Assembly: GCA_903870685.1 (NCBI GenBank)
Contig: CAIQDX010000049.1
Coordinates: 62,001 to 126,000 of the forward strand
Origin: an uncultured Chitinophagaceae bacterium
GTDB lineage: Bacteria > Bacteroidota > Bacteroidia > Chitinophagales > Chitinophagaceae
Direction: 5' to 3'
Length of the DNA: 64,000 nucleotides
Numbering within the stretch: the first letter of the stretch is position 1; each line of letters opens with the position of its first letter. A program made the translations under genes and the position numbers. A model generated the notes under the pieces. That model worked only from the letters and a program-made list of their open reading frames with translations. It was not told where the DNA came from and ran no database searches. Of this stretch, positions 1 to 64,000 are shown piece by piece.

Positions 1-1899
1 GGTAAGTTGGCCAACTTTATTATTACAACCGGTCCTGTTTTTAAAGAAACGTCAACTATTCTACAAAATTGGGTACAGGGCGAAAAATATGGTATCAATG
101 AGACCAATTGGAATGACATTAAGGGCTTATACAATCTTACTATTAATGCTTCTAGCGGAGCAATTAATTATACTGTTGATGTAAAAAATGCAACATCAGC
201 AAGCGTAATTGGAAAAGATACCTTAACAGGAAAATTTGCTTATGATGGTAAAACAATTAAATTAAGTTTCTCTACAACCCCTCAGCGTAGAGGCTTTGGG
301 GGGGGTGGTTTTGGTGGAGGCGCAAGAGGCAACGCAAGTAATCTTGTTGTAGCGCAGTCTGTCTTTCGTTTAAGTGGTTTTGCAAACGGAGATACCTGGA
401 ATGGAAACGGAGAAGATACTTTAGGAAATAGATTTACTTGGATGGCAACATCATCAAAATCTTCGGTATCGACTTTAGACACAGTTAAAAGAAAAATAAA
501 CACTCCTAAAAACTTAGCAAAGGTCACCTTTCCTTTTGATGGATATGGTTTTGAAGAATTACCAAAACAAGAAACTATCTTAATTAAAAACGCAACCGTT
601 TGGACAAATGAAAAAGATGGTGTTTTGCAAAACACAGATGTTTTATTAAAGAACGGAAAGATTTCAAAAATTGGAAAAGATGTTTCTGCTGATGGTGCCA
701 AAATAATAGACGGTACTGGTAAACATGTAACCCCGGGAATCATTGATGAGCATTCGCATATAGCAGCTGCTTCAATTAACGAAGGGGCACAATCTGTAAC
801 TTCAGAAGTAAGAATCGGAGATAACTTAAATCCAGAAGATATTAATATCTATCGTCAATTAAGCGGTGGCGTTACGTCCTCCCACATCTTACATGGTTCT
901 GCTAATACAATTGGGGGTCAAACGCAGTTAATTAAATTACGTTGGGGAAGCAATGACGAAGAATTAAAATTTAAGGGCGCTGATCCTTTCATAAAATTTG
1001 CATTGGGTGAAAATGTAAAAAGAACTACATCTCAGAGCAACAATCGTTTTCCTGACACAAGAATGGGTGTTGATCAAGTGCTGGATGATGCTTTTGCACG
1101 AGCAAAAGATTATGAAGCCGCTATGAAAATAGATCCTTCTCATACAAGAAGAGATCTTGAATTAGATGCTTTGGTTGAGATCATAAATAAGAAGCGTTTT
1201 ATCACTTGTCACTCATATGTACAAAGCGAAATTACCTCCGCAATGAGAATCGGAGAAAAATATGGATTTAAATTCAACACATTCACTCACATCCTTGAAG
1301 GTTATAAGGTTGCCGATAAAATGAAAACACACGGGTCAAATGTTTCTACTTTCTCTGACTGGTGGTATTATAAGCAAGAAGTTATAGATGCTATGGCTTA
1401 CAATGCTGCGATTATGCAAAAAGTTGGCTTAAATGTTTGTATTAATTCTGATGACGCCGAACAAGCTCGCAGATTAAATCAGGAAGCTGGTAAGATTGTA
1501 AAATATGGTGGTGTTAGCGAAGAAGAGGCCTTAAAAATGGTAACATTAAATCCCGCAAAAGCTTTACACGTTTCTGATAAAGTTGGAAGTATTAAAGTTG
1601 GAAAAGATGCAGATATTGTTGTTTGGAGTGAAAACCCTTTAAGTATTTATGCAAAGGCAGAACAAACAATTGTTGATGGTATAATTTATTTCGACAGAGG
1701 AAAAGATCTTGAAACAAGAAAGAAAATTGCAACAGAAAGAAATCGTTTGATTCAAAAAATGAATGGCGAAAAAAGAAGTGGTTCTCCCGTTCGCACAGCA
1801 GAACCAAGCTGGCAATATATTTTAAGCTGTGGTGATCATGATCATCACGATGGTTTAATTACTATCGATGTTCAAGAAGATGATATCATAAACAATTAA
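1..1899 (+). CDS. Amidohydrolase (imidazolonepropionase-like), 5' truncated by window edge
   Basis: The reading frame is open from base 1 and no credible start is visible, so the N-terminus lies outside the window. The first ~170 visible residues are a beta-rich Gly-rich region. The rest is a metal-dependent amidohydrolase: the strand-1 motif DEHSH (HxH) follows VTPGIID, then TCHSY, THILEGY and the late NSDD motif that usually carries the last metal/catalytic Asp. The C-terminus returns to the composite beta domain (VGKDADIVVW). The family hydrolyses C-N bonds of cyclic amides or dipeptides; the substrate here is unknown. The gene runs 11 nt ahead of a second, degenerate amidohydrolase, so the two are probably co-transcribed and may work as a pair. 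It is likely secreted or periplasmic, by analogy with the signal peptide of its partner. Confidence 0.85.
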   Translation, partial: GKLANFIITTGPVFKETSTILQNWVQGEKYGINETNWNDIKGLYNLTINASSGAINYTVDVKNATSASVIGKDTLTGKFAYDGKTIKLSFSTTPQRRGFGGGGFGGGARGNASNLVVAQSVFRLSGFANGDTWNGNGEDTLGNRFTWMATSSKSSVSTLDTVKRKINTPKNLAKVTFPFDGYGFEELPKQETILIKNATVWTNEKDGVLQNTDVLLKNGKISKIGKDVSADGAKIIDGTGKHVTPGIIDEHSHIAAASINEGAQSVTSEVRIGDNLNPEDINIYRQLSGGVTSSHILHGSANTIGGQTQLIKLRWGSNDEELKFKGADPFIKFALGENVKRTTSQSNNRFPDTRMGVDQVLDDAFARAKDYEAAMKIDPSHTRRDLELDALVEIINKKRFITCHSYVQSEITSAMRIGEKYGFKFNTFTHILEGYKVADKMKTHGSNVSTFSDWWYYKQEVIDAMAYNAAIMQKVGLNVCINSDDAEQARRLNQEAGKIVKYGGVSEEEALKMVTLNPAKALHVSDKVGSIKVGKDADIVVWSENPLSIYAKAEQTIVDGIIYFDRGKDLETRKKIATERNRLIQKMNGEKRSGSPVRTAEPSWQYILSCGDHDHHDGLITIDVQEDDIINN

Positions 1900-1910
1900 A
1901 TCTATCAATC

Positions 1911-3251
1911 ATGAAAAAAATATTTTTATGTGTTTCGGTTTTTTTGTTGCTTGCCGATTTTTTAAAAGCACAAGAAACTGTTTATCCTACAAAAGAGTTT
2001 AAGAGCAAATTCTATATCGTTAACGGAACGGTTCATGTTGGAAACGGAACGGTTATTGAAAATGCAACTGTTGAAGTAAACAACGGAAAAATTGTTCGTG
2101 TTGGCTCCAATATCACAACAGCAAAAGATGACAAAGTATTTGATGCAAAAGGCAAAGAGGTTTATCCTGGTTTGATTTTGACATCTACCGATCTTGGATT
2201 AAAAGAGATTGCAAATGGTGTAAGGGGAAGTAATGATTATGTAGAAATTGGCGATTTAAATCCGAGCGTTCGATCTATTGTTGCTTATAATACTGATTCA
2301 AAAGTTATTGGCACATTAAGGGCAAATGGAATTTTATTAGCCGGTATTACTCCTGAAGGTGGTGAAATAAGTGGCACATCTTCCGTTGTTCAATTAGATG
2401 CTTGGAACTGGGAAGATGCAGCATATAAATATGATAACGGTATTCACATTAATATGCCGAGCTTCATTCAGCGCTCAGGTAGAAGAGGCGGCGGCGCTCC
2501 TCCTGCGGGAATTACCGGAAGATTTGGTGGTGCTGGCGGAGAACAACCAGACCCAATAAAATTGGCATTAGAAAAAGTTGATCAATTAAATTCTTTTTTC
2601 AGACAAGCAAAAGCATATTTACAAGATGCCTCGCACAAAGAAACTAATTTAAAGTTTGAAGCAGTAAAAGGATTGTTTGACAAAAAACAAAAATTGTTTG
2701 TTCATGCTGATCAAGTAAAACAGATGTTCGCTGCTATTGATTTTGTAAAAGAGTTTGGCTTTGATGTTGTGATTATTGGCGGAAGCGAAAGTTTTCAAAT
2801 TGCCGACATCTTAAAAGCAAATAATATTGCTGTTGTCTTGGGACAAGAACACGCATTACCGGCAACAGAAGATGATGATATAGACCAACCATTTAAAACA
2901 CCGGCTGCATTACAAAAAGCAGGTGTTTTGTTTGCTTTGAATGATACACACGACGAAAGCCGATACCGCAACCTTTCTTTTAATGCAGGTACCGCCGCAA
3001 CTTATGGACTGACTAAAGAACAAGCCCTTCAATCAATTACATTAAATGCTGCAACAATTTTAGGAATAGATGATAAAACAGGAAGCATCGAAGTTGGAAA
3101 AGATGCAAATATTATTATTGCTGACGGCGATATTTTGGATATGAAAAGCAGCAACATTTCTTATGCTTTTATTCAGGGAAGACAAGTAAGCTTAGATAAT
3201 AAACAGAAACAATTGTACGAAAGGTATAAATATAAATATAATATTAAATAA
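1911..3251 (+). CDS. Secreted amidohydrolase-like protein, metal site degenerate
   Basis: 446 residues with an N-terminal signal peptide (MKKIF, hydrophobic run, cut near KAQ-ET). The amidohydrolase composite domain is clear at both ends (NGTVHVGNGTVIENATV near residue 40; GSIEVGKDANIIIADG near 400), so the fold is kept. The HxH metal motif expected after the strand-1 PGL is replaced by PGLILTSTDLG, and only scattered His residues (FVHAD, GQEHALP, NDTHDE) remain. It is therefore probably not a standard binuclear hydrolase; it may be a non-catalytic partner of the upstream gene or use an altered site. It sits 11 nt downstream of the first amidohydrolase and ends at a strong terminator, so it is the last gene of this operon. 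Confidence 0.8.
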   Translation: MKKIFLCVSVFLLLADFLKAQETVYPTKEFKSKFYIVNGTVHVGNGTVIENATVEVNNGKIVRVGSNITTAKDDKVFDAKGKEVYPGLILTSTDLGLKEIANGVRGSNDYVEIGDLNPSVRSIVAYNTDSKVIGTLRANGILLAGITPEGGEISGTSSVVQLDAWNWEDAAYKYDNGIHINMPSFIQRSGRRGGGAPPAGITGRFGGAGGEQPDPIKLALEKVDQLNSFFRQAKAYLQDASHKETNLKFEAVKGLFDKKQKLFVHADQVKQMFAAIDFVKEFGFDVVIIGGSESFQIADILKANNIAVVLGQEHALPATEDDDIDQPFKTPAALQKAGVLFALNDTHDESRYRNLSFNAGTAATYGLTKEQALQSITLNAATILGIDDKTGSIEVGKDANIIIADGDILDMKSSNISYAFIQGRQVSLDNKQKQLYERYKYKYNIK

Positions 3252-3254
3252 AAG

Positions 3255-3288
3255 AAAAGCCCCACATAAAAACTTGTGGGGCTTTTTA
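3255..3288. terminator. Bidirectional Rho-independent terminator
   Basis: A perfect 12-bp stem (AAAAGCCCCACA with TGTGGGGCTTTT) and an 8-nt loop lie just after the second amidohydrolase stop. A-rich and T-rich flanks on the two sides let it end transcription of both the plus-strand amidohydrolases and the minus-strand nfn operon. Confidence 0.9.
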
Positions 3289-3313
3289 ATATCATAAACT
3301 TTATTTGCGTTTC

Positions 3314-4846
3314 TTACAAAGCATAAGAGTTTTTTACCGCTTTTTCTGTTTCCCTTTCCAGAGCCAACATGCTATTAATTGAAGCTGCGGCTCTTCTTCC
3401 TTCCCCCATTGCAAGAATTACGGTTGCCGCACCCAAAACAATATCTCCTCCGGCAAATACCTTATCTAAAGATGTTTTTTGAGTTTTATCGACTAATACA
3501 TTACCCCACTTGTTTACTTGTATTTGTGGTGTTGTTTGACTGATTAGGGGATTGCTTCCATTTCCTATTGCAACAATCACAGTATCGACATCAACAATAA
3601 ATTCGCTGCTTTTAATTTCAACAGGTCTTCTTCTTCCCGATTCATCCGGCTCTCCTAATTCAAAGCGAACACATTCCATTCCTGTAACACACCCATGTTC
3701 ATCACCAATAATTCGTTTGGCATTTTCTAAAAAATGAAACTCGATTCCTTCTTCTTTAGCATGTACAGCCTCTTCTTTTCTTGCGGGCATTTCGTTTTCG
3801 GTTCTTCTGTAAATTACATATACATTATCCGCACCAAGTCGTTTCGCCATCCTTGCAGAATCCATTGCAACATTTCCGCCGCCTAATACGGCAACTTTTT
3901 TTGAAGAAATTATTGGCGTATCGGCTTTTTCTTTTTCAAAAGCACGCATCAAATTAGCTCTTGTTAAATATTCGTTTGCAGAAAAAACGCCTACTAAATT
4001 TTCTCCTTCAATTCCCATAAACATTGGAAGCCCTGCGCCTGTTCCAACAAACACGGCATCGTATTTATCTTTTTCAATTAAGTCAATTAATTTTCTTGTT
4101 CTTCCAACAACAAAATTTGTTTTTATTTCAACTCCCATTTGCGAGAGCGTTTCTATTTCATGATCAATAATATCATTTGGCAAACGAAACTCGGGAATGC
4201 CGTAACGCAAAACGCCGCCTAATCTATGAAACGCTTCAAATATTGTTACATGATGTCCTTCTCTTTTACAATCTGCAGCAACAACCAATCCGGCAGGACC
4301 ACTACCAACTACTGCAATCTTTTTTCCTGTTGGTGGTTTAATTTTTGGTAGTACCTTTTTTCCGTTTTTTCTTTCCCAGTCGGCAATAAACCTTTCTAGC
4401 CTTCCGATCGCAACGGATTTTTCAACGTCTTTCAGCGCCTTTCCAACTGCACAATGTAGTTGACATTGTGTTTCCTGCGGACAAACTCTTCCACAAATAG
4501 CAGGTAATAATGTTGTTTGTTTTATTATTTGAGCCGCGCCTTCAAAATCACCATGTGCAATTTTATTTACAAACGCAGGAATATCAATATTTACAGGACA
4601 GTCCTGAACACAATTTTTCTTTACACATTGCAAACATCGCATTGCTTCTATTCGTGCCTGATCTTCAGAAAAACCAATAGCTACTTCTTCTAAATTTGTT
4701 CTACGAATAAGTGGATCTTGCGTTGGCATTTCCTGTGCAGGAATTTGCGTGCGTTCTTTTGGTTTTAGCGAGTCGCATTTATCAACATATTCAACAATTA
4801 ATTCTTTTGCTTGAGCTGAAAGCTCTTCTAGCGAATGATAACTCAT
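3314..4846 (-). CDS. Glutamate synthase small-subunit-like oxidoreductase, NfnB/SudA type
   Basis: 510 residues. The N-terminal Fer4_20 domain has two cysteine clusters for [4Fe-4S] centres (CLQCVKKNCVQDCP near residue 72; CGRVCPQETQCQLHC near 118). An FAD Rossmann motif (VVGSGPAGL, ~180) and a second NAD(P) site (VAVLGGGNVAMDSARMAKR, ~317) follow. Alone this could be GltD/GltA. The small subunit is encoded just upstream with an ATGA overlap, and the order small-then-large matches NfnAB (NADH-dependent ferredoxin:NADP+ oxidoreductase) or SudBA (sulfide dehydrogenase). A strong AGGAGGGGG ribosome site lies just before the start, inside the end of the upstream gene. Role inferred: flavin-based electron transfer between NAD(H), NADP(H) and ferredoxin, or sulfur reduction; the sequence does not decide between them. 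Confidence 0.85.
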   Translation of the reverse strand: MSYHSLEELSAQAKELIVEYVDKCDSLKPKERTQIPAQEMPTQDPLIRRTNLEEVAIGFSEDQARIEAMRCLQCVKKNCVQDCPVNIDIPAFVNKIAHGDFEGAAQIIKQTTLLPAICGRVCPQETQCQLHCAVGKALKDVEKSVAIGRLERFIADWERKNGKKVLPKIKPPTGKKIAVVGSGPAGLVVAADCKREGHHVTIFEAFHRLGGVLRYGIPEFRLPNDIIDHEIETLSQMGVEIKTNFVVGRTRKLIDLIEKDKYDAVFVGTGAGLPMFMGIEGENLVGVFSANEYLTRANLMRAFEKEKADTPIISSKKVAVLGGGNVAMDSARMAKRLGADNVYVIYRRTENEMPARKEEAVHAKEEGIEFHFLENAKRIIGDEHGCVTGMECVRFELGEPDESGRRRPVEIKSSEFIVDVDTVIVAIGNGSNPLISQTTPQIQVNKWGNVLVDKTQKTSLDKVFAGGDIVLGAATVILAMGEGRRAAASINSMLALERETEKAVKNSYAL

Positions 4847-5697
4847 AACACCCCCTCCTTTGCTTTGAATGTTTTTTCAACAAAACATTTTTGTTTTTGC
4901 CGTTCAATATTTTTATAAGAGTTTAATCTTGCGATCATATTGTCAAAGTCAACCTGATGTCCGTCAAATTCGGGCCCATCTACGCAAACAAATTTTGTTT
5001 CGTTGTTTATGCTTACTCTGCAACCGCCACACATTCCAGTGCCATCAACCATAATTGTATTTAAAGAAACCTGGGTAAAAACTTCGTAAGGCTTAGTTGT
5101 TATTGAACAATATTTCATCATAACCGGCGGGCCAATTGCAATAACCATCTCCGGCTTTTTGTTTCTTTCGCAAAGCTCTTTAAGTGGCTCGGTTACCAAT
5201 GCTTTTCTTCCATAAGAACCGTCGTCGGTACAAATAATTAATTCGTCTGCGATGTTTTTCATTTTGTTTTCCAGTATCAACAAATCCTTTGTTCTTGCGC
5301 CAATAATAATTGTAACGAAATTTCCAACTTTTTTTAATGCTTGCGCAATGGGATGCATCGGCGCAACACCAATGCCACCGGCCACACAAACAACATGTCC
5401 GAAGTTTTTTATGTGGGTTGGTTTGCCAAGCGGACCAACAAATGCCGGTAAATAATCGCCGACTTCCATTAGAGACAATTCTGTTGTTGTTTTACCAACA
5501 ACTTGAAAAATTATTGTGATACTTCCTTCTTCAATATCTGCATCTGCAATTGTTAATGGAATCCTTTCTCCGTAATCATCGTCGGTTTGTAAAATAATAA
5601 ACTGCCCTGGCTGTCGCTCTTCTGCAATTAACGGGGCGTCAATTCCCATAAGAAACACGTCTTTTGAAAGTTGTTCCTTGTAAATAATCTTATTCAT
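4843..5697 (-). CDS. FAD/NAD-binding sulfide/dihydroorotate dehydrogenase-like subunit, NfnA/SudB type
   Basis: 284 residues of the ferredoxin-NADP reductase superfamily. An FAD-binding barrel carries RIPLTI, a nucleotide domain carries VAGGIGVAPMHP (~105-116), and a C-terminal [2Fe-2S] segment follows. The cluster ligands appear to be D218, C223, C226 and C238: the first position is Asp (VDGTGMCGGC) where PyrK-type subunits have Cys. An Asp ligand here is a recognised trait of NfnA-type small subunits, which favours Nfn over a dihydroorotate dehydrogenase electron-transfer subunit. No pyrD is nearby. First gene of a two-gene operon, divergent from polA. Confidence 0.82.
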   Translation of the reverse strand: MNKIIYKEQLSKDVFLMGIDAPLIAEERQPGQFIILQTDDDYGERIPLTIADADIEEGSITIIFQVVGKTTTELSLMEVGDYLPAFVGPLGKPTHIKNFGHVVCVAGGIGVAPMHPIAQALKKVGNFVTIIIGARTKDLLILENKMKNIADELIICTDDGSYGRKALVTEPLKELCERNKKPEMVIAIGPPVMMKYCSITTKPYEVFTQVSLNTIMVDGTGMCGGCRVSINNETKFVCVDGPEFDGHQVDFDNMIARLNSYKNIERQKQKCFVEKTFKAKEGVL

Positions 5698-5721
5698 CGG
5701 CGTTTTCTTTAAGTTCTATTG

Positions 5722-5729
5722 CAAACATA
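5722..5729 (-). promoter_or_regulatory. Bacteroidota -7 box for the nfn pair
   Basis: On the minus strand the sequence reads TATGTTTG, a full match to TAnnTTTG, ending 25 nt before the start codon. No matching TTTG lies at the canonical 19-nt spacing, so the -33 element is weak or absent. Confidence 0.5.
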
Positions 5730-5804
5730 TTACCGAATGATATTTATAAACATGACGAATGTTAGTTTCGGATAAATTGAGCAAAGCAAAATGATTCTTT
5801 TAGC

Positions 5805-5812
5805 TACCTTAG
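5805..5812 (+). promoter_or_regulatory. Putative -7 box of polA, almost touching the start codon
   Basis: TACCTTAG (one mismatch to TAnnTTTG) ends 4 nt before the polA ATG. If used, the transcript would begin at or within a few bases of the start codon, giving a leaderless or very short leader mRNA. Confidence 0.4.
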
Positions 5813-5816
5813 CCGC

Positions 5817-8639
5817 ATGCAGAAAAAATTATTTTTACTGGATGCTTTTGCCTTAATCTTTCGTGCATATTATGCCTTGATCAGAAATCCACGCATCACT
5901 TCAAAAGGAAAAAACACCAATGCTCAATTTGGTTTTACAAATACTTTGTTTGAATTGATTAATAAAGAAAAACCAACACATCTCGCCGTTTGTTTTGATG
6001 TTTCTGGTCCAACAGAAAGACACGCGGATTTTGAGGATTACAAAGCGAATAGACAAGATGCGCCCGAAGATTTATTAGCATCTATTCCCGATATAAAAAA
6101 AATAATTGAAGGATTTAATATTCCGGTGATCGGTGTTGAGGGATATGAAGCCGATGATGTAATTGGAACATTGGCTTGGGAAGCCCACGATGCAGGATTC
6201 GAAGTTTTTATGGTAACGCCCGATAAAGATTTTGGCCAACTGGTTCGCGATGGAATTAATATTTATAAACCCGCATATCAAGGAGGAGATGTAGAAATAA
6301 TGGGGCCAAAAGAGGTTTGTGCAAAATGGGGTATTGAAAGGGTTGATCAGGTAATTGATATTTTAGGATTGATGGGGGACGCCGTAGATAATATTCCAGG
6401 AATTCCCGGTGTTGGAGAAAAAACAGCCGCTAAACTTTTAAAAGAATTTGGAACATTAGAAAATGTTTTAGCAAACGCCGATAATATCAAGGGCGCGCTG
6501 GGTGAAAAAATAAGAGCCGGAAAAGAAAGCGCTATTATGAGTAAAAAATTAGCGACAATTATTACAAAATCGCCGGTGGAATTTCATGAAGAAAATTTCA
6601 GATTAAAAGAATGGAATAAAGAAGAATTAAAAGAAGTGTTTGCCGAATTAGAATTTAAAACTCTTGGCAAAAGAATATTGGGTGATGATTTTAATATGTT
6701 TCATTCTGCGCCCGTTGGTGTGCAAACCGATTTGTTTGGAAACACTGTTGAAACAAAAAAAATAGAAAGTAAAAAAACAGAGGTGGTTGAAGAATCTTTA
6801 ACACCGGGATTAATTTCTGCTCACAACATTAACAATACAAAACATAATTATATTCTTATTGATACTGAAGAAAAAATTAAATTGCTCGTTGACGATTTGC
6901 TCAAACAAAAAGAAATTTGCTTTGATACCGAAACAACAAACATTAACGCTAATGAAGCAGAATTAGTGGGTATGAGTTTTGCTTTCGAAAAAGGGGGGGC
7001 ATATTATGTACCGTGCCCCGCAGATAAAAATTCAACAGAAAAAATATTAACACAATTTTCATCGCTTTTTAATTCAACAGAAATCGTTTGGGTCGGGCAA
7101 AACTTAAAATATGATCTTCTGGTTTTAAAATGGTGTGGTGTTGAGCTGAGGGGAAATATTTTTGATACAATGTTGGCACATTATGTTATTGAGCCGGAAG
7201 GTAAGCGCAGTATGAATTTGCTGAGTGCCCAATATTTGAGTTATGAACCCGTGCATATTGATGAATTGATTGGAAAGAAAGGAATGTTGCAGGGTAATAT
7301 GCGTGATGTTGAGATAGAAAAAGTTAAAGAGTATGCGGCCGAAGATGCAGATATTACTTTGCAATTGAAAAATATATTTACTCCGTTGCTCAAAGAAAAA
7401 GATGTTGAACGTGTGTTTAATGAAGTAGAAAATCCATTGGTTAAAGTATTAACCGATATGGAATTTGAAGGAATAAAAGTGGATGTAAATTTCTTAAATG
7501 ATTACAGCAAAGAATTAGAACGTGAAGCAAAAAAATGTGAGGAGAGTGTTTATCTGCAAGCAGGTGTTCGTTTTAATTTAGCATCACCAAAACAATTGGG
7601 AGAAGTGTTGTTTGATAAATTAAAAATAGATGAGAAAGCAAAAAAAACAAAGACCGGTCAATATGCAACAGGTGAAGATGTTTTATTAAAACTCGCACAT
7701 CAACATAAAATAGTTGATGATATTTTAGGGTTCAGAGAACTCACAAAATTAAAATCAACTTATGTTGATGCGTTGCCGCAAATGATCAATTCAAAAACAG
7801 GAAGAGTGCACACTTCTTATGCGCAAGCCGTTGCTGTTACAGGAAGATTAAGCAGCAATAATCCTAATCTCCAAAATATTCCAGTTCGTTCCGATAGGGG
7901 AAAAGAAATAAGAAAAGCGTTTGTACCAAGAGACGCGAAACATATTTTAGTCAGCGCTGATTATTCACAAATTGAATTAAGAATCGTTGCAGCAATCAGT
8001 GGTGATGAAAATATGTGTGCTGCATTTACTCAAGGAAAAGACATTCATACAGCAACGGCTGCAAAAGTCTATAACATAAGCGAGGCCGATGTTACAAAGG
8101 AAATGCGTTATAAAGCAAAGAGCGTAAACTTTGGAATCATTTATGGACAAGGGGCGTTCGGCCTTGCTGAAAATCTTGGTATTTCAAGAACAGAAGCAAA
8201 AGAAATTATTGATAATTATAAAAAAGAATTTTCTGGCATAAACAAATACATGGATGATACTATCAACTTCGCAAAAGAAAATGGTTATGTAGAAACATTG
8301 ATGGGAAGAAAACGATGGTTGAAAGATATTAATTCGTCCAACTTTACGGTTCGTGGTTTTGCAGAACGCAATGCAATTAATTCTCCTATTCAAGGAACCG
8401 CGGCGGATATGATAAAATTGGCTATGATAAAAATTCATGCTGCAATGAAGAAAGAAAAATTGCAATCAAAAATGTTGTTGCAGGTACACGATGAATTAGT
8501 GTTTGATGTATTACGCGAAGAATTAGAAATTATAAAACCATTGATTTTAGAAAACATGAAAACGGCAATGCTGTTACCAAACAGTGTTCCTGTTGAAGCA
8601 GAACTTGGTGTTGGAGAAAACTGGTTGCTGGCACATTAA
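5817..8639 (+). CDS. polA: DNA polymerase I
   Basis: 940 residues with all three domains. The N-terminal 5' nuclease (residues ~1-290) carries GVEGYEADDVIG and GIPGVGEKTAAKLLKEFG. The 3'-5' exonuclease domain keeps its DxE metal motif (CFDTETT), so proofreading looks intact. The family-A polymerase core has motif A (SADYSQIELR), the O-helix (RYKAKSVNFGIIYGQ) and motif C (LQVHDELVFD). It fills gaps, removes RNA primers and works in repair. Length is normal for the family. It is divergent from the nfn pair and followed 24 nt later by a small NTF2-like gene. Confidence 0.97.
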   Translation: MQKKLFLLDAFALIFRAYYALIRNPRITSKGKNTNAQFGFTNTLFELINKEKPTHLAVCFDVSGPTERHADFEDYKANRQDAPEDLLASIPDIKKIIEGFNIPVIGVEGYEADDVIGTLAWEAHDAGFEVFMVTPDKDFGQLVRDGINIYKPAYQGGDVEIMGPKEVCAKWGIERVDQVIDILGLMGDAVDNIPGIPGVGEKTAAKLLKEFGTLENVLANADNIKGALGEKIRAGKESAIMSKKLATIITKSPVEFHEENFRLKEWNKEELKEVFAELEFKTLGKRILGDDFNMFHSAPVGVQTDLFGNTVETKKIESKKTEVVEESLTPGLISAHNINNTKHNYILIDTEEKIKLLVDDLLKQKEICFDTETTNINANEAELVGMSFAFEKGGAYYVPCPADKNSTEKILTQFSSLFNSTEIVWVGQNLKYDLLVLKWCGVELRGNIFDTMLAHYVIEPEGKRSMNLLSAQYLSYEPVHIDELIGKKGMLQGNMRDVEIEKVKEYAAEDADITLQLKNIFTPLLKEKDVERVFNEVENPLVKVLTDMEFEGIKVDVNFLNDYSKELEREAKKCEESVYLQAGVRFNLASPKQLGEVLFDKLKIDEKAKKTKTGQYATGEDVLLKLAHQHKIVDDILGFRELTKLKSTYVDALPQMINSKTGRVHTSYAQAVAVTGRLSSNNPNLQNIPVRSDRGKEIRKAFVPRDAKHILVSADYSQIELRIVAAISGDENMCAAFTQGKDIHTATAAKVYNISEADVTKEMRYKAKSVNFGIIYGQGAFGLAENLGISRTEAKEIIDNYKKEFSGINKYMDDTINFAKENGYVETLMGRKRWLKDINSSNFTVRGFAERNAINSPIQGTAADMIKLAMIKIHAAMKKEKLQSKMLLQVHDELVFDVLREELEIIKPLILENMKTAMLLPNSVPVEAELGVGENWLLAH

Positions 8640-8663
8640 TAAAATTAATTACAAAAAATATTC

Positions 8664-9134
8664 ATGGAAAACAACGAACAAATCATTCATCGTTTTTATC
8701 AGGCGTTTCAAAAATTAGATTATAAAACAATGCAGGATTGTTATAGTAACGATGTTTTATTTTCTGATCCCGTTTTTGGTTTATTACAAAACGGCGAACC
8801 GCAGGCCATGTGGGAAATGTTGTGTAAAAAAGCAAATAATTTTTCTTTAACCTATGGAAACATTATTTTGATTGATGAAGAATATGCAAGCTGCGAGTGG
8901 GTTGCAACATATTTATTTTCTGCATCAAATAGAAAAGTAGTAAACAAAATAAAAGCACATTTAAGAATTGTTGATGGAAAAATTACAGAACACACCGATC
9001 AATTTAATTTATATCGCTGGGCAAGACAAGCATTGGGATTTCCGGGAATTTTATTTGGATGGACGTCTTTCATGCAAAATAAAATAAAAAGAAATGCAAT
9101 AAATAATTTGCAAAAATTTTTGCGAACAAAATAG
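8664..9134 (+). CDS. NTF2/SnoaL-like cone-fold protein
   Basis: 156 residues beginning MENNEQIIHRFYQAFQKLDY, the usual first helix of SnoaL/NTF2-like proteins, followed by CYSNDVLFSDPVFG and a curved sheet. Members include isomerases, hydrolases and simple ligand binders; the fold alone does not give a reaction. No signal peptide, so cytosolic. It follows polA by 24 nt and could be co-transcribed. The stop lies 3 nt from the end of the convergent DUF2480 gene. Confidence 0.7.
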   Translation: MENNEQIIHRFYQAFQKLDYKTMQDCYSNDVLFSDPVFGLLQNGEPQAMWEMLCKKANNFSLTYGNIILIDEEYASCEWVATYLFSASNRKVVNKIKAHLRIVDGKITEHTDQFNLYRWARQALGFPGILFGWTSFMQNKIKRNAINNLQKFLRTK

Positions 9135-9137
9135 AAA

Positions 9138-9644
9138 TTATTTCTTTTTATAAATAGGAACCGTGCTGCAAGGCTCGCCGTACATAATACTTTTAACGAA
9201 AGGCCTTAATTTATTAGTTATTTCAACATAAGCAATTTCAGGAATTGAAACATCGCCGCAACCTTTTACGACAACTCTTTTATCTAAATAATCTTCTCCC
9301 TTTACTTCGTTAATTTTTTTGATGAGTATCGTTTCAATTAATTTTTTTTCATCGCCAAAAACAACCTCCTTTGCAATGGGTTGTAAATAACTTGCTGCCA
9401 ACATGTTTGCCCACATAGGTATGATAGCATCGGCGCTACAAAGAATTGAAACATATTTGTCGCGGTATTGTTCCCAATTTGTTGTTTGTAAAGCGGCACG
9501 ATAATCTTTCTCTTTTAAAATCATTCCCATAAAAAGAAAGTCTTTCAAATCAAAAATTTTTATTTCTCCTTTGGGATAAAATTCTTCCAGATCAAAGCTA
9601 ATCAATCCACTTTCGGCAACCTTATTTAGAAATATTTCTTCCAT
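9138..9644 (-). CDS. DUF2480 family protein
   Basis: 168 residues starting MEEIFLNKVAESGLISFDLE, a Bacteroidota-specific family of unknown function with a conserved VKGCGDVSIPEIAYVEIT segment near the C-terminus. The frame extends upstream to 9710, but that extension runs into the hairpin that terminates the preceding gene, so the ATG at 9644 is preferred. It lies downstream of the foldase gene on the same strand, separated by the terminator, and is therefore mostly independent. No signal peptide or membrane segment. Confidence 0.8.
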   Translation of the reverse strand: MEEIFLNKVAESGLISFDLEEFYPKGEIKIFDLKDFLFMGMILKEKDYRAALQTTNWEQYRDKYVSILCSADAIIPMWANMLAASYLQPIAKEVVFGDEKKLIETILIKKINEVKGEDYLDKRVVVKGCGDVSIPEIAYVEITNKLRPFVKSIMYGEPCSTVPIYKKK

Positions 9645-9697
9645 TATCACAAAAGTACAATTTGATTTTTTGTTTCGCTTTCGCATTGCGTAAAACA

Positions 9698-9727
9698 AAA
9701 GCCGCATCAAAATATTGATGCGGCTTT
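9698..9727 (-). terminator. Terminator after the SurA/PpiD-like gene
   Basis: A perfect 13-bp stem (AAAGCCGCATCAA with TTGATGCGGCTTT) with a 4-nt loop, 20 nt past the stop of the foldase gene, followed on the minus strand by a T-rich run. Confidence 0.85.
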
Positions 9728-9746
9728 CTATTTTTTAAAAAATTTA

Positions 9747-11837
9747 TTAATAAAATTTGCTTCTGTAATCCTTTACCGCAGATGATTTTCGCAACGCTTC
9801 AGATCCTCTATAAATTGCCATGCGTTGACTTTGCAAAGCCGCCTGCCTAATTGATTCGGGCGTTTGTGTTGAGTTTGCTTTTGCGCCGATATTTTCAACT
9901 CGCAAAGCAAAAACACCGGATGTTCCTGCAACGGGCTCTGTTACTTTTCCTTTGTTTGATGCATTAAATGCTGTGCCCGAAAATTTAGAATCATTACCAA
10001 CACCAGGAATAAAAGGATTGGTAAATAATAAACTGTCAGATTTTTGTAGTGTTGATCCCGTGCTTATTGCCAATGCTTCTAATGTGTTTCCTTTAAATTT
10101 ATTTTCAATTATTTGTTTTGCTTTCTTTTGATTGCGAACAATGCTTTCAATGGCTGGTCTTATAACCTGTGCCGGCGGCAATCCAGGTTTAATTACAGAA
10201 GAGATTATTGAAACAATATATTTATCTCCAATTCTGATTGGCTGGTCGTTTACATCTCCTGCACTGTGTTCATAAACCCAACGAACCAATTGGCGGCTTT
10301 CTCCAAGACCCGAAATTGTAAAATCATTTTCTTTTATTTCGCCGGAAGGAATTGATAATTTATTAAGCTTTGCGGCGTTATCATCGAATTGCTTTTTATT
10401 TCTGCTTGTGCCTGCAAACTGAGATGCGGCGTTGTTTGCAGCAGCATCCGTTTCATTACTAACAATTATAGGTTTTGATAAGTATGCAATTTTATATCCA
10501 GGCCCAGATCCTTTTTGTGCTAACACTTCAACATAATGAAAACCAAATTCGGTTTGTATTACACCCTTTGATCCAACGGGTTTGTTGAAGCTGAAATCGT
10601 TGAATGTTGGAACCATTCTGGCAGATGCAAAAAAATCATAAACACCGCCCTTGTTTTTATTTCCGTCGTCAGAAAATTTAGCGCAAACGGAGTCGAAGTT
10701 TTTGCCGCTTTTTATTTCTGCTTCAACAGTATCCATTATTTTTCTTGCAGCACTATCTTCTCTAACCCTGGCTAATGTTCCGGAGTTCTGATCTTGCTGA
10801 TGTGTAGAAATTAATATGTGGCGAACTTTTACAGAATCAGGAATTTGTTTTACACCAACAACTCTTGCTAAAACAAAATTATTTCCATCAACATAAGGAC
10901 CATAAATACCACCTGCAGGAACTTTTATAATTGAATCGATGCTTTTTTGTTTGATTTCTTTTTTACTAACATAACTATCGTAGAAAGGAGATTCCGTTGC
11001 GTTCTTTGCAAAGAAAGAAGGAATATCAGAAGTAGAAGAGAATTCACTTTTTAAAAGATACAATTGATTTTTTGTTGCTGATGAATCTGCCGCACTTGCT
11101 GATGCGCTAAAAGAAACAAAAGAAATAGTTCTTGTTTCCTCTTCTCTTTCATATTCTTTTTTGTGTTTCTTGGCATAATTTAAAATATCATCATCGCTTA
11201 CTTTAATAGTACTATCTGAAACAGCTGAATATGGAACATAAACAAAAGAAACAGCTGAAACTAAATTATTATCAGCTTGTTGTTTTTCAATCATCCATTT
11301 TGGAACATACAAGCTTTGTTGTAACATAGCTTGATATTTATCATTCAGTGCTTGTAAAATTGCGGGCTCAATATAAGCTTCAATAATACCGGCTTGTTGT
11401 TCAGAGTTCTTTGATTTCTTGATTTGAGCAAATGCTTGCTTTGCTTTTTCTACATCAAATATTCCGGTTTGTGGATCGGTGAATTCTCTTTTTAGCGGAG
11501 ATCTTTCTCCAAAAATAATTTCATTCAATTCTTTTTGTGAAATAGACAATCCCAATTTATCAAACTCTTGTTTCATTATAAGAGTAGAAACTTCTTGATT
11601 CCAGAGTTGACCAATTAATTGTTCTCTCTGCTGACCTTTGCCATACATTAATAACTTTTGTTCAAAATCGACACGCTCTATATTCTGGCCATTAACTTTT
11701 CCAAGAACGGAATTGCTTGAAAAGCCACTTCCGCCACGACGTACACCATCTTGAAGAATAAAAGCGATCAACGCTAATGCAATAATTGCAAAAACAATCC
11801 AGGCACCCTTGTCACGAATTCTTTGTATAACAGACAT
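9747..11837 (-). CDS. SurA/PpiD-like membrane-anchored peptidyl-prolyl isomerase
   Basis: 696 residues. The architecture matches PpiD: a short cytosolic start (MSVIQRIRDK), one membrane helix (residues ~12-30), a SurA-type N-terminal chaperone domain with NGQNIERVDFEQKLLMYGK, a parvulin PPIC domain (VRHILIST through GSKGVIQTEFGFHYVEVL), and a second C-terminal foldase-like region. It should be tethered to the inner membrane with its bulk in the periplasm, helping outer-membrane and secreted proteins fold. A longer frame reaches 12008, but a near-perfect promoter lies inside it, so the ATG at 11837 is chosen. Bacteroidota usually annotate this gene as ppiD-like. Confidence 0.88.
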   Translation of the reverse strand: MSVIQRIRDKGAWIVFAIIALALIAFILQDGVRRGGSGFSSNSVLGKVNGQNIERVDFEQKLLMYGKGQQREQLIGQLWNQEVSTLIMKQEFDKLGLSISQKELNEIIFGERSPLKREFTDPQTGIFDVEKAKQAFAQIKKSKNSEQQAGIIEAYIEPAILQALNDKYQAMLQQSLYVPKWMIEKQQADNNLVSAVSFVYVPYSAVSDSTIKVSDDDILNYAKKHKKEYEREEETRTISFVSFSASASAADSSATKNQLYLLKSEFSSTSDIPSFFAKNATESPFYDSYVSKKEIKQKSIDSIIKVPAGGIYGPYVDGNNFVLARVVGVKQIPDSVKVRHILISTHQQDQNSGTLARVREDSAARKIMDTVEAEIKSGKNFDSVCAKFSDDGNKNKGGVYDFFASARMVPTFNDFSFNKPVGSKGVIQTEFGFHYVEVLAQKGSGPGYKIAYLSKPIIVSNETDAAANNAASQFAGTSRNKKQFDDNAAKLNKLSIPSGEIKENDFTISGLGESRQLVRWVYEHSAGDVNDQPIRIGDKYIVSIISSVIKPGLPPAQVIRPAIESIVRNQKKAKQIIENKFKGNTLEALAISTGSTLQKSDSLLFTNPFIPGVGNDSKFSGTAFNASNKGKVTEPVAGTSGVFALRVENIGAKANSTQTPESIRQAALQSQRMAIYRGSEALRKSSAVKDYRSKFY

Positions 11838-11871
11838 ATAATTAGTATTAAAAACAATAAATAAAGGATGG

Positions 11872-11902
11872 CAAAAATAGGGGAATCTGTCTATTGCACA
11901 AA
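11872..11902 (-). promoter_or_regulatory. Bacteroidota sigma-type promoter of the foldase gene
   Basis: On the minus strand TTTG (11902-11899), exactly 19 nt, then TATTTTTG (11879-11872): the full TTTG-N19-TAnnTTTG consensus. It gives a leader of about 25-30 nt and settles the translation start at 11837. Confidence 0.75.
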
Positions 11903-12384
11903 TTGTGGAAAAAACAGCAAAACATAATACTCCTTTGGTTTTTAAAAAGCAGAAGAAATAATTTTCTTTAGGCCGCCCATTTTCTTTTCCACAGGCCCGG
12001 GTTAACAAGCCAATTTTTCGGTGGGTAAATCGTGTTTTTTACTTTTCCGATTGTGTTAAAAATTATAATAACTATTAATAATTGAGGTGATTTTGCTAAA
12101 CAACAAGAATATAACACCATTTATATACTCATAATAAACAGTGTGTAATCTGTGATTATTAAAATGTTTATTTTATTTTATTTATTATCAACCATTGTTA
12201 GTAAGAGTGGTTAAAATAATACTGTATTATAAAACACTCTCTTAATTAAATGTTAGTTGCTGTTAATAAACATCATCTAATTAACTTTGCTCTTTGTGAA
12301 TAATTAAGTTATCACGATATACACACCCGTAATAGTAGTATTGGTTTTATATAAAAGTATTATTAAAGAATTATTACAAAGGTT
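11903..12384. other. AT-rich intergenic region before nadA
   Basis: No coding potential is seen. It holds an imperfect inverted repeat (AGAGTG at 12204-12209 with CACTCT at 12235-12240) and a promoter for nadA at 12257-12289. The inverted repeat lies just upstream of the promoter, where an operator could be, but I recognise no regulator site. Confidence 0.5.
12257..12289 (+). promoter_or_regulatory. Putative nadA promoter
   Basis: TAACTTTG at 12282-12289 fits TAnnTTTG exactly; a TTG at 12257-12259 lies 22 nt upstream, slightly longer than the preferred spacing. The implied leader is about 90 nt. Confidence 0.55.
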
Positions 12385-13380
12385 ATGAACATAGAAAATA
12401 ATTTATCAAAAGGTTTTTTAGATATTGATATAAATCCTGAGTTAGATTTGTTTGGTGAAATTGAAAAATTAAAAAAAGAAAAAAATGCAATCATTCTTGC
12501 ACATTATTATCAAGAACCGGATATTCAAGATGTGGCCGATTTTATCGGAGATAGTTTGGGTCTTGCACAAGAAGCGAAAAAAACAAATGCAGAAATTATT
12601 GTTTTTGCCGGTGTACACTTCATGGCAGAAACAGCGAAGATTTTAAATCCAACAAAAAAAGTTTTATTACCTGATTTAAATGCAGGATGTTCTTTGGCAG
12701 ATAGCGCTCCAGCTGATTTATTTAAAATATTTAAACAAAAAAATGCAGAGCATTTAGTTATTTCTTACATCAATTGTTCCGCCGAAATAAAAGCATTAAG
12801 CGATATAATTTGTACATCATCAAACGCCGAAAAAATAATAGAAAGTTTACCAAAAGAGCAACCAATAATTTTTGCACCAGATAAAAACCTTGGAGCTTAT
12901 TTAAACAAAAAGACCGGAAGAAAAATGTTGTTATGGAACGGTGCTTGTATGGTTCATGAAATTTTTAGTTTAGAAAAAATAATAAAATTAAAAATCCGTC
13001 ATCCTAAAGCAAAATTGATTGCACATCCAGAATGTGAGGAATCGGTATTAAATATTTCAGATTATATTGGTAGTACAACTCAATTATTAAAATATTCTCA
13101 AACAAATTCAGCATCAGAATTTATTGTTGCAACCGAAACAGGAATCTTACACGAGATGCAAAAATCAAATCCGTTAAAAACATTTATTCCCGCTCCTCCA
13201 AATAATAATTGTGCTTGTAATGATTGTCCTCATATGAAATTAAACACTCTCGAAAAGTTATATCTGTGTATGAAATATGAATTACCTGAAATAAAAATGG
13301 ATGAGAAATTAAGACTTGCAGCAAAAAAACCAATAGATAAAATGTTAGAAATAAGTCGCGCAGCCGGACTTATCTTATAA
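12385..13380 (+). CDS. nadA: Quinolinate synthase
   Basis: 331 residues. NadA condenses iminoaspartate with dihydroxyacetone phosphate to quinolinate in de novo NAD synthesis. Hallmarks: [22 protein letters not shown] near residue 39 (split family motif), [25 protein letters not shown], and the three cysteines that hold the [4Fe-4S] cluster, here C102 (AGCSL), C188 (GACMV) and C281 (NDCPHM). Length is typical for the short bacterial form. No nadB or nadC is next to it in this window; it stands as a single gene before lpxD, with an 88-nt gap. Confidence 0.95.
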
Positions 13381-13468
13381 TTTTCTTTTCCAACAACAAC
13401 ACATTATTTCTTTATCTTTATCTAAACCCTAAAACGATTGCTTTTAATATTTCATTTAAAATAATCAC

Positions 13469-14494
13469 ATGCAATTCAGTGCTCAACAAATAGCGGGTCT
13501 GCTTAAAGGTCAGATCGAAGGAGACGAATCTGTTTCTATTTCAAAACTTGCAAAAATTGAAGAAGGAGAACCTGGATCTATTTCATTTCTTGGTAATCCT
13601 TTATATACACAATATATTTATAACACAAAAGCTTCAATAGTTATTGTGAATAAAGATTTTGAAGCTACTGCACCAATCAGCGCTACATTAATTCGTGTTG
13701 ACAGTGCCCAAAGTGCATTTGGAAAATTATTAGAAATGTACAATGAAGTGAAGTTGAATAAAGTTGGTATCTCTAAGCTTTCTTTTATTTCTGAATCGGC
13801 AAAAATTGGAGAGAATATTTATGCCGGAGAATTTTCTTTTGTTGGAGAAAATGTTAAGGTCGGGAATAATGTAAAAATATATCCTCAGGTTTATATTGGA
13901 GATAATTCAGTTGTTGGAGATAACACAACAATCTTTGCGGGAGTAAAAATTTATTCCGAAACTATTATTGGTAAAGATTGCATCATTCATTCGGGAACAG
14001 TAATTGGAAGTGATGGTTTTAGGTTTGCTCCGGAAAATCCTGAAGGACAAAAGAAAATTGCACAAATAGGAAATGTAATTATTGAAGACGATGTTGAAAT
14101 TGGTGCCAACTGTGCAATTGACCGCGCGACACTAGGATCTACCATCCTCCGCAAGGGCGTTAAATTTGACAACCTTATTCATATTGCCCACAATGTAGAA
14201 GTGGGCGAGAATAGCTATCTGGCGGCGTGTAATGTGGTTGCAGGTTCAACAAAGATTGGAAAAAATTGTATGTTCAGCGGCCAGGTTGGTGTTGTTGGAC
14301 ATTTACAAATTGCCGATAATACAATTCTTACAGCACAATCCGGAGTTTCAAAAAGTATTACGAAGCCCGGAGAAGTTTTTTCAGGATCTCCGGCTTTCGA
14401 AGCGGCAAAATATAGAAAAGCATTTATTCATTTTAGAAATTTAGATTCTATTGTGCATCGAGTTAGTACATTAGAAAAAGAAAATAAAAAATAA
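13469..14494 (+). CDS. lpxD: UDP-3-O-(3-hydroxyacyl)glucosamine N-acyltransferase
   Basis: 341 residues. An N-terminal LpxD uridine-binding domain ([29 protein letters not shown]) precedes a long left-handed beta-helix of hexapeptide repeats ([20 protein letters not shown] onward) with the [17 protein letters not shown] segment that carries the catalytic His, and a C-terminal helix. It adds the N-linked acyl chain in the third step of lipid A synthesis. Bacteroidota commonly encode two LpxD-like proteins; this one has the full-length layout. No lpxC or lpxA neighbours are seen. Ends at a clear terminator. Confidence 0.93.
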
Positions 14495-14499
14495 AAAAA

Positions 14500-14530
14500 A
14501 GAGAGCGTCGTTTTAATTGCGCTCTTTTTT
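14500..14530 (+). terminator. Terminator after lpxD
   Basis: Stem AGAGCG/CGCTCT extended by A/T pairs, 12-nt loop, followed by a run of T. It begins within 10 nt of the lpxD stop. Confidence 0.75.
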
Positions 14531-14611
14531 ATTTTACCTGCAGAATATTTTCATGGCATCATCGTTGCGTCGCACTCTTGTACTTTTGGTTCTCTGTGCA
14601 GCAAAAAAAAA

Positions 14612-16516
14612 TTATTTTTTAGGCAACCTTGTTTTAAGTGTTGCAATCGGCATATCAATTTGACGACCGATTTGTTTTCCGTCTCTATAAGTAACAACTT
14701 TTATCACCACCGCATCTTTCGGAACACTTAGCGGTGTAGAATATTTTGGATAATAATTATCAGGATGCGAATTATCAAAACTGTAATAAATACCTAATCC
14801 TTCTGTTTCTGTTGAAAGAATAATTTGTAATTCGTTATTTTCACCTCTAGTCACATCAAAGATCGGATCAAACATTGTTCTTGCATATTTTACATGTTCA
14901 ATATCCATTCGCTCAAATGTTGATTCAACTCTTTTTGTAAAGCCATTCCAGTTTTTATTTTCTTTAGCGCTCCATAAACACTCGGCAATTGCAAGGCTTC
15001 TTGGCCAAAGCATATATTGCATGTGACGAGTATTATAAATTTGTTCGCTCCATAAATTTGCTTGCCCGCCTTTTATAAATTTTGCATCAACACTGTCTGG
15101 AACAGGCTCAAAAGAATATGCTTTTTTTAATCGAAGTGTTGCATAAACAGGAGGTTCAACAACCTTGTCGCCTTGCATATAATCTAAATAAGCAAAATCT
15201 GTTGGACTCATCACAACATCATGTTTCATCTTCGCTGCAGCAACGCCGCCCTTCATGCCTCTCCAGCTCATCACGGCAGCATTTGGCGCTAAACCACCCT
15301 CTAAAATTTCATCCCAACCAATTATTTTTTTCCCTTTTGATTCAACAATTTTCTCAACTCGTTTTTCAAAATAACTTTGCACTTCTTCCATTGTTTTTAA
15401 TCCTTCTTTTTGCATGAGTTGTTTTACAGCGTCGCTTTTTTCCCAGAAATTTTTTGCGCACTCGTCGCCACCAATATGAATATATTCGAAAGGAAATAAT
15501 TGAGCCAGTTCGGTAAATATTTTTTCTAAGAAAGGATAAACATTTTCATTGGCCGGACAAATAGTATTATCAACCAATGCAGTAAAACCATCGGCGTGCC
15601 AATCCATGATTTTTTCGCCGGAACGAACTCTATAATTTTCTGCACCGGGTGTACAAGAAAGCTCGGGATAAGAAGCTATTGCGGCAAGACTATGGCCTGG
15701 TATATCAACTTCTGGTAAAATATTCACGAATTTTTCTTTTGCATATTGCACAATTTCTTTAATGTCTTCTTGTGTGTAAAAACCACCATAATCTTTCGGC
15801 TCTTCTGCTGTTGGTGCCGAAAACGTTCCGAATGTTCCAACTCTTTTTACATTCCACGCACCAACCGAAGTAAGTTTTGGTAAACTTTTTATTTCAATTC
15901 GCCAACCCTCATCATCGGTTAAATGCAAGTGCAATAAATTAAATTTATACCTTACCATGTTATCAATAAAATCTTTCACATCTTGTTTTCCAAAGAAGTG
16001 ACGACTAACATCAAACATTAATCCACGCCAAGCAAAACGAGGCTGGTCGGCGATCTCAACACATGCAACCTTCCAAGAAATATTTTTAACCAAAGATTTA
16101 TTTTCAATTTCTTTCGGAAATAATTGTAATAATGTTTGTGAGCCGTAAAAAAGGCCGGCTGGATTGTTTGCAGAAATTACAATTGATTTTTGTAAAACAG
16201 AAAGTTTATATCCTTCATCACCTATATTATTATCTCTCTTTTTAAGAAGAAACAATTGAATGTTTGCAGTAGCACTATTTTTTTTGATCGATATATTGAA
16301 GCCCGTTGGAGCGGCCAAAGATTTTGATAATTGATTAGCAACAGAAAAAGCGTTTTTATCATCACCACTAACACCAATAACAACATTGTTGTGTAATGAA
16401 AAAAATCCGGCCTGTTTGGTTATAGAAGAAGGAATTGGAATTAAAGAATTTTCTTTTTGAGAAAATGTAGACAACGAACAAAATAGAATAAAATAAAAAG
16501 AAAAGAATTTTTTCAT
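14612..16516 (-). CDS. Secreted GH20 beta-N-acetylhexosaminidase
   Basis: 634 residues with a signal peptide (MKKFFSFYFILFCSLSTFSQ). Domain order: GH20b N-terminal domain (LIPIPSSITKQAGFF), then the GH20 barrel starting at RFAWRGLMFDVSRHFFGK, with the catalytic pair D351-E352 in HIGGDEC, and substrate-site segments such as GWDEILEGGL and MSWRGMKGG. A C-terminal beta region (YYSFDNSHPDNYYPKYSTPL) resembles the chitobiase-type end domain. It removes terminal GlcNAc or GalNAc from chitin oligomers or glycans in the periplasm or outside the cell. The ATG at 16516 is chosen over a TTG two codons earlier. It is 56 nt downstream of the chromate transporter gene. Confidence 0.92.
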   Translation of the reverse strand: MKKFFSFYFILFCSLSTFSQKENSLIPIPSSITKQAGFFSLHNNVVIGVSGDDKNAFSVANQLSKSLAAPTGFNISIKKNSATANIQLFLLKKRDNNIGDEGYKLSVLQKSIVISANNPAGLFYGSQTLLQLFPKEIENKSLVKNISWKVACVEIADQPRFAWRGLMFDVSRHFFGKQDVKDFIDNMVRYKFNLLHLHLTDDEGWRIEIKSLPKLTSVGAWNVKRVGTFGTFSAPTAEEPKDYGGFYTQEDIKEIVQYAKEKFVNILPEVDIPGHSLAAIASYPELSCTPGAENYRVRSGEKIMDWHADGFTALVDNTICPANENVYPFLEKIFTELAQLFPFEYIHIGGDECAKNFWEKSDAVKQLMQKEGLKTMEEVQSYFEKRVEKIVESKGKKIIGWDEILEGGLAPNAAVMSWRGMKGGVAAAKMKHDVVMSPTDFAYLDYMQGDKVVEPPVYATLRLKKAYSFEPVPDSVDAKFIKGGQANLWSEQIYNTRHMQYMLWPRSLAIAECLWSAKENKNWNGFTKRVESTFERMDIEHVKYARTMFDPIFDVTRGENNELQIILSTETEGLGIYYSFDNSHPDNYYPKYSTPLSVPKDAVVIKVVTYRDGKQIGRQIDMPIATLKTRLPKK

Positions 16517-16572
16517 AGTCAAAATTTAGGGGTAAAAGGTACAAAAGAAAAAATAGCCAGAAAGAAAAATGG

Positions 16573-17832
16573 TTAGATAATCCAACCTAAAAAGAGACAA
16601 AATAATACAATAAAAGGCGGCGAAATTTTTGAGAAAGCCAAAATAAAAAACGTTGCAAGAATAATTACTGTATCATACACGCCGGAAATTTTTCCACTCC
16701 ACAATTCAACAAAAACAATATCCTTCATTAAATAAAAAGTAGCACCGGTCATGATGCCAACAACCGCAGCATTGATTCCCTCAAGAGAGCGATAGATAAC
16801 AGCATATTTTTTTAAATTATTCCAAACAGGATAAAAGAATAAAACCAATAATGCACTAGGTAAAAAAATTCCTATCGCTCCAAGGAAGCAACCAAGCAAT
16901 TGCAAGGACGCGCTATTTTCGGTTCGCATTACCATTCCACCGGTAAAAGCACCGATTGAAAAAACAGGGCCAGGAATTGCGCGAACAATTCCCCAGCCTG
17001 TTAAAAATTCATCTTTATTCATTCGCAACACATCGCGTTTATTTTCCTGAACTCTTTTTGTTTCTGGTCTTGTTAAATACTGATCATACATCATGGGCAT
17101 TAATACATCACCACCGCCAAAAACCAAACTTCCAAAACGATATGTATTCTCAAATAAATTAAAAGCTTTTCTATTTTTCCAGTTTTCTTTTGTTGCTGTT
17201 TCAGACAAATAACCTGCAATTGCAAATAGTGCAATAAAAATTAGCATATTGCCCCATTTAATTTGTTTTGGTTTTTCTTCATGTTGAGGAATACGCCTAT
17301 CGCTGAAATTAGTAAAAAACCCAGCCAAAACAATTAATGCAGGAAATATCCAAGGAGTTTTAAAAGCGAAATATGTGGCCAAAGCGGCAACAACTAAAAT
17401 TGATTTTGTAATTGTGTTGTGTATGGCAACATGAAAAAGTTTATAAGACGAAAACGCAATAAACCCAATTGCCATTGCTTTTATAAATTTAAAAATACCA
17501 ACTGATATTCCGAGATCATCAAAATAATCAAGTAAAAAAGAAAGACCTCCCATAATAATACACGCTGGTGTTATCCATATTAATAATGTTAACACCGCCA
17601 AAGAAATCCCGCCACGCTTATATCCGATGAGTGTTAGTGTTTGTGTGGAAGAAGCTCCAGGCAGCATGTTACAGAAACTAACAAGATCAAGAAGTTCGTG
17701 TTCATCAACGTCTTTTCTTTTTTGAACAAATGTTTTCAACATCATTCCATAATGCCCCTGCGGCCCACCAAAAGCAGTAATGCTGTATAAAAAAACAGAA
17801 CGCAAAAAAGGAATATGACGGAGAAGTGCCAA
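16573..17832 (-). CDS. chrA: ChrA-family chromate transporter
   Basis: 419 residues, a full-length two-domain CHR protein. The first half starts with [22 protein letters not shown] and [21 protein letters not shown]. The second half repeats the pattern ([34 protein letters not shown]). About ten to twelve hydrophobic segments make it an inner-membrane protein. Family members export chromate, though many homologues have no tested substrate. The start is a TTG at 17832; no ATG exists between the upstream in-frame stop and this codon. No chrB-like regulator is present. Confidence 0.85.
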
Positions 17833-17953
17833 ATGAGAATTATTTTTGAATGATTAAAGTAAGCGAAAAAAATTTTACTTAAATAATACATCCGCAAAAA
17901 AGCAACATAATCGGCGAATTAAATTTAGTATTAGAAAAAAACTATCAAAATTT

Positions 17954-18985
17954 ATGAAAAAGACGGCGGTATTTTTTTTATTAATTTTTTTATTAAGCTG
18001 CAGTAATAAATATCATCGCTTTGCTAGCAACTATACTTTCAAAAGCAATGAAGGAAAACCAGATTACGACAACCTAAATTATTGGGCAGCCAATCCGCAA
18101 AAACATAACACAAGCGACAGCGTTCCAAAACCATTATTAGAAAATTATCATCGCGATTCTTCGGTCGATATTTTCTTTATATACCCAACATCTTATACAA
18201 ATATGCAAATGCCATTTGGTTGGAACGCTCCGATTGATAATGCAGAACTCAACGCAAAAACCGATTACAGCAGCATTTTATATCAGGCAAGTGTTTTTAA
18301 TGAAGCGGGAAGAATTTTCGCTCCGAGATACAGACAAGCAAATTTAAAAGCATATTATCCAATCACGAAGAGCGATACAACCAACGCAATTGCAGCATTT
18401 GATGTAGCATATCAGGATATTAAAAAAGCTTTCGAATATTATTTGCAACATTATAACAACGGAAGGTCAATAATCATTGCATCGCACAGCCAAGGAACAA
18501 CACACGCAAAAAAATTGTTGAAAGAATTTTTTGATGGAAAACCGCTGCAAAAAAAATTAATTGCAGCATATATTGTCGGAATTTTTATTGAACCGGATTT
18601 ATTAACAAACATAAAAACCTGCGAAACACCCGATCAAACAGGATGTATTTGCAGTTGGAGAACATTTAAAGAAGGATATAAACCGAAATTTATTGAGAAA
18701 GAAAAATTTACAGCAGTTGTTACAAACCCATTAACATGGAGCACAAAAAATGCAACAGCATTAAGAAGCGAAAACAAAGGAAGTGTGTTGTTTAATTTCA
18801 ACAAACTTTATACCGGAGTGGCAGATGCAAAAACAGAAGAAGGTGTTTTATGGACACGCAAACCAAAATTTTTTGGAAATGTTTTTTATGTTTCAAAGAA
18901 TTATCATATTGCTGACTATAATTTTTATTATCTCAGCATTAGAAAAAATGTTGAACTGCGAATTAAAGAATACTTAAAAAAATAA
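17954..18985 (+). CDS. DUF3089 lipoprotein, alpha/beta-hydrolase-like
   Basis: 343 residues with a lipoprotein signal (hydrophobic run ending LLSC-SNK), so it is membrane-anchored on the periplasmic side. The DUF3089 body shows FFIYPTSYT, RIFAPRYRQANLKAYY and a serine-hydrolase elbow ASHSQGT with S179 as the likely nucleophile. Substrate unknown; esterase or lipase-like activity is an inference from the fold. Single gene, divergent from the ChrA transporter gene, with its own terminator. Confidence 0.82.
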   Translation: MKKTAVFFLLIFLLSCSNKYHRFASNYTFKSNEGKPDYDNLNYWAANPQKHNTSDSVPKPLLENYHRDSSVDIFFIYPTSYTNMQMPFGWNAPIDNAELNAKTDYSSILYQASVFNEAGRIFAPRYRQANLKAYYPITKSDTTNAIAAFDVAYQDIKKAFEYYLQHYNNGRSIIIASHSQGTTHAKKLLKEFFDGKPLQKKLIAAYIVGIFIEPDLLTNIKTCETPDQTGCICSWRTFKEGYKPKFIEKEKFTAVVTNPLTWSTKNATALRSENKGSVLFNFNKLYTGVADAKTEEGVLWTRKPKFFGNVFYVSKNYHIADYNFYYLSIRKNVELRIKEYLKK

Positions 18986-19018
18986 AACTCTGCTCAAGAA
19001 CAGAGCAGAGTTTTGTTT
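18984..19018 (+). terminator. Terminator after the DUF3089 gene
   Basis: Perfect 12-bp stem (AAAACTCTGCTC with GAGCAGAGTTTT), 7-nt loop, then a T-rich tail. It starts at the stop codon of the gene. Confidence 0.88.
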
Positions 19019-19037
19019 TATACCCCAAACGAAAAAG

Positions 19038-19292
19038 TTATTGCTTAATAAATTTTATTGACTTTAAAAAAATGTCGCCGCAAAAAGCATTTAATATATA
19101 AACCCCGTTTTGTAAGTCACTTAAATTTAAAGCAAGATCTTGCTTGCCGGCATCTACAATGCTTGTTAATGTTTTTGCTATTTTTCCCTCGCCGTCCAAA
19201 ACCTTCATAATAATGCGACTGTTTTTATCAGCCATCACGCTTAGTGTGCTGCTGTGTGTTATCTGAGTTGGAAATAAACTGCCGATTAACAT
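19038..19292 (-). CDS. Orphan T9SS C-terminal sorting-domain-like small protein
   Basis: 84 residues that look like a type A T9SS tail and nothing else: an N-terminal segment FPTQITHSSTLSV in the place of the usual YPNP..., a beta-strand KNSRIIMKVLDGEGK, then LSDLQNGVYIL and the end FLKSIKFIKQ. There is no signal peptide, so export by Sec and then T9SS would not be expected. Either it is the remnant of a lost secreted protein or a free-standing sorting-domain homologue. The upstream 150 bases show no convincing continuation in any frame. Confidence 0.5.
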   Translation of the reverse strand: MLIGSLFPTQITHSSTLSVMADKNSRIIMKVLDGEGKIAKTLTSIVDAGKQDLALNLSDLQNGVYILNAFCGDIFLKSIKFIKQ

Positions 19293-19468
19293 AGGACTTC
19301 TTTTTAGTTATAAATAAACCAAAACAGAGGGTTGAAAATATGACAGAGCGAAAAGAAAATGTGCTGCTTGGAGAAGTCAAGAATGATAGAAGCGGTTTAA
19401 GGGAGTAGGCAAAGGGAAATAAAGAAACACGAACCACCGCTCCTGTTCTTGTTGTTTAATACATAAAA

Positions 19469-21760
19469 TTAATTACCAAAAACACTTAAAAATTTTATGC
19501 GCATTATTTTTAATTGTTCTAAAGAATAATCATTTTCGCTTAGTTCTTTTTGTGCAATATCTAAAGAAGAGGTTTCACAACTTTTAAAATAATCTATAAT
19601 TTCTTCCTGCTCGTATTCATCCAGCCACTCATCAATCGCATAATCAAGATTAAGTCTTGTTCCGCTGGCGGCAATGGTTTCCATTTCTTCAAGTAACTCA
19701 TCCAACTTTAAACTTTTGTGTTTAGCTATAGTTTCCAGAGGAATTTTTTTATCGATGTTTTGAATGATATAAACCTTGTTACTGCTTTTGTTTAATACGC
19801 TTCGCATCACAAAATCATCTGGTTTTTCAATATCGTTTTCTTCAACATATTCTGCAATTAGTTCAACAAAAGGCTTTCCATATTTTATTGCCTTTCCTTT
19901 ACTAACGCCCTGACATTTTTCTAATTCCGCCAATGTGGTTGGATAAAGCGTTGCCATATCCTGCAAAGAATTTTCTAAGAAAATAACAAATGGCGGAAGG
20001 CTTTTTTTCTTCGCTTCTCTATGACGAAGGTCTTTCAACAAATCAAATAGTTTTTCATCTGCAGCGGCGCCGGATTGAGATGCGTTTTCAGAATCTTCAT
20101 CATCTTCGTTCGCGTCTTCAAATAAATTATTCAAAACAATTTTGAAAGATGTTGGTTTCTTTAAAAACTTTTCGCCTTTTTCTGTCATCTTCACTAAACC
20201 ATATTCTTCAATATCTTTTTTAATAAAATTTTCTAAAAGCATCTGACGAATCAAGCTGTTCCACAAATGATTTTCTTTCTCTTTTCCAATTCCAAATTCT
20301 GCTAATTTTTCGTGACGGAACATTGCAATTTGCGGCGTTAGTTTTCCCATCACAACATTCACAACATACTCGGTCACAAAACGTCCTTCAATTGCTTTAA
20401 CAACTTTCAAGACTTTTACAACATCGTCTTTTGCTTCAATTTTTTCTTTTGGATGTTTGCAATTATCACAACTACCGCAATTTTTTACATCTGTGTCTTC
20501 TCCAAAATAATGCAACAAAGTTTTTCTTCTACACACACCACTTTCTGCAAAAGCAACAGTTTCATTAATTAACTGTGCGCCAACCTCTCTTTCACTTAAA
20601 GGTTTATCACGCATCAAATGTTCGAGCTTGGAAACATCTTTATGAGAATAATATAAAACACAAATTCCCTCCAATCCATCACGACCAGCACGACCGGTTT
20701 CCTGATAATAATTTTCAATTGATTTTGGAATATTAAAATGAATTACAAAACGAATATCCGGCTTATCGATGCCCATACCAAACGCAATGGTGGCAACGAT
20801 TACCTGAACATCTTCATTTAAAAATTGATCTTGTCTTTCTGATCTTAATTTTTGATCAAGCCCTGCATGATAAGCAACGGCCTTAATATTATTGGCCATC
20901 AAAATTTCTGCCAACTCTTCTGTTGTTTTTCGATTGAGCGTATAAATAATTCCACTCTTTCCTTTGTGTGTTGTGATGAAACGCACAATACTTTTAATGG
21001 TTTGTTCTTTCTGAATTTTTGGAATGATCTCGTAATAAAGATTAGTACGATTGAAAGAAGAAATAAAAATATTTGGATTACGAAGTCCGAGATTTTTTAC
21101 AATATCGCTTTGTACTTTTGGTGTTGCTGTTGCGGTTAAAGCAACAACAGGAACATCGGGATTAATGATGTCCATCATTTCGCGAAGTCTTCTGTATTCC
21201 GGACGAAAATCATGTCCCCATTCCGAAATACAATGCGCTTCATCAACAGCAAAAAAAGAAATAGTCAGATCAGCAAAAAAATCTAAGTTCTCTTGCTTTG
21301 TTAATGTTTCAGGGGCAACATATAATAATTTGGTTTTGCCCGCAATCAAATCTTCTTTCACTTCTTTGATCTGTCCTTTGTTTAAAGAAGAATTTAAAAA
21401 ATGTGCCACATCATCTTTTTCGCTATAACCCCTGACAAGATCAACCTGATTTTTCATTAATGCAATAAGTGGCGAAACGATAATGGCACAACCGGGTAAA
21501 ATCAATGCGGGTAACTGATAACATAAACTTTTGCCGCCGCCTGTTGGCATAATTACAAATGTATCACGCCCTTCCAATAAACTATTTATAGATTTTTCTT
21601 GCGTGCCCTTAAACTCCGAAAAACCAAAATGCTTTTGCAAAGCAGCATGAATATTATGCAATTTAGAAGAGCCTTCTTTTAATGGATCGATAGTTGGTTT
21701 TTTGTTTGTTGAAACTTTCTTTGTAAGAATTGTTTGCGATCGCTTTGTACTTTTTGCCAT
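19469..21760 (-). CDS. recQ: ATP-dependent DNA helicase RecQ
   Basis: 763 residues. Walker [17 protein letters not shown], motif [28 protein letters not shown], the C-terminal helicase lobe with [10 protein letters not shown], the RecQ zinc site ([12 protein letters not shown] through CGSCDNC), a winged helix and an HRDC domain ([20 protein letters not shown]). The final ~100 residues form an extra helical region ([19 protein letters not shown]) seen in the longer RecQ forms. It unwinds DNA in recombination and fork repair. Divergent from the arabinose-5-phosphate isomerase gene. Confidence 0.95.
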
Positions 21761-21984
21761 GTATATAAAAATTTCTATTCCGCTAGGCGGATTTTAAACG
21801 ACTTATAAGATAAAACATTTTGCCGAAAGAGTTCAAAAATTTATTAGAACGGTCGGTCACAAAAATGTACCGATTCGGCGGAGTGTTATTGATTATGATT
21901 CAATTTCGAATCATAAAAACCCTTTTCAAGGGTAGCGAAGTTAAACATCGAACAGAGTAAATACAACTGATTGTTGTTAAAGTT
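21761..21984. other. Divergent intergenic region recQ / KpsF-like gene with hairpins
   Basis: Non-coding. Contains two short perfect inverted repeats: ATGATTC/GAATCAT (21895-21914) and ACCCTT/AAGGGT (about 21919-21933). Neither is followed by a clear T-run, so they look more like operator or leader structures than terminators. Confidence 0.4.
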
Positions 21985-21992
21985 TACCTTTG
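21985..21992 (+). promoter_or_regulatory. -7 box of the KpsF-like gene next to its ATG
   Basis: TACCTTTG, an exact TAnnTTTG match, ends 5 nt before the ATG at 21998. The transcript should start at or beside the start codon. No TTTG at 19-nt spacing is present. Confidence 0.55.
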
Positions 21993-21997
21993 CTTTT

Positions 21998-22960
21998 ATG
22001 AGTTCATCCATCATACAAAAAGCATTGCGCACCATTGCACTGGAAGCATCTTCTATAAAAGGGCTGGAAGCCTTTATTGATGAGGGTTTCGAAAAAGCCG
22101 TTCAAACAATTTATCAATCTAAAGGAAGACTAGTTGTAAGTGGAATAGGCAAGAGCGCCATTGTTGCTCAAAAAATTGTAGCAACATTTAATTCAACCGG
22201 AACACCATCTTTGTTTATGCATGCCGCCGATGCGATTCACGGCGATCTAGGAATGATTCAAAAAGACGATGTTGTTTTAATTATCAGTAAAAGTGGCGAA
22301 AGCCCCGAAATAAAAGTGTTGGTTCCGCTGATTAAAAATTTCGGAAACAAATTAATTGGCATTATAGGTAATATGGAAAGTTTTTTAGCTGTTCAATCCG
22401 ATATTGTTTTAAATACTACAGTTTCAAAAGAAGCCTGTCCAAATAATTTAGCACCAACTAGTAGCACAACGGCGCAAATGGTAATGGGCGATGCATTAGC
22501 CGTTTCTTTAATGGAATTAAGCGGGTTCTCCGACGAAGATTTTGCTAAATATCATCCGGGAGGAAATTTAGGCAAGCGTTTATATTTAAGAGTTGAAGAC
22601 ATTTATCTGAATAATCAAAAACCAAAAGTTTTATCAACCGCATCATTGAAACAGGTGATTGTTGAAATAACCGAAAAAAGATTAGGTGTTACCGCTGTTG
22701 TTGATGCAAACAATAAAGTAGTTGGAATTATAACCGACGGCGATCTAAGAAGAATGTTAGAAAAAAGTAGCAACATAGAAAATATCACAGCAAATGAAAT
22801 TTTATCAATCAATCCAAAAACAATTGAGCCAGATATTTTAGCAGTGCAGGCATTGGACCTTATGCGCAAACACGACATTAGTCAGCTGATTGTTGAATCA
22901 AAAGGAGAATATCTTGGTATTTTGCATTTACACGATTTAATTAGAGAAGGAATAATTTAA
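21998..22960 (+). CDS. kdsD: D-arabinose-5-phosphate isomerase (KpsF/GutQ family)
   Basis: 320 residues. An N-terminal SIS sugar-isomerase domain (GRLVVSGIGKSAIVAQKIVATFNSTGTPS; ISKSGESPEIK; PTSSTTAQMVMGDALA) is followed by two CBS domains (from ~205). It converts ribulose-5-phosphate to arabinose-5-phosphate for KDO synthesis, hence lipopolysaccharide. The ATG at 21998 is chosen; a TTG nine codons earlier would overlap the promoter box. It lies 69 nt upstream of a mannose-1-phosphate guanylyltransferase gene, consistent with an envelope-sugar neighbourhood. Confidence 0.93.
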   Translation: MSSSIIQKALRTIALEASSIKGLEAFIDEGFEKAVQTIYQSKGRLVVSGIGKSAIVAQKIVATFNSTGTPSLFMHAADAIHGDLGMIQKDDVVLIISKSGESPEIKVLVPLIKNFGNKLIGIIGNMESFLAVQSDIVLNTTVSKEACPNNLAPTSSTTAQMVMGDALAVSLMELSGFSDEDFAKYHPGGNLGKRLYLRVEDIYLNNQKPKVLSTASLKQVIVEITEKRLGVTAVVDANNKVVGIITDGDLRRMLEKSSNIENITANEILSINPKTIEPDILAVQALDLMRKHDISQLIVESKGEYLGILHLHDLIREGII

Positions 22961-23004
22961 TCAATTTATAAACACACCAATTCTTTATTGCTATAAACAC
23001 ACAC

Positions 23005-23012
23005 TATATTTG
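23005..23012 (+). promoter_or_regulatory. -7 box of the manC-like gene
   Basis: TATATTTG matches TAnnTTTG and lies 17 nt before the ATG, giving a leader of only about 10 nt. Confidence 0.5.
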
Positions 23013-23029
23013 CGCCACAAAAATTCAAT

Positions 23030-24112
23030 ATGAATAAACATCACTACGTTGCAATCATGGCCGGCGGAATTGGAAGCAGATTTTGGCCCAAAAGCAGAAC
23101 ATCATACCCAAAACAATTTTTAGATATTTTAAATACAGGCAAAACCCTTATCCAGTGGACATTTGAAAGGTATGCCGCGTTTATTCCGAAAGAAAATATT
23201 TTCGTAGTTACATCCGAAGAATATAGCGAAATTGTTGTCGAACAATTGCCGGATATTCCGAAAGAAAATATTGTTGCAGAGCCCAGCAGAAAAAATACGG
23301 CCCCTTGCGTTGCTTATATTTCATTCAAACTTTTACAAAAGGATCCGGAAGCATCTTTAATAGTTGCGCCAAGCGATCACATGATTTTAGATGGAGAAAA
23401 TTTTAAAAAAATTACCACCCAGGCTCTGGCATTTGTTGATAAGCAAGAAGCATTTATTACTCTCGGCATTACGCCAACATATCCAAACACCGGATATGGA
23501 TATATTCAATTCGATTCAAAAATAATTGCCGAAAATATTCATAAGGTAAAAACGTTTACCGAAAAACCCAATCTCGAATTAGCAAAAACTTTTGTAGCAA
23601 GCGGAGAGTTTTTATGGAACGGAGGCATTTTTGTTTGGAAAGTGAAAACGGTAGTGAATGCGTTCGAAAAATACCAGCCGGAAATGTTTGAATTATTTGA
23701 TGGTGAAAAAGAAAATTTTAATACAGCAAAAGAAAAAGAATCGATCAAAAAAATTTACCCGCAATGCACCAATGTTTCCATCGATTATGCGATCATGGAA
23801 AAAGCAGATAATGTTTATGTAATTCCATCTTCATTTGGCTGGAGCGATTTGGGAACATGGAATAGCGCTTACGAAAATTTAGATAAAGATTATTTGGGCA
23901 ATGCCGTTGCGTCGGACAATGTGATTGTGATAGATGCAACAAAATGTATGGTCAGCGCACCACAAGAAAAATTATTATTGTTACAAGGACTAGATGATTT
24001 TATTATTGTTGATACAAAAGATGTATTGATGATTTGCAAGAAAGATAAAGAACAAGCGATTAAAGAATATGTTGCAGAAGTGAAGCGCAGCAAGGGCGAC
24101 AAGTATTTGTAG
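23030..24112 (+). CDS. manC: Mannose-1-phosphate guanylyltransferase
   Basis: 360 residues of a nucleotidyltransferase fold. The signature at the N-terminus is MAGGIGSRFWPKSRTSYPKQ; further markers are EPSRKNTAPCVAY, VAPSDHMI, TFTEKPN, FLWNGGIFVWK and SFGWSDLGTWNS. It makes GDP-mannose from mannose-1-phosphate and GTP for glycans. The cupin-type phosphomannose isomerase domain found in long bifunctional ManC proteins is absent, so it should be a monofunctional transferase. Follows the KpsF-like gene on the same strand. Confidence 0.92.
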   Translation: MNKHHYVAIMAGGIGSRFWPKSRTSYPKQFLDILNTGKTLIQWTFERYAAFIPKENIFVVTSEEYSEIVVEQLPDIPKENIVAEPSRKNTAPCVAYISFKLLQKDPEASLIVAPSDHMILDGENFKKITTQALAFVDKQEAFITLGITPTYPNTGYGYIQFDSKIIAENIHKVKTFTEKPNLELAKTFVASGEFLWNGGIFVWKVKTVVNAFEKYQPEMFELFDGEKENFNTAKEKESIKKIYPQCTNVSIDYAIMEKADNVYVIPSSFGWSDLGTWNSAYENLDKDYLGNAVASDNVIVIDATKCMVSAPQEKLLLLQGLDDFIIVDTKDVLMICKKDKEQAIKEYVAEVKRSKGDKYL

Positions 24113-24127
24113 AAATTAATTTTTATT

Positions 24128-24168
24128 AAAGCCGCAGATTAAAATTTTTAATTTGCGACTTTATTTTT
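24128..24168. terminator. Imperfect bidirectional terminator
   Basis: A long imperfect stem (AAAGCCGCAGATT paired with ATTTGCGACTTT around an A/T core) followed by TTATTTTTTT. It overlaps the last codons of the minus-strand helicase gene and lies 16 nt after the manC stop. Confidence 0.5.
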
Positions 24169-26658
24169 TTGAAAATCTTTCCATGCCATCACCAATCGTA
24201 TTTCTCCAAAACTAACGCCGATTCCAATTGTTTGTTTAATAGAAGTAATTGAGCTGCCATCAATATTTTGTAATGCCGGTTCTATTAAAATAATTTTTTC
24301 ACGAGAAACCAGTTCATCAATTTTTATTTCTCCCAAAGAAATATAATGTGCCAGGTGCGACTCGATGGTTTGAATTGTAAGATTTCTTTCTTTAGAAATT
24401 TCCTCAACCGATTTTCCGTCTTTGTATAAATTGAAACTCAGCAATTTTGTATCAACCTTTTGATTTTTTGAAACAGTTGTTTTTTCTTTTCTTTCTTTCT
24501 TTGGAATCTTTTCGTGAATGTTTGATGATAAATTATTAGCAACCGAATATTTTAAAATAACATCTAAAAATTCTTGACCGAATTTTTTAATTTTCGCTTT
24601 TCCAAAACCGTTTATTTTTTCTAACTCATCCAATGTTTGCGGAAGGTATTGTGCCATCTCGTCCAATGTTTTTGTACCGGCAACTATAAAAATAGGAATA
24701 TCTGCATCGGCACAAATCTTATCTCTCAATAAGCGCAACTCCTTATGCAGAAAAGGATGCGGCGAATCTGTTTTTTTATAAAGCGCACCGGCATAAGCAT
24801 TCACATTAAACACCGGCAAAACAAAATTATTTTTTTGTTCGTGATAAACAGAAACATTAAATCCGTCTTTGCATGATTGAATAATATGTTTTTGAAGCGC
24901 CAATTCTATAAACAAATCTTTCAAATCTTCGTTGTATGCCATTGCATATTGTTTGCCATCTGTTATTGCCGGCGAAGAAGATAAAAATGTTAACAGCAAT
25001 TGTGTTTGATCAGTAAAATAAATGGAAGCTTTTTTAATTCTTTCCTGCAACAAAATATTTTGTTCGGGCAGAATTTCTTCCAGAAAAAATTGTTGTAATT
25101 GTGATTTAAATTTTTTGCCAACCTCGTCCAGATCAATTAATTTTTCTTCAACTTGTTTTAACCACGGCAACGCTTCTTTGTTAAAAGCATCAACATGTTC
25201 TTCAACGCCACGAACAACAGCGCTTAATTTTTTTAAAGCAGAAGTAAAATCAAACAATAACGAAAGCAATGTTGTTTGATAACGATGTTTATCGACTAAA
25301 AGATTTGCAGGCAATTGAGCCGCTTCTTTATTTTTAGAAAAATTTACAATTCGTTCATCGGCATGTAAACTGCTTGAAGTGATGCGGCTCAGCAAAATCA
25401 TTCCTTCCAAACAAGTACAACGGCTTAATGCAACATAAACCTGTCCCGGCGCAAACGCCTGCCCGGCATCGATTACAGCTTTCTCGAAAGTTAAACCCTG
25501 ACTTTTATGTATGGTGATTGACCAGGCCAATCGTAGAGGAAATTGAGTGAAAGAACCTATCTCATCTTCATGAACCTGCTGTGTTTGTTTGTTGATGCTG
25601 TAACGAATATTTTTCCAAATATCTTTCCCAACTTCAATTAATTCTGTTTCGTTTTTGCATTGCACAAAAATTTTATCAGCAAAAATTTTATCAATTATAC
25701 CAATCTTTCCATTAAAATATCTTTTGGCTTTATCCAGATCATTTTTAATAAACATTACCTGTGCGCCAACTTTTACATTTAAAATTTCATCAGCCGGATA
25801 TGCTTTCTCATTAAAATCGCCGGTAATGATTGCTTTGAAAGAAAATAATTTTTCTTTTACATTTTCCAATTCGGTTGCATTGCTTGCATCGGCTTTGTAA
25901 TTGTGTGTGGTAAGATTAATATAACCATCATTTCTATTTGGAAAGAACGATGGCAAATATCGACTGTGCAAGGTTTTCATTCCATCGTCATCCAATTCAT
26001 TATTACGAACCTGATTTAAAATAGAAATAAATTTTTCATCACTCTGGCGATAAATTTTATTTAATTCAACATAAGCAGGTGGCTGGACTTCCATCACACG
26101 ACTATCAAAAAAATAAGGGCTTTTATAATGTTGTGATAATATCTGCCATTCAGCATCGGGTACAACCGGTGGCAGTTGAAACATATCGCCGATCAACAAA
26201 ACCTGCACACCACTAAACGGTTCGTGATATCTGTGACGAATAGTTTTTAAAACTGTATCGATGGCATCGAGCACATCGCAACGCACCATGCTTATTTCAT
26301 CAATAATTAATAATTCTAATTGTTGAATAACCTTTCTTCTTTCATTATTCAAACGAACACGGCTCATTAAACTGTGTTTATCATTCAAAGAATCGTCTTT
26401 ACCAAATCCTTTGCTTTCGGGAATGAAAGGCGTAAACGGCAATTGAAAAAAAGAATGAATGGTTGCCCCGCCTGCATTAATTGCAGCAACTCCGGTTGGT
26501 GCAACAACCGCAGATTGTTTATGACTGTGTTGTTTAATGTATTTTAAAAAAGTTGTTTTACCGGTACCCGCTTTTCCTGTAAGAAAAACAGAACGATTGG
26601 TATATTGAATAAAATCTGATGCGAGTTGAAAATTAATATTTGAAGTATCGGTAACCAT
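24148..26658 (-). CDS. Pif1-like DNA helicase with HRDC and C-terminal HTH region
   Basis: 836 residues. Walker A GKAGTGKTTF at ~28-37, APTGVAAINAGGATIHSFF, DEISMVRCDVLD (Walker B), GDMFQLPPV, and the UvrD/Pif1-type C-terminal motif AWSITIHKSQGLTFEKAVID with VYVALSRC. Together these place it in the Pif1/RecD2-like SF1B group. The second half adds an HRDC domain (LRLLRDKICADADIPIFIV; QTLDELEKINGFGKAKIKKF) and a helix-turn-helix (KSVEEISKERNLTIQTIESH). Likely works in genome maintenance. A TATCTTTA box ends 6 nt before its ATG. Downstream of ssb on the same strand, with a 99-nt gap. Confidence 0.9.
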   Translation of the reverse strand: MVTDTSNINFQLASDFIQYTNRSVFLTGKAGTGKTTFLKYIKQHSHKQSAVVAPTGVAAINAGGATIHSFFQLPFTPFIPESKGFGKDDSLNDKHSLMSRVRLNNERRKVIQQLELLIIDEISMVRCDVLDAIDTVLKTIRHRYHEPFSGVQVLLIGDMFQLPPVVPDAEWQILSQHYKSPYFFDSRVMEVQPPAYVELNKIYRQSDEKFISILNQVRNNELDDDGMKTLHSRYLPSFFPNRNDGYINLTTHNYKADASNATELENVKEKLFSFKAIITGDFNEKAYPADEILNVKVGAQVMFIKNDLDKAKRYFNGKIGIIDKIFADKIFVQCKNETELIEVGKDIWKNIRYSINKQTQQVHEDEIGSFTQFPLRLAWSITIHKSQGLTFEKAVIDAGQAFAPGQVYVALSRCTCLEGMILLSRITSSSLHADERIVNFSKNKEAAQLPANLLVDKHRYQTTLLSLLFDFTSALKKLSAVVRGVEEHVDAFNKEALPWLKQVEEKLIDLDEVGKKFKSQLQQFFLEEILPEQNILLQERIKKASIYFTDQTQLLLTFLSSSPAITDGKQYAMAYNEDLKDLFIELALQKHIIQSCKDGFNVSVYHEQKNNFVLPVFNVNAYAGALYKKTDSPHPFLHKELRLLRDKICADADIPIFIVAGTKTLDEMAQYLPQTLDELEKINGFGKAKIKKFGQEFLDVILKYSVANNLSSNIHEKIPKKERKEKTTVSKNQKVDTKLLSFNLYKDGKSVEEISKERNLTIQTIESHLAHYISLGEIKIDELVSREKIILIEPALQNIDGSSITSIKQTIGIGVSFGEIRLVMAWKDFQKNKVAN

Positions 26659-26757
26659 TGCGTAAAGATAATTGCCACGAAGAATGATTATAAAAAAGGT
26701 TTATTAGCCCAGCAATATTTATTGCCAAACTAATAAACCATTAAACAAATAAATGAA

Positions 26758-27102
26758 TTACACCTTGGCTTTTTCGCCAATCATCAACACTTCGTTTACC
26801 TGCACCTCGGTAATGTATTTTTTATTACCGTCTTTATCATTGTAATTGCGGCTGATGAGCTTGCCTTCGATGGCAACTTCGCTTCCTTTCTTTAAATATT
26901 TTTCCGCAATCTCTGCAACCTTGCCCCAAGCAACAATATTGTGCCATTGAGTTTCTGAAACTCTTTCTCCTTTGATATTACGATAGTTTTCGCTGGTAGC
27001 CAGACTAAAACGGGCTAATTTTCTTCCGCCTTCCAATGTTTTAATTTCAGGATTAGCACCCAAGTTACCGATCAACTGAACTTTGTTTTTTAATGCGTAC
27101 AT
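26758..27102 (-). CDS. ssb: Single-stranded DNA-binding protein, short form
   Basis: 114 residues, almost only an OB fold: NKVQLIGNLGANPEIKTLEGG, ARFSLATSENYRN, TQWHNIVAWGKVAEIAEKYL, KGSEVAIEGKLISRNY. It ends MIGEKAKV, without the flexible linker and acidic DDDIPF-like tip that recruits partner proteins in the main SSB. It is probably an accessory SSB rather than the replication SSB, though the essential copy is outside this window and cannot be compared. Neighbour of the Pif1-like helicase. Confidence 0.9.
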   Translation of the reverse strand: MYALKNKVQLIGNLGANPEIKTLEGGRKLARFSLATSENYRNIKGERVSETQWHNIVAWGKVAEIAEKYLKKGSEVAIEGKLISRNYNDKDGNKKYITEVQVNEVLMIGEKAKV

Positions 27103-27286
27103 GATCTTTGATTTTTTGATTTACAATTTTATTTCAATCAATCGCGACGACGTCTTCCGTAATTGACAACACAAAATTGCGGTTCGAAAAAGGCCGCAGT
27201 CGGTTTTTAATCGTTTCTATTCGGATATAAACGTTTGCACACGAATAATAATTTTTTCGTATCTTGTTTTTTAATAAACCGTTTGT

Positions 27287-27664
27287 ATGCCGGTAACCGA
27301 AATAAAAAAATGCCTCAGCTGCGGCAGAGTAATTAAAGGAAGAGCCGATAAAAAATTTTGTGATGATGCTTGTCGCAATGCTTACAACAACGAACTGAAA
27401 ACAAAAAGTAATTACAGCAATTACGTTCGCAACATAAATAATACGCTGTTGAAGAACCGGCGAATTCTGGAAGAAATATTGCCAGTTGCAGAAGAAACAG
27501 CAAAAACAACACGCGATAAATTAATACAAAAAGGATTTGTTTTTAAATATCACACGCATACCTACGCAAACAAGAAAGGAAATATTTATTTCTTTAATTA
27601 CGATTATGGTTTTTTGCCTTTGGAGAATAATTGGTATTTGATTGTGAGGAGGAAAGAGGAGTAA
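27287..27664 (+). CDS. Small zinc-ribbon protein (DUF2116-like)
   Basis: 125 residues. The N-terminus holds a CxxC...CxxxC zinc-ribbon-like motif (KKCLSCGRVIKGRADKKFCDDACRNAY), the pattern seen in DUF2116/FCS-like fingers. The middle is helical, and the C-terminus is Tyr-rich with NIYFFNYDYGF. No membrane segment. Such proteins are common and uncharacterised in Bacteroidota; nucleic-acid binding is a guess from the finger. Its stop is 3 nt from the end of the convergent ATP-grasp-SET gene. Confidence 0.65.
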   Translation: MPVTEIKKCLSCGRVIKGRADKKFCDDACRNAYNNELKTKSNYSNYVRNINNTLLKNRRILEEILPVAEETAKTTRDKLIQKGFVFKYHTHTYANKKGNIYFFNYDYGFLPLENNWYLIVRRKEE

Positions 27665-27667
27665 ACA

Positions 27668-29089
27668 CTAAAAATTATTTTCTCTCTCCGTCAACGAATT
27701 GTTTTTTATTCCTTTAATTAATCCGCGACAGTTTGCGCTGCCGCAACTGCAATTAAAAGGTTCCATGTTTTCATCGAGGAAAGAGGCATAATCTAAAGTA
27801 AGCTCTTCGCCTTTAAAAATATGTTTTAAAGCAATAACATTTAAACCAATATATCCGGTGTTTGCATCGCAACAATGATTTTGTGGCGCCCATTCGGCAG
27901 GATTATCATCCCACAATAAAAATATTTCTTTGCTTACCGGATAGGCGTAACGACGAAAAATTTCTTTATCATTTTCGTTCCAATTATTTTCTACAAAACG
28001 ACGAGTTGCTAAGCGTTGCGATTTTCCTTCACCTAAAAAAATAATCTCTCCTTGTTTAATATTTCTATTGGCATAAATGCCGAAACCCGCAATACTATTG
28101 CCTTTCATCACATAACATTTTTGTTTTCTGTTGTGACGAGCAATTCCTTCGGCAATGATGTGATGTAAAAAACCTGATTGTCCAATGCCATCATATTTTA
28201 AAATATAATCGGCAGAACCTTCGTAACCATCTTTATAAAAAACAGAACAAGTAAAATTTATTTCAAGAAAAAAGATTTCACCTTTTGCATTCATTCTAAA
28301 ATCCATTCTTGCATAACCAACACCATTGAAGGATTTAAAAATGCGTTGAGCACTTTCTCTTAATTGTTTGTCGAGTGCAATATTAGTAACAGGAATATTT
28401 GCGTCGGGATGCAACTCTGAAGTTTTTAATGCATAAGTTTTGAATTTATTTCCTTCGGGAAAAATAAATTCAACCGGACGAAAAGCGGTTGATGATTTTC
28501 CATCGGCATTTGCCGCAACCAAAACAGTAAACTCTTTTCCATCAATATATTCTTCAACTAAAATTTCATCATACTCATCAATAATACTGGCAACTTTTTC
28601 TTGCAAATGTTTTTTATCAAACACCAAAGATTGTTCATCAACACCCAAACTATCACCGGCTTTCGCAGGCTTTACAAACATTGGAAATTGTAAAAACTTA
28701 CAGGCACTTTCAACATCATTTATTTTTTCAATTAAAAAATAAGCTGGTGTTTTTACGCCTTCGCAATGAGCCACATATTTCATCAACTCTTTTGTTGGAT
28801 CGTATAATAATGTGGACGGTCCAGTGTGTGGAAGATTCAATAATTCTAAAGTATAAATAACATCGATGGATGGAATATTCCAATCCAAATATCCTTCACA
28901 TAAATTTACAAACACGTCGTAGTTCTTCTTTTTTAATTCCTTGAGTTGTTTGTAAACAGAAAGTTTATTTAATAACACATGATCTACCGTTGCCTCGGGA
29001 ATCAAGCGGGATAAGTCTCTTGGCGGATCATAATATTGATAATCCACCGATGATGTTGAGTAATCGGGTTGCAACACACAGATCTTCAT
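27668..29089 (-). CDS. ATP-grasp ligase fused to a SET domain
   Basis: 473 residues, two domains. Residues 1-~320 are a D-Ala-D-Ala-ligase-like ATP-grasp: FVNLCEGYLDWN (~60), P-loop-like FVKPAKAGDSLGV (138-150), EEYIDGKEF (~180), and the metal-binding R261-MDFR and FFLEINF (E276, N278). Residues ~325-460 are a SET domain: GNSIAGFGIYA (330-340), NHCCDAN (404-410) in place of NHSCxPN, GEELTLDY (427-434), and a post-SET cysteine set C447, C449, C454. SET domains methylate protein lysines using S-adenosylmethionine; ATP-grasp enzymes form peptide-like bonds. The start overlaps the preceding ATP-grasp gene by ATGA. Fusion with a ligase suggests ligation and methylation act on one substrate; the substrate is unknown. 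Confidence 0.85.
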   Translation of the reverse strand: MKICVLQPDYSTSSVDYQYYDPPRDLSRLIPEATVDHVLLNKLSVYKQLKELKKKNYDVFVNLCEGYLDWNIPSIDVIYTLELLNLPHTGPSTLLYDPTKELMKYVAHCEGVKTPAYFLIEKINDVESACKFLQFPMFVKPAKAGDSLGVDEQSLVFDKKHLQEKVASIIDEYDEILVEEYIDGKEFTVLVAANADGKSSTAFRPVEFIFPEGNKFKTYALKTSELHPDANIPVTNIALDKQLRESAQRIFKSFNGVGYARMDFRMNAKGEIFFLEINFTCSVFYKDGYEGSADYILKYDGIGQSGFLHHIIAEGIARHNRKQKCYVMKGNSIAGFGIYANRNIKQGEIIFLGEGKSQRLATRRFVENNWNENDKEIFRRYAYPVSKEIFLLWDDNPAEWAPQNHCCDANTGYIGLNVIALKHIFKGEELTLDYASFLDENMEPFNCSCGSANCRGLIKGIKNNSLTERENNF

Positions 29090-30204
29090 GATACAAGTAC
29101 CGGGGTTCTGGCAACAGCATCGTTAATGATCTCTGTTACTAATTGAGAGAAAGTTTTATTTGAAAAACGTAAGATAGCACCAATTGAAGTAAAGTCTTCG
29201 TCTTCACTGATGCCGCATTGTGCATTTACTTCGAGCACAAATAATTTTTTTGTTTCTTTATCCATGCGAATATCAATTCTTGTATAGCCCCTTCCTTTAA
29301 CCGAACAGTATGCATCCCAACTTAATTGTTTTATTTGATCGATTAAAGACGCTTCTGGTAATTGATACTCGTAAAAATTTTCATCTTGTGGCATGGGTGT
29401 TTCTTCTTCATATATTTCCCACAAACGATCGAAGGATAAAAATTTTTCATGCTCAGGCAATGAAGGATGAAAGACTCTTTCAACAGGATTATAGATTATT
29501 GCTTCATCAGGTTTATCGTAACTGCCAACAATTAATGTTGTGAATTCTGCACCGTTTATAAATGATTCTGCAATTAAACCATCGGCAGTTAAATCCCAGC
29601 CGCGATAACCATCAAACATTAATTCAACCTGTTTATTTAATTCATCAATATCATTCACAACATTCTTAATTCCAACACCCATACTTCCGCCGGAGATAGA
29701 AGGCTTAACAATTATTGGCGTTCCTAGTTTTTTAAAAATATTTTTAAGTGATTGATTTTTTTGATTGATGGCCATCCACTTTGGCGTTGGAATATTTGCA
29801 GCATCAAAACACTCTTTCATCGAAATTTTTGATGTGGTGATGTTATAAAAATATTCGTCGGCACCGGTATAAATCAAATCTTTTTCGTCTAAATATTTTA
29901 CAACAGAAACACCGGGCGTACCGTTTACTTCATCGCCATCGCATAAATTTAAAACCAAAGGAAAAATTTTTTTTGATTTTTTTTCTGCAACAATTTCATC
30001 GATAACAATTTTATAATCGCTCATTGTTACAGGTTGCCAATGCCATTGTAAACCAAGCTGGGCAAAGGTTTTAGTGTATTCATCAATACTTTGAGAGAAG
30101 TCGTAATAATAATCAATATTAGCATCGTTAGTTATTAGATGCGGAGCCAACACCCAAACTTTTAGTGCAACAGATGATTTTTTTTTATGAGGATTAGGTG
30201 CCAT
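29086..30204 (-). CDS. ATP-grasp ligase (D-Ala-D-Ala ligase-like)
   Basis: 372 residues. The N-terminal pre-ATP-grasp region holds LVLNLCDGDEVNGTPGV (83-99). The ATP-grasp core has IIVKPSISGGSMGVGIK (164-180), AESFINGAEFTTL (~212-224) and metal ligands in RIDIR (309-313) and FVLEVNAQCGIS (E325, N327). All key residues look intact, so it should be an active carboxylate-amine ligase. It differs too much from Ddl in the N-terminal half to be called the cell-wall enzyme, and it contains a long insert (VERVFHPSLPEHEKFLSFDR). It lies 18 nt after a SET gene and overlaps the fusion gene by 4 nt. The product is unknown. Confidence 0.82.
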   Translation of the reverse strand: MAPNPHKKKSSVALKVWVLAPHLITNDANIDYYYDFSQSIDEYTKTFAQLGLQWHWQPVTMSDYKIVIDEIVAEKKSKKIFPLVLNLCDGDEVNGTPGVSVVKYLDEKDLIYTGADEYFYNITTSKISMKECFDAANIPTPKWMAINQKNQSLKNIFKKLGTPIIVKPSISGGSMGVGIKNVVNDIDELNKQVELMFDGYRGWDLTADGLIAESFINGAEFTTLIVGSYDKPDEAIIYNPVERVFHPSLPEHEKFLSFDRLWEIYEEETPMPQDENFYEYQLPEASLIDQIKQLSWDAYCSVKGRGYTRIDIRMDKETKKLFVLEVNAQCGISEDEDFTSIGAILRFSNKTFSQLVTEIINDAVARTPVLVS

Positions 30205-30222
30205 TGAGTAAAAATGATGTTA

Positions 30223-30714
30223 TTATCGTTTAAGGATTTGTGATTGTATGAAATCAGTTAAACGATATTGTTTTAAGATATCATCACTCAAATAAACAGC
30301 ACCTTGTATTTGATGCAAACATCTTGCAGTATTGCAAAAACAATTGAATGGCTGTGCCATATTCCATTCGGTTGACGGATAAAAAAAAGTAAACTCGTCA
30401 CCTGTTTCGATCTTCGTTAGCGCAATCAATTGAAATGTTGTTGTATCAAAAAAAACATTTGGATTACAGCTGTGATTGATGTATTGCAAAAACTCCGGTT
30501 GCAGGGTTATATGCTTTTCTTCTTCAACCTGAACGGTAAGATAAGTTGGTTGTGATAATGTTTCTCCTGCAGAAAAAGTACAAAGAACATCTCCTGCATA
30601 AAATGAAGAAAATGCATGCAACGATCTTTGTTGCGTGAATGAATTTTGTACGATTTCAGCAAAGCCATGATTGCTGATAACCGTATACGTTGGGTTAGTA
30701 GTAGGTTGTATCAT
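30223..30714 (-). CDS. Stand-alone SET-domain protein
   Basis: 163 residues, one compact SET domain. Canonical elements: RSLHAFSSFYAGDVLCTF as the opening strands, YINHSCNPNVFFD (NHSCxPN, residues 80-86), GDEFTFFYPSTEW (105-117) in place of GEELTFDY, and a post-SET zinc site C125-x-C127-x4-C132. The N-flanking strand lacks the usual GxG, so cofactor binding may differ. Predicted SAM-dependent lysine methyltransferase, cytosolic. First gene of the three-gene operon with two ATP-grasp enzymes. A TATCTTG box ends 15 nt before the ATG. Confidence 0.85.
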   Translation of the reverse strand: MIQPTTNPTYTVISNHGFAEIVQNSFTQQRSLHAFSSFYAGDVLCTFSAGETLSQPTYLTVQVEEEKHITLQPEFLQYINHSCNPNVFFDTTTFQLIALTKIETGDEFTFFYPSTEWNMAQPFNCFCNTARCLHQIQGAVYLSDDILKQYRLTDFIQSQILKR

Positions 30715-30729
30715 AATTGCTAGTTATAG

Positions 30730-30736
30730 CAAGATA
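30730..30736 (-). promoter_or_regulatory. Putative -7 box of the SET/ATP-grasp operon
   Basis: Minus strand TATCTTG, one T short of TAnnTTTG, 15 nt before the SET start codon; a TTTAG lies about 20 nt further up. Suggests a short leader transcript. Confidence 0.35.
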
Positions 30737-30915
30737 AAATGAATTGTTATAAACTAAAAGTATATTTAGTTATAGAAATTAAAATGGGGATAATATGTTG
30801 GGTTATGCACTTATAAAAACATCGACAAACATCATACAATAAAAAAGCCACTGTTTAAACAGAGGCAATAAACCAAAACAAACACTATGAAAAATTTTAT
30901 ACTAAAAGACGATCT

Positions 30916-31161
30916 TTAATTTTTTGAAAACATTGCATCTTCATAGATTTCCGCTTCTTCGCAGTTAAACATCCAGTAAACAAGATACTCTTCGCTTGAT
31001 GGAAGATCAAAATAATCCAAACAACTTTTAATTCTATCTGATTCAAACATGTTAACAATCTTATCATTACTAAACTCCACGATTCTATAAATCACTTCAC
31101 CATTTCTTTTAGAATGGTAAAGGCGCACAAAAAATTTGGCATTGTTATTATTGGCGTTCAT
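30916..31161 (-). CDS. Small acidic hypothetical protein
   Basis: 81 residues, not recognised. It begins MNANNNNAKFFVRLYHSKRNG, forms a predicted short alpha/beta unit (GEVIYRIVEFSNDKIVNMF), and ends with an acidic stretch (NCEEAEIYEDAMFSKN). No signal peptide or membrane segment. It reads on the same strand as the SET/ATP-grasp operon but 201 nt upstream of it, so co-transcription is uncertain. Codon use and start context look like a real gene. Confidence 0.5.
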   Translation of the reverse strand: MNANNNNAKFFVRLYHSKRNGEVIYRIVEFSNDKIVNMFESDRIKSCLDYFDLPSSEEYLVYWMFNCEEAEIYEDAMFSKN

Positions 31162-31454
31162 GATTTTAATTCTTGGTTATCATAACAGCATTCAATTCTG
31201 TGCCAAAAGAAAAAAGATTAATAATCATAGTTTTATAATACGCACAATAAAATATTTCTCCAAAATCAAAACAAACGTTCCGCATTCTGGAAAATCAAAG
31301 GCTTTAATGACTTAAAAAATTATAATAAGCAAGCGGAAAGCCCCGTCAAACCTTAAGTTTTCCGTGTAATCATAACAGCGACAATTTTTTAATAAATAAC
31401 GTTAGAACTTTACGGGGATAATTAGTTATCTTAACTTAGAATATTTCCAACTTT
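31162..31454. other. Intergenic region with a possible pseudoknotted leader before the FIST gene
   Basis: No gene. A hairpin with stem CGGAAA (31334-31339) and TTTCCG (31359-31364) holds the loop sequence CCCCGT (31341-31346), which is complementary to ACGGGG at 31412-31417, 37 nt upstream of the FIST ATG. This would make an H-type pseudoknot. It resembles no riboswitch I can name. Confidence 0.3.
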
Positions 31455-32597
31455 ATGAAAATCCAACAACATCATTTTGTTCAAGATAAATGGCTTGAAA
31501 AATCGTCCGATACCAATTTTAATACAAACAACGCACAATTGGTTTTTGCTTTAGGTGCCGGTCAATTAATTTCAGATAAAGAAGTATTTGATTATTTAAA
31601 AAATATTTATCCCAACGCCAATATAGTTGGAGCATCTACTTCGGGAGAAATTATAAACGACGATGTGGTTGATGAAAGCGTTGTAGTTACGGCAATTGAG
31701 TTTGAAAAAACAAAAGTAAAATGTGCCGAAACAAATATTAAGAATCAACAAAATAGTTTTGAAGCCGGAAAACATTTAATGCAGGAATTAAATGCAGATG
31801 ATATTGTTGCAGTGTTTATTATTTCTGACGGCACAAAAATTAACGGAAGCGAGTTGGTTAACGGAATGAATGAAAACAACGATAAAAAAATTCCTATCAC
31901 CGGAGGACTAGCCGGCGATGCGGCACGGTTCGGTAAAACTTATGTAGGATTAAACCACACGCCAACCGAAGGAAACGTACTTGCTATTGGTTTTTATGGC
32001 AAGCATTTAAAAATTGGCCATGGTTCGTTTGGTGGGTGGGATGAATTTGGAAGAGAAAGAATCATCACGAAATCAGATAAAAATATTTTATACGAGATTG
32101 ATGGAAAAAATGCGCTTGATCTTTATAAAGAATATTTAGGACCGTATGCACAAGAACTTCCGGGCTCGGCTTTATTATTTCCTCTGTCAATTAAAATTGA
32201 AAATGATGAATCAACATTAGTAAGAACAATTCTTTCTATTGATGAAAACAACAAGTCAATGACTTTTGCAGGAAATCTTCCTGAAGGAAGTAAAGTTCGT
32301 TTGATGAAAGCAAATTTCGAAAAATTAATTGAAGCGTCTTCAACAGCCGCAGAGCAGTCATTAGACAATCACGCAATCCCGCCACAGCTAGCGATACTCA
32401 TTAGTTGTGTAGGAAGAAGATTGTTGTTGCAGGAAAGATCATACGAAGAAGTTCAAGCGGCTAAAAAAATTTTTGGGAACAAAACAAACATAACAGGATT
32501 TTATTCTTATGGAGAAATATCTCCGTACAATCAAAATGCATTTTGCGGATTGCATAATCAAACAATGACGATTACAACTTTTACCGAAACAATCTAG
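31455..32597 (+). CDS. FIST-domain sensor protein
   Basis: 380 residues with FIST_N (FALGAGQLISDKEVFDYL; NIVGASTSGEIINDD; PITGGLAGDAARFGKTYVG) and FIST_C (ELPGSALLFPLSI to GFYSYGEISPYNQ). FIST proteins are cytosolic ligand-binding modules, thought to sense small molecules such as amino acids, and are usually encoded beside signalling proteins. Here a hybrid histidine kinase follows after 27 nt. The kinase has no membrane sensor of its own, so the FIST protein probably supplies the input. Confidence 0.88.
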   Translation: MKIQQHHFVQDKWLEKSSDTNFNTNNAQLVFALGAGQLISDKEVFDYLKNIYPNANIVGASTSGEIINDDVVDESVVVTAIEFEKTKVKCAETNIKNQQNSFEAGKHLMQELNADDIVAVFIISDGTKINGSELVNGMNENNDKKIPITGGLAGDAARFGKTYVGLNHTPTEGNVLAIGFYGKHLKIGHGSFGGWDEFGRERIITKSDKNILYEIDGKNALDLYKEYLGPYAQELPGSALLFPLSIKIENDESTLVRTILSIDENNKSMTFAGNLPEGSKVRLMKANFEKLIEASSTAAEQSLDNHAIPPQLAILISCVGRRLLLQERSYEEVQAAKKIFGNKTNITGFYSYGEISPYNQNAFCGLHNQTMTITTFTETI

Positions 32598-32624
32598 CTA
32601 TATATTACTTTAATAAAACCCAAT

Positions 32625-34154
32625 ATGCCGTATCATAAGATTTTAGAAAGTCAGATAGGAAAATTTTTACCTGAGAAATATCTTCAAGATGAAGCTATTT
32701 GCAATTTTCTAACGGCAATAAGTAAATGTTATGCAACTTTCGAAAAAGATAAAAAAATATCTGAACACGCATTTGATGTAAGTGAAAAAGAATACCAAGA
32801 AGTTAATAATAATCTGCTTCAGCAAAATGAGATAAGAAAGCAATCAATTCTTAAATTAAAAGAAGCGATTAAATCAATGGATCCAAACGCATCTTTTGTT
32901 TCTGAAAAAGATGACGACCTTTTTAGTACTATTTCTTTTCTCGAAGAACAAATAAAAAAATCAAAGGAGCTATCAGCCGAACTAATAAAATCAAAAGAGT
33001 TTGCAGAAAAAGCAATGCAGGCTAAAAGCGATTTTCTTACTGTGATGAGCCATGAAATTCGCACACCATTAAACGCGATCATCGGAACTATATTATTATT
33101 ACAATATCAGGATCCGCTACCATCGCAAAAAGAATTTTTAAGTGTTCTTGAAATTTCCTCAGAAAATTTATTGAGTTTAATAAACGATGTATTAGACTTC
33201 AGCAAATTGGAAGAAGGCAAAATAATATTTACTGATAGAGATATTGAGATACAGCATTTTCTCAATAATATTAAAATGGCAAATCAAATCAGAGCCGAAG
33301 AAAAAGGAAATGAGATAGTGGTTTTGTATGATGAAAACATTCCCGACTTTGTACGAGGCGACGATGTTAGAATCGGACAAATATTAAACAACTTAATTTC
33401 TAATGCCATAAAGTTTACAAACGATGGAATTATTACTATTCAAGCTTCGTTAAAAGAAAATAATGAAGACAGTGCGCTAGTTTATTTTGCAGTAAAAGAC
33501 ACCGGTATTGGTATTCCGATTGAGAATCAACAAATAATTTTCGAAAGGTTTACTCAAGCAAATACAAATATTACACGAGACTATGGAGGATCGGGTCTTG
33601 GTCTGGCAATCATCAAAAAGTTGCTTGAATTACAGGGAAGTGAAATTAATTTAGAAAGTGAATATGGAAAGGGCTCAACATTTTATTTTGTTCTTCTTTT
33701 TAAAAAGAGCAAAGCAAATATTATACGCGAAGAAAAATTTCAAACATTCGATAAACAAGAATTAAAAGGGTTAAAAGTATTATTAGTAGAAGATGTTTTG
33801 TTTAATGTTATGGTGGCAGATGGAATGCTGCAAAACTGGAGCGCAATAACAGAAGTTGCAGAAAATGGTGTAATTGCAGTTGAAAAAATGAAAGAAAATA
33901 AATACGATATAGTATTAATGGATATTCAAATGCCGGTAATGGATGGATATGCAGCCACAATAGAGATCAGAAAATTTGATACCACTACACCAATCATTGC
34001 ATTAACCGCATCTCTCTCTGCCGACATACAACAAAAAGTAATTAATGTTGGCATGAATGGTTTTGTAACAAAGCCTTTTAATCCCAATGATCTTTATAAT
34101 GTTTTGTACGAAAACACTATTAATAAAAGCACAAAAAAAGTTTTGATTGATTAA
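32625..34154 (+). CDS. Soluble hybrid histidine kinase/response regulator
   Basis: 509 residues, no membrane segment. An N-terminal helical/coiled-coil region (1-~130), HisKA with H143 in MSHEIRTPLN, an HATPase_c domain with NLISNAIKFTNDG (257-269), KDTGIGIP and GGSGLGLAI, and a C-terminal receiver with D433 in LMDIQMPVMDG. No output domain: phosphate should pass to another protein or to a phosphotransfer protein elsewhere. Co-transcribed with the FIST gene. The stop is 3 nt from the convergent porin gene. Confidence 0.92.
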   Translation: MPYHKILESQIGKFLPEKYLQDEAICNFLTAISKCYATFEKDKKISEHAFDVSEKEYQEVNNNLLQQNEIRKQSILKLKEAIKSMDPNASFVSEKDDDLFSTISFLEEQIKKSKELSAELIKSKEFAEKAMQAKSDFLTVMSHEIRTPLNAIIGTILLLQYQDPLPSQKEFLSVLEISSENLLSLINDVLDFSKLEEGKIIFTDRDIEIQHFLNNIKMANQIRAEEKGNEIVVLYDENIPDFVRGDDVRIGQILNNLISNAIKFTNDGIITIQASLKENNEDSALVYFAVKDTGIGIPIENQQIIFERFTQANTNITRDYGGSGLGLAIIKKLLELQGSEINLESEYGKGSTFYFVLLFKKSKANIIREEKFQTFDKQELKGLKVLLVEDVLFNVMVADGMLQNWSAITEVAENGVIAVEKMKENKYDIVLMDIQMPVMDGYAATIEIRKFDTTTPIIALTASLSADIQQKVINVGMNGFVTKPFNPNDLYNVLYENTINKSTKKVLID

Positions 34155-34157
34155 TTT

Positions 34158-35531
34158 CTACAACTCGAAATGTAATCTTATAGAAGGAATATGAACCGGA
34201 CCCTGTCTGTCTTTATTATATGCAGGATTAATTGCCAATTGATAATCGAAAGATAGTTGCACGAACGAAGTAATATAAAATCTATAATAAGTTTCAAAAA
34301 CAGATTCGGCACCATAATTTAATTTACCATCACCAATAATAAACCCATAACCACCGGCAGCTAAATAATTTTTATGCTCTTCAGATATATTATTAATAAC
34401 TGCCGCAATTCCCCAGGCATCATTTTTTCTATTCCAATTTGTTCCATTTATTTCAACGCCAAGTTGTAAGCTTTTATCAATTTCTGTAAACGCCCAGGAA
34501 GCGGTTTTCCCATCATTCCAACTATATCTTGCAAAGAAGCCCATCGATTTGTTTATTGCTTGTTCAAGATTAAATCCAAAACCATATTTAGCACCATAAT
34601 ATTTTGTGCCTTCGGAGTTGCCCGTAATAATATCGTTTAAACTGCTATCACCGATTGCCATTTTTGCAATTGCATCTTTATAAAATGGTGCTTTCGAAAA
34701 AGTTGCAAATACATTTGTTCTTATTGCACCGGGTAAATTATTTTTTGTATTCCAATGTTTTTCGAATTCAATTGTTTCAGAGTTTGCACCATTTAATTTC
34801 CATTCCATTGGTAAAGCGTTTGCAATTTTAGGAACTTCAACAGAGGCAAAACGCAATGCCCATGTAGGTTTTATTATTTCAACAACAATACCTGTTGTGT
34901 AACCTCTTACATCGGCAGGAAAATCCCACGCACCTTGTGCCATTAAACTCCAGTTTAAAAATTGTGATCGTGCATCGTGATTATATTTATTATCATCGAA
35001 AAAATCGGTGATGCAAAATTTGCCTGCTGTAATTACCAAACGCGATGTTGGAATTTTTCCTGCGAATTGATTTTGACCAGAAGATTGAAATTCGTACGAA
35101 GAATTTTTTAAAGGAATGATCTGTTGAAAATATGCTCTTGCAACAAAAGGTGTTAATGCAGATGCGCCAACGCGATATATTTCTCCGTTAGGAAAACCCG
35201 CCAAACCTTTAGTTTTACTTAATCCACCACCACCGGTAGTTTCCTGATTAAAAATAAAAAACGCATTCTTCCATAATTTTCTTCCAATAGAAATCGTAGT
35301 CGTGTTTGATGTGGCTACTTCATAACCATCGTCTAAACTATTATCTCCGGAATATTTTACAGCAAATGCCGGATGAATTTGCGTAACCGTTGTGTTTTGA
35401 AAATGTACACTCCAATCTGCAACAGAATCTTTTTTATTAATTCTGTTGAATAAAAAATCTGATGATTGCGAAAAAATTTTTGCAAAAAATAAAGTACAGA
35501 ACAATGTTATAATTATTCGAAAAAAACGCAT
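34158..35531 (-). CDS. OprB-like outer-membrane porin
   Basis: 457 residues with a signal peptide (MRFFRIIITLFCTLFFAKIFS-QS). The body is a run of amphipathic beta strands and ends GPVHIPSIRLHFEL, an outer-membrane barrel terminus with a near-C-terminal aromatic and the GPV-RLH motif typical of carbohydrate-selective OprB porins. It follows the mgtA-like gene by 29 nt without a terminator between them, so it is probably transcribed with a magnesium importer. That context hints at cation rather than sugar passage, but this is inference. Confidence 0.75.
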   Translation of the reverse strand: MRFFRIIITLFCTLFFAKIFSQSSDFLFNRINKKDSVADWSVHFQNTTVTQIHPAFAVKYSGDNSLDDGYEVATSNTTTISIGRKLWKNAFFIFNQETTGGGGLSKTKGLAGFPNGEIYRVGASALTPFVARAYFQQIIPLKNSSYEFQSSGQNQFAGKIPTSRLVITAGKFCITDFFDDNKYNHDARSQFLNWSLMAQGAWDFPADVRGYTTGIVVEIIKPTWALRFASVEVPKIANALPMEWKLNGANSETIEFEKHWNTKNNLPGAIRTNVFATFSKAPFYKDAIAKMAIGDSSLNDIITGNSEGTKYYGAKYGFGFNLEQAINKSMGFFARYSWNDGKTASWAFTEIDKSLQLGVEINGTNWNRKNDAWGIAAVINNISEEHKNYLAAGGYGFIIGDGKLNYGAESVFETYYRFYITSFVQLSFDYQLAINPAYNKDRQGPVHIPSIRLHFEL

Positions 35532-35560
35532 GAAATTATTTTATAAAATAAAAAACTTGA

Positions 35561-38275
35561 TTATAACCACTGATTGAATTTTTTGATGAACCAGTTTTTA
35601 ATAAGTTGTGTAAGCAAACAATAACAAGTTAACATTCCTATCAACCATGGGAAATACATCATTGGCAATGGCTGTAGTTTAAACGCTTCTGCAAATGGTG
35701 AGAAAGGAATATAAATGCCAATAGCCATGATTGCAGTTGTTAATGCCAACACAGGCGCTGTTGCCCAACTTTGAATGAAAGGAATTTTTCTTGTTCTGAT
35801 CATATGAACAATTAATGTTTGCGAAAGCAATCCTTCAATAAACCAACCCGATTGAAATAAACTTTGATGTTCAACAGTGTTTGCTTTGAAAACAAAATAC
35901 ATCACCGCAAAAGTTATATAATCAAAAACAGAACTGATGGGTCCGATAAAAACCATGAAACGTGCAATGCCACCGGCTTCCCACTTGCGCGGCTTTTCTA
36001 AATATTCTTTATCCATCATATCCCACGGAATAGAAATTTGCGAAATATCGTACAATAAATTCTGTACTAAAATTTGTACAGGAAGCATTGGTAAGAACGG
36101 GAGAAATGCACTGGCGCCCAACATGCTGAACATATTTCCGAAATTACTGCTCGCCGTCATTTTAATATACTTGATAATATTTCCAAAAGTTCTTCTTCCA
36201 TAAATAACGCCTTTACGCAAAACCATCAGATCTTTTTCGAGCAAAATAATATCGGCACTTTCTTTTGCAATATCCACGGCAGTATCAACTGAAATACCAA
36301 CATCTGCATCACGCAAAGCAGCGGCATCATTAATTCCATCACCCATAAAACCAACTGTATGACCTTTCGATTGTAAAACTTTTACAACGCGACTTTTTTG
36401 AGCCGGACTTAATTTTGCGAAGATGCTTATCTCATCAACCACCTCTTTCAACTGATCGTCATTCATCGCGTCAAGTTCATTACCAATTAAAATTTTATCA
36501 ACAGGAATTCCAACATCACGACAGATCTTTTTTGTAACAATATCATTATCGCCTGTTAATACTTTTAATGTAACACCAAGCTGCTGTAATGCTTCTACAG
36601 AAGGCTTTGCAGAAGGTTTTGCGGGATCTAGAAAACCAATAAATCCTGTTAAGATCATATTGCACTCATCAGCAACGGTATAAGTTAACGGACGTTCATC
36701 ATACTCTTTAATAGCAACCAACAAAACTCTTAAACCCTCTTTGTTTAATTTTTTTGAAAGCTCAAGAATGTTTTGGCGAATAGTTTCATCCATTGGTTGA
36801 ATGGTATCAACTTCTATATGTAATTGACGATCTTCTCCAGGATCGAAAGTATGAGAACACAATCCCAAAATTTCTTCAACAGCCCCTTTACAAATTAATA
36901 GATGTTTATGATTATTGGTTTGTTCCAAAATAACCGACATTCTTCTTCGTTGAAAATCGAAAGGAATTTCATCAATTTTTTTAAACTGTTCTTCAACTTT
37001 TAAATAGTCTTTTACTTCAACGTGATCTAAAATAGCAACATCCAATAAATTTTTTAATCCCGTTTGATGATAGCTGTTTAAGTATGCCCATTTCAACACT
37101 TCATCATCTTCAATACCATCAACATTTAAATGTCGTTCCAGAACAATTTTATCCAATGTCAGTGTTCCGGTTTTATCGGTACATAAAACATCCATGGCGC
37201 CAATGTTTTGAATAGCGCTCAATCTTTTTACAATTACCTTTCTTTTGCTCATTGTCATAGCGCCTTTTGCAAGGTTGGCTGTAACAATCATCGGCAACAT
37301 TTCTGGTGTTAATCCAACAGCAACAGCAATGGCGAATAATAATGCTTCAACCCAATCGCCTTTGGTAAAACCATTAATAAAAAATACTAGCGGAACCATG
37401 ATCAACATAAAACGAATCAATAACCAACTAACACTGTTCACTCCTTTATCGAAACTTGTTTCGGCGCGTTTGCCCGAAATAGATTTACTGATAGAACCGA
37501 AATATGTTTGATTGCCGGTTGTAACGGCAATCACCAACGCTTGTCCGCTTTCCACATTTGTTCCCATGAAACAAATGTTTTCTAATTCGAGCGGTGATTT
37601 ATTTTTTGTATCATTAATAACAAATTCTCTTTTTTCAACAGGTAAAGATTCGCCGGTTAAAGTTGATTGATTTAAGAATAAATCTTTTGATTGAATGATG
37701 CGACAATCGGCAGGAATCATATCACCGGCAGATAAAAATATAATATCGCCCGGCACGATTTCTTTTATATCAATTTCTTTTTTCCCTTCATCTTTTCTTA
37801 AAACTGTTGCCGTGGTTTTAACCATACTTTTTAATTTCTCTGCAGCAACATTGCTTCGAAACTCTTGCCAGAAGCGGATTATGGAACTTAATAAAATCAT
37901 CACACCCACAACGATCACTGTTTTATAATCGCGGTCGGCGGGCGCTGTCGTTATTATATCAATAAAAAAAGAAGTAGCTGCAATTAAAACCAACACTGCA
38001 TTAAACGGTGTTATAAATGCCTGAATAAACTGAATATACCAAGCCGGCGCTTTCTCGTGTACCACTTCGTTGGTACCAAAAGTTTCTAATCTTTTTTCAA
38101 CTTCTTCGTTGGTCAATCCTGTTTCGTCAGATTCTAATATTTCAAAAAAATGTTGTTTAGTTGCAGCGCCAACATTTTTTAATTTAGAAGCCGCAGCAGC
38201 ATCAACACTTATAACGGCATTGCCTGTATTAAATAGAATGCGTGATTTAAATTTTTCTTTTACACTTGATATCAT
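35561..38275 (-). CDS. mgtA: Magnesium-translocating P-type ATPase
   Basis: 904 residues of the P3B type. Markers: GDMIPADCRI and TLTGESLPVEK (actuator domain), the phosphorylation site D367 in CTDKTGTLT, LKVLTGDND, and the hinge GFMGDGINDAAALRDADVGISVD, with about ten membrane helices. It imports Mg2+ across the inner membrane, usually under magnesium shortage. Two features suggest leader control: an mRNA leader of about 350 nt and a short open frame within it. A strong GGGAGGA ribosome site lies 6-7 nt before the ATG, unusual for this phylum. Followed by a porin gene. Confidence 0.94.
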   Translation of the reverse strand: MISSVKEKFKSRILFNTGNAVISVDAAAASKLKNVGAATKQHFFEILESDETGLTNEEVEKRLETFGTNEVVHEKAPAWYIQFIQAFITPFNAVLVLIAATSFFIDIITTAPADRDYKTVIVVGVMILLSSIIRFWQEFRSNVAAEKLKSMVKTTATVLRKDEGKKEIDIKEIVPGDIIFLSAGDMIPADCRIIQSKDLFLNQSTLTGESLPVEKREFVINDTKNKSPLELENICFMGTNVESGQALVIAVTTGNQTYFGSISKSISGKRAETSFDKGVNSVSWLLIRFMLIMVPLVFFINGFTKGDWVEALLFAIAVAVGLTPEMLPMIVTANLAKGAMTMSKRKVIVKRLSAIQNIGAMDVLCTDKTGTLTLDKIVLERHLNVDGIEDDEVLKWAYLNSYHQTGLKNLLDVAILDHVEVKDYLKVEEQFKKIDEIPFDFQRRRMSVILEQTNNHKHLLICKGAVEEILGLCSHTFDPGEDRQLHIEVDTIQPMDETIRQNILELSKKLNKEGLRVLLVAIKEYDERPLTYTVADECNMILTGFIGFLDPAKPSAKPSVEALQQLGVTLKVLTGDNDIVTKKICRDVGIPVDKILIGNELDAMNDDQLKEVVDEISIFAKLSPAQKSRVVKVLQSKGHTVGFMGDGINDAAALRDADVGISVDTAVDIAKESADIILLEKDLMVLRKGVIYGRRTFGNIIKYIKMTASSNFGNMFSMLGASAFLPFLPMLPVQILVQNLLYDISQISIPWDMMDKEYLEKPRKWEAGGIARFMVFIGPISSVFDYITFAVMYFVFKANTVEHQSLFQSGWFIEGLLSQTLIVHMIRTRKIPFIQSWATAPVLALTTAIMAIGIYIPFSPFAEAFKLQPLPMMYFPWLIGMLTCYCLLTQLIKNWFIKKFNQWL

Positions 38276-38367
38276 CGTCAGTCCTCCCGAAATTTTTGAG
38301 TGAATATTCTTTTTTCAACCTAAACCCAACTGTTTATCAGATTAAGTTTTGATTATCATTCATCAAA

Positions 38368-38481
38368 TTAGTGATCGACGACCGGAGGCTTTATTTTAGC
38401 AGAAGAAAATAAACGATATAATTTTGTTGCAACAACAAAATGTGTTGAAATGAAAGGAGAAATTAAAATGAAATTTTTCAT
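38368..38481 (-). CDS. Candidate leader peptide of mgtA
   Basis: A 37-residue frame from ATG to TAA inside the mgtA leader. It begins MKNFILISPF with a hydrophobic half, and ends with a Lys-Ile-Lys-Pro-Pro-Val-Val-Asp-His tail directly before the stop. Pro-Pro near the end of a leader peptide can slow ribosomes; the Salmonella MgtL leader uses proline codons to sense magnesium-dependent translation. No other reason for the frame is seen. Not a member of any family I know; expression is unproven. Confidence 0.4.
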   Translation of the reverse strand: MKNFILISPFISTHFVVATKLYRLFSSAKIKPPVVDH

Positions 38482-38491
38482 GGTTGCATTT

Positions 38492-38533
38492 TTAGCTGAT
38501 CAGTAATTGTGTTCCTTGCTAACTGATTGCTAA
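38492..38533 (-). promoter_or_regulatory. Hairpin in the mgtA leader
   Basis: Two 5-bp stem parts separated by a 2-nt internal loop close a ~17-nt apical loop, directly upstream of the 37-codon frame. It lacks a T-run, so it is not a terminator. Confidence 0.4.
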
Positions 38534-38636
38534 AACCGCATCGGGGTTAGAAAGGATGTTTTAGATTGATTTTACTCGGACCCGAATCCATGGTGATTGT
38601 TTTTTGTTAAGAATAGTGTTCTTTTTGAGAACGCGG

Positions 38637-38667
38637 CAAAGGTAACTGCCATCTGCTTTGCAACAAA
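38637..38667 (-). promoter_or_regulatory. mgtA promoter
   Basis: Minus strand TTTG (38667-38664), 19 nt, then TACCTTTG (38644-38637), an exact match to the Bacteroidota consensus. The start site should be near 38630. Confidence 0.75.
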
Positions 38668-38723
38668 ATAAAAAATTGGCGGAATAAAAATCGTTGTGTT
38701 AAAATTATTTGCGGAAGGATTAT

Positions 38724-38978
38724 TTAATCTGAAACATCTTTCAAATTTTGAATGATGTTTTCTTTTGAGGAATCAGAAAGTACAGCAGTGTAATGTTGAT
38801 GACTCTTACTTGCATTCATACTTATTAATTTGCTTTGTTTTTCAAACAATCTGCAAAAACTACAAATCAATAAATGCATTTTTAATTTTATCTTTTCTAC
38901 AAACGATAATTTATTTTCTTCTTTCTTAGAGATGAGAAACGTTGCCTCTTTACACGATATCATTATTAATTTCTTCAC
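38724..38978 (-). CDS. Small putative anti-sigma factor
   Basis: 84 residues starting at a GTG 6 nt after the sigma-factor stop; an ATG five codons later (38963) is an alternative start. The segment ISCKEATFLISKKEE followed by LKMHLLICSFCRLF places Cys-...-His-xxx-Cys-xx-Cys like the zinc-binding anti-sigma (HC2/ZAS-like) domain. No membrane helix, so it would be a soluble anti-sigma factor. Co-transcribed with the ECF sigma gene, the usual arrangement. Confidence 0.65.
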   Translation of the reverse strand: MKKLIMISCKEATFLISKKEENKLSFVEKIKLKMHLLICSFCRLFEKQSKLISMNASKSHQHYTAVLSDSSKENIIQNLKDVSD

Positions 38979-38984
38979 TGAATA

Positions 38985-39551
38985 TTATGTTGGATTGATC
39001 CAATTTTTTTCTAAACAACTACGTAATTGCAATTTTGCCCGATGAATCAACACCCAATAGTTTGACGGCGTTATATTCAAAGCCTTACAAATTTCATCCG
39101 ATTCAAGCCCTTCCATAAACTTCATTACAAAAACCGATTGTTGCATTTCCTGCAATTTATTTTTACAAAGTTCAAGTATTAAATAAAACTCTTTTGTTTC
39201 TATTGGCAAATTGTAATCAATGCCCCAATCGCTTGGCGCAGCTTCTTTTTTCCAATGCTCTTCCTCATTAAAATAATTTTCCGAAGTATTTATTTCTGCT
39301 GGCCGAACAATATTATTTGCATTCTTTCGATAATGATCGATGATCTTGTTTTTACAAATAGCGTATAACCAATTTTTTTCTGAAGCTTCTGCTTTATAAG
39401 ATGCACGGCTTTTCCATGCACTTGAAAAAGTTTCCTGCACTAGGTCTTCGGCCAAACCCGAATCATTTACACGCACAACCGTGTATGCATATAACGCGTC
39501 GGAATACTTTTGAACCCATTGCTCAGGATTGAATGAAGAAAGGTTGCTCAT
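38985..39551 (-). CDS. ECF-type RNA polymerase sigma factor
   Basis: 188 residues with region 2 (YAYTVVRVNDSGLAEDLVQETF; KNWLYAICKNKIIDHYRKN) and region 4 (MQQSVFVMKFMEGLESDEICKALNITPSNYWVLIHRAKLQLRSCLE). A spacer of about 45 residues joins them. Directs RNA polymerase to an extracytoplasmic-stress regulon that cannot be told from the sequence. Followed by a putative anti-sigma gene and divergent from a response regulator that controls an efflux operon. A TAGTTTAG-like box lies about 12 nt before the start. Confidence 0.9.
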   Translation of the reverse strand: MSNLSSFNPEQWVQKYSDALYAYTVVRVNDSGLAEDLVQETFSSAWKSRASYKAEASEKNWLYAICKNKIIDHYRKNANNIVRPAEINTSENYFNEEEHWKKEAAPSDWGIDYNLPIETKEFYLILELCKNKLQEMQQSVFVMKFMEGLESDEICKALNITPSNYWVLIHRAKLQLRSCLEKNWINPT

Positions 39552-39651
39552 AATAATTGTTGCTAAACTAATGAATAAAAATAAAACTCATTAGTCAGTT
39601 TCAGATTTGCTACAGAATTAATATTGTAATTTGTATGTAAATCTTTTTGTT

Positions 39652-40329
39652 TTGAAACTGTTGATCATCGAAGACGAATTATCATTAAACCAAAGCATGG
39701 TAGAGTTTCTATCGGCAAGTGGTTATGTATGCGAATCGGTCTTTAATTTTAATGATGCAGTAGAAAAAATTGAAGTGTACGATTACGATTGCATTGTTCT
39801 AGATATTATGTTGCCAGGTGGCTCTGGTTTACAGATTTTAAAATACCTAAAACAAAATAATAAAACCGATGGCGTAATTATTATTTCGGCTAAAGATTCT
39901 CTCGAAGATAAAATTCATGGGATTGAATTGGGTGCCGATGATTATTTAACCAAGCCATTTCATTTATCGGAATTAAGTGTGCGTGTTGCGGCCATCATCC
40001 GCAGAAAAAAATTTCAAGGGAATTCTGTCATAACCCTTGCCGATATTGAGATTGATACTGTGGCACAATCTGTAAAAATAAATCAACAAACAACAGAACT
40101 CACACAAAAAGAATTTCAATTATTGTTATTCTTTGTCATTAATAAAAATAAAGTGATCTCCAAAAATGCCATTGCAGAACATTTGTGGGGTGATGATATG
40201 GACATTGCATCCAACTTCGATTTTATTTATGCGCACATAAAAAATCTCAGAAAAAAAATTGTTACCGCTGGTGGAGAAGATCGTATTCGTTCTATTTATG
40301 GTGTTGGATATAAAATGCAATTGCCATGA
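39652..40329 (+). CDS. OmpR-family response regulator
   Basis: 225 residues. Receiver domain MKLLIIEDELSLNQSMVEFL with phospho-acceptor D51 (CIVLDIMLPGGSG), KDSLEDKIHGIELGADDYLTKPF, and a C-terminal winged helix (LTQKEFQLLLFFVINKNKVISK; IYAHIKNLRKKI; IRSIYGVGYKM). The start is a TTG that places the receiver at residue 1; there is no in-frame ATG nearby. It overlaps the sensor kinase gene by ATGA and heads an operon with a TolC/RND efflux pump, which it probably controls. Confidence 0.92.
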   Translation: MKLLIIEDELSLNQSMVEFLSASGYVCESVFNFNDAVEKIEVYDYDCIVLDIMLPGGSGLQILKYLKQNNKTDGVIIISAKDSLEDKIHGIELGADDYLTKPFHLSELSVRVAAIIRRKKFQGNSVITLADIEIDTVAQSVKINQQTTELTQKEFQLLLFFVINKNKVISKNAIAEHLWGDDMDIASNFDFIYAHIKNLRKKIVTAGGEDRIRSIYGVGYKMQLP

Positions 40330-41591
40330 AATTATTTACAAAATATAATCGAGTAAATGTTTCTGCAACTATTTTCACATTTGTATTAGGCAGCATTGCG
40401 TTTTATTTTGTTTTAGATTATGTGTTGTCAAGACAACTCAAAGAGACTTTGCGTTCTGAGCAATTTGAGATAGTTCATTATGTTGAAGAACATCATGCAT
40501 TGCCCGAAATTCAAAATACAAGACATCAATGGATAACAGTTGAAAAATCAATTGAAAAACTTGATAAGCCGCAGTTTAAAAATATCGGTTATTACAATGA
40601 AAGAGATAAAGAAAATCAATCGGCAAAACAACTGCTTTTTAACATTGAGGTTGCAGGACAAAACTATCTCATCACCGTAAATAAATCTGAAGCAGAAACA
40701 GAAGAATTGTTGAAGCTTATCATTTTGGTAACAATTGGAATGATCGCATTAATGTTGTTGTTTAATTATTTTATTAATAGAAGACTGATCAATAAATTAT
40801 GGCAGCCGTTTTATAAAACGATCGATGATATTAAACAATATCAGGTATCTGACAAACAACCAATGCGGCTATCAAATGAACGAATAGATGAATTGAATTT
40901 ATTAAATGATAGCCTGAACAAAATGACGCAAAGTATTTACAGAGAATATGCTGCGCTGAAATCTTTTACTGAAAACGCATCCCATGAAATGCAGACCCCG
41001 CTTGCTGTTATACGTTCTAAGATCGATCTATTATTGCAACAATCAGAATTAAACGAACAGAGTTTACAACAAATATTGTCCATCGAAGATGCGGCAAAAC
41101 GGTTATCGAAATTGCATCAATCATTATTATTGTTGACCAAAATTGAGAATAAACAATTTGTTTTGAATGAACAAGTTGACCTTAAAGAAATCATTCTTGA
41201 AAAAATAAAAGAAAGAGAAGAATTGATTGATAGCAAACAGTTAAAAATTGAAACGTTTTGTAAAGCAACAACAATTTATTTCTATCATCATCTCGCCGAA
41301 ATTCTTTTCAATAATTTATTGAACAATGCGATAAAATATACACCTCAAAATGGCATAATTAATATCGAATTGAATGAAGAATTTATTTGTTTCAAAAACG
41401 ATGCATTCAATGAATCACTTGATACAAATAAAATTTTTCAACGATTTTATAAACCAAACGATTCGAGAGATGGGACCGGTTTAGGACTTGCCATCATCAA
41501 AGAAATATGCAATTTGGCGGGATTCGAAATTTCATATTCATTTAAAGATCATCAACATATTTTTTTAATAAAAATTAAAACGATTGAATAA
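40326..41591 (+). CDS. Sensor histidine kinase of the efflux operon
   Basis: 421 residues. Two membrane helices (~13-35 and ~131-155) enclose a ~95-residue periplasmic sensor. Next come a HAMP-like linker, HisKA with H220 in ENASHEMQTPLAVI, and an HATPase domain with NNLLNNAIKYTPQNG and GTGLGLAI. SHEMQTP is the form common in Bacteroidota kinases. Partner of the upstream OmpR-type regulator. The sensed signal is unknown; CusS-like or drug-sensing roles are possible from the downstream pump. Confidence 0.92.
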   Translation: MKLFTKYNRVNVSATIFTFVLGSIAFYFVLDYVLSRQLKETLRSEQFEIVHYVEEHHALPEIQNTRHQWITVEKSIEKLDKPQFKNIGYYNERDKENQSAKQLLFNIEVAGQNYLITVNKSEAETEELLKLIILVTIGMIALMLLFNYFINRRLINKLWQPFYKTIDDIKQYQVSDKQPMRLSNERIDELNLLNDSLNKMTQSIYREYAALKSFTENASHEMQTPLAVIRSKIDLLLQQSELNEQSLQQILSIEDAAKRLSKLHQSLLLLTKIENKQFVLNEQVDLKEIILEKIKEREELIDSKQLKIETFCKATTIYFYHHLAEILFNNLLNNAIKYTPQNGIINIELNEEFICFKNDAFNESLDTNKIFQRFYKPNDSRDGTGLGLAIIKEICNLAGFEISYSFKDHQHIFLIKIKTIE

Positions 41592-41594
41592 TTA

Positions 41595-42836
41595 ATGATG
41601 AAAAAATTAATCAACATTTTTTTTCTTGTTTCCTTTTGTATTCCTGTTTTATCGCAGGAAAAATCTTTGGATTATTATATTAATGCAGGTTTGCAAAATA
41701 ACCCGTTGTTTAAAGATTACAGTAATCAAAAATTAAGCAACCTGATTGATAGTTTGAAGATATTAGCGGGATATAAACCGCAGGTAAATGGCGTCAGCAC
41801 TAATTCTTATGCACCTTCGTATAAAAATTGGGGTTACGATAATGCTATAACAAACGGCGCAAATTTTGCACAACAAGTTGTTGCAACACAAAGATTGGTA
41901 AGCAAAGAAAATCTTTCAAACCAACATGAAGCCATCAGATTATTAAATCAATCTATTGATATTTCAGGAAAGGTTACAGAACAGGATCTAAAGAAATCAA
42001 TTACCGCACAATTTATTTCTGCGTTCGGATTTGGACAACAATATCAATTCAATAAAGATGTTCTTGATCTCTTAAAAAAAGAAGAATTGATTTTAAAAAG
42101 AATGACCGAAAGTGGAATTTATCGCCAAACAGATTATTTAAGTTTTTTGGTAACAATTCAACAACAGGAATTATTAATTAGTCAATATAATCTTCAATTT
42201 CAAAATGAAATAGCCGCGCTAAATTATTTATGCGGATTAAGAGATACATCCTCTGTTCAATTAAAAAAACCCGATCTGCAAATTGCAGCTTTACCGGAAG
42301 CGGAAAGTTCTATTTTTTATCAGCAGTTTGTTGTAGACAGTTTGAAGTTTAAAAACAATATTGCACAAATAGAATTTAATTATAAACCCAAAGTAAATGT
42401 TTATGCCGATGGTGGTTACCTAACTTCTTTTGCCGAGCAATACTATAAAAATTTTGGTGTGAGCGCCGGTGTAACCCTTACCGTGCCTATTTATGATGGC
42501 AAGCAAAAGAAAATGCAGGTTGATAAAATTGCGATCTCGGAACAAACTCGACAAGGCTATCGCGATTTTTTTAAGAAACAATACGAACAAAATATTGCTC
42601 AATTATTTCAGCAATTGCATTCCACACAAAAATTAATTGACGAAGCCAACAATCAAATTAAGTACACTGAAATTTTAATTGAAGCCAACAGAAAATTATT
42701 AGAAGCCGGTGATGTAAGAATGCCTGATTATATTTTAGCGATTGGCAATTATCTCACTGCAAAAAATATCATCACACAAAATAATATTAACAAACTGCAG
42801 ATCATCAATCAAATTAATTATTGGAACAGAAAATAA
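41595..42836 (+). CDS. TolC-family outer-membrane efflux protein
   Basis: 413 residues with a signal peptide (cut near VLS-QEK). It has two long helical repeats with beta hairpins (GLQNNPLFKDYSNQKL; YADGGYLTSFAEQYYKNFGVSAGVTLTVPIYDG), the TolC pattern. It forms the outer-membrane exit duct of the pump encoded by the next two genes. It lies 3 nt after the kinase gene, so one transcript is likely for all five genes. Confidence 0.88.
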   Translation: MMKKLINIFFLVSFCIPVLSQEKSLDYYINAGLQNNPLFKDYSNQKLSNLIDSLKILAGYKPQVNGVSTNSYAPSYKNWGYDNAITNGANFAQQVVATQRLVSKENLSNQHEAIRLLNQSIDISGKVTEQDLKKSITAQFISAFGFGQQYQFNKDVLDLLKKEELILKRMTESGIYRQTDYLSFLVTIQQQELLISQYNLQFQNEIAALNYLCGLRDTSSVQLKKPDLQIAALPEAESSIFYQQFVVDSLKFKNNIAQIEFNYKPKVNVYADGGYLTSFAEQYYKNFGVSAGVTLTVPIYDGKQKKMQVDKIAISEQTRQGYRDFFKKQYEQNIAQLFQQLHSTQKLIDEANNQIKYTEILIEANRKLLEAGDVRMPDYILAIGNYLTAKNIITQNNINKLQIINQINYWNRK

Positions 42837-42841
42837 AAATT

Positions 42842-43780
42842 ATGAAACTAAATCAATCAATAATTTCTTTACTTTTTTTTGTTGTCGTATTTGCATCATG
42901 CAAATCTGATCCTGCAAAAAAAGACGCGGAACCGAAAGAAGAAAAAACCGAAGCAACCGGAACGCCGGTTACCATTGTATCGCCGGAAAAAGGAAGTATG
43001 ACTGATGTGGTGGAATTAAATGCGGTCTCATCTTTTTTATTGAAGAGTTTCGTGAAAGCTAATGCCAGCGGCTATTTGCAAGTAGTAAATGCGCAATTGG
43101 GAAAGTATGTTAGCAAAGGACAAGAGTTGTTTGTAATTAAAACAAAAGAATCGCAAAGCCTAGGAAACACCATCAATTCACTGGATACTTCCTTACATTT
43201 TGAAGGAGTGATTCATATAAAATCTCCTGGCAGTGGTTATATTTCTCAACTAAATTATCGTGCAAGTGATTATGTTCAGGATGGAGAACAATTGGCAACC
43301 ATTACCGATACAAAAAGTTTTGTTTTTTTATTGGACCTTCCTTATGAATTAAAACCATTCTTACCAAACAATAACGAACTGCAATTAAAATTACCTGATG
43401 GAACTTTTTTAGATGGTCGTGTTGATGCAGCCATGCCAACCGTTGATGCCGTTTCGCAAACACAGAATTATATTATTAAAGTAAATACCGACAAACAAAT
43501 TCCTGAAAACTTAATTGCAAAAGTTAGTTTGATAAAGAAATCAAAAATCAATACAACATCATTACTAAAATCGGCTGTGTTGAGTAATGAAGTGCAAAGC
43601 GAATTTTGGATCATGAAAATGATTGATAGCGTTACCGCCGTGAAACTGCCTGTACACAAGGGTTTGGAGACAATTGATCATGTTGAGATTTTATCACCAA
43701 TGCTTTCACCAACAGATAAAATTTTATTGACCGGTAATTACGGATTAGGTGATACTGCCAAAGTAATCATCATTAAATAA
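42842..43780 (+). CDS. RND efflux periplasmic adaptor lipoprotein
   Basis: 312 residues. Lipoprotein signal (VVFASC-KSD), then a HlyD/MFP-type core: ASGYLQVVNAQLGKYVSKGQELFVI (lipoyl half-motif), IKSPGSGYISQLNYRASDYVQDGEQLATI (second half) and a beta-barrel domain. The hairpin between the lipoyl halves is very short, so it touches TolC differently from long-hairpin adaptors. The ATG at 42842 is chosen because it starts the signal peptide directly. Confidence 0.88.
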   Translation: MKLNQSIISLLFFVVVFASCKSDPAKKDAEPKEEKTEATGTPVTIVSPEKGSMTDVVELNAVSSFLLKSFVKANASGYLQVVNAQLGKYVSKGQELFVIKTKESQSLGNTINSLDTSLHFEGVIHIKSPGSGYISQLNYRASDYVQDGEQLATITDTKSFVFLLDLPYELKPFLPNNNELQLKLPDGTFLDGRVDAAMPTVDAVSQTQNYIIKVNTDKQIPENLIAKVSLIKKSKINTTSLLKSAVLSNEVQSEFWIMKMIDSVTAVKLPVHKGLETIDHVEILSPMLSPTDKILLTGNYGLGDTAKVIIIK

Positions 43781-43790
43781 TGAATGAACG

Positions 43791-46700
43791 ATGAAAAACT
43801 TTTTCACAACATATAAAAATCCGGTTACTGTTTTGGTGGTCATCATCATCATGGGCGGATTGTTTGCATACAGCAAATTGCAAACAGCATTGTTTCCGGA
43901 AATTACTTTTCCTAAAATAAAAATCATTGCAGATGCAGGACAGCAGCCTGTAAAAAAAATGATGATCACTGTTACACGGCAATTAGAAAATGCGGTGAAA
44001 CAAGTCCCCGATTTAAAAATGATTCGGAGCACAACAAGTCGAGGCACTTGCGAAATTTCTGCATACATGGATTGGAAAGCTAACATTGATATCAGTCAGC
44101 AAAGAATTGAATCGAAGATTAATGAAATAAGAAACACATTGCCTCCCGATATTGATATTACTGTTGAAAGAATGAATCCATCCATTCTTCCCATCACCGG
44201 ATTTTCTTTAGAAAGTAAAACCAGATCGCCGATTGAAATGAAATTATTGGCGATGTACACCATCAAACCATTTTTATCACAGGTAGAAGGTGTTTCAGAA
44301 ATACGGGTGATCGGCGGAAAAAATAAAGAATATTGGATGGTGTTGAATATTCAAAAAATGAGTACGCTGGGCATTACGCCCGATAATATCAACACTGCAT
44401 TATCTCAAACCAACTTCATCAAATCAAATGGATATTTATCTGATTATCGGTTGTTATATCTAACGGTAACAGATGCAGCGGTTACTTCAAAAGATCAATT
44501 GCAAAATATCGTGATCAGCAATAACGGAAAAAGAATTGTGTTGTTGAAAGATATTGCCGATGTACAAATTCAGGAAGCAAAAGAATACGTGAAAATCAAT
44601 GCCAACGGGCATGAGGGAATATTGCTGGCTGTTATCAAACAACCAAATGCAAACTTGGTTGAGTTGAGTGATAAGATGAATGTAAAGTTAGAAGCATTAA
44701 AAAAAATCATTCCCAAAGATGTTTCTATTCAACCATTTTATGTTCAGGCCGATTTTGTAAAAGACTCCGTAAAAAGTGTAACAGATAGTTTGTGGATAGG
44801 ATTAGGATTGGCCATTTTAGTTGCCATTATTTTTTTACGATCACTAAAAGCAAGCGCCGTTATTTTAATTACAATTCCTGTAATTATTTTAATGACGATA
44901 ATTTGTTTGTATGCCATCGGACAAACATTAAACATCATGACGCTTGGTGCCATTGCTGCTGCGATAGGATTAATTATTGATGATGCGATTGTTGTTGCAG
45001 AACAAATTCATCGAACACATGAAGAACATCCCGAAGAACCAACAACAACATTGGTACAAAAAGCAATTCATTATTTATTTCCTGCGATGGTTGGTTCATC
45101 ATTAAGCACCATTGTTATTTTTCTTCCATTCGTTTTAATGAGCGGAGTTGCCGGTGCTTATTTTAAAGTGATGACGAACACAATGATAATCACATTGGTT
45201 TGTTCGTTTTTTGTAACATGGATTATTTTACCGGTCATTTATTTATTGTTTACAAAAAATGTAAACATCAATTCATTAAAAAATAAAAAACAAAAATCAC
45301 ACGAAGTAAAATCACAAAGATGGGTTGGCTTTTTTATTACCAAACCATATTTAAGTTTTATCATCATTATTGCATTAATTTTTTCTGTTTATTATATCTA
45401 TCCAAAATTAGAAACCGGATTTTTACCGGAGATGGATGAAGGAAGTATTGTGTTCGATTATAATTCTCCACCGGGCACATCGTTGGAAGAAACAGACAGA
45501 ATTTTACGCGAAGTTGAAAAGATGTTAGTCACCATTCCTGAAGTAGAAGCATACAGCCGAAGGACTGGAACACAGATGGGTTTTTTTATTACCGAACCTA
45601 ATCGCGGCGATTATTTAATTCAATTAAAAAAGAACAGAACAAAAACAACTGAAGAAGTCATCAGCGATATCAGAAAAAGAGTAGAAGCCTCACAACCCTC
45701 GCTGCGCATAGATTTCGGACAAGTGATCGGCGATATGTTAGGCGATCTGATGACATCTGTTCAACCCATTGAAGTAAAAATTTTTGGTAACGATCAATCG
45801 AAATTGCAAGAGTTATCAAAACAAGTTTCATCTATCGTTTCAAAAGTTGATGGCACAGCAGATGTGTTTGATGGAATTGTTATTGCAGGCCCATCCATTA
45901 ATATCGAACCCAATAGTTCAACATTAGCACAATATGGAATTACGCCGATGAATTTGCAATATCAAATGCAATCATCACTCGAAGGAAATGTTGTTGGAAC
46001 TGTTTATGATAAAGAACAATTAAGTAATGTAAGATTAGTTTATCCCGGCAGCAAAACATTAAGTGTTGCAGATATTGCAAAGACGCCAATCTTTTTACCA
46101 AACGGAAAATTAAAACCCATTAATCAATTAGCTAATGTTCATTTAAATACCGGTGATGCAGAAATTCAAAGAGAAGATCTGCAATCGATGGGTGTTGTTA
46201 CTGCACGTTTGGAAGGAAGAGATTTGGGAAGTGTGATAAAAGATATTCAAAAAGAAGTATCATCAAAAATTGCATTGCCGCAGGGTTATGCAATTGTGTA
46301 TGGCGGCGCTTATGCCGATCAGCAACAATCGTTCAAAGAATTAATGGTTATCATGATCGCAGCGAGTTTATTGGTGTTTGGAGTGATATTATTTTTATTC
46401 AAAGATTTTAAAGTGGCTGTAATTATTTTATTGATCGCAGTGTTGGGAATTAGTGGAAGTTATATGGGATTATATTTTACACACACCGCTTTGAATGTAG
46501 GAAGTTATACAGGATTAATTATGATCATCGGAGTCATTGGTGAAAATGCCATCTTTACTTTTTTACAATTTAAAGAATCGTTGAAAGCATCGAACAATGT
46601 TGATGAAGCGATTATTTATTCCATTTCAACAAGACTTCGTCCAAAATTAATGACAGCCATTGGTGCCATCATTGCGCTGCTTCCTATTGCATTAGGATTA

Positions 46701-46838
46701 GGAACCGGAACACAAATGCATCAGCCATTGGCCATTGCTGTGATTGGTGGTTTTATTGTAGCGTTGCCATTATTATTAATTGTATTGCCGAGTATGATTC
46801 GATTATTATTCAAACAAAAAACAAATCAAATAGTATAA
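43791..46838 (+). CDS. RND efflux permease
   Basis: 1015 residues with twelve membrane helices and two large periplasmic loops. The first helix region reads YKNPVTVLVVIIIMGGLFAYSKL. The proton-relay acids lie in GAIAAAIGLIIDDAIVVAEQ (two Asp), typical of drug/hydrophobe (HAE) pumps rather than heavy-metal pumps. Further RND marks: ETGFLPEMDEGSIVFDYNSPPGTS and YGGAYADQQQSFKEL. Pumps substrates with the TolC and adaptor proteins of the same operon under the upstream two-component system. Confidence 0.93.
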   Translation: MKNFFTTYKNPVTVLVVIIIMGGLFAYSKLQTALFPEITFPKIKIIADAGQQPVKKMMITVTRQLENAVKQVPDLKMIRSTTSRGTCEISAYMDWKANIDISQQRIESKINEIRNTLPPDIDITVERMNPSILPITGFSLESKTRSPIEMKLLAMYTIKPFLSQVEGVSEIRVIGGKNKEYWMVLNIQKMSTLGITPDNINTALSQTNFIKSNGYLSDYRLLYLTVTDAAVTSKDQLQNIVISNNGKRIVLLKDIADVQIQEAKEYVKINANGHEGILLAVIKQPNANLVELSDKMNVKLEALKKIIPKDVSIQPFYVQADFVKDSVKSVTDSLWIGLGLAILVAIIFLRSLKASAVILITIPVIILMTIICLYAIGQTLNIMTLGAIAAAIGLIIDDAIVVAEQIHRTHEEHPEEPTTTLVQKAIHYLFPAMVGSSLSTIVIFLPFVLMSGVAGAYFKVMTNTMIITLVCSFFVTWIILPVIYLLFTKNVNINSLKNKKQKSHEVKSQRWVGFFITKPYLSFIIIIALIFSVYYIYPKLETGFLPEMDEGSIVFDYNSPPGTSLEETDRILREVEKMLVTIPEVEAYSRRTGTQMGFFITEPNRGDYLIQLKKNRTKTTEEVISDIRKRVEASQPSLRIDFGQVIGDMLGDLMTSVQPIEVKIFGNDQSKLQELSKQVSSIVSKVDGTADVFDGIVIAGPSINIEPNSSTLAQYGITPMNLQYQMQSSLEGNVVGTVYDKEQLSNVRLVYPGSKTLSVADIAKTPIFLPNGKLKPINQLANVHLNTGDAEIQREDLQSMGVVTARLEGRDLGSVIKDIQKEVSSKIALPQGYAIVYGGAYADQQQSFKELMVIMIAASLLVFGVILFLFKDFKVAVIILLIAVLGISGSYMGLYFTHTALNVGSYTGLIMIIGVIGENAIFTFLQFKESLKASNNVDEAIIYSISTRLRPKLMTAIGAIIALLPIALGLGTGTQMHQPLAIAVIGGFIVALPLLLIVLPSMIRLLFKQKTNQIV

Positions 46839-46904
46839 TTCAGAATGTCTACAAAATACATTGATAGGTTTGGGGTATTATTTAATCGACCATAATAATA
46901 CTAG

Positions 46905-47339
46905 ATGAAAAAAGCAATTTTATTATCAATAATATTGGCTGGAACAACGATTAATATTTTGATGGCACAAAGCCTAAACGAAAAAGATATACCAGATGCA
47001 GTAAAAATTTTATTTGCAAAATCTTTTCCAAATAGCACACATGTGAGCTGGAAAAAGCATAAAAAAAATTTTCAAACATTTTTTGCCGATAACGAAACCA
47101 AAATTATAGCGTTATTCGATAAAACCGGAGTGTTATTAGAAACCAAAATGTGGATTCATTCTGACTCGTTGCCAGAGAATGTTATAACCAATTTTAACCA
47201 AAAATATAAACATGCCGTAATAATTGAAACGTATAAGATTATAAAAGAAAATGGAGAAATATTTTTTATGATACACCCCAATGAGAGCCGCATTTTCTTT
47301 GATGCCAATGGTAACTTTATTAAAAAAGAAAGAGACTAA
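46905..47339 (+). CDS. PepSY-like periplasmic protein, copy 1
   Basis: 144 residues with a signal peptide (MKKAILLSIILAGTTINILMAQS). The mature part has LNEKDIPDAVKILFAKSFPNSTHVSWKK and a second half-repeat ending FFDANGNFIKKERD, the pattern of the Bacteroidota PepSY-like/DUF2874 proteins. Role unknown; BLIP-like folds bind other proteins. It is paralogous to the next gene. Confidence 0.78.
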   Translation: MKKAILLSIILAGTTINILMAQSLNEKDIPDAVKILFAKSFPNSTHVSWKKHKKNFQTFFADNETKIIALFDKTGVLLETKMWIHSDSLPENVITNFNQKYKHAVIIETYKIIKENGEIFFMIHPNESRIFFDANGNFIKKERD

Positions 47340-47349
47340 AACAATAAAT

Positions 47350-47769
47350 ATGAAAAAATTAATTTTCATTTTTGCCATGCTAATCGTTATCAATTTGCAT
47401 GCACAAGACAAATCAAAAATTCCTATTGAAGCAAAAACTGCTTTTGCTAAACAATTTTCAGGAGCAACCAATATTAAATGGGGAAAAGAAGATAAAGATT
47501 TTGAAGTTGATTTTATTTCAGAAGGCAAAAAAATGTCTGCCATTTATAATGCAAAAGGAAATTTTAAAGAATCTGAACAAGCCCTTGTTGCAACAGAAAT
47601 GCCGGCTAACGTGATGATTTATTTTAAAGCTCATTATGTAAATGTCGCTATAAAAGAAACTGTAAAGATCACAAAAGCAAATGGCGAAATTAATTTCGAG
47701 ATAGGCATTAAAGCAAAAGATATTTTATTTAATGCAAACGGTAACTTTATTAAAGAAGTAAAAGACTAA
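47350..47769 (+). CDS. PepSY-like periplasmic protein, copy 2
   Basis: 139 residues with a signal peptide (MKKLIFIFAMLIVINLHAQ). Same layout as the preceding protein: KIPIEAKTAFAKQFSGATNIKWGKEDKDF and the end LFNANGNFIKEVKD. Even the intergenic DNA is alike: both stops are followed by TAAAACA, AAATATG and the next gene's MKK start. This points to a tandem duplication. The ATG at 47350 starts the signal peptide. Confidence 0.78.
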   Translation: MKKLIFIFAMLIVINLHAQDKSKIPIEAKTAFAKQFSGATNIKWGKEDKDFEVDFISEGKKMSAIYNAKGNFKESEQALVATEMPANVMIYFKAHYVNVAIKETVKITKANGEINFEIGIKAKDILFNANGNFIKEVKD

Positions 47770-47779
47770 AACACCAAAT

Positions 47780-48790
47780 ATGAAAAAAACAATTTTTATT
47801 ATGTTCGCCGCAACGCTATTATTTACATCGTTGCAAAATGCAAATGCACAAAGTGGTTACAAACTCACAAAAACTTTTCATGTTGCAAGTCCGGGTGGCT
47901 GGGATTATATTGCCGTTAATCCAAACAGCAATAAATTATATCTCTCTCACGGAACACAAGTAAATATTTTAGATAAAGCAACAGGAGATTCTTTGGGTGT
48001 TATTCCAAACACAACAGGAGTTCATGGTATTGCTTTTAATGAATCAACGGGAAGAGGTTATACAAGTAATGGAAGAATTAACAGCGTTACTGTTTTTGAA
48101 TTAAAGACAGATAAAATATTGGAACAAATTGCAACAGGCGAAAATCCTGATGCAATTATGTACGATGCATTTTCTAAAACAGTAATTACTTGTAATGGTC
48201 GCAGTAAAGATTTAACCGTGATAGATGCTACAACAAATAAAGTAATTGCAACCATTCCTGTTGGCGGCAAACCCGAAACCGCAGTGAGTGATAATGCCGG
48301 AAAATTATTTGTGAACATCGAAGACAAAAATGAAATTGTTGAAGTTGATATTAAAGCTGCTAAAGTTTTAAATCATTGGTCAATCGCTCCGGGCGAATCT
48401 CCAACAGGATTGGAAATAGACAGAAAAACAAAAAGATTATTTGCCGGCTGCGAAAAACAATTAGTTGTGATTGATGCAACGAACGGAAAAGTTGTTACAA
48501 CAGTTCCAATTGGGGAAGGCTGCGATGGGGTTGGTTTTGATTCAAAAACAAATTTAATTTTCACTTCGAACGGATCGGGAACAGCAACCGTTATCAAAGA
48601 AATTTCAGCGAATAATTTTAAAGTGATCGATAATGTTGTAACCAAAAGAGGTGCAAGAACAATTTGTGTTGACGAATCAACGCACAAAGCTTATTTGCCA
48701 ACTGCAGATTTTGAAGCACAAGCAGCAGGAGAAAAAGGAAGACCAAAAATGATCGCAGGAAGTTTTCAAGTGATCGTGTTAGAAAAATAA
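47780..48790 (+). CDS. Secreted YncE-like beta-propeller protein
   Basis: 336 residues with a signal peptide (cut near NANAQ-SG). Six to seven blades follow the YncE/YVTN pattern, for example AVNPNSNKLYLSH, VIDATTNKVIATIPVGGKPETAV, VIDATNGKVVTTVPIGEGCDGVGFD. Propellers of this type bind other molecules; no active site is seen. It follows the two PepSY-like genes by 10 nt, so these three should be one unit and may act together in the periplasm. Confidence 0.85.
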   Translation: MKKTIFIMFAATLLFTSLQNANAQSGYKLTKTFHVASPGGWDYIAVNPNSNKLYLSHGTQVNILDKATGDSLGVIPNTTGVHGIAFNESTGRGYTSNGRINSVTVFELKTDKILEQIATGENPDAIMYDAFSKTVITCNGRSKDLTVIDATTNKVIATIPVGGKPETAVSDNAGKLFVNIEDKNEIVEVDIKAAKVLNHWSIAPGESPTGLEIDRKTKRLFAGCEKQLVVIDATNGKVVTTVPIGEGCDGVGFDSKTNLIFTSNGSGTATVIKEISANNFKVIDNVVTKRGARTICVDESTHKAYLPTADFEAQAAGEKGRPKMIAGSFQVIVLEK

Positions 48791-48806
48791 TTTTAATCTA
48801 TACAAT

Positions 48807-48847
48807 AAATCAAAAGCCATCTAATTATTTTGGATGGCTTTTGATTT
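48807..48847. terminator. Bidirectional terminator YncE / bicupin
   Basis: Perfect 15-bp stem (AAATCAAAAGCCATC with GATGGCTTTTGATTT), 11-nt loop, between two convergent genes. Confidence 0.88.
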
Positions 48848-48900
48848 ATGAAAATACCATCTCATACTATTGTCATACCGCATCCATGCTTCATCCATAT

Positions 48901-49674
48901 TTATTTAATTACTGAAGACGAGTACCATTTTATTGCATAGTACGAACATGACTCATTACCCGTGTTGGTTAAATTATGTAATATACCGGGAGTAACGAAT
49001 ATTATATTTCCTGCAACAGCATGATAATTATTTGTAGCGATATGCATGGTAATATTACCATTTATCAATAGCATAATTTCTTCTTCGTTGTGCATATGCG
49101 CTTGATGGCTTTCCTGTCCGGCATTCAAGGTTGTTGCATGAACTTCAAATCTTTCAAACATAGAACTTGCTCTATCAAAAACAGGCCTCGATTCTCCTTT
49201 GATTGTTTTCTTCACTATAAGTTCACTCCAATCTTTTAATAATGAACCGCCGTTGATTTTTCCCCTGTTAATATCTACCAGAGAAAGAGATTTAAATCCG
49301 ATAACAAAATAACTAACCAACTTATCAGATGCATTCTGAAAACTTTGTTCATCTCCTGCAACGATCAATGCAATACTTCCTGCACTTAATATTTTATTAT
49401 TGCCATTGATCGTAACGGTTAAAGAACCTTGACTTACAATTACAAGTTCTTCTCTATCCATTAATGCACGTGGCGGATGATTTGTTTTTCCCGGTTCAAG
49501 TGTTGAAGAATGAATATTCAACATAGAAAGAGTTGAGGTTTTTCCCTGTAACTTTTTTCCTAGAATATTTTCTAAATTATAGACACCGGATGTTAATGAA
49601 TCAGATTGCGCTTTTGTAATCGATACAATTATTAATAAAAATAAAACAAGAGAAACTTTTTTATAAAGTAACAT
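48901..49674 (-). CDS. Secreted bicupin protein
   Basis: 257 residues with a signal peptide (cut near TKA-QS). Two cupin domains: the first with NHPPRALMDREELVIVSQGSLTV, the second with ESHQAHMHNEEEIMLLINGNITM and VTPGILHNLTNTG. The second holds the full H-x-H...E and later His set for a metal (HMHNEEE, ILHN); the first lacks most ligands. A periplasmic metal-dependent or sugar-binding enzyme is possible. Substrate unknown. Confidence 0.8.
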   Translation of the reverse strand: MLLYKKVSLVLFLLIIVSITKAQSDSLTSGVYNLENILGKKLQGKTSTLSMLNIHSSTLEPGKTNHPPRALMDREELVIVSQGSLTVTINGNNKILSAGSIALIVAGDEQSFQNASDKLVSYFVIGFKSLSLVDINRGKINGGSLLKDWSELIVKKTIKGESRPVFDRASSMFERFEVHATTLNAGQESHQAHMHNEEEIMLLINGNITMHIATNNYHAVAGNIIFVTPGILHNLTNTGNESCSYYAIKWYSSSVIK

Positions 49675-49876
49675 TTGTAAATTATTAAATCTTGAAATTG
49701 AGTATAAAAATAGAGTGTTGTTTTTTCATTTTGAATATTCTTTTAATAATCAATTCTAGAGAATGGTGTAAGCGGTAGATCTAAAATTCTGTATGACTAA
49801 CTTATTATCATCTTCACTTCTTTAAATCAATTTATTTTAATTAAAGATTTACTCTTCATTTAAAAAAAAACACAGT

Positions 49877-49906
49877 TCAGTTAATTATTACTACAAATCA
49901 GTTAAG
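49877..49906 (+). promoter_or_regulatory. LytTR-type operator 1
   Basis: Two direct repeats, TCAGTTAAT and TCAGTTAAG, separated by exactly 12 bp (21-bp period, two helix turns). Each fits the LytTR/AgrA consensus [TA][AC][CA]GTTN[AG][TG]. The site ends 28 bp before CATCTTTG at 49935-49942, a -7-like box with a C in place of T, no TTTG at the usual place: the picture of an activator-dependent promoter. The same arrangement recurs at 55545. Confidence 0.7.
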
Positions 49907-49934
49907 TAAGTTTTTTCATTTGTTTCACTCCAAA

Positions 49935-49942
49935 CATCTTTG
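49935..49942 (+). promoter_or_regulatory. Weak -7 box after LytTR operator 1
   Basis: CATCTTTG, one mismatch to TAnnTTTG. Predicted start near 49949, about 40 nt before the first small gene. Confidence 0.5.
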
Positions 49943-49989
49943 TTGTATAAATAGATTATCAGTATAAAAGCCGATTTGAAATATAATTA

Positions 49990-50253
49990 ATGAAAATCGA
50001 TAGCATGATGAACAAATTTAAATTTGTTATTGGCCTTATTTATTTAACTGTGGTATTGGTTATTGCTTCGCCCTATACCAACATGTTTGGAAAACAGTAC
50101 AACAAAAACATGGATTTTTCTTGCTGCAAAAAAAATCAAATAGTTCTTCATCATTATTATACCACAAGAGTATTCTGGGTAAGTTTAAATAAAGGATATG
50201 ACCTGGAGCCTATTGGTAAACCATCGTCGGGCTGTAATGTTTCTTGCGATTGA
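49990..50253 (+). CDS. Small cysteine-containing membrane or secreted protein
   Basis: 87 residues (or 82 from the ATG at 50005). One hydrophobic stretch (KFVIGLIYLTVVLVIASPY) may be a signal peptide or anchor. The mature part has four cysteines (SCCKK, SGCNVSC) and a Tyr/His-rich centre. Not recognised. It is the first gene after LytTR operator 1, and so a candidate target of the regulator at 54429. The next small gene follows after 37 nt. Confidence 0.5.
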   Translation: MKIDSMMNKFKFVIGLIYLTVVLVIASPYTNMFGKQYNKNMDFSCCKKNQIVLHHYYTTRVFWVSLNKGYDLEPIGKPSSGCNVSCD

Positions 50254-50290
50254 TAAAACTTTATTTGCGATACATATACAATTAACGAAG

Positions 50291-50452
50291 ATGAAAAGAC
50301 TGGTTAAAGCAAAGTTTAAAATATTAAAACACGGGCTAATTTTAGTTTACATAATTATTGGGATAGTTATTTATAAATATAACTATCACAATCCGCATTA
50401 TAGTATTCTAACCAAACATTCAGAAGCAGCTAAAACTAAAGTTGTTGCTTAA
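50291..50452 (+). CDS. Very small single-span membrane protein
   Basis: 53 residues: a basic start (MKRLVKAKFKILKHG), one membrane helix (LILVYIIIGIVIYKYNY) and a short polar tail (SEAAKTKVVA). Not recognised. Follows the cysteine-containing small protein at 37 nt on the same strand, behind the LytTR operator. Short length makes the call tentative. Confidence 0.4.
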   Translation: MKRLVKAKFKILKHGLILVYIIIGIVIYKYNYHNPHYSILTKHSEAAKTKVVA

Positions 50453-50898
50453 GAATGGAGAAATAGGTATAATAACCGCGATTACAATTTCATCTTAATA
50501 AAATCCAATATCCTATGATTTTTGTTTCGATTGAAATTTGCTACGCTTCAGGAATAAAAACAAACAGTTCGAACGAAATTTATTTTTAATACCAATAAAT
50601 ACCTTCTTTTTTGCAAAAGGATTTTATAGGAACTATAATTGGTGATCATCAAACAAATAATATTGATAAAAAGGAATTAGTGAGCCAAACTATAAATGAT
50701 AAAACTCAGAAGAGAAGGTATTTGTAAAAGATAAGTAACGGAAAATTTTTTCAAGGTTAAAATACACAAGGGAGGGGGTGATTTAATAGCAACTGTTTTT
50801 TCTAAAACGGTTGCTTTTTTCTCTTATAAACAGTTTATCCAATCTTGTGAAATTAATCTTGAGAAAAATTTAATTTTCAAACCCCAGCTGAATTTTAA
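50453..50898. other. Intergenic region before the globin gene
   Basis: No convincing gene. An open stretch without an ATG (about 50610-50729, ending KTQKRRYL) could be a remnant. A terminator at 50788-50820 splits the region; right of it is a short AT-rich leader to the globin gene. Confidence 0.4.
50788..50820 (+). terminator. Terminator upstream of the globin gene
   Basis: Stem AGCAACTGTTTT with AAAACGGTTGCT (one G-T pair), 4-nt loop, followed by six T. A G-rich GGGAGGGGGTG lies just before it. It should end the small-protein transcript and separate it from the globin. Confidence 0.8.
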
Positions 50899-51306
50899 AT
50901 GACCGAAAAAGATATTTTATTAATAAAAACTAGCTGGAAAATATTTCGCCAAATGGAACCCACTACAATTGGCGATTTATTTTACGGTCATTTATTGCAT
51001 AAGAACCCTTCGGTTGCATCCATCTTTAAATACTCACTAAAAAGGCAATCAATTTTATTAATTGATTTTTTGAATGCCGTTATTCTTCGCCTTGAAGAAG
51101 TACAAAGTATGAAAGCTAAAATAAAAGAATTAGCCGAAACCTATGCGGGGTATGGGATAATTCCCAAGTATTATCCTTTTATCGAAGAGGCATTGCTGTT
51201 TACATTAAAACGCGGAATAGGAAAAGATTGGAATACAGAAATTGAAATTGCATGGATAAACGGTTGCGAAGAAGTGAAGAAATTAATGACGGAAGCTTTG
51301 GGCTAA
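50899..51306 (+). CDS. Globin-family protein lacking the proximal histidine
   Basis: 135 residues aligning without gaps to the flavohemoglobin globin domain over most helices: KTSWKIFRQMEPTTIGDLFYGHLL (A/B helices; Y29 matches the B10 Tyr), SVASIF with F43 as the invariant CD1 Phe, and LAETYAGYGIIPKYYPFIEEALLFTL for the F-G region. At the F8 position, where family members have the heme-binding His (KHTSF in E. coli Hmp), this protein has Tyr82; the E7 Gln is Leu53. No reductase domain. It either binds heme through Tyr, or is a heme-free sensor globin. It lies 42 nt before the propeller sensor kinase. Confidence 0.75.
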   Translation: MTEKDILLIKTSWKIFRQMEPTTIGDLFYGHLLHKNPSVASIFKYSLKRQSILLIDFLNAVILRLEEVQSMKAKIKELAETYAGYGIIPKYYPFIEEALLFTLKRGIGKDWNTEIEIAWINGCEEVKKLMTEALG

Positions 51307-51348
51307 AAGTATTTATTTTGAGAGGGAATATTTATTAAAACCAAACGA

Positions 51349-54300
51349 ATGCTTAAACGGTGTTATATATTTTTTTTATTTATTACCTCAACAACTTTTT
51401 CTTTTTCGCAAGAAAAAAAAGAATTTATTATTACAAAATATGATGACATAAATAATATAAGTTCAAAAAGCATAACCGATATATTACAAAGTACAAGCGG
51501 TTATTTGTGGTTGTCATCTAACGAAGGCTTGATAAGATACGATGGTTATTCGTTTAAAGTATTTACAAATATTTCAGGTCTTTCGAATTCGATTAGAAAA
51601 ATTACAGAAGACAAAGATTTAAATATTTGGGCAATTTTATTAGACGGAACACTTGCAAAATTTAATACAGCCAACGCTAGTTTTACAAACATCGCCATCA
51701 AATATCCATTGTTATCAACACAGGAAAAACCCGGATCAATTGAAACTATTTACGTTGATAAAAAGAGTAATATTTGGCTAGGTATTAGAAGAACAGGGTT
51801 AGTTAAGGTTGATCCAATTACCGGCAAAGCTGAAATATTTGATGTAATACCCAATGCCGATAATTATTTTACACCAGAAATTAGAAAATTTTATAACCAC
51901 GTAACGGATATTTACGAAGATGATAAAGGTCTTTTTTGGTTAACCACTCCCGACGGTCTTTATCAATTTAATCCACAGACAAATACAATGACACCGTTAA
52001 GGGATAGACCAAAAAAATACGATGATTGGAGAGACGATAAATTAAGATGCATTAAGCAAATTAAAAACACTTTGTGGTTAGGTTCTTGGGGCGGCGGCTT
52101 AATTTCATACGATATAATATCCGGCAAAAAGCAAGTATACAAATTTGATCTTCAACACCCATATTCCAATACAAATAATATTGTAAATTCTATAATAGCA
52201 AAAAGTGATTCAGAACTGTATTTAGCTACTTCAGATACAGGGCTTGTTTCATTTAATATCAAAACCCAAAGGTTTACTTTTTACAATAATAGCGCTCAAT
52301 TTCAGAGTATTCATTCTTTGCTTTGGGCAAAAATTATTTTTGATAAGGATCAAAATATTTGGGCGCTCAATAGAAAAGGGTTGATGAAATTTCAAATACC
52401 AGAATACAAATTTAATTTTCATGTATTTCCTGTAAACTACAGTAAGAATCATGAATTTTATAGTATACCCGATATATTAGATGTTGGTGAATGGAGGTTT
52501 GTTGCAACGCAATATGCAGATGGTTTGCATGTCATCAATAAAATTACTTTAAAAGAAAAAATATTTGAAGTTGATAAAATAAAAAGCGAAGAACAATATA
52601 ACTTTTTAAATCATTTTGTTAAAGCAAAAGACGGCAGTGTTTATATTACATCGAGAGATTTTATTTATAATTACAATCTTAAAAATCAACAATTAAACAA
52701 ACCGCCTCAACCATCATTATACGATAATATTAATTCAAATGTGTTTGATTATGTTGATGAAGATAAGCAAGGCAATATATGGTATGGTACGGTGCGCAAT
52801 GGCGTATTTCAATATGATCCGATACGAAAAACATACACTCATTTTTTTTATGAGTCAAAGGATAATAAAAACATCCCCACCAATTTTGTAAATGTTTTAA
52901 AAGTTGATACACTAGGTCGGGTATGGTTAGCAAGCAATCGGGGCTATTTTAGTTTTTATGATCCTGTTACTAAAACAATTCAACCGGAATCTGTAATTAA
53001 TAAAATTTTTCCTGGAATATATTCAGATAAAATTTTTGATTTATACCCGGATAAAAAAGGATTCCTCTGGGTGTCAACAAAATCAGGACTTATAAAGATT
53101 GATTGCAAAAAACCATTCCCGGAATTTGCAAACAAAATAGGTGTTCAAAATGGTTTGAATTCAGAGATCGTAGTTGGTTTGCAGGAGGATGATTATGGTA
53201 TAATATGGGGTTTGGAGCCGTATGTTTTTGCCGTTGCTTCTATTGATGAAAAAAGAACTCGGGTAATTAATTATGGTAATGGAGATGGCATTAATCATGA
53301 AGGAGAAGATATGTATTGTATTCGCAGAGTAGACAACAAAATGTTGTTACTTGCTCAGGGCGGCTATTATGAATTTGATCCATTTATTTATACCAAGCCA
53401 AAAAAAATAAACAATCTGGTGGTAAGTATCATGGCAGTAAATTCTGTCGATAAATATTTTGACACCGAATTAAAAGAAAATGGAAAATTGGTTTTAAATC
53501 CTTCAGAGAATTCTTTCTATTTTGAATTTGCCGCCATTGATTTTAAACGTCCAGAATTATATCACTACGCTTATAAATTAGAAGGATTTGATAATGACTG
53601 GATTTATGCATTTAATAGACGGTCGGTTAATTATACTAATATTCCCGGAGGGAATTATGTTTTTAGAGTTAAGGCAACACAACACAAAGGCAAATGGGAA
53701 TCTAATGAAATAGCCATTCCGTTTTTTATTCAAACGCCTTTTTATAAAAAAGCCTGGTTTTTTATTTTATTAATAGTTATCGGTGTATATAGTTTTTATT
53801 CTTTTTACAAGTATAGATTTTTAAGGCAACGCCAAATTCTGGTATTAGAAACAAAAGCACAAGCTTTAGAAAAAGAAAAAACACAGGTGTTGTACGAAAA
53901 TTTAAAACAACATTTAAACCCGCATTTCTTATTTAACTCGCTCACCTCATTAAGTAGTTTAATACGCGTTGATCAGAAGATGGCAATAGAGTTTTTAGAA
54001 AACATGAGTAAAATTTATCGTTACATTCTTCAAAGTAAGGACAACGAATTGGTGAATGTAAAAGATGAAATAAAATTCATTGCCACATTTATTAGTTTAC
54101 AAAAAATGCGTTTTAATAACGGCCTGCTGGTTAATATTGATGTAGGTGAACAATTTAACCAACGAAAAATTGCACCTGTAACTCTACAAAATTTAATTGA
54201 GAACGCTATTAAGCACAATGTGATTGATGAAGAAAGTCCTTTGTGTATTAATATTTATATCGACGCCGATTTTTTAATAGTAAAAAATAATTTGCAACGG

Positions 54301-54432
54301 AAAAATTTTGTTGAGACAAGTAATAAACAAGGACTTGATAATTTAAAATCTTTATATAAATATCTTTCTGATAAACCTGTTGCCATTGAAGAAAATGAAA
54401 ATTGGTTTATTGTTAAAATCCCATTGATATGA
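51349..54432 (+). CDS. Propeller/Y_Y_Y sensor histidine kinase, LytS-type
   Basis: 1027 residues with a signal peptide. About 600 residues form two seven-bladed propellers of two-component-regulator repeats (ITEDKDLNIWAIL; IYEDDKGLFWLTTPDGLYQF; VDKKSNIWLGI). A Y_Y_Y domain (YKLEGFDNDWIYAFNRRSVNYTNIPGGNYVFRV) is followed by one membrane helix (WFFILLIVIGVYSFY). The kinase is of the LytS class: H859 in NPHFLFNSLTSL, then VTLQNLIENAIKHNV. Senses something in the periplasm and phosphorylates the LytTR regulator, whose gene overlaps by 4 nt. Confidence 0.92.
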   Translation: MLKRCYIFFLFITSTTFSFSQEKKEFIITKYDDINNISSKSITDILQSTSGYLWLSSNEGLIRYDGYSFKVFTNISGLSNSIRKITEDKDLNIWAILLDGTLAKFNTANASFTNIAIKYPLLSTQEKPGSIETIYVDKKSNIWLGIRRTGLVKVDPITGKAEIFDVIPNADNYFTPEIRKFYNHVTDIYEDDKGLFWLTTPDGLYQFNPQTNTMTPLRDRPKKYDDWRDDKLRCIKQIKNTLWLGSWGGGLISYDIISGKKQVYKFDLQHPYSNTNNIVNSIIAKSDSELYLATSDTGLVSFNIKTQRFTFYNNSAQFQSIHSLLWAKIIFDKDQNIWALNRKGLMKFQIPEYKFNFHVFPVNYSKNHEFYSIPDILDVGEWRFVATQYADGLHVINKITLKEKIFEVDKIKSEEQYNFLNHFVKAKDGSVYITSRDFIYNYNLKNQQLNKPPQPSLYDNINSNVFDYVDEDKQGNIWYGTVRNGVFQYDPIRKTYTHFFYESKDNKNIPTNFVNVLKVDTLGRVWLASNRGYFSFYDPVTKTIQPESVINKIFPGIYSDKIFDLYPDKKGFLWVSTKSGLIKIDCKKPFPEFANKIGVQNGLNSEIVVGLQEDDYGIIWGLEPYVFAVASIDEKRTRVINYGNGDGINHEGEDMYCIRRVDNKMLLLAQGGYYEFDPFIYTKPKKINNLVVSIMAVNSVDKYFDTELKENGKLVLNPSENSFYFEFAAIDFKRPELYHYAYKLEGFDNDWIYAFNRRSVNYTNIPGGNYVFRVKATQHKGKWESNEIAIPFFIQTPFYKKAWFFILLIVIGVYSFYSFYKYRFLRQRQILVLETKAQALEKEKTQVLYENLKQHLNPHFLFNSLTSLSSLIRVDQKMAIEFLENMSKIYRYILQSKDNELVNVKDEIKFIATFISLQKMRFNNGLLVNIDVGEQFNQRKIAPVTLQNLIENAIKHNVIDEESPLCINIYIDADFLIVKNNLQRKNFVETSNKQGLDNLKSLYKYLSDKPVAIEENENWFIVKIPLI

Positions 54433-55199
54433 AAGCCGTAATTATTGAAGATGAAAATTTAATTGCCAGAGAGCTGCAAAATAAAATCAGCCTTGTAGCA
54501 GAAGATGTTGAAGTAATTGAAATTTTGCCCAGTTTAAAAACCGCAAAAAAATGGTTCTTGAATAATTCAGAACCCGATATTTTATTTGTTGATATTCAAT
54601 TAAGCGATGGTATTAGTTTTGAATTATTCGAGTCTTATAATTTAACCTGTCCGGTAATTTTTACTACAGCTTATGACGAATATGCCATTCGTGCATTTAA
54701 GGTAAACGGTGTAGATTATTTATTAAAACCTATCGATGAAGATGAACTTAAATCAGCCATTGAGAAATGTAGAAAATTTATTTCGAATCAATCCAAAATA
54801 CCAGTTGATATTGCAAAGCTGATTAGCAATTTACAAAATCAACCGAACTCACAACCATTGTATAAAGAAAAATTTATTGTTAGTGTCCGCAATAATTGGA
54901 TCCCTGTTGAAACAAAAGATATTGCTTGCTTTGTAAGAGAAAATTTAAACTACCTGTATACTTTTACAGGAGATAAATATATTTTGGATTTTAATTCTCT
55001 AGATCATATTGAAGAATTGTTAGACCCTAAATTATTCTATCGTGCTAACAGGCAGTGCATCATTCACATGAATTCTATACAAAGTATAAAATTACACAAC
55101 AGTCAAAAGCTTTTTGTTTTATTGAAAGAGCCATTAAAAATGGAAATAGATATAAGCAGAGAAAAAGCACCCGCATTTAAAAAGTGGTTAGACCGTTAA
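54429..55199 (+). CDS. LytTR-family response regulator
   Basis: 256 residues. A receiver with D55 in ILFVDIQLSDG and the later FTTAYDEYAIRAFKVNGVDYLLKP, a linker, then a LytTR DNA-binding domain (EKFIVSVRNNWIPVETKDIACFV through LFYRANRQCIIHMNSIQSI). LytTR domains bind pairs of ~9-bp direct repeats spaced by 12-13 bp. Two such pairs with the same geometry lie within 5 kb on either side (49877 and 55545), making them probable targets. The ATGA overlap with the kinase gene shows coupling. Confidence 0.93.
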   Translation: MKAVIIEDENLIARELQNKISLVAEDVEVIEILPSLKTAKKWFLNNSEPDILFVDIQLSDGISFELFESYNLTCPVIFTTAYDEYAIRAFKVNGVDYLLKPIDEDELKSAIEKCRKFISNQSKIPVDIAKLISNLQNQPNSQPLYKEKFIVSVRNNWIPVETKDIACFVRENLNYLYTFTGDKYILDFNSLDHIEELLDPKLFYRANRQCIIHMNSIQSIKLHNSQKLFVLLKEPLKMEIDISREKAPAFKKWLDR

Positions 55200-55544
55200 A
55201 AATCTATATTCTTCTTACTGTTTATTTAGTTCATTAATTTGATAAAAACATCACCCTTTGATCAAAAGGAACTGCTAAGATTAGCAATCAACTATTCACA
55301 TTTTTATTCACTGAAGTGTAAACATTTCAAGAGATAAGCTTACACAATCAAAAGATTGGTGTTTTGTCAATCCCAATTTTTGTAGTATTAAAACCCACAT
55401 AAAATTCGGATTTGGTACGACAGAAAAAAAATTCTACAAGCGTAATTTCATATTTTCTGATTCGAATTTTCTTCCGGAATAAAAGCTGATAATAACCTCC
55501 TAAAAACATTTTAAATATTCAATTCATTTTAAAATGTATACACT

Positions 55545-55574
55545 TCAATTAAATTTTACTACTAATCAATTAGG
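55545..55574 (+). promoter_or_regulatory. LytTR-type operator 2
   Basis: Direct repeats TCAATTAAA and TCAATTAGG, 12-bp spacer, same phase as operator 1. Over 47 bases (55539-55585 against 49871-49917) 38 are identical, without gaps. The distance from its end to CATTTTTG (55603-55610) is 28 bp, exactly as at operator 1. Confidence 0.7.
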
Positions 55575-55602
55575 TAAATTTTTTCGTGTGTATTATCCAT
55601 TA

Positions 55603-55610
55603 CATTTTTG
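55603..55610 (+). promoter_or_regulatory. Weak -7 box after LytTR operator 2
   Basis: CATTTTTG, one mismatch to TAnnTTTG, with the same C at position 1 as the box after operator 1. Predicted start near 55617. Confidence 0.5.
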
Positions 55611-55721
55611 TTACGTGAATACTATTATTGTATAGAATCATAACGATCAGATATAAACCGAAAGCAGGGTTAAAAATCTTTAATAATAAATTCGGCCAAC
55701 GGGTTTAAATATAAATAGTCT

Positions 55722-58700
55722 ATGAAAAATATAGCAAAACGATACTTGCCTGTATTGATGATTTTAAGCGCAAGTATTTTAATCAATCAAAAGTCATTTT
55801 CGCAAAGTCAAATAATTGTAACAGTTAAAGGACTTATACAAGGAGACTCTGCATTAGTTAGGATTCAAAAAAGCAGTGAGACTTATCGATTCAAATATAT
55901 AGCCGGGAATGGGAATGATATTTCATTAACATTCGATTCATTGGCTAATGGCCCTTGGGCTTTAGGCATAGATGCAAAGACTTACATCTTTCCGCTTGCA
56001 ACAACAATAAATTTAAATAACAACACTATAAGTTCAACTATTCAACTTAATAAAACACCAATTGATAGCAACTTCATTTATAATTGGCAAGATGATAGTT
56101 CGTTTGTTGGACATGCTCAACAATCATACATCAATGATAAAGTTGTCATTAATGTTTTAGGAAAAGCCGAAAAAGTTCCCGATGATTTTAATGGAATTAA
56201 ATTATTAAATGCCTATGGTTTCTTATTAAGCGATTCAATAACTAAATGGACTTCGGAAGATGCGTATAGATTATATAAAAACATAGGACTATTCAACTTT
56301 CATAAGTATGGTGAAAATGATTCTGTTTTAGTTAGGGCAAAATTTTTTATTACAGACGATCACTTAGACAGAGATATACAATTCACTAAAATAAAAGGAG
56401 TTGACTTTGTTACTATTTCCAGAGATGCGTTTACTTATGCAGCACCACTTGTTGTTACATTGGATAATGTAAAAGGAAATTTTTTCTCCAAGAGATTATT
56501 TACATCGATTGTATATTATTATACAAATAAAGGAACAGATCAAACTGCGATATCACAAATTGCTAATGCCAGATTTGGCGTTCAGTTCTTAGATCCTTCA
56601 GCGTTACTTCAAACAGTAATGAATGAAACACAAACCAACTATCAATCATTTACCCCTGATGAAAAAATAATAATTCTTTCAATGCTTGAGGAGTATCCAG
56701 ATGCGATGCATCAACAACAACAATTAAAATATTTAGTAAGACGAATTAATGGACAAGTTGATCCCGAATATCCTCAAGCAGCGGCTTTGGCAAGAACAGG
56801 AAGGGGCAATATTGAATTTATGGAAACAGCTTTTGTTGTTGCTAATATTGAACCAACGCAAAGACTAGTACTGCATGAGAAATCCCATTTCTTGTGGGCA
56901 TATACATTTGATGCATCAACCAAAAAAGATTGGGCCGATTTAGGCGGATGGTATTTAGATCCAACAGCTCCTTCAGGATGGTCAACAACCAACACAACAG
57001 AATTTGTTTCTGCTTATGGACATTTGAAAAATCCAGATGAAGACATGGCTGAATCAATTGCTTTTTATATAACCGATCCGGATGCATTAAGAAGCAGATC
57101 AATTAGAAAATTTGAATTCATTCGCGACAGAATAATGCAAGGCACTACTTATATTTCAATCATAAGACCAGACCTAACATTTCAAGTTTATAATTTGTAT
57201 CCCAACTATAATTATCCCGGAAAAATTAAGAGAACTAAATTAGAAGTGATTGGTGCCGACACTGCCGATAAAACAGTAAGATTAGAAATAGAATTAAATA
57301 TTCAAAACCCAAAACTAGATGGAGCAACTTCAGCATATACAAGATTTACAAGTAGCGCAGGAACTATAGCTGATATGTATTTGAGTCCAACAGATAATAC
57401 GGGTTCTGTTTTAGTTGGATTTTTGTCATTATCAAAATTTGCAAAAAGCGGATATTGGAGAATTGATCAAATTGTAACTACTGATGTTGTAGGTAATCAG
57501 CGTTACGAAAGCAATACTAATTTTGGATTGAAGTGTTTTGTAAATAATCCATTAGAAGATTTAACCCCGCCTTTATACATTCAACAAACACTAAAACTTG
57601 ATTCAACGTCAGGAAAATTTTCTTCGTTCGGTGGAAGTTTATGTAACAATTGTCCAGATTCAATTCAGCCAATGAATGCAGTGAAAATTAGTTTTTCAAT
57701 GGCAGAGAAAAATACAATTGCTCCTTACGGAAGAGTGTTAGCAAGAATGATATTTCCAACTTTAGATAGTTCTAATAAAAATAATATTATTCCTTATAGT
57801 TTGGATTGTCAAATTGGTTATGAAGGAATACAAAATGATGTAAGAGATTCGTTAAAGAACGCAACATTTTATTTAGCAGTACCCGATTATTATCCTAGCG
57901 GTTATTATTCTATTTCTTATTTATTGATGCAAGACTTGGCGCTAAATATCCGTCATGTGTTTTTTGATAAAGACACAGCGAATCAAAATTATTTTTTACC
58001 GCCTGCATTAATTGATCAAAGAGCATTAAGAGATAGTGTTCATATCACAACAAAATATCCGGACTATTTACCTCCAATGTTAGATTTGAATAGAATGCAA
58101 ATCAAAGCAACTCCAACAAACCCAACTGCACCAAATGGAGAAACAATATTTGAAATGTGGTTATGGATCAAGGATACCTCCGATTTTAAAAGTCACGCCT
58201 CAGGCTTTAAAGATGGCACCTATATTTTAAGAGATCCACAAGGCATAGAACATTCAGTTAGTATGCAAGGTGATTTAGGAAGTTTGTTTTATGATATAAC
58301 CCCCGACTCTTCTATCTATGGATATAAACGATATTATTTTCATACTCTTTTACCTGTTGGATCAGCTCCGGGTTTATGGGGTGTTTCATCAATAAGGCTT
58401 ACCGATCATGCGCAAAACACAAAATATTATTCATTTGCTGAAATAGTAAGATTTGATGTAGAGCTTTCCAAAATATTACAAGTAAATCCATCAATAGAAA
58501 TATTAGGTAAAAAAGTAAATCTATTAAATCAGGATTCGGCTTCGGTAAAATTTGGTTGCGCTTCTTGTATCAATCAGAACTATCATTTAAACATGTATAG
58601 TTCAATGGGAGGAAATAATGTTGTGTTTGATGGTAAGATGACTGCTGATACAATTACACTTAACAACTTAAATTTAAAAGGAGTAAATGATGGTGTTTTA

Positions 58701-60590
58701 TATGCAACAGTGATGATGCTTGATACAACACAAGCATTAATTGGAATGGGCAAAGCATCTTATACAAAGGATACTCAAATACCAATAAATTATAGGTTGA
58801 CAACAAATAAAAAATTATTAGGTAGCAGCAATCTCGACTCTTTTATTGTGAATATAAAATCTGTTGAAATTAACAGTACAAATAATATTATTCTCAGTCA
58901 GAAAACTATTAATAATGGTTATAGTGGTGGAATGAAAATTGGTGATTCGGTTTTAATTCAAAAATCATCAACAGACACCGTTGCAGTATTTTCAAATTCA
59001 AGTTTAAATAATTTTTCTGATGGACTTATTGATGTAAAAGTGATTTCTGTTGATTCAGTTGGAAACCCCGGAGATGCTGTTATTCAAACAATATACAAGG
59101 ATACTAAATCGCCTGTTTTAAGTTTTCAAAAAGATAGTATGATTGGATTAAAAGCCTACTATACTTTAAGTTCGAATGAGTTTATCGGAAACAAACCAAA
59201 CACAAACGATTTTATTTTAAACAATGGTTCGGTAACAACTATAACCAAACAAACAAATCAATTATTTAAAATTGTTGTTGACAGAATTTGTAACGATACT
59301 TTAAACATTCAAATTAAAGATGGTGTGCTTTTGGATACCGCTGGAAATAGTAATACACTTACTGGTTTAAATTTAATCAATGTTGTTTTTCCTTCTTTGC
59401 CAGCAGTTAATAATATTAATTATTGTCAAGGAGCAAATGCAACTCAATTAAATGCAACAGTTTCGGTTGGAGATTCATTAATATGGTATACACAATCTTC
59501 ATCAGGCACAGGAAGTAATATAGCGCCAACTCCAACAACAACAACAGTTGGGACAATAAGTTATTATGTAAGTCAGAAAAATATTTTAACTGCATGTGAA
59601 GGGCCAAGAAACACAATTGTTGTTACAATAAATGCATTACCATCTGTTCCAACAATCGGCAATAATCGCCCACTAACATTTTGTAATGGCGATAGTACAA
59701 TACTAACATCATCATCAACAAATAATAACCAATGGTTGTTGAACGGAACAAATATTAGTGCGGCAATAGCACAAAATATTACAGTAAAAACATCGGGTGT
59801 TTATACAGTTAAAATAACTAATACTAGTGGATGTACTGCAATATCATTGAAAGATACAATTACAGTAAATGCATTACCATCTGTTCCAACAATCAGTAAT
59901 AGTCGCCCACTAACATTTTGTAATGGTGATAGCACAATTCTGACATCATCAGCAGCAAGCAACAATCAATGGTTATTAAATGGAACAAATATTAGTGCTG
60001 CGACAACTTCAAGTTATACCGTTAAGGCAAGTGGTAATTATTCTGTAACCAATACAAACAGCAACGGTTGTTCTGCAACATCAACAGCAACTATTGTTGC
60101 AGCAAATTCAATTCCTTCAAAGCCAACGATAAATAGAGATGTAAATAATAATTTAGTTAGTTCGTTAACTGACGGAAATCAATGGTATAGCGGGTCATCG
60201 GTAATAAGCGGGGCAACCAATCAATTGTATAAACCGCTAACTGATGGATATTATAAAGTGCAAGTGACATTAAATAATTGCCAAAGTTCTTTTTCTGATG
60301 CATATTATTATTTGGTTACTGCGATTATAAATTTAAGTACTAATGAGAGTGTTAGTATTTATCCTAATCCTGTAGCAAATGATTTTTGGGTTGAATATAA
60401 ATTTTTAAATCTTGCTAATGTAGTTGCAGAACTATATGACTTAAATGGAAAAAAAGTTTTTGAAAAAACCATAACAAGTGGAAACAGAATCTCGGCAACA
60501 AATTTACCAAATGGCAACTATACGATCAGACTGATTGACGCGAAGGCAAATAAATTATTATATACAGGTCACATTATAAAAATGAAATAA
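55722..60590 (+). CDS. Giant T9SS-secreted protein with an HExxH metallopeptidase-like site
   Basis: 1622 residues. A signal peptide (cut near FSQ-SQ) and an N-terminal beta region precede a helical zone that carries HEKSH (385-389) in RLVLHEKSHFLWAYTF. This is followed by a conserved-looking YGHLKNPDEDMAES with E444, a spacing that fits a gluzincin-type zinc peptidase. After this come several Ig-like or beta-sandwich regions. Two near-identical 79-residue repeats (about 1304-1461; LPSVPTI, RPLTFCNGDSTILTSS, WLLNGTNISAA) and a type A T9SS tail (YPNPVANDFWVEYKF to IIKMK) end the protein. Expected to be exported across the outer membrane and anchored or released. Target unknown. The LytTR operator lies upstream. 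Confidence 0.8.
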   Translation: MKNIAKRYLPVLMILSASILINQKSFSQSQIIVTVKGLIQGDSALVRIQKSSETYRFKYIAGNGNDISLTFDSLANGPWALGIDAKTYIFPLATTINLNNNTISSTIQLNKTPIDSNFIYNWQDDSSFVGHAQQSYINDKVVINVLGKAEKVPDDFNGIKLLNAYGFLLSDSITKWTSEDAYRLYKNIGLFNFHKYGENDSVLVRAKFFITDDHLDRDIQFTKIKGVDFVTISRDAFTYAAPLVVTLDNVKGNFFSKRLFTSIVYYYTNKGTDQTAISQIANARFGVQFLDPSALLQTVMNETQTNYQSFTPDEKIIILSMLEEYPDAMHQQQQLKYLVRRINGQVDPEYPQAAALARTGRGNIEFMETAFVVANIEPTQRLVLHEKSHFLWAYTFDASTKKDWADLGGWYLDPTAPSGWSTTNTTEFVSAYGHLKNPDEDMAESIAFYITDPDALRSRSIRKFEFIRDRIMQGTTYISIIRPDLTFQVYNLYPNYNYPGKIKRTKLEVIGADTADKTVRLEIELNIQNPKLDGATSAYTRFTSSAGTIADMYLSPTDNTGSVLVGFLSLSKFAKSGYWRIDQIVTTDVVGNQRYESNTNFGLKCFVNNPLEDLTPPLYIQQTLKLDSTSGKFSSFGGSLCNNCPDSIQPMNAVKISFSMAEKNTIAPYGRVLARMIFPTLDSSNKNNIIPYSLDCQIGYEGIQNDVRDSLKNATFYLAVPDYYPSGYYSISYLLMQDLALNIRHVFFDKDTANQNYFLPPALIDQRALRDSVHITTKYPDYLPPMLDLNRMQIKATPTNPTAPNGETIFEMWLWIKDTSDFKSHASGFKDGTYILRDPQGIEHSVSMQGDLGSLFYDITPDSSIYGYKRYYFHTLLPVGSAPGLWGVSSIRLTDHAQNTKYYSFAEIVRFDVELSKILQVNPSIEILGKKVNLLNQDSASVKFGCASCINQNYHLNMYSSMGGNNVVFDGKMTADTITLNNLNLKGVNDGVLYATVMMLDTTQALIGMGKASYTKDTQIPINYRLTTNKKLLGSSNLDSFIVNIKSVEINSTNNIILSQKTINNGYSGGMKIGDSVLIQKSSTDTVAVFSNSSLNNFSDGLIDVKVISVDSVGNPGDAVIQTIYKDTKSPVLSFQKDSMIGLKAYYTLSSNEFIGNKPNTNDFILNNGSVTTITKQTNQLFKIVVDRICNDTLNIQIKDGVLLDTAGNSNTLTGLNLINVVFPSLPAVNNINYCQGANATQLNATVSVGDSLIWYTQSSSGTGSNIAPTPTTTTVGTISYYVSQKNILTACEGPRNTIVVTINALPSVPTIGNNRPLTFCNGDSTILTSSSTNNNQWLLNGTNISAAIAQNITVKTSGVYTVKITNTSGCTAISLKDTITVNALPSVPTISNSRPLTFCNGDSTILTSSAASNNQWLLNGTNISAATTSSYTVKASGNYSVTNTNSNGCSATSTATIVAANSIPSKPTINRDVNNNLVSSLTDGNQWYSGSSVISGATNQLYKPLTDGYYKVQVTLNNCQSSFSDAYYYLVTAIINLSTNESVSIYPNPVANDFWVEYKFLNLANVVAELYDLNGKKVFEKTITSGNRISATNLPNGNYTIRLIDAKANKLLYTGHIIKMK
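59631..60104 (+). repeat. Tandem 237-bp coding repeat
   Basis: Two copies starting AATGCATTACCATCTGTTCC at 59631 and 59868, in phase with the reading frame (79 residues each). The first ~115 bases of each are nearly the same at DNA level, and the rest diverges. This indicates recent internal duplication or gene conversion of an Ig-like module. Confidence 0.8.
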
Positions 60591-60618
60591 TAGAATAATT
60601 TTTTAAAAAATATTTTAT

Positions 60619-61032
60619 ATGAAAAATTCGCTAAAGTTTCTTTTTAGTTTTTTAATAATGATTGGATTTTCGTGCAATAAAACCGATAACTCTGGGGGCG
60701 GTGTAACAACGCCAACCGAATCTGCTATTGCATTTACAGTAAATCCCGACCCCGGAATCGGGGTGGTGGCAGCATTGTCGGCAACACAGGATTTTAATCT
60801 TACAATAAGTTCAAAACTTCCAACTGCAGGTATAAAAATTGATTTAGTGCTAACAAAAGATTTAGATGGAAGTACCGTGTTTAGTCAATCGCTAACATCA
60901 TTATCCAGTAATATAACAGCAACATTTCAAAATTTGGTTAGCGGTGTGATTTGTACAGGAACAATAACAATTACTTCGGCAACAACGTCATCGAATTATT
61001 CAAGTAAAACATTTAAGATAGCGAAGAAATAG
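60619..61032 (+). CDS. Small lipoprotein
   Basis: 137 residues with a lipoprotein signal (LIMIGFSC-NKT) and a Gly/Thr linker, then one beta-sandwich-like domain (FNLTISSKLPTAGIKIDLVLTK). Not recognised. It starts 28 nt after the T9SS giant, so both are likely on one LytTR-controlled transcript, and it could be its surface partner. Ends before a terminator. Confidence 0.65.
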   Translation: MKNSLKFLFSFLIMIGFSCNKTDNSGGGVTTPTESAIAFTVNPDPGIGVVAALSATQDFNLTISSKLPTAGIKIDLVLTKDLDGSTVFSQSLTSLSSNITATFQNLVSGVICTGTITITSATTSSNYSSKTFKIAKK

Positions 61033-61399
61033 TTTTGGTAAAATTTGATAAGCGATAATAAAGGCCACCATAAAAAGGTATGGCCTTTTTTGTTTTTATG
61101 CCTTATAAAACAACCTTCTTCTGAATCGTTAAGTGATTAATATTAACCAGGCATTCATTAAAAACATTGTTCCTCAATAATCAAGTTCAAAAGTGGAAAT
61201 AGCTTTATTGTTTGATAAACATAATTATTGATTTGAATTTCGTTACACCCATTCTGCAAAATTCAATTTTTTTGCTATTGAGAATTTTCAGAAAATTTTT
61301 TCTAATTCGGAATATTAGCGGCCAAAAAGTAGATACTTTTAAATTTTATTGGCAAATGTTTCGGAATTCTTTTTTAATCTACCTACAACAATAGTTAAC
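61033..61399. other. Intergenic region before the second efflux operon
   Basis: Holds a terminator at its left end; the rest is AT-rich. No gene and no clear promoter match is seen. Confidence 0.4.
61060..61097 (+). terminator. Terminator after the small lipoprotein
   Basis: Stem AAAGGCCA...TGGCCTTT extended by CC/GG, followed by TTTTTTGTTTTT. Confidence 0.8.
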
Positions 61400-62788
61400 A
61401 TGGGTAATAAACGTTTTATTTTATTTGCAATCATTCCTTTATTTGAATTCGGCTTTTTATATGCACAAAAGCCTCTCACAATAAAAGATGCTTTAAAAAT
61501 CGGTATTGAAAACTATGGAACCATAAAAGCAAAAACACAATATGCCGAAGCTTCTAAACTTTCTGTTGAACAAGCGAAGAGAGAGAATTTACCCAATGTA
61601 AATCTTAGTGCACAACAAACTTTTGGAACAGTAAATAGCCAGTATGGACCTTTGTATGGATTTAATGGATTAGGCGTTGCATCTGCAGGTCCTGCATTTG
61701 GTCTGCAAAATAACAATGCAGCATTTGGAGCTTTATATCTCACGAATGTTAATTGGGATTTTTATGCATTTGGTAAAGCAAAAGAAAAAGTAAAAACAGC
61801 ACAAGCTTTTGCAGCAAAAGATGAGAAAGATCTTCAACAAGAAATATTTCAACATAAAATAAAAATTGCCGCTGCATATTTAAATTTGGTTGCAGCAAAG
61901 CAACTAACCAATTCATATGAAAAGAATCTGGCGCGTGCAGATACTTTCAGAAGAATAGTTATGGTTAGAGTTTTAAATGGATTGATACCAGGTGTTGATT
62001 CTTCGCAAGCCAATGCAGAATATTCTTCAGCAAAAATATTATTAACTAAATCTAGAGATCAGGAAGAAGAATTATCTAATCAATTATCGCAATTGATTGG
62101 CATCACAACTCAACAGTTTGTGTTAGACGCTTTTTTCATTTCTCGGATTCCTCAAATTCTGCAAGATTCAAACACCATTCAAAAACATCCTTTATTGCAA
62201 TTTTATCAAAGCAAAATAAATGCAAGTGATGAACAAGCGCGTTATTATAAAACAACATCTTATCCTGCATTTACTTTAGTGGGAGTGTTACAGGGAAGAG
62301 GCTCTGGATTTAACAGTGATTATGCAAGTAATTCAACCGATTTCACATCAAATTATTTAACCGGCGTAACGCCCAATCGTTCAAATTATTTATTAGGTGT
62401 TGGTGTTACATGGAATATTATTCAGCCATATAGAATTTCGCAACAGGTGAAATCGCAAAATTTAATCAGTAAAGGATTGCAGGAAGAATATTCATTAATT
62501 GATCAACAAATAAAAGCGCAATTACAACTTTCAGAAAGCAAAATTAGAAACGCAATACTCTTGCATAACGAAGCTCCGATACAGGTGAAAGCCGCTACTG
62601 ATGCTTATTTGCAGAAGTCGGTGCTTTATCAAAATGGATTAACTAATCTCGTTGATGTCACTCAAACTTTATATATATTAATCAGGGCTGAAACAGATAG
62701 GGATATTGCAAATAATAATGTATGGCAGGCATTGTTATTGAAAGCTGCTTCAACCGGAGATTTCAGTTTGTTTGAAAATCAATTTTAA
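61400..62788 (+). CDS. TolC-family outer-membrane protein, second efflux system
   Basis: 462 residues with a signal peptide (MGNKRFILFAIIPLFEFGFLYAQ). TolC pattern of paired helical repeats (ALKIGIENYGTIKAKTQYAEASKLSVEQAKR; ITTQQFVLDAFF), ending in a short tail. A longer frame begins at 61349, but the ATG at 61400 starts the signal peptide. An RND permease gene follows at 36 nt, with no adaptor between; the adaptor may lie beyond the window. Confidence 0.88.
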   Translation: MGNKRFILFAIIPLFEFGFLYAQKPLTIKDALKIGIENYGTIKAKTQYAEASKLSVEQAKRENLPNVNLSAQQTFGTVNSQYGPLYGFNGLGVASAGPAFGLQNNNAAFGALYLTNVNWDFYAFGKAKEKVKTAQAFAAKDEKDLQQEIFQHKIKIAAAYLNLVAAKQLTNSYEKNLARADTFRRIVMVRVLNGLIPGVDSSQANAEYSSAKILLTKSRDQEEELSNQLSQLIGITTQQFVLDAFFISRIPQILQDSNTIQKHPLLQFYQSKINASDEQARYYKTTSYPAFTLVGVLQGRGSGFNSDYASNSTDFTSNYLTGVTPNRSNYLLGVGVTWNIIQPYRISQQVKSQNLISKGLQEEYSLIDQQIKAQLQLSESKIRNAILLHNEAPIQVKAATDAYLQKSVLYQNGLTNLVDVTQTLYILIRAETDRDIANNNVWQALLLKAASTGDFSLFENQF

Positions 62789-62824
62789 AAGATCAGGGTT
62801 TCATCGAAATAATTATACATCATT

Positions 62825-64000
62825 ATGAATTTAATTCGCTTTGCATTAAGAAAGCCCATTTCAATTTTGGTACTGGCGGCAGGATTATTATTTTTTGGTA
62901 TAAAGGCTGTTACCACAACAAAGATCGACATCTTTCCAAAATTGGATATGCCTGTTATTTATATCTCGCATCCATTTGGCGGTTATACTCCTGCACAAAT
63001 GGAATCTTACTTTGCAAAACAATACATCAATATTTTTCTTTTTGTTAATGGAATAAAAAGTATTGAAACAAAAAATATTCAGGGATTAACGTTAATGAAA
63101 ATTAATTTCTATCCCGGAACAAACATGGCGCAGGCTGCTGCAGAAGTAAGTGCTTTTGGAAATCGTGCACAATCAGGTTTTCCGCCGGGTTCTAATCCTC
63201 CATTCATTATTCGTTTCGATGCATCAACACTACCGGTTGGTCAATTAGTTTTAAGTAGTGATAAAAGAACAAATAATGAATTGCTTGATATGGCAAATAT
63301 TTATGTTCGTTCATCTTTTACTACTATTCCCGGATTAGTTTCTTCTCCGCCATTTGGTGGAAATATCAGAACAGTTGTAATTAAAGCGGATCCTGAATTA
63401 TTGCGTTTGCATAATATGACACCTGATCAGTTGGTGGAAGCCATGCGTGTAAATAATCAACCCACTCCTTCGGGTAATGTTCGCATTGGCGATAAGAATT
63501 ATATCACTCCTGCAAATACAACTATTCGTAACATAAAAGATTTCGAAAACATTCCTTTATTTAAAGGTGGTGTACAGAATTTATATTTGAAAGATGTAGC
63601 AACTGTTGAAGATGGTGCAGATATTACTTCAGGATATGCATTGGTAAATGGTCGTCGTTCTGTTTATTTAAGTATTGCAAAAAGTGCCGATGCTTCTACT
63701 TGGGAAGTTGTACAGAATTTAAAGAAAGCAATTCCAAAAATGCAATTGCAATTGCCCGAAGATGTAAAGTTGAGTTATGAATTCGATCAATCAACTTATG
63801 TTATCAATTCAGTAAAAAGTTTATTAAGCGAAGGTATAATTGGCGCTATTCTAACAGGATTAATGGTAATACTTTTTTTAGGTGATTTGAGAGGCGCTAT
63901 AATTGTGATTCTAACAATTCCTACTTCCATTATTTCTGCTGTTTTATTTTTAAATCTGTTTGGACAAACTATTAATATCATGACGTTAAGCGGTCTTGCA
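62825..64000 (+). CDS. RND efflux permease, 3' truncated by window edge
   Basis: The first 392 residues are visible; no stop is reached. It starts MNLIRFALRKPISILVLAAG with helix 1, then the porter-domain start KIDIFPKLDMPVIYISHPFGGYTP, and helices 2-4 (GALTGLM-like IGAILTGLMVILFLGDLRGA) up to FGQTINIMTLSGLA, where the proton-relay Asp would follow. Partner of the preceding TolC. The loop sequences differ from the permease at 43791, so it is a separate pump rather than a duplicate. Confidence 0.9.
   Translation, partial: MNLIRFALRKPISILVLAAGLLFFGIKAVTTTKIDIFPKLDMPVIYISHPFGGYTPAQMESYFAKQYINIFLFVNGIKSIETKNIQGLTLMKINFYPGTNMAQAAAEVSAFGNRAQSGFPPGSNPPFIIRFDASTLPVGQLVLSSDKRTNNELLDMANIYVRSSFTTIPGLVSSPPFGGNIRTVVIKADPELLRLHNMTPDQLVEAMRVNNQPTPSGNVRIGDKNYITPANTTIRNIKDFENIPLFKGGVQNLYLKDVATVEDGADITSGYALVNGRRSVYLSIAKSADASTWEVVQNLKKAIPKMQLQLPEDVKLSYEFDQSTYVINSVKSLLSEGIIGAILTGLMVILFLGDLRGAIIVILTIPTSIISAVLFLNLFGQTINIMTLSGLA

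Follow-up and report, generated by a model that had tools for sequence, protein, structure and literature searches.

We find that the 64,000-nt stretch of Chitinophagaceae DNA analysed here (the window) carries a compact operon for a small SET-domain methyltransferase (SETS), an ATP-grasp ligase (ATPG) and an ATP-grasp-SET fusion (FUS), which may well specify a pathway to a small methylated metabolite resembling a di- or tripeptide, exported in some lineages. The proposal builds on the operon itself, its motifs, purifying selection, co-inheritance, family placement and, in some relatives, linkage to a transporter gene. The genes run on the minus strand in the order SETS, ATPG, FUS, and the open reading frames bear out the sizes, spacing and overlap given in the original prediction (Table 1).

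Table 1. The operon and its parts, in window positions.
Feature	Position	Strand	Basis
SETS, small SET-domain methyltransferase, 163 aa, predicted BurB-like fold	30223..30714	-	ORF, Pfam, alignment, fold
Spacer between SETS and ATPG, 18 nt	30205..30222	-	ORF coordinates
ATPG, putative ATP-grasp carboxylate-amine ligase, 372 aa, in a clade separate from Ddl	29086..30204	-	ORF, Pfam, trees
ATGA start/stop overlap of ATPG and FUS, 4 nt	29086..29089	-	ORF coordinates
FUS, whole ATP-grasp-SET fusion, 473 aa	27668..29089	-	ORF, Pfam
FUS, ATP-grasp part, residues ~1-324	28118..29089	-	Pfam, alignment, fold, trees
FUS, SET part, residues ~325-473, with post-SET cysteines and stop codon	27668..28117	-	Pfam, alignment, tree

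The window belongs to an assembly of 3.18 Mb in 147 contigs, and the closest full-length matches (93 and 88%) both come from metagenome-assembled Chitinophagaceae. All three genes are also present in Terrimonas pollutisoli (L050) and Terrimonas ginsenosidimutans (L061), which are named strains without a metagenome-assembly label. According to Pfam, the operon is preceded by divergent genes for a FIST sensor and a hybrid histidine kinase and followed by a small opposite-strand ORF and then by genes for a PIF1-type helicase and SSB.

Pfam recognizes SET in SETS (E 1.2e-7), Dala_Dala_lig_C in ATPG (E 8e-17), and both Dala_Dala_lig_C (E 4.3e-22) and SET (E 6e-8) in FUS, all above the curated cut-offs. 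Conservation was followed in alignments of 20 ATPG, 20 FUS and 19 SETS sequences, those of the window included. The R-x-D-x-R and E-x-N motifs are invariant in ATPG and in FUS; by these motifs both proteins would qualify as ATP-grasp ligases, the fold being seen for FUS alone. Likewise, N-H-x-C, a catalytic-type tyrosine and the post-SET C-x-C-x4-C are invariant in both SET domains (N80, H81, C83, Y112, C125, C127 and C132 in SETS; N404, H405, C407, Y434, C447, C449 and C454 in FUS). The active sites had been predicted to be largely intact, and this stands for the motifs just named. It does not extend to the glycine-rich SAM motif, which is present in FUS (GFGIYA-type) and, in its usual form near the SET N terminus, missing from the 19 aligned SETS sequences. 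The residue two positions before the catalytic-type tyrosine, which we take to be the F/Y switch of protein lysine methyltransferases when aromatic, is Phe in 19/19 SETS and Leu in 19/20 FUS sequences.

Comparison with the two nearest relatives gives dN/dS values of 0.13 and 0.11 for SETS, 0.08 and 0.08 for ATPG, and 0.08 and 0.08 for FUS; purifying selection thus acts on all three genes. This selection on both SET domains, together with the invariant tyrosine, N-H-x-C and zinc cysteines, argues against the idea that the SET domains are non-catalytic and merely hold or regulate the ligases, an explanation which the missing glycine-rich motif of SETS would suit and which we consider improbable.

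Co-inheritance was assessed in a sample of 244 genomes of the window's family. SETS occurs in 71 of them, the ligases in 74, and both in 70 (Fisher p 4e-55, a value that ignores kinship). FUS and ATPG are found together in 72 genomes, 70 of which have them no more than 3 kb apart. Among the 70 genomes with both SETS and ligases, 62 have SETS at most 3 kb from ATPG. One genome has SETS without ligases (G542) and four have ligases without SETS (G546, G562, G601 and G609). The last three of these assemblies are only 60-79% complete; G546 is listed as 100% complete, yet its contig starts at the 5' end of ATPG. In seven genomes SETS is still present, on another contig or 1.7 Mb away (G025, G463, G501, G526, G573, G607 and G624). 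The relocated gene adjoins a leucyl-tRNA synthetase gene in G025, G501, G573 and G624 and is one gene away from it in G526 (named by Pfam in G025, less specifically in G624, and by reading of the genes in the others). Because five of the genomes share this neighbourhood, the relocations amount to at least two moves and not to seven.

A similar picture emerges from the first search for relatives, which returned 33 loci. FUS is encoded in 32, the remaining one (L075) holding a more distant ligase. ATPG adjoins FUS in 31 of the 32, and SETS precedes both in 25; among the seven without a SETS match, a contig end cuts L045, L046 and L069, and none cuts L053, L056, L066 and L067. In a separate set of 59 genomes, which includes the window's own, 12 carry FUS and the identical 12 carry ATPG and SETS. 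Because dN/dS is as low as 0.08-0.13 and co-occurrence in the 244 genomes is near-perfect, the three genes form a unit beyond chance. From their packing and co-inheritance we infer, as did the original prediction, that they are co-expressed and work together.

The pairing is conserved well past close relatives. Among 395 Bacteroidota genomes of a wider sample, FUS (>700 bits) was detected in 17 and SETS (at least 100 bits) in 15, every one of them a FUS carrier. The 100-bit line was chosen after viewing the match list, and just below it lies a 149-aa SET protein of 99.1 bits in a genome without FUS (G312). At a looser threshold of 1e-5, SETS matches appear in 44 of the 395 genomes, and the 29 further ones include the two FUS-only genomes and assorted other SET proteins. 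Five of the 15 carriers belong to the window's family, one to a family labelled f47 and nine to a family labelled f37; a single FUS without SETS occurs in each of f43 and f73. Since f37 and f47 share only the phylum label with the window, they lie outside its class, and the SETS-FUS pairing spans three families in at least two classes. The chlorosome protein gene PF02043 was found in all four f37 carriers tested (of nine), in 0/5 other tested genomes and in 0/14 controls, and on this basis we regard f37 as green sulfur bacteria. ATPG is present in 6 of the 17 FUS carriers, namely those of the window's family and f47. In three green sulfur loci (L106, L107 and L151) the order is SETS, FUS, an ABC exporter and a third SET protein of ~120 aa; as ATPG is missing from this order, the core consists of SETS and FUS, with ATPG added in some lineages. 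Phage origin and plasmid carriage of the fusion were considered and rejected: a fusion-profile scan of viral contigs gave no relative of FUS, and among plasmid records that matched the fusion in part (442 and 42) none had a site covering at least 80% of it.

The relation of the ligases to D-alanine-D-alanine ligases was then examined. The best curated matches of both are Ddl and Van ligases, and by sequence the best solved matches of both are D-alanine-D-alanine ligases (Ddl, VanG). The predicted structure of FUS (pLDDT 82.5, the SET part lower in places) leads to the same group, with all of the best 50 listed fold matches being Ddl-type ligases. Such kinship would fit a role in the cell wall or in antibiotic tolerance, in which the ligases make an alternative D-Ala-D-X unit and methylation is accessory. 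Several observations speak against this role, which we judge quite improbable. Among the matches listed, the best score to the NCBIfam Ddl models is 93 bits, far below the cut-off of 245.65, and a complete gene of the Ddl type (C132, 181.9 bits) exists at another place in the window's genome. ATPG and FUS come out as sister groups (support 99/99) in a 45-row tree, whereas the Ddl-type proteins, that of the same genome included, form a separate group (95/88). In addition, the region of the N-T-S-P-G motif, presumably the Ddl motif at the acceptor site, reads NFTCSV or NAQCGI in the two ligases. On the sub-cut-off scores, the separate clade and the resident Ddl gene we reject a Ddl identity for ATPG and FUS. 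With the ligases distinct from Ddl and the pairing conserved beyond close relatives, neither of the outcomes named as refuting the original prediction came about.

When the tree was rebuilt without three distant rows, both operon groups held (100/99 and 100/100); this second tree is unrooted and, with the distant outgroup rows removed, the nearest group can no longer be read from it. In both trees the program flags the join of ATPG with the rest as a meeting of long branches, and for this reason an origin of ATPG as a duplicate of FUS is likely rather than sure. A wider group of the first tree (85/82) unites ATPG and FUS with tandem ligase pairs of other Bacteroidota and with ligases from Thioflavicoccus and Rhizobium plasmids.

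The pathway had been expected to methylate a lysine, and here the evidence points elsewhere. The nearest solved relative of SETS by sequence is BurB of Burkholderia thailandensis (PDB 9l4t, 9l4v), a protein of similar size (E 1.4e-11 with the single sequence and 4.7e-18 with the profile; next best 1.3e-8). The predicted structure of SETS (pLDDT 91.1) is BurB-like in fold, as judged by Foldseek (BurB 1.2e-9 versus 4.1e-6 for the best histone SET) and by VIA-align, whose list was drawn from Foldseek's own matches only (BurB Z 14.8, rmsd 3.3, 129 aligned; Z 11.1 for the best histone SET). SETS and BurB are 27-28% identical in the fold alignment and have in common Y-x-S-[ST]-E after the catalytic-type tyrosine and I-x-G-A after the zinc cysteines. 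In a 44-row SET tree the SETS proteins of both classes form one group (99/96), which clusters at 85/89, below the program's star level, with BurB-like proteins, with the third SET and with two others. BurB is reported to convert free methionine to S-methylmethionine, with a K_M for free methionine of 16.6 mM (PMC12542666; PMC7496086). The structural account names R42, A44, H72, H93, R133 and H138 as SAM contacts (PMC12542666); R42 falls outside the profile alignment, and of the other five only H93 is kept in SETS. Since the cofactor contacts are mostly not conserved, methionine is not established as the substrate of SETS; orthology to BurB is not claimed. The neighbours also differ: BurB is accompanied by a decarboxylase, an aminotransferase and a dehydrogenase of DMSP synthesis, whereas SETS is accompanied by ligases, and Pfam found no DMSP pathway gene among seven flanking genes of the window. 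Taken together, SETS resembles BurB in its predicted fold and probably in acting on something small.

The SET domain of FUS belongs, by sequence, to another clade (100/97 in the same tree) and is not specifically BurB-like; it matches BurB (1.1e-6) and MLL-type SETs (3e-6) about equally well. This near-equality would fit protein modification, in which the ligases, like RimK or TTL, attach at least one amino acid to a protein and the SET domains methylate a lysine of the protein or of the tag; most characterised SET enzymes, as generally known, act on protein lysines. In G265 (L111), genes for FGase and a MATCAP-type carboxypeptidase lie ~440 nt downstream of a relative of the fusion, on the same strand, and could belong to such a system. 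A eukaryotic protein, TTLL12, likewise joins a SET-like and a TTL-like (ATP-grasp-like) domain in one chain (PMC3520985); the likeness concerns domain make-up only, TTLL12 has a TTL-type ligase, and it is reported to be inactive in vitro. On the other hand, the operon ligases resemble Ddl by profile, and FUS also by fold, a group whose substrates are amino acids; BurB is the nearest solved relative of SETS; some operon versions include transporter genes; and no conserved candidate substrate gene was seen beside the operon. Protein modification of this kind stays among the candidates, as a somewhat unlikely one. An apparent ATP-grasp-like remainder in a 483-aa SET protein (L110) was dropped, Pfam naming nothing there at E 1.

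Export is suggested by the gene content of some relatives. Of the 39 FUS loci compared (41 window-type loci minus L108 and L115, which hold no FUS), 11 have a PF13748 membrane-transporter gene immediately downstream of FUS; at one of these (G008) the gene separates FUS from SETS within a single run. Two more FUS loci (L163 and L164) also have the gene. Its product is ~290 aa long, and Pfam recognized no nucleotide-binding domain in any of three products tested. In the remaining 28 loci no PF13748 gene follows FUS, with less than 1.2 kb of sequence at that place in L046 and L069, and the window's own genome has no PF13748 match. Among 14 control genomes only one scored over the cut-off. The green sulfur version of the operon carries a full ABC exporter.

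The contexts of more distant relatives were also inspected. The Bacteroidota tandem pairs (L140, L142-L146) resemble the operon in having two adjacent ligases of the same wider group, and differ from it in having no SET, other tailoring enzymes and separate ligase clades. They stand beside lysine 2,3-aminomutase genes in 6/6 loci, all with Pfam LAM_C, and an acetyltransferase (GNAT) gene is present in the five tested (L140, L142, L143, L144 and L145). The Thioflavicoccus plasmid ligase lies near genes annotated as diaminobutyrate, diaminopropionate and KamA-family, and the Rhizobium one has no telling neighbour. As for SET relatives, a BurB-like protein on a Sphingomonas plasmid (E 2.2e-32 to BurB) overlaps an Orn/DAP/Arg decarboxylase-family gene, a BurB homologue on an Eleftheria plasmid (249 bits) lies inside a polyketide cluster, and in G257 a SET relative shares one chain with AdoMet decarboxylase and spermidine synthase; nothing telling lies next to a SET gene on a Streptomyces plasmid. 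These neighbourhoods favour small-molecule chemistry, none of them showing the product of this operon, and no enzyme for making an unusual amino acid is encoded within it.

A ribosomal pathway of the graspetide kind, with an ATP-grasp enzyme cross-linking a precursor that the SET domains methylate, is very improbable. One survey lists O-methyltransferases and ABC transporters among the commonest companions of graspetide ATP-grasp enzymes (PMC8939145). At 24 loci we screened 263 same-strand ORFs of at least 20 aa lying no more than ~700 nt from the ends of the operon (larger or more distant precursors lie outside this screen), and found no conserved small ORF or precursor-like family; no graspetide precursor was thus detected beside the operon. 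The two largest sets of small ORFs, each from 7 loci, are downstream of the operon and, in the seven loci checked, run opposite an MnmG-like gene (so named by reading), and the next sets correspond to a transporter gene and to the end of a helicase gene. The most widely shared small ORFs of a first screen were discarded, as they lie inside the three operon genes in other frames.

The best reading remains the one originally proposed, a pathway that joins amino acids and methylates, with the lysine replaced by a small-molecule target in view of BurB and the contexts of relatives. ATPG and FUS would use ATP to turn a carboxylate into an acyl phosphate and would join amino-acid-type units through an amide bond, so that the product would resemble a di- or tripeptide. 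SETS, taking a free amino acid or small peptide in the manner of BurB, and the SET domain of FUS would methylate a building block or the product, and the fusion would place the second methylation beside ligation. The product would be exported in lineages with an ABC transporter gene in the operon. We infer the catalytic steps, their order, the substrate and the small-molecule nature of the product. By analogy, the mycosporine-like amino acid clusters (O-methyltransferase, ATP-grasp, MysD) are reported to combine a methyltransferase with ATP-grasp ligases to make a small metabolite, the methyltransferase class and the core being different from those of the SET operon.

The literature searched, to which most subscription papers did not belong, gave no description of a SET/ATP-grasp pairing or fusion; with that coverage, its silence is weak evidence of absence. 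As far as we have seen, the protein families are known and their pairing and fusion are undescribed. The usual reading of a SET domain is a protein-lysine methyltransferase, and this is how three plasmid SET proteins, two of them BurB-like, are annotated; in our searches BurB alone among SET enzymes had a demonstrated small-molecule substrate. Tentatively, the operon could represent a new class of non-ribosomal peptide-like biosynthesis in Bacteroidota, with SET-fold amino-acid methyltransferases fused to ATP-grasp ligation and, possibly, sulfonium (S-methylmethionine-like) or N-methylated peptides as exported products. Such a class would range from Chitinophagaceae to green sulfur bacteria. 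If the reading is right, BurB-like and other SET domains tied to Ddl-like ligases would be a second, independent case of small-molecule action, and the protein-lysine annotations of such SET proteins would become questions for metabolomics.

In the loci taken as green sulfur bacteria, the ABC exporter gene is followed by one encoding a very short third SET protein. SET domains also occur in other genomes, as in a single 617-aa protein of G257 that combines SET, AdoMet decarboxylase and spermidine synthase; it is adjoined by a 483-aa protein with SET at its N-terminal end, the remaining 319 aa of which matched no family in a Pfam search. On a Sphingomonas plasmid, a SET gene resembling that of the methionine S-methyltransferase BurB overlaps an Orn/DAP/Arg-decarboxylase-family gene.

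The ATP-grasp-SET fusion of G265 precedes an N-formylglutamate-amidohydrolase-like gene and a MATCAP-type carboxypeptidase gene. A cluster recurring in other Bacteroidota (L140 and L142-L146) comprises two ATP-grasp ligases with lysine 2,3-aminomutase and acetyltransferase genes, and in three genomes a lone ligase is oriented opposite to a Peptidase_C39-family gene.

Coordinates of the features by locus
Locus	Positions	Feature
L106	10756-11112	Third short SET
L107	10727-11089	Third short SET
L151	369-740	Third short SET
L110 (G257)	6989-10318	SET fusion, 483-aa SET protein
L127	6908-8646	Decarboxylase/BurB-like SET
L111 (G265)	6135-10792	ATP-grasp-SET fusion, neighbours
L141	4375-6373	ATP-grasp/Peptidase_C39
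L147	4748-6728	ATP-grasp/Peptidase_C39
L148	6021-8202	ATP-grasp/Peptidase_C39
Window	30916-31161	81-aa ORF
Window	31455-34154	FIST sensor/kinase pair

Upstream of the small SET gene in the window, an 81-aa ORF lies on the same strand and was assigned no Pfam family by a Pfam search. The genes for a FIST sensor and a hybrid histidine kinase run divergently from the operon, and this pair might detect a small ligand.
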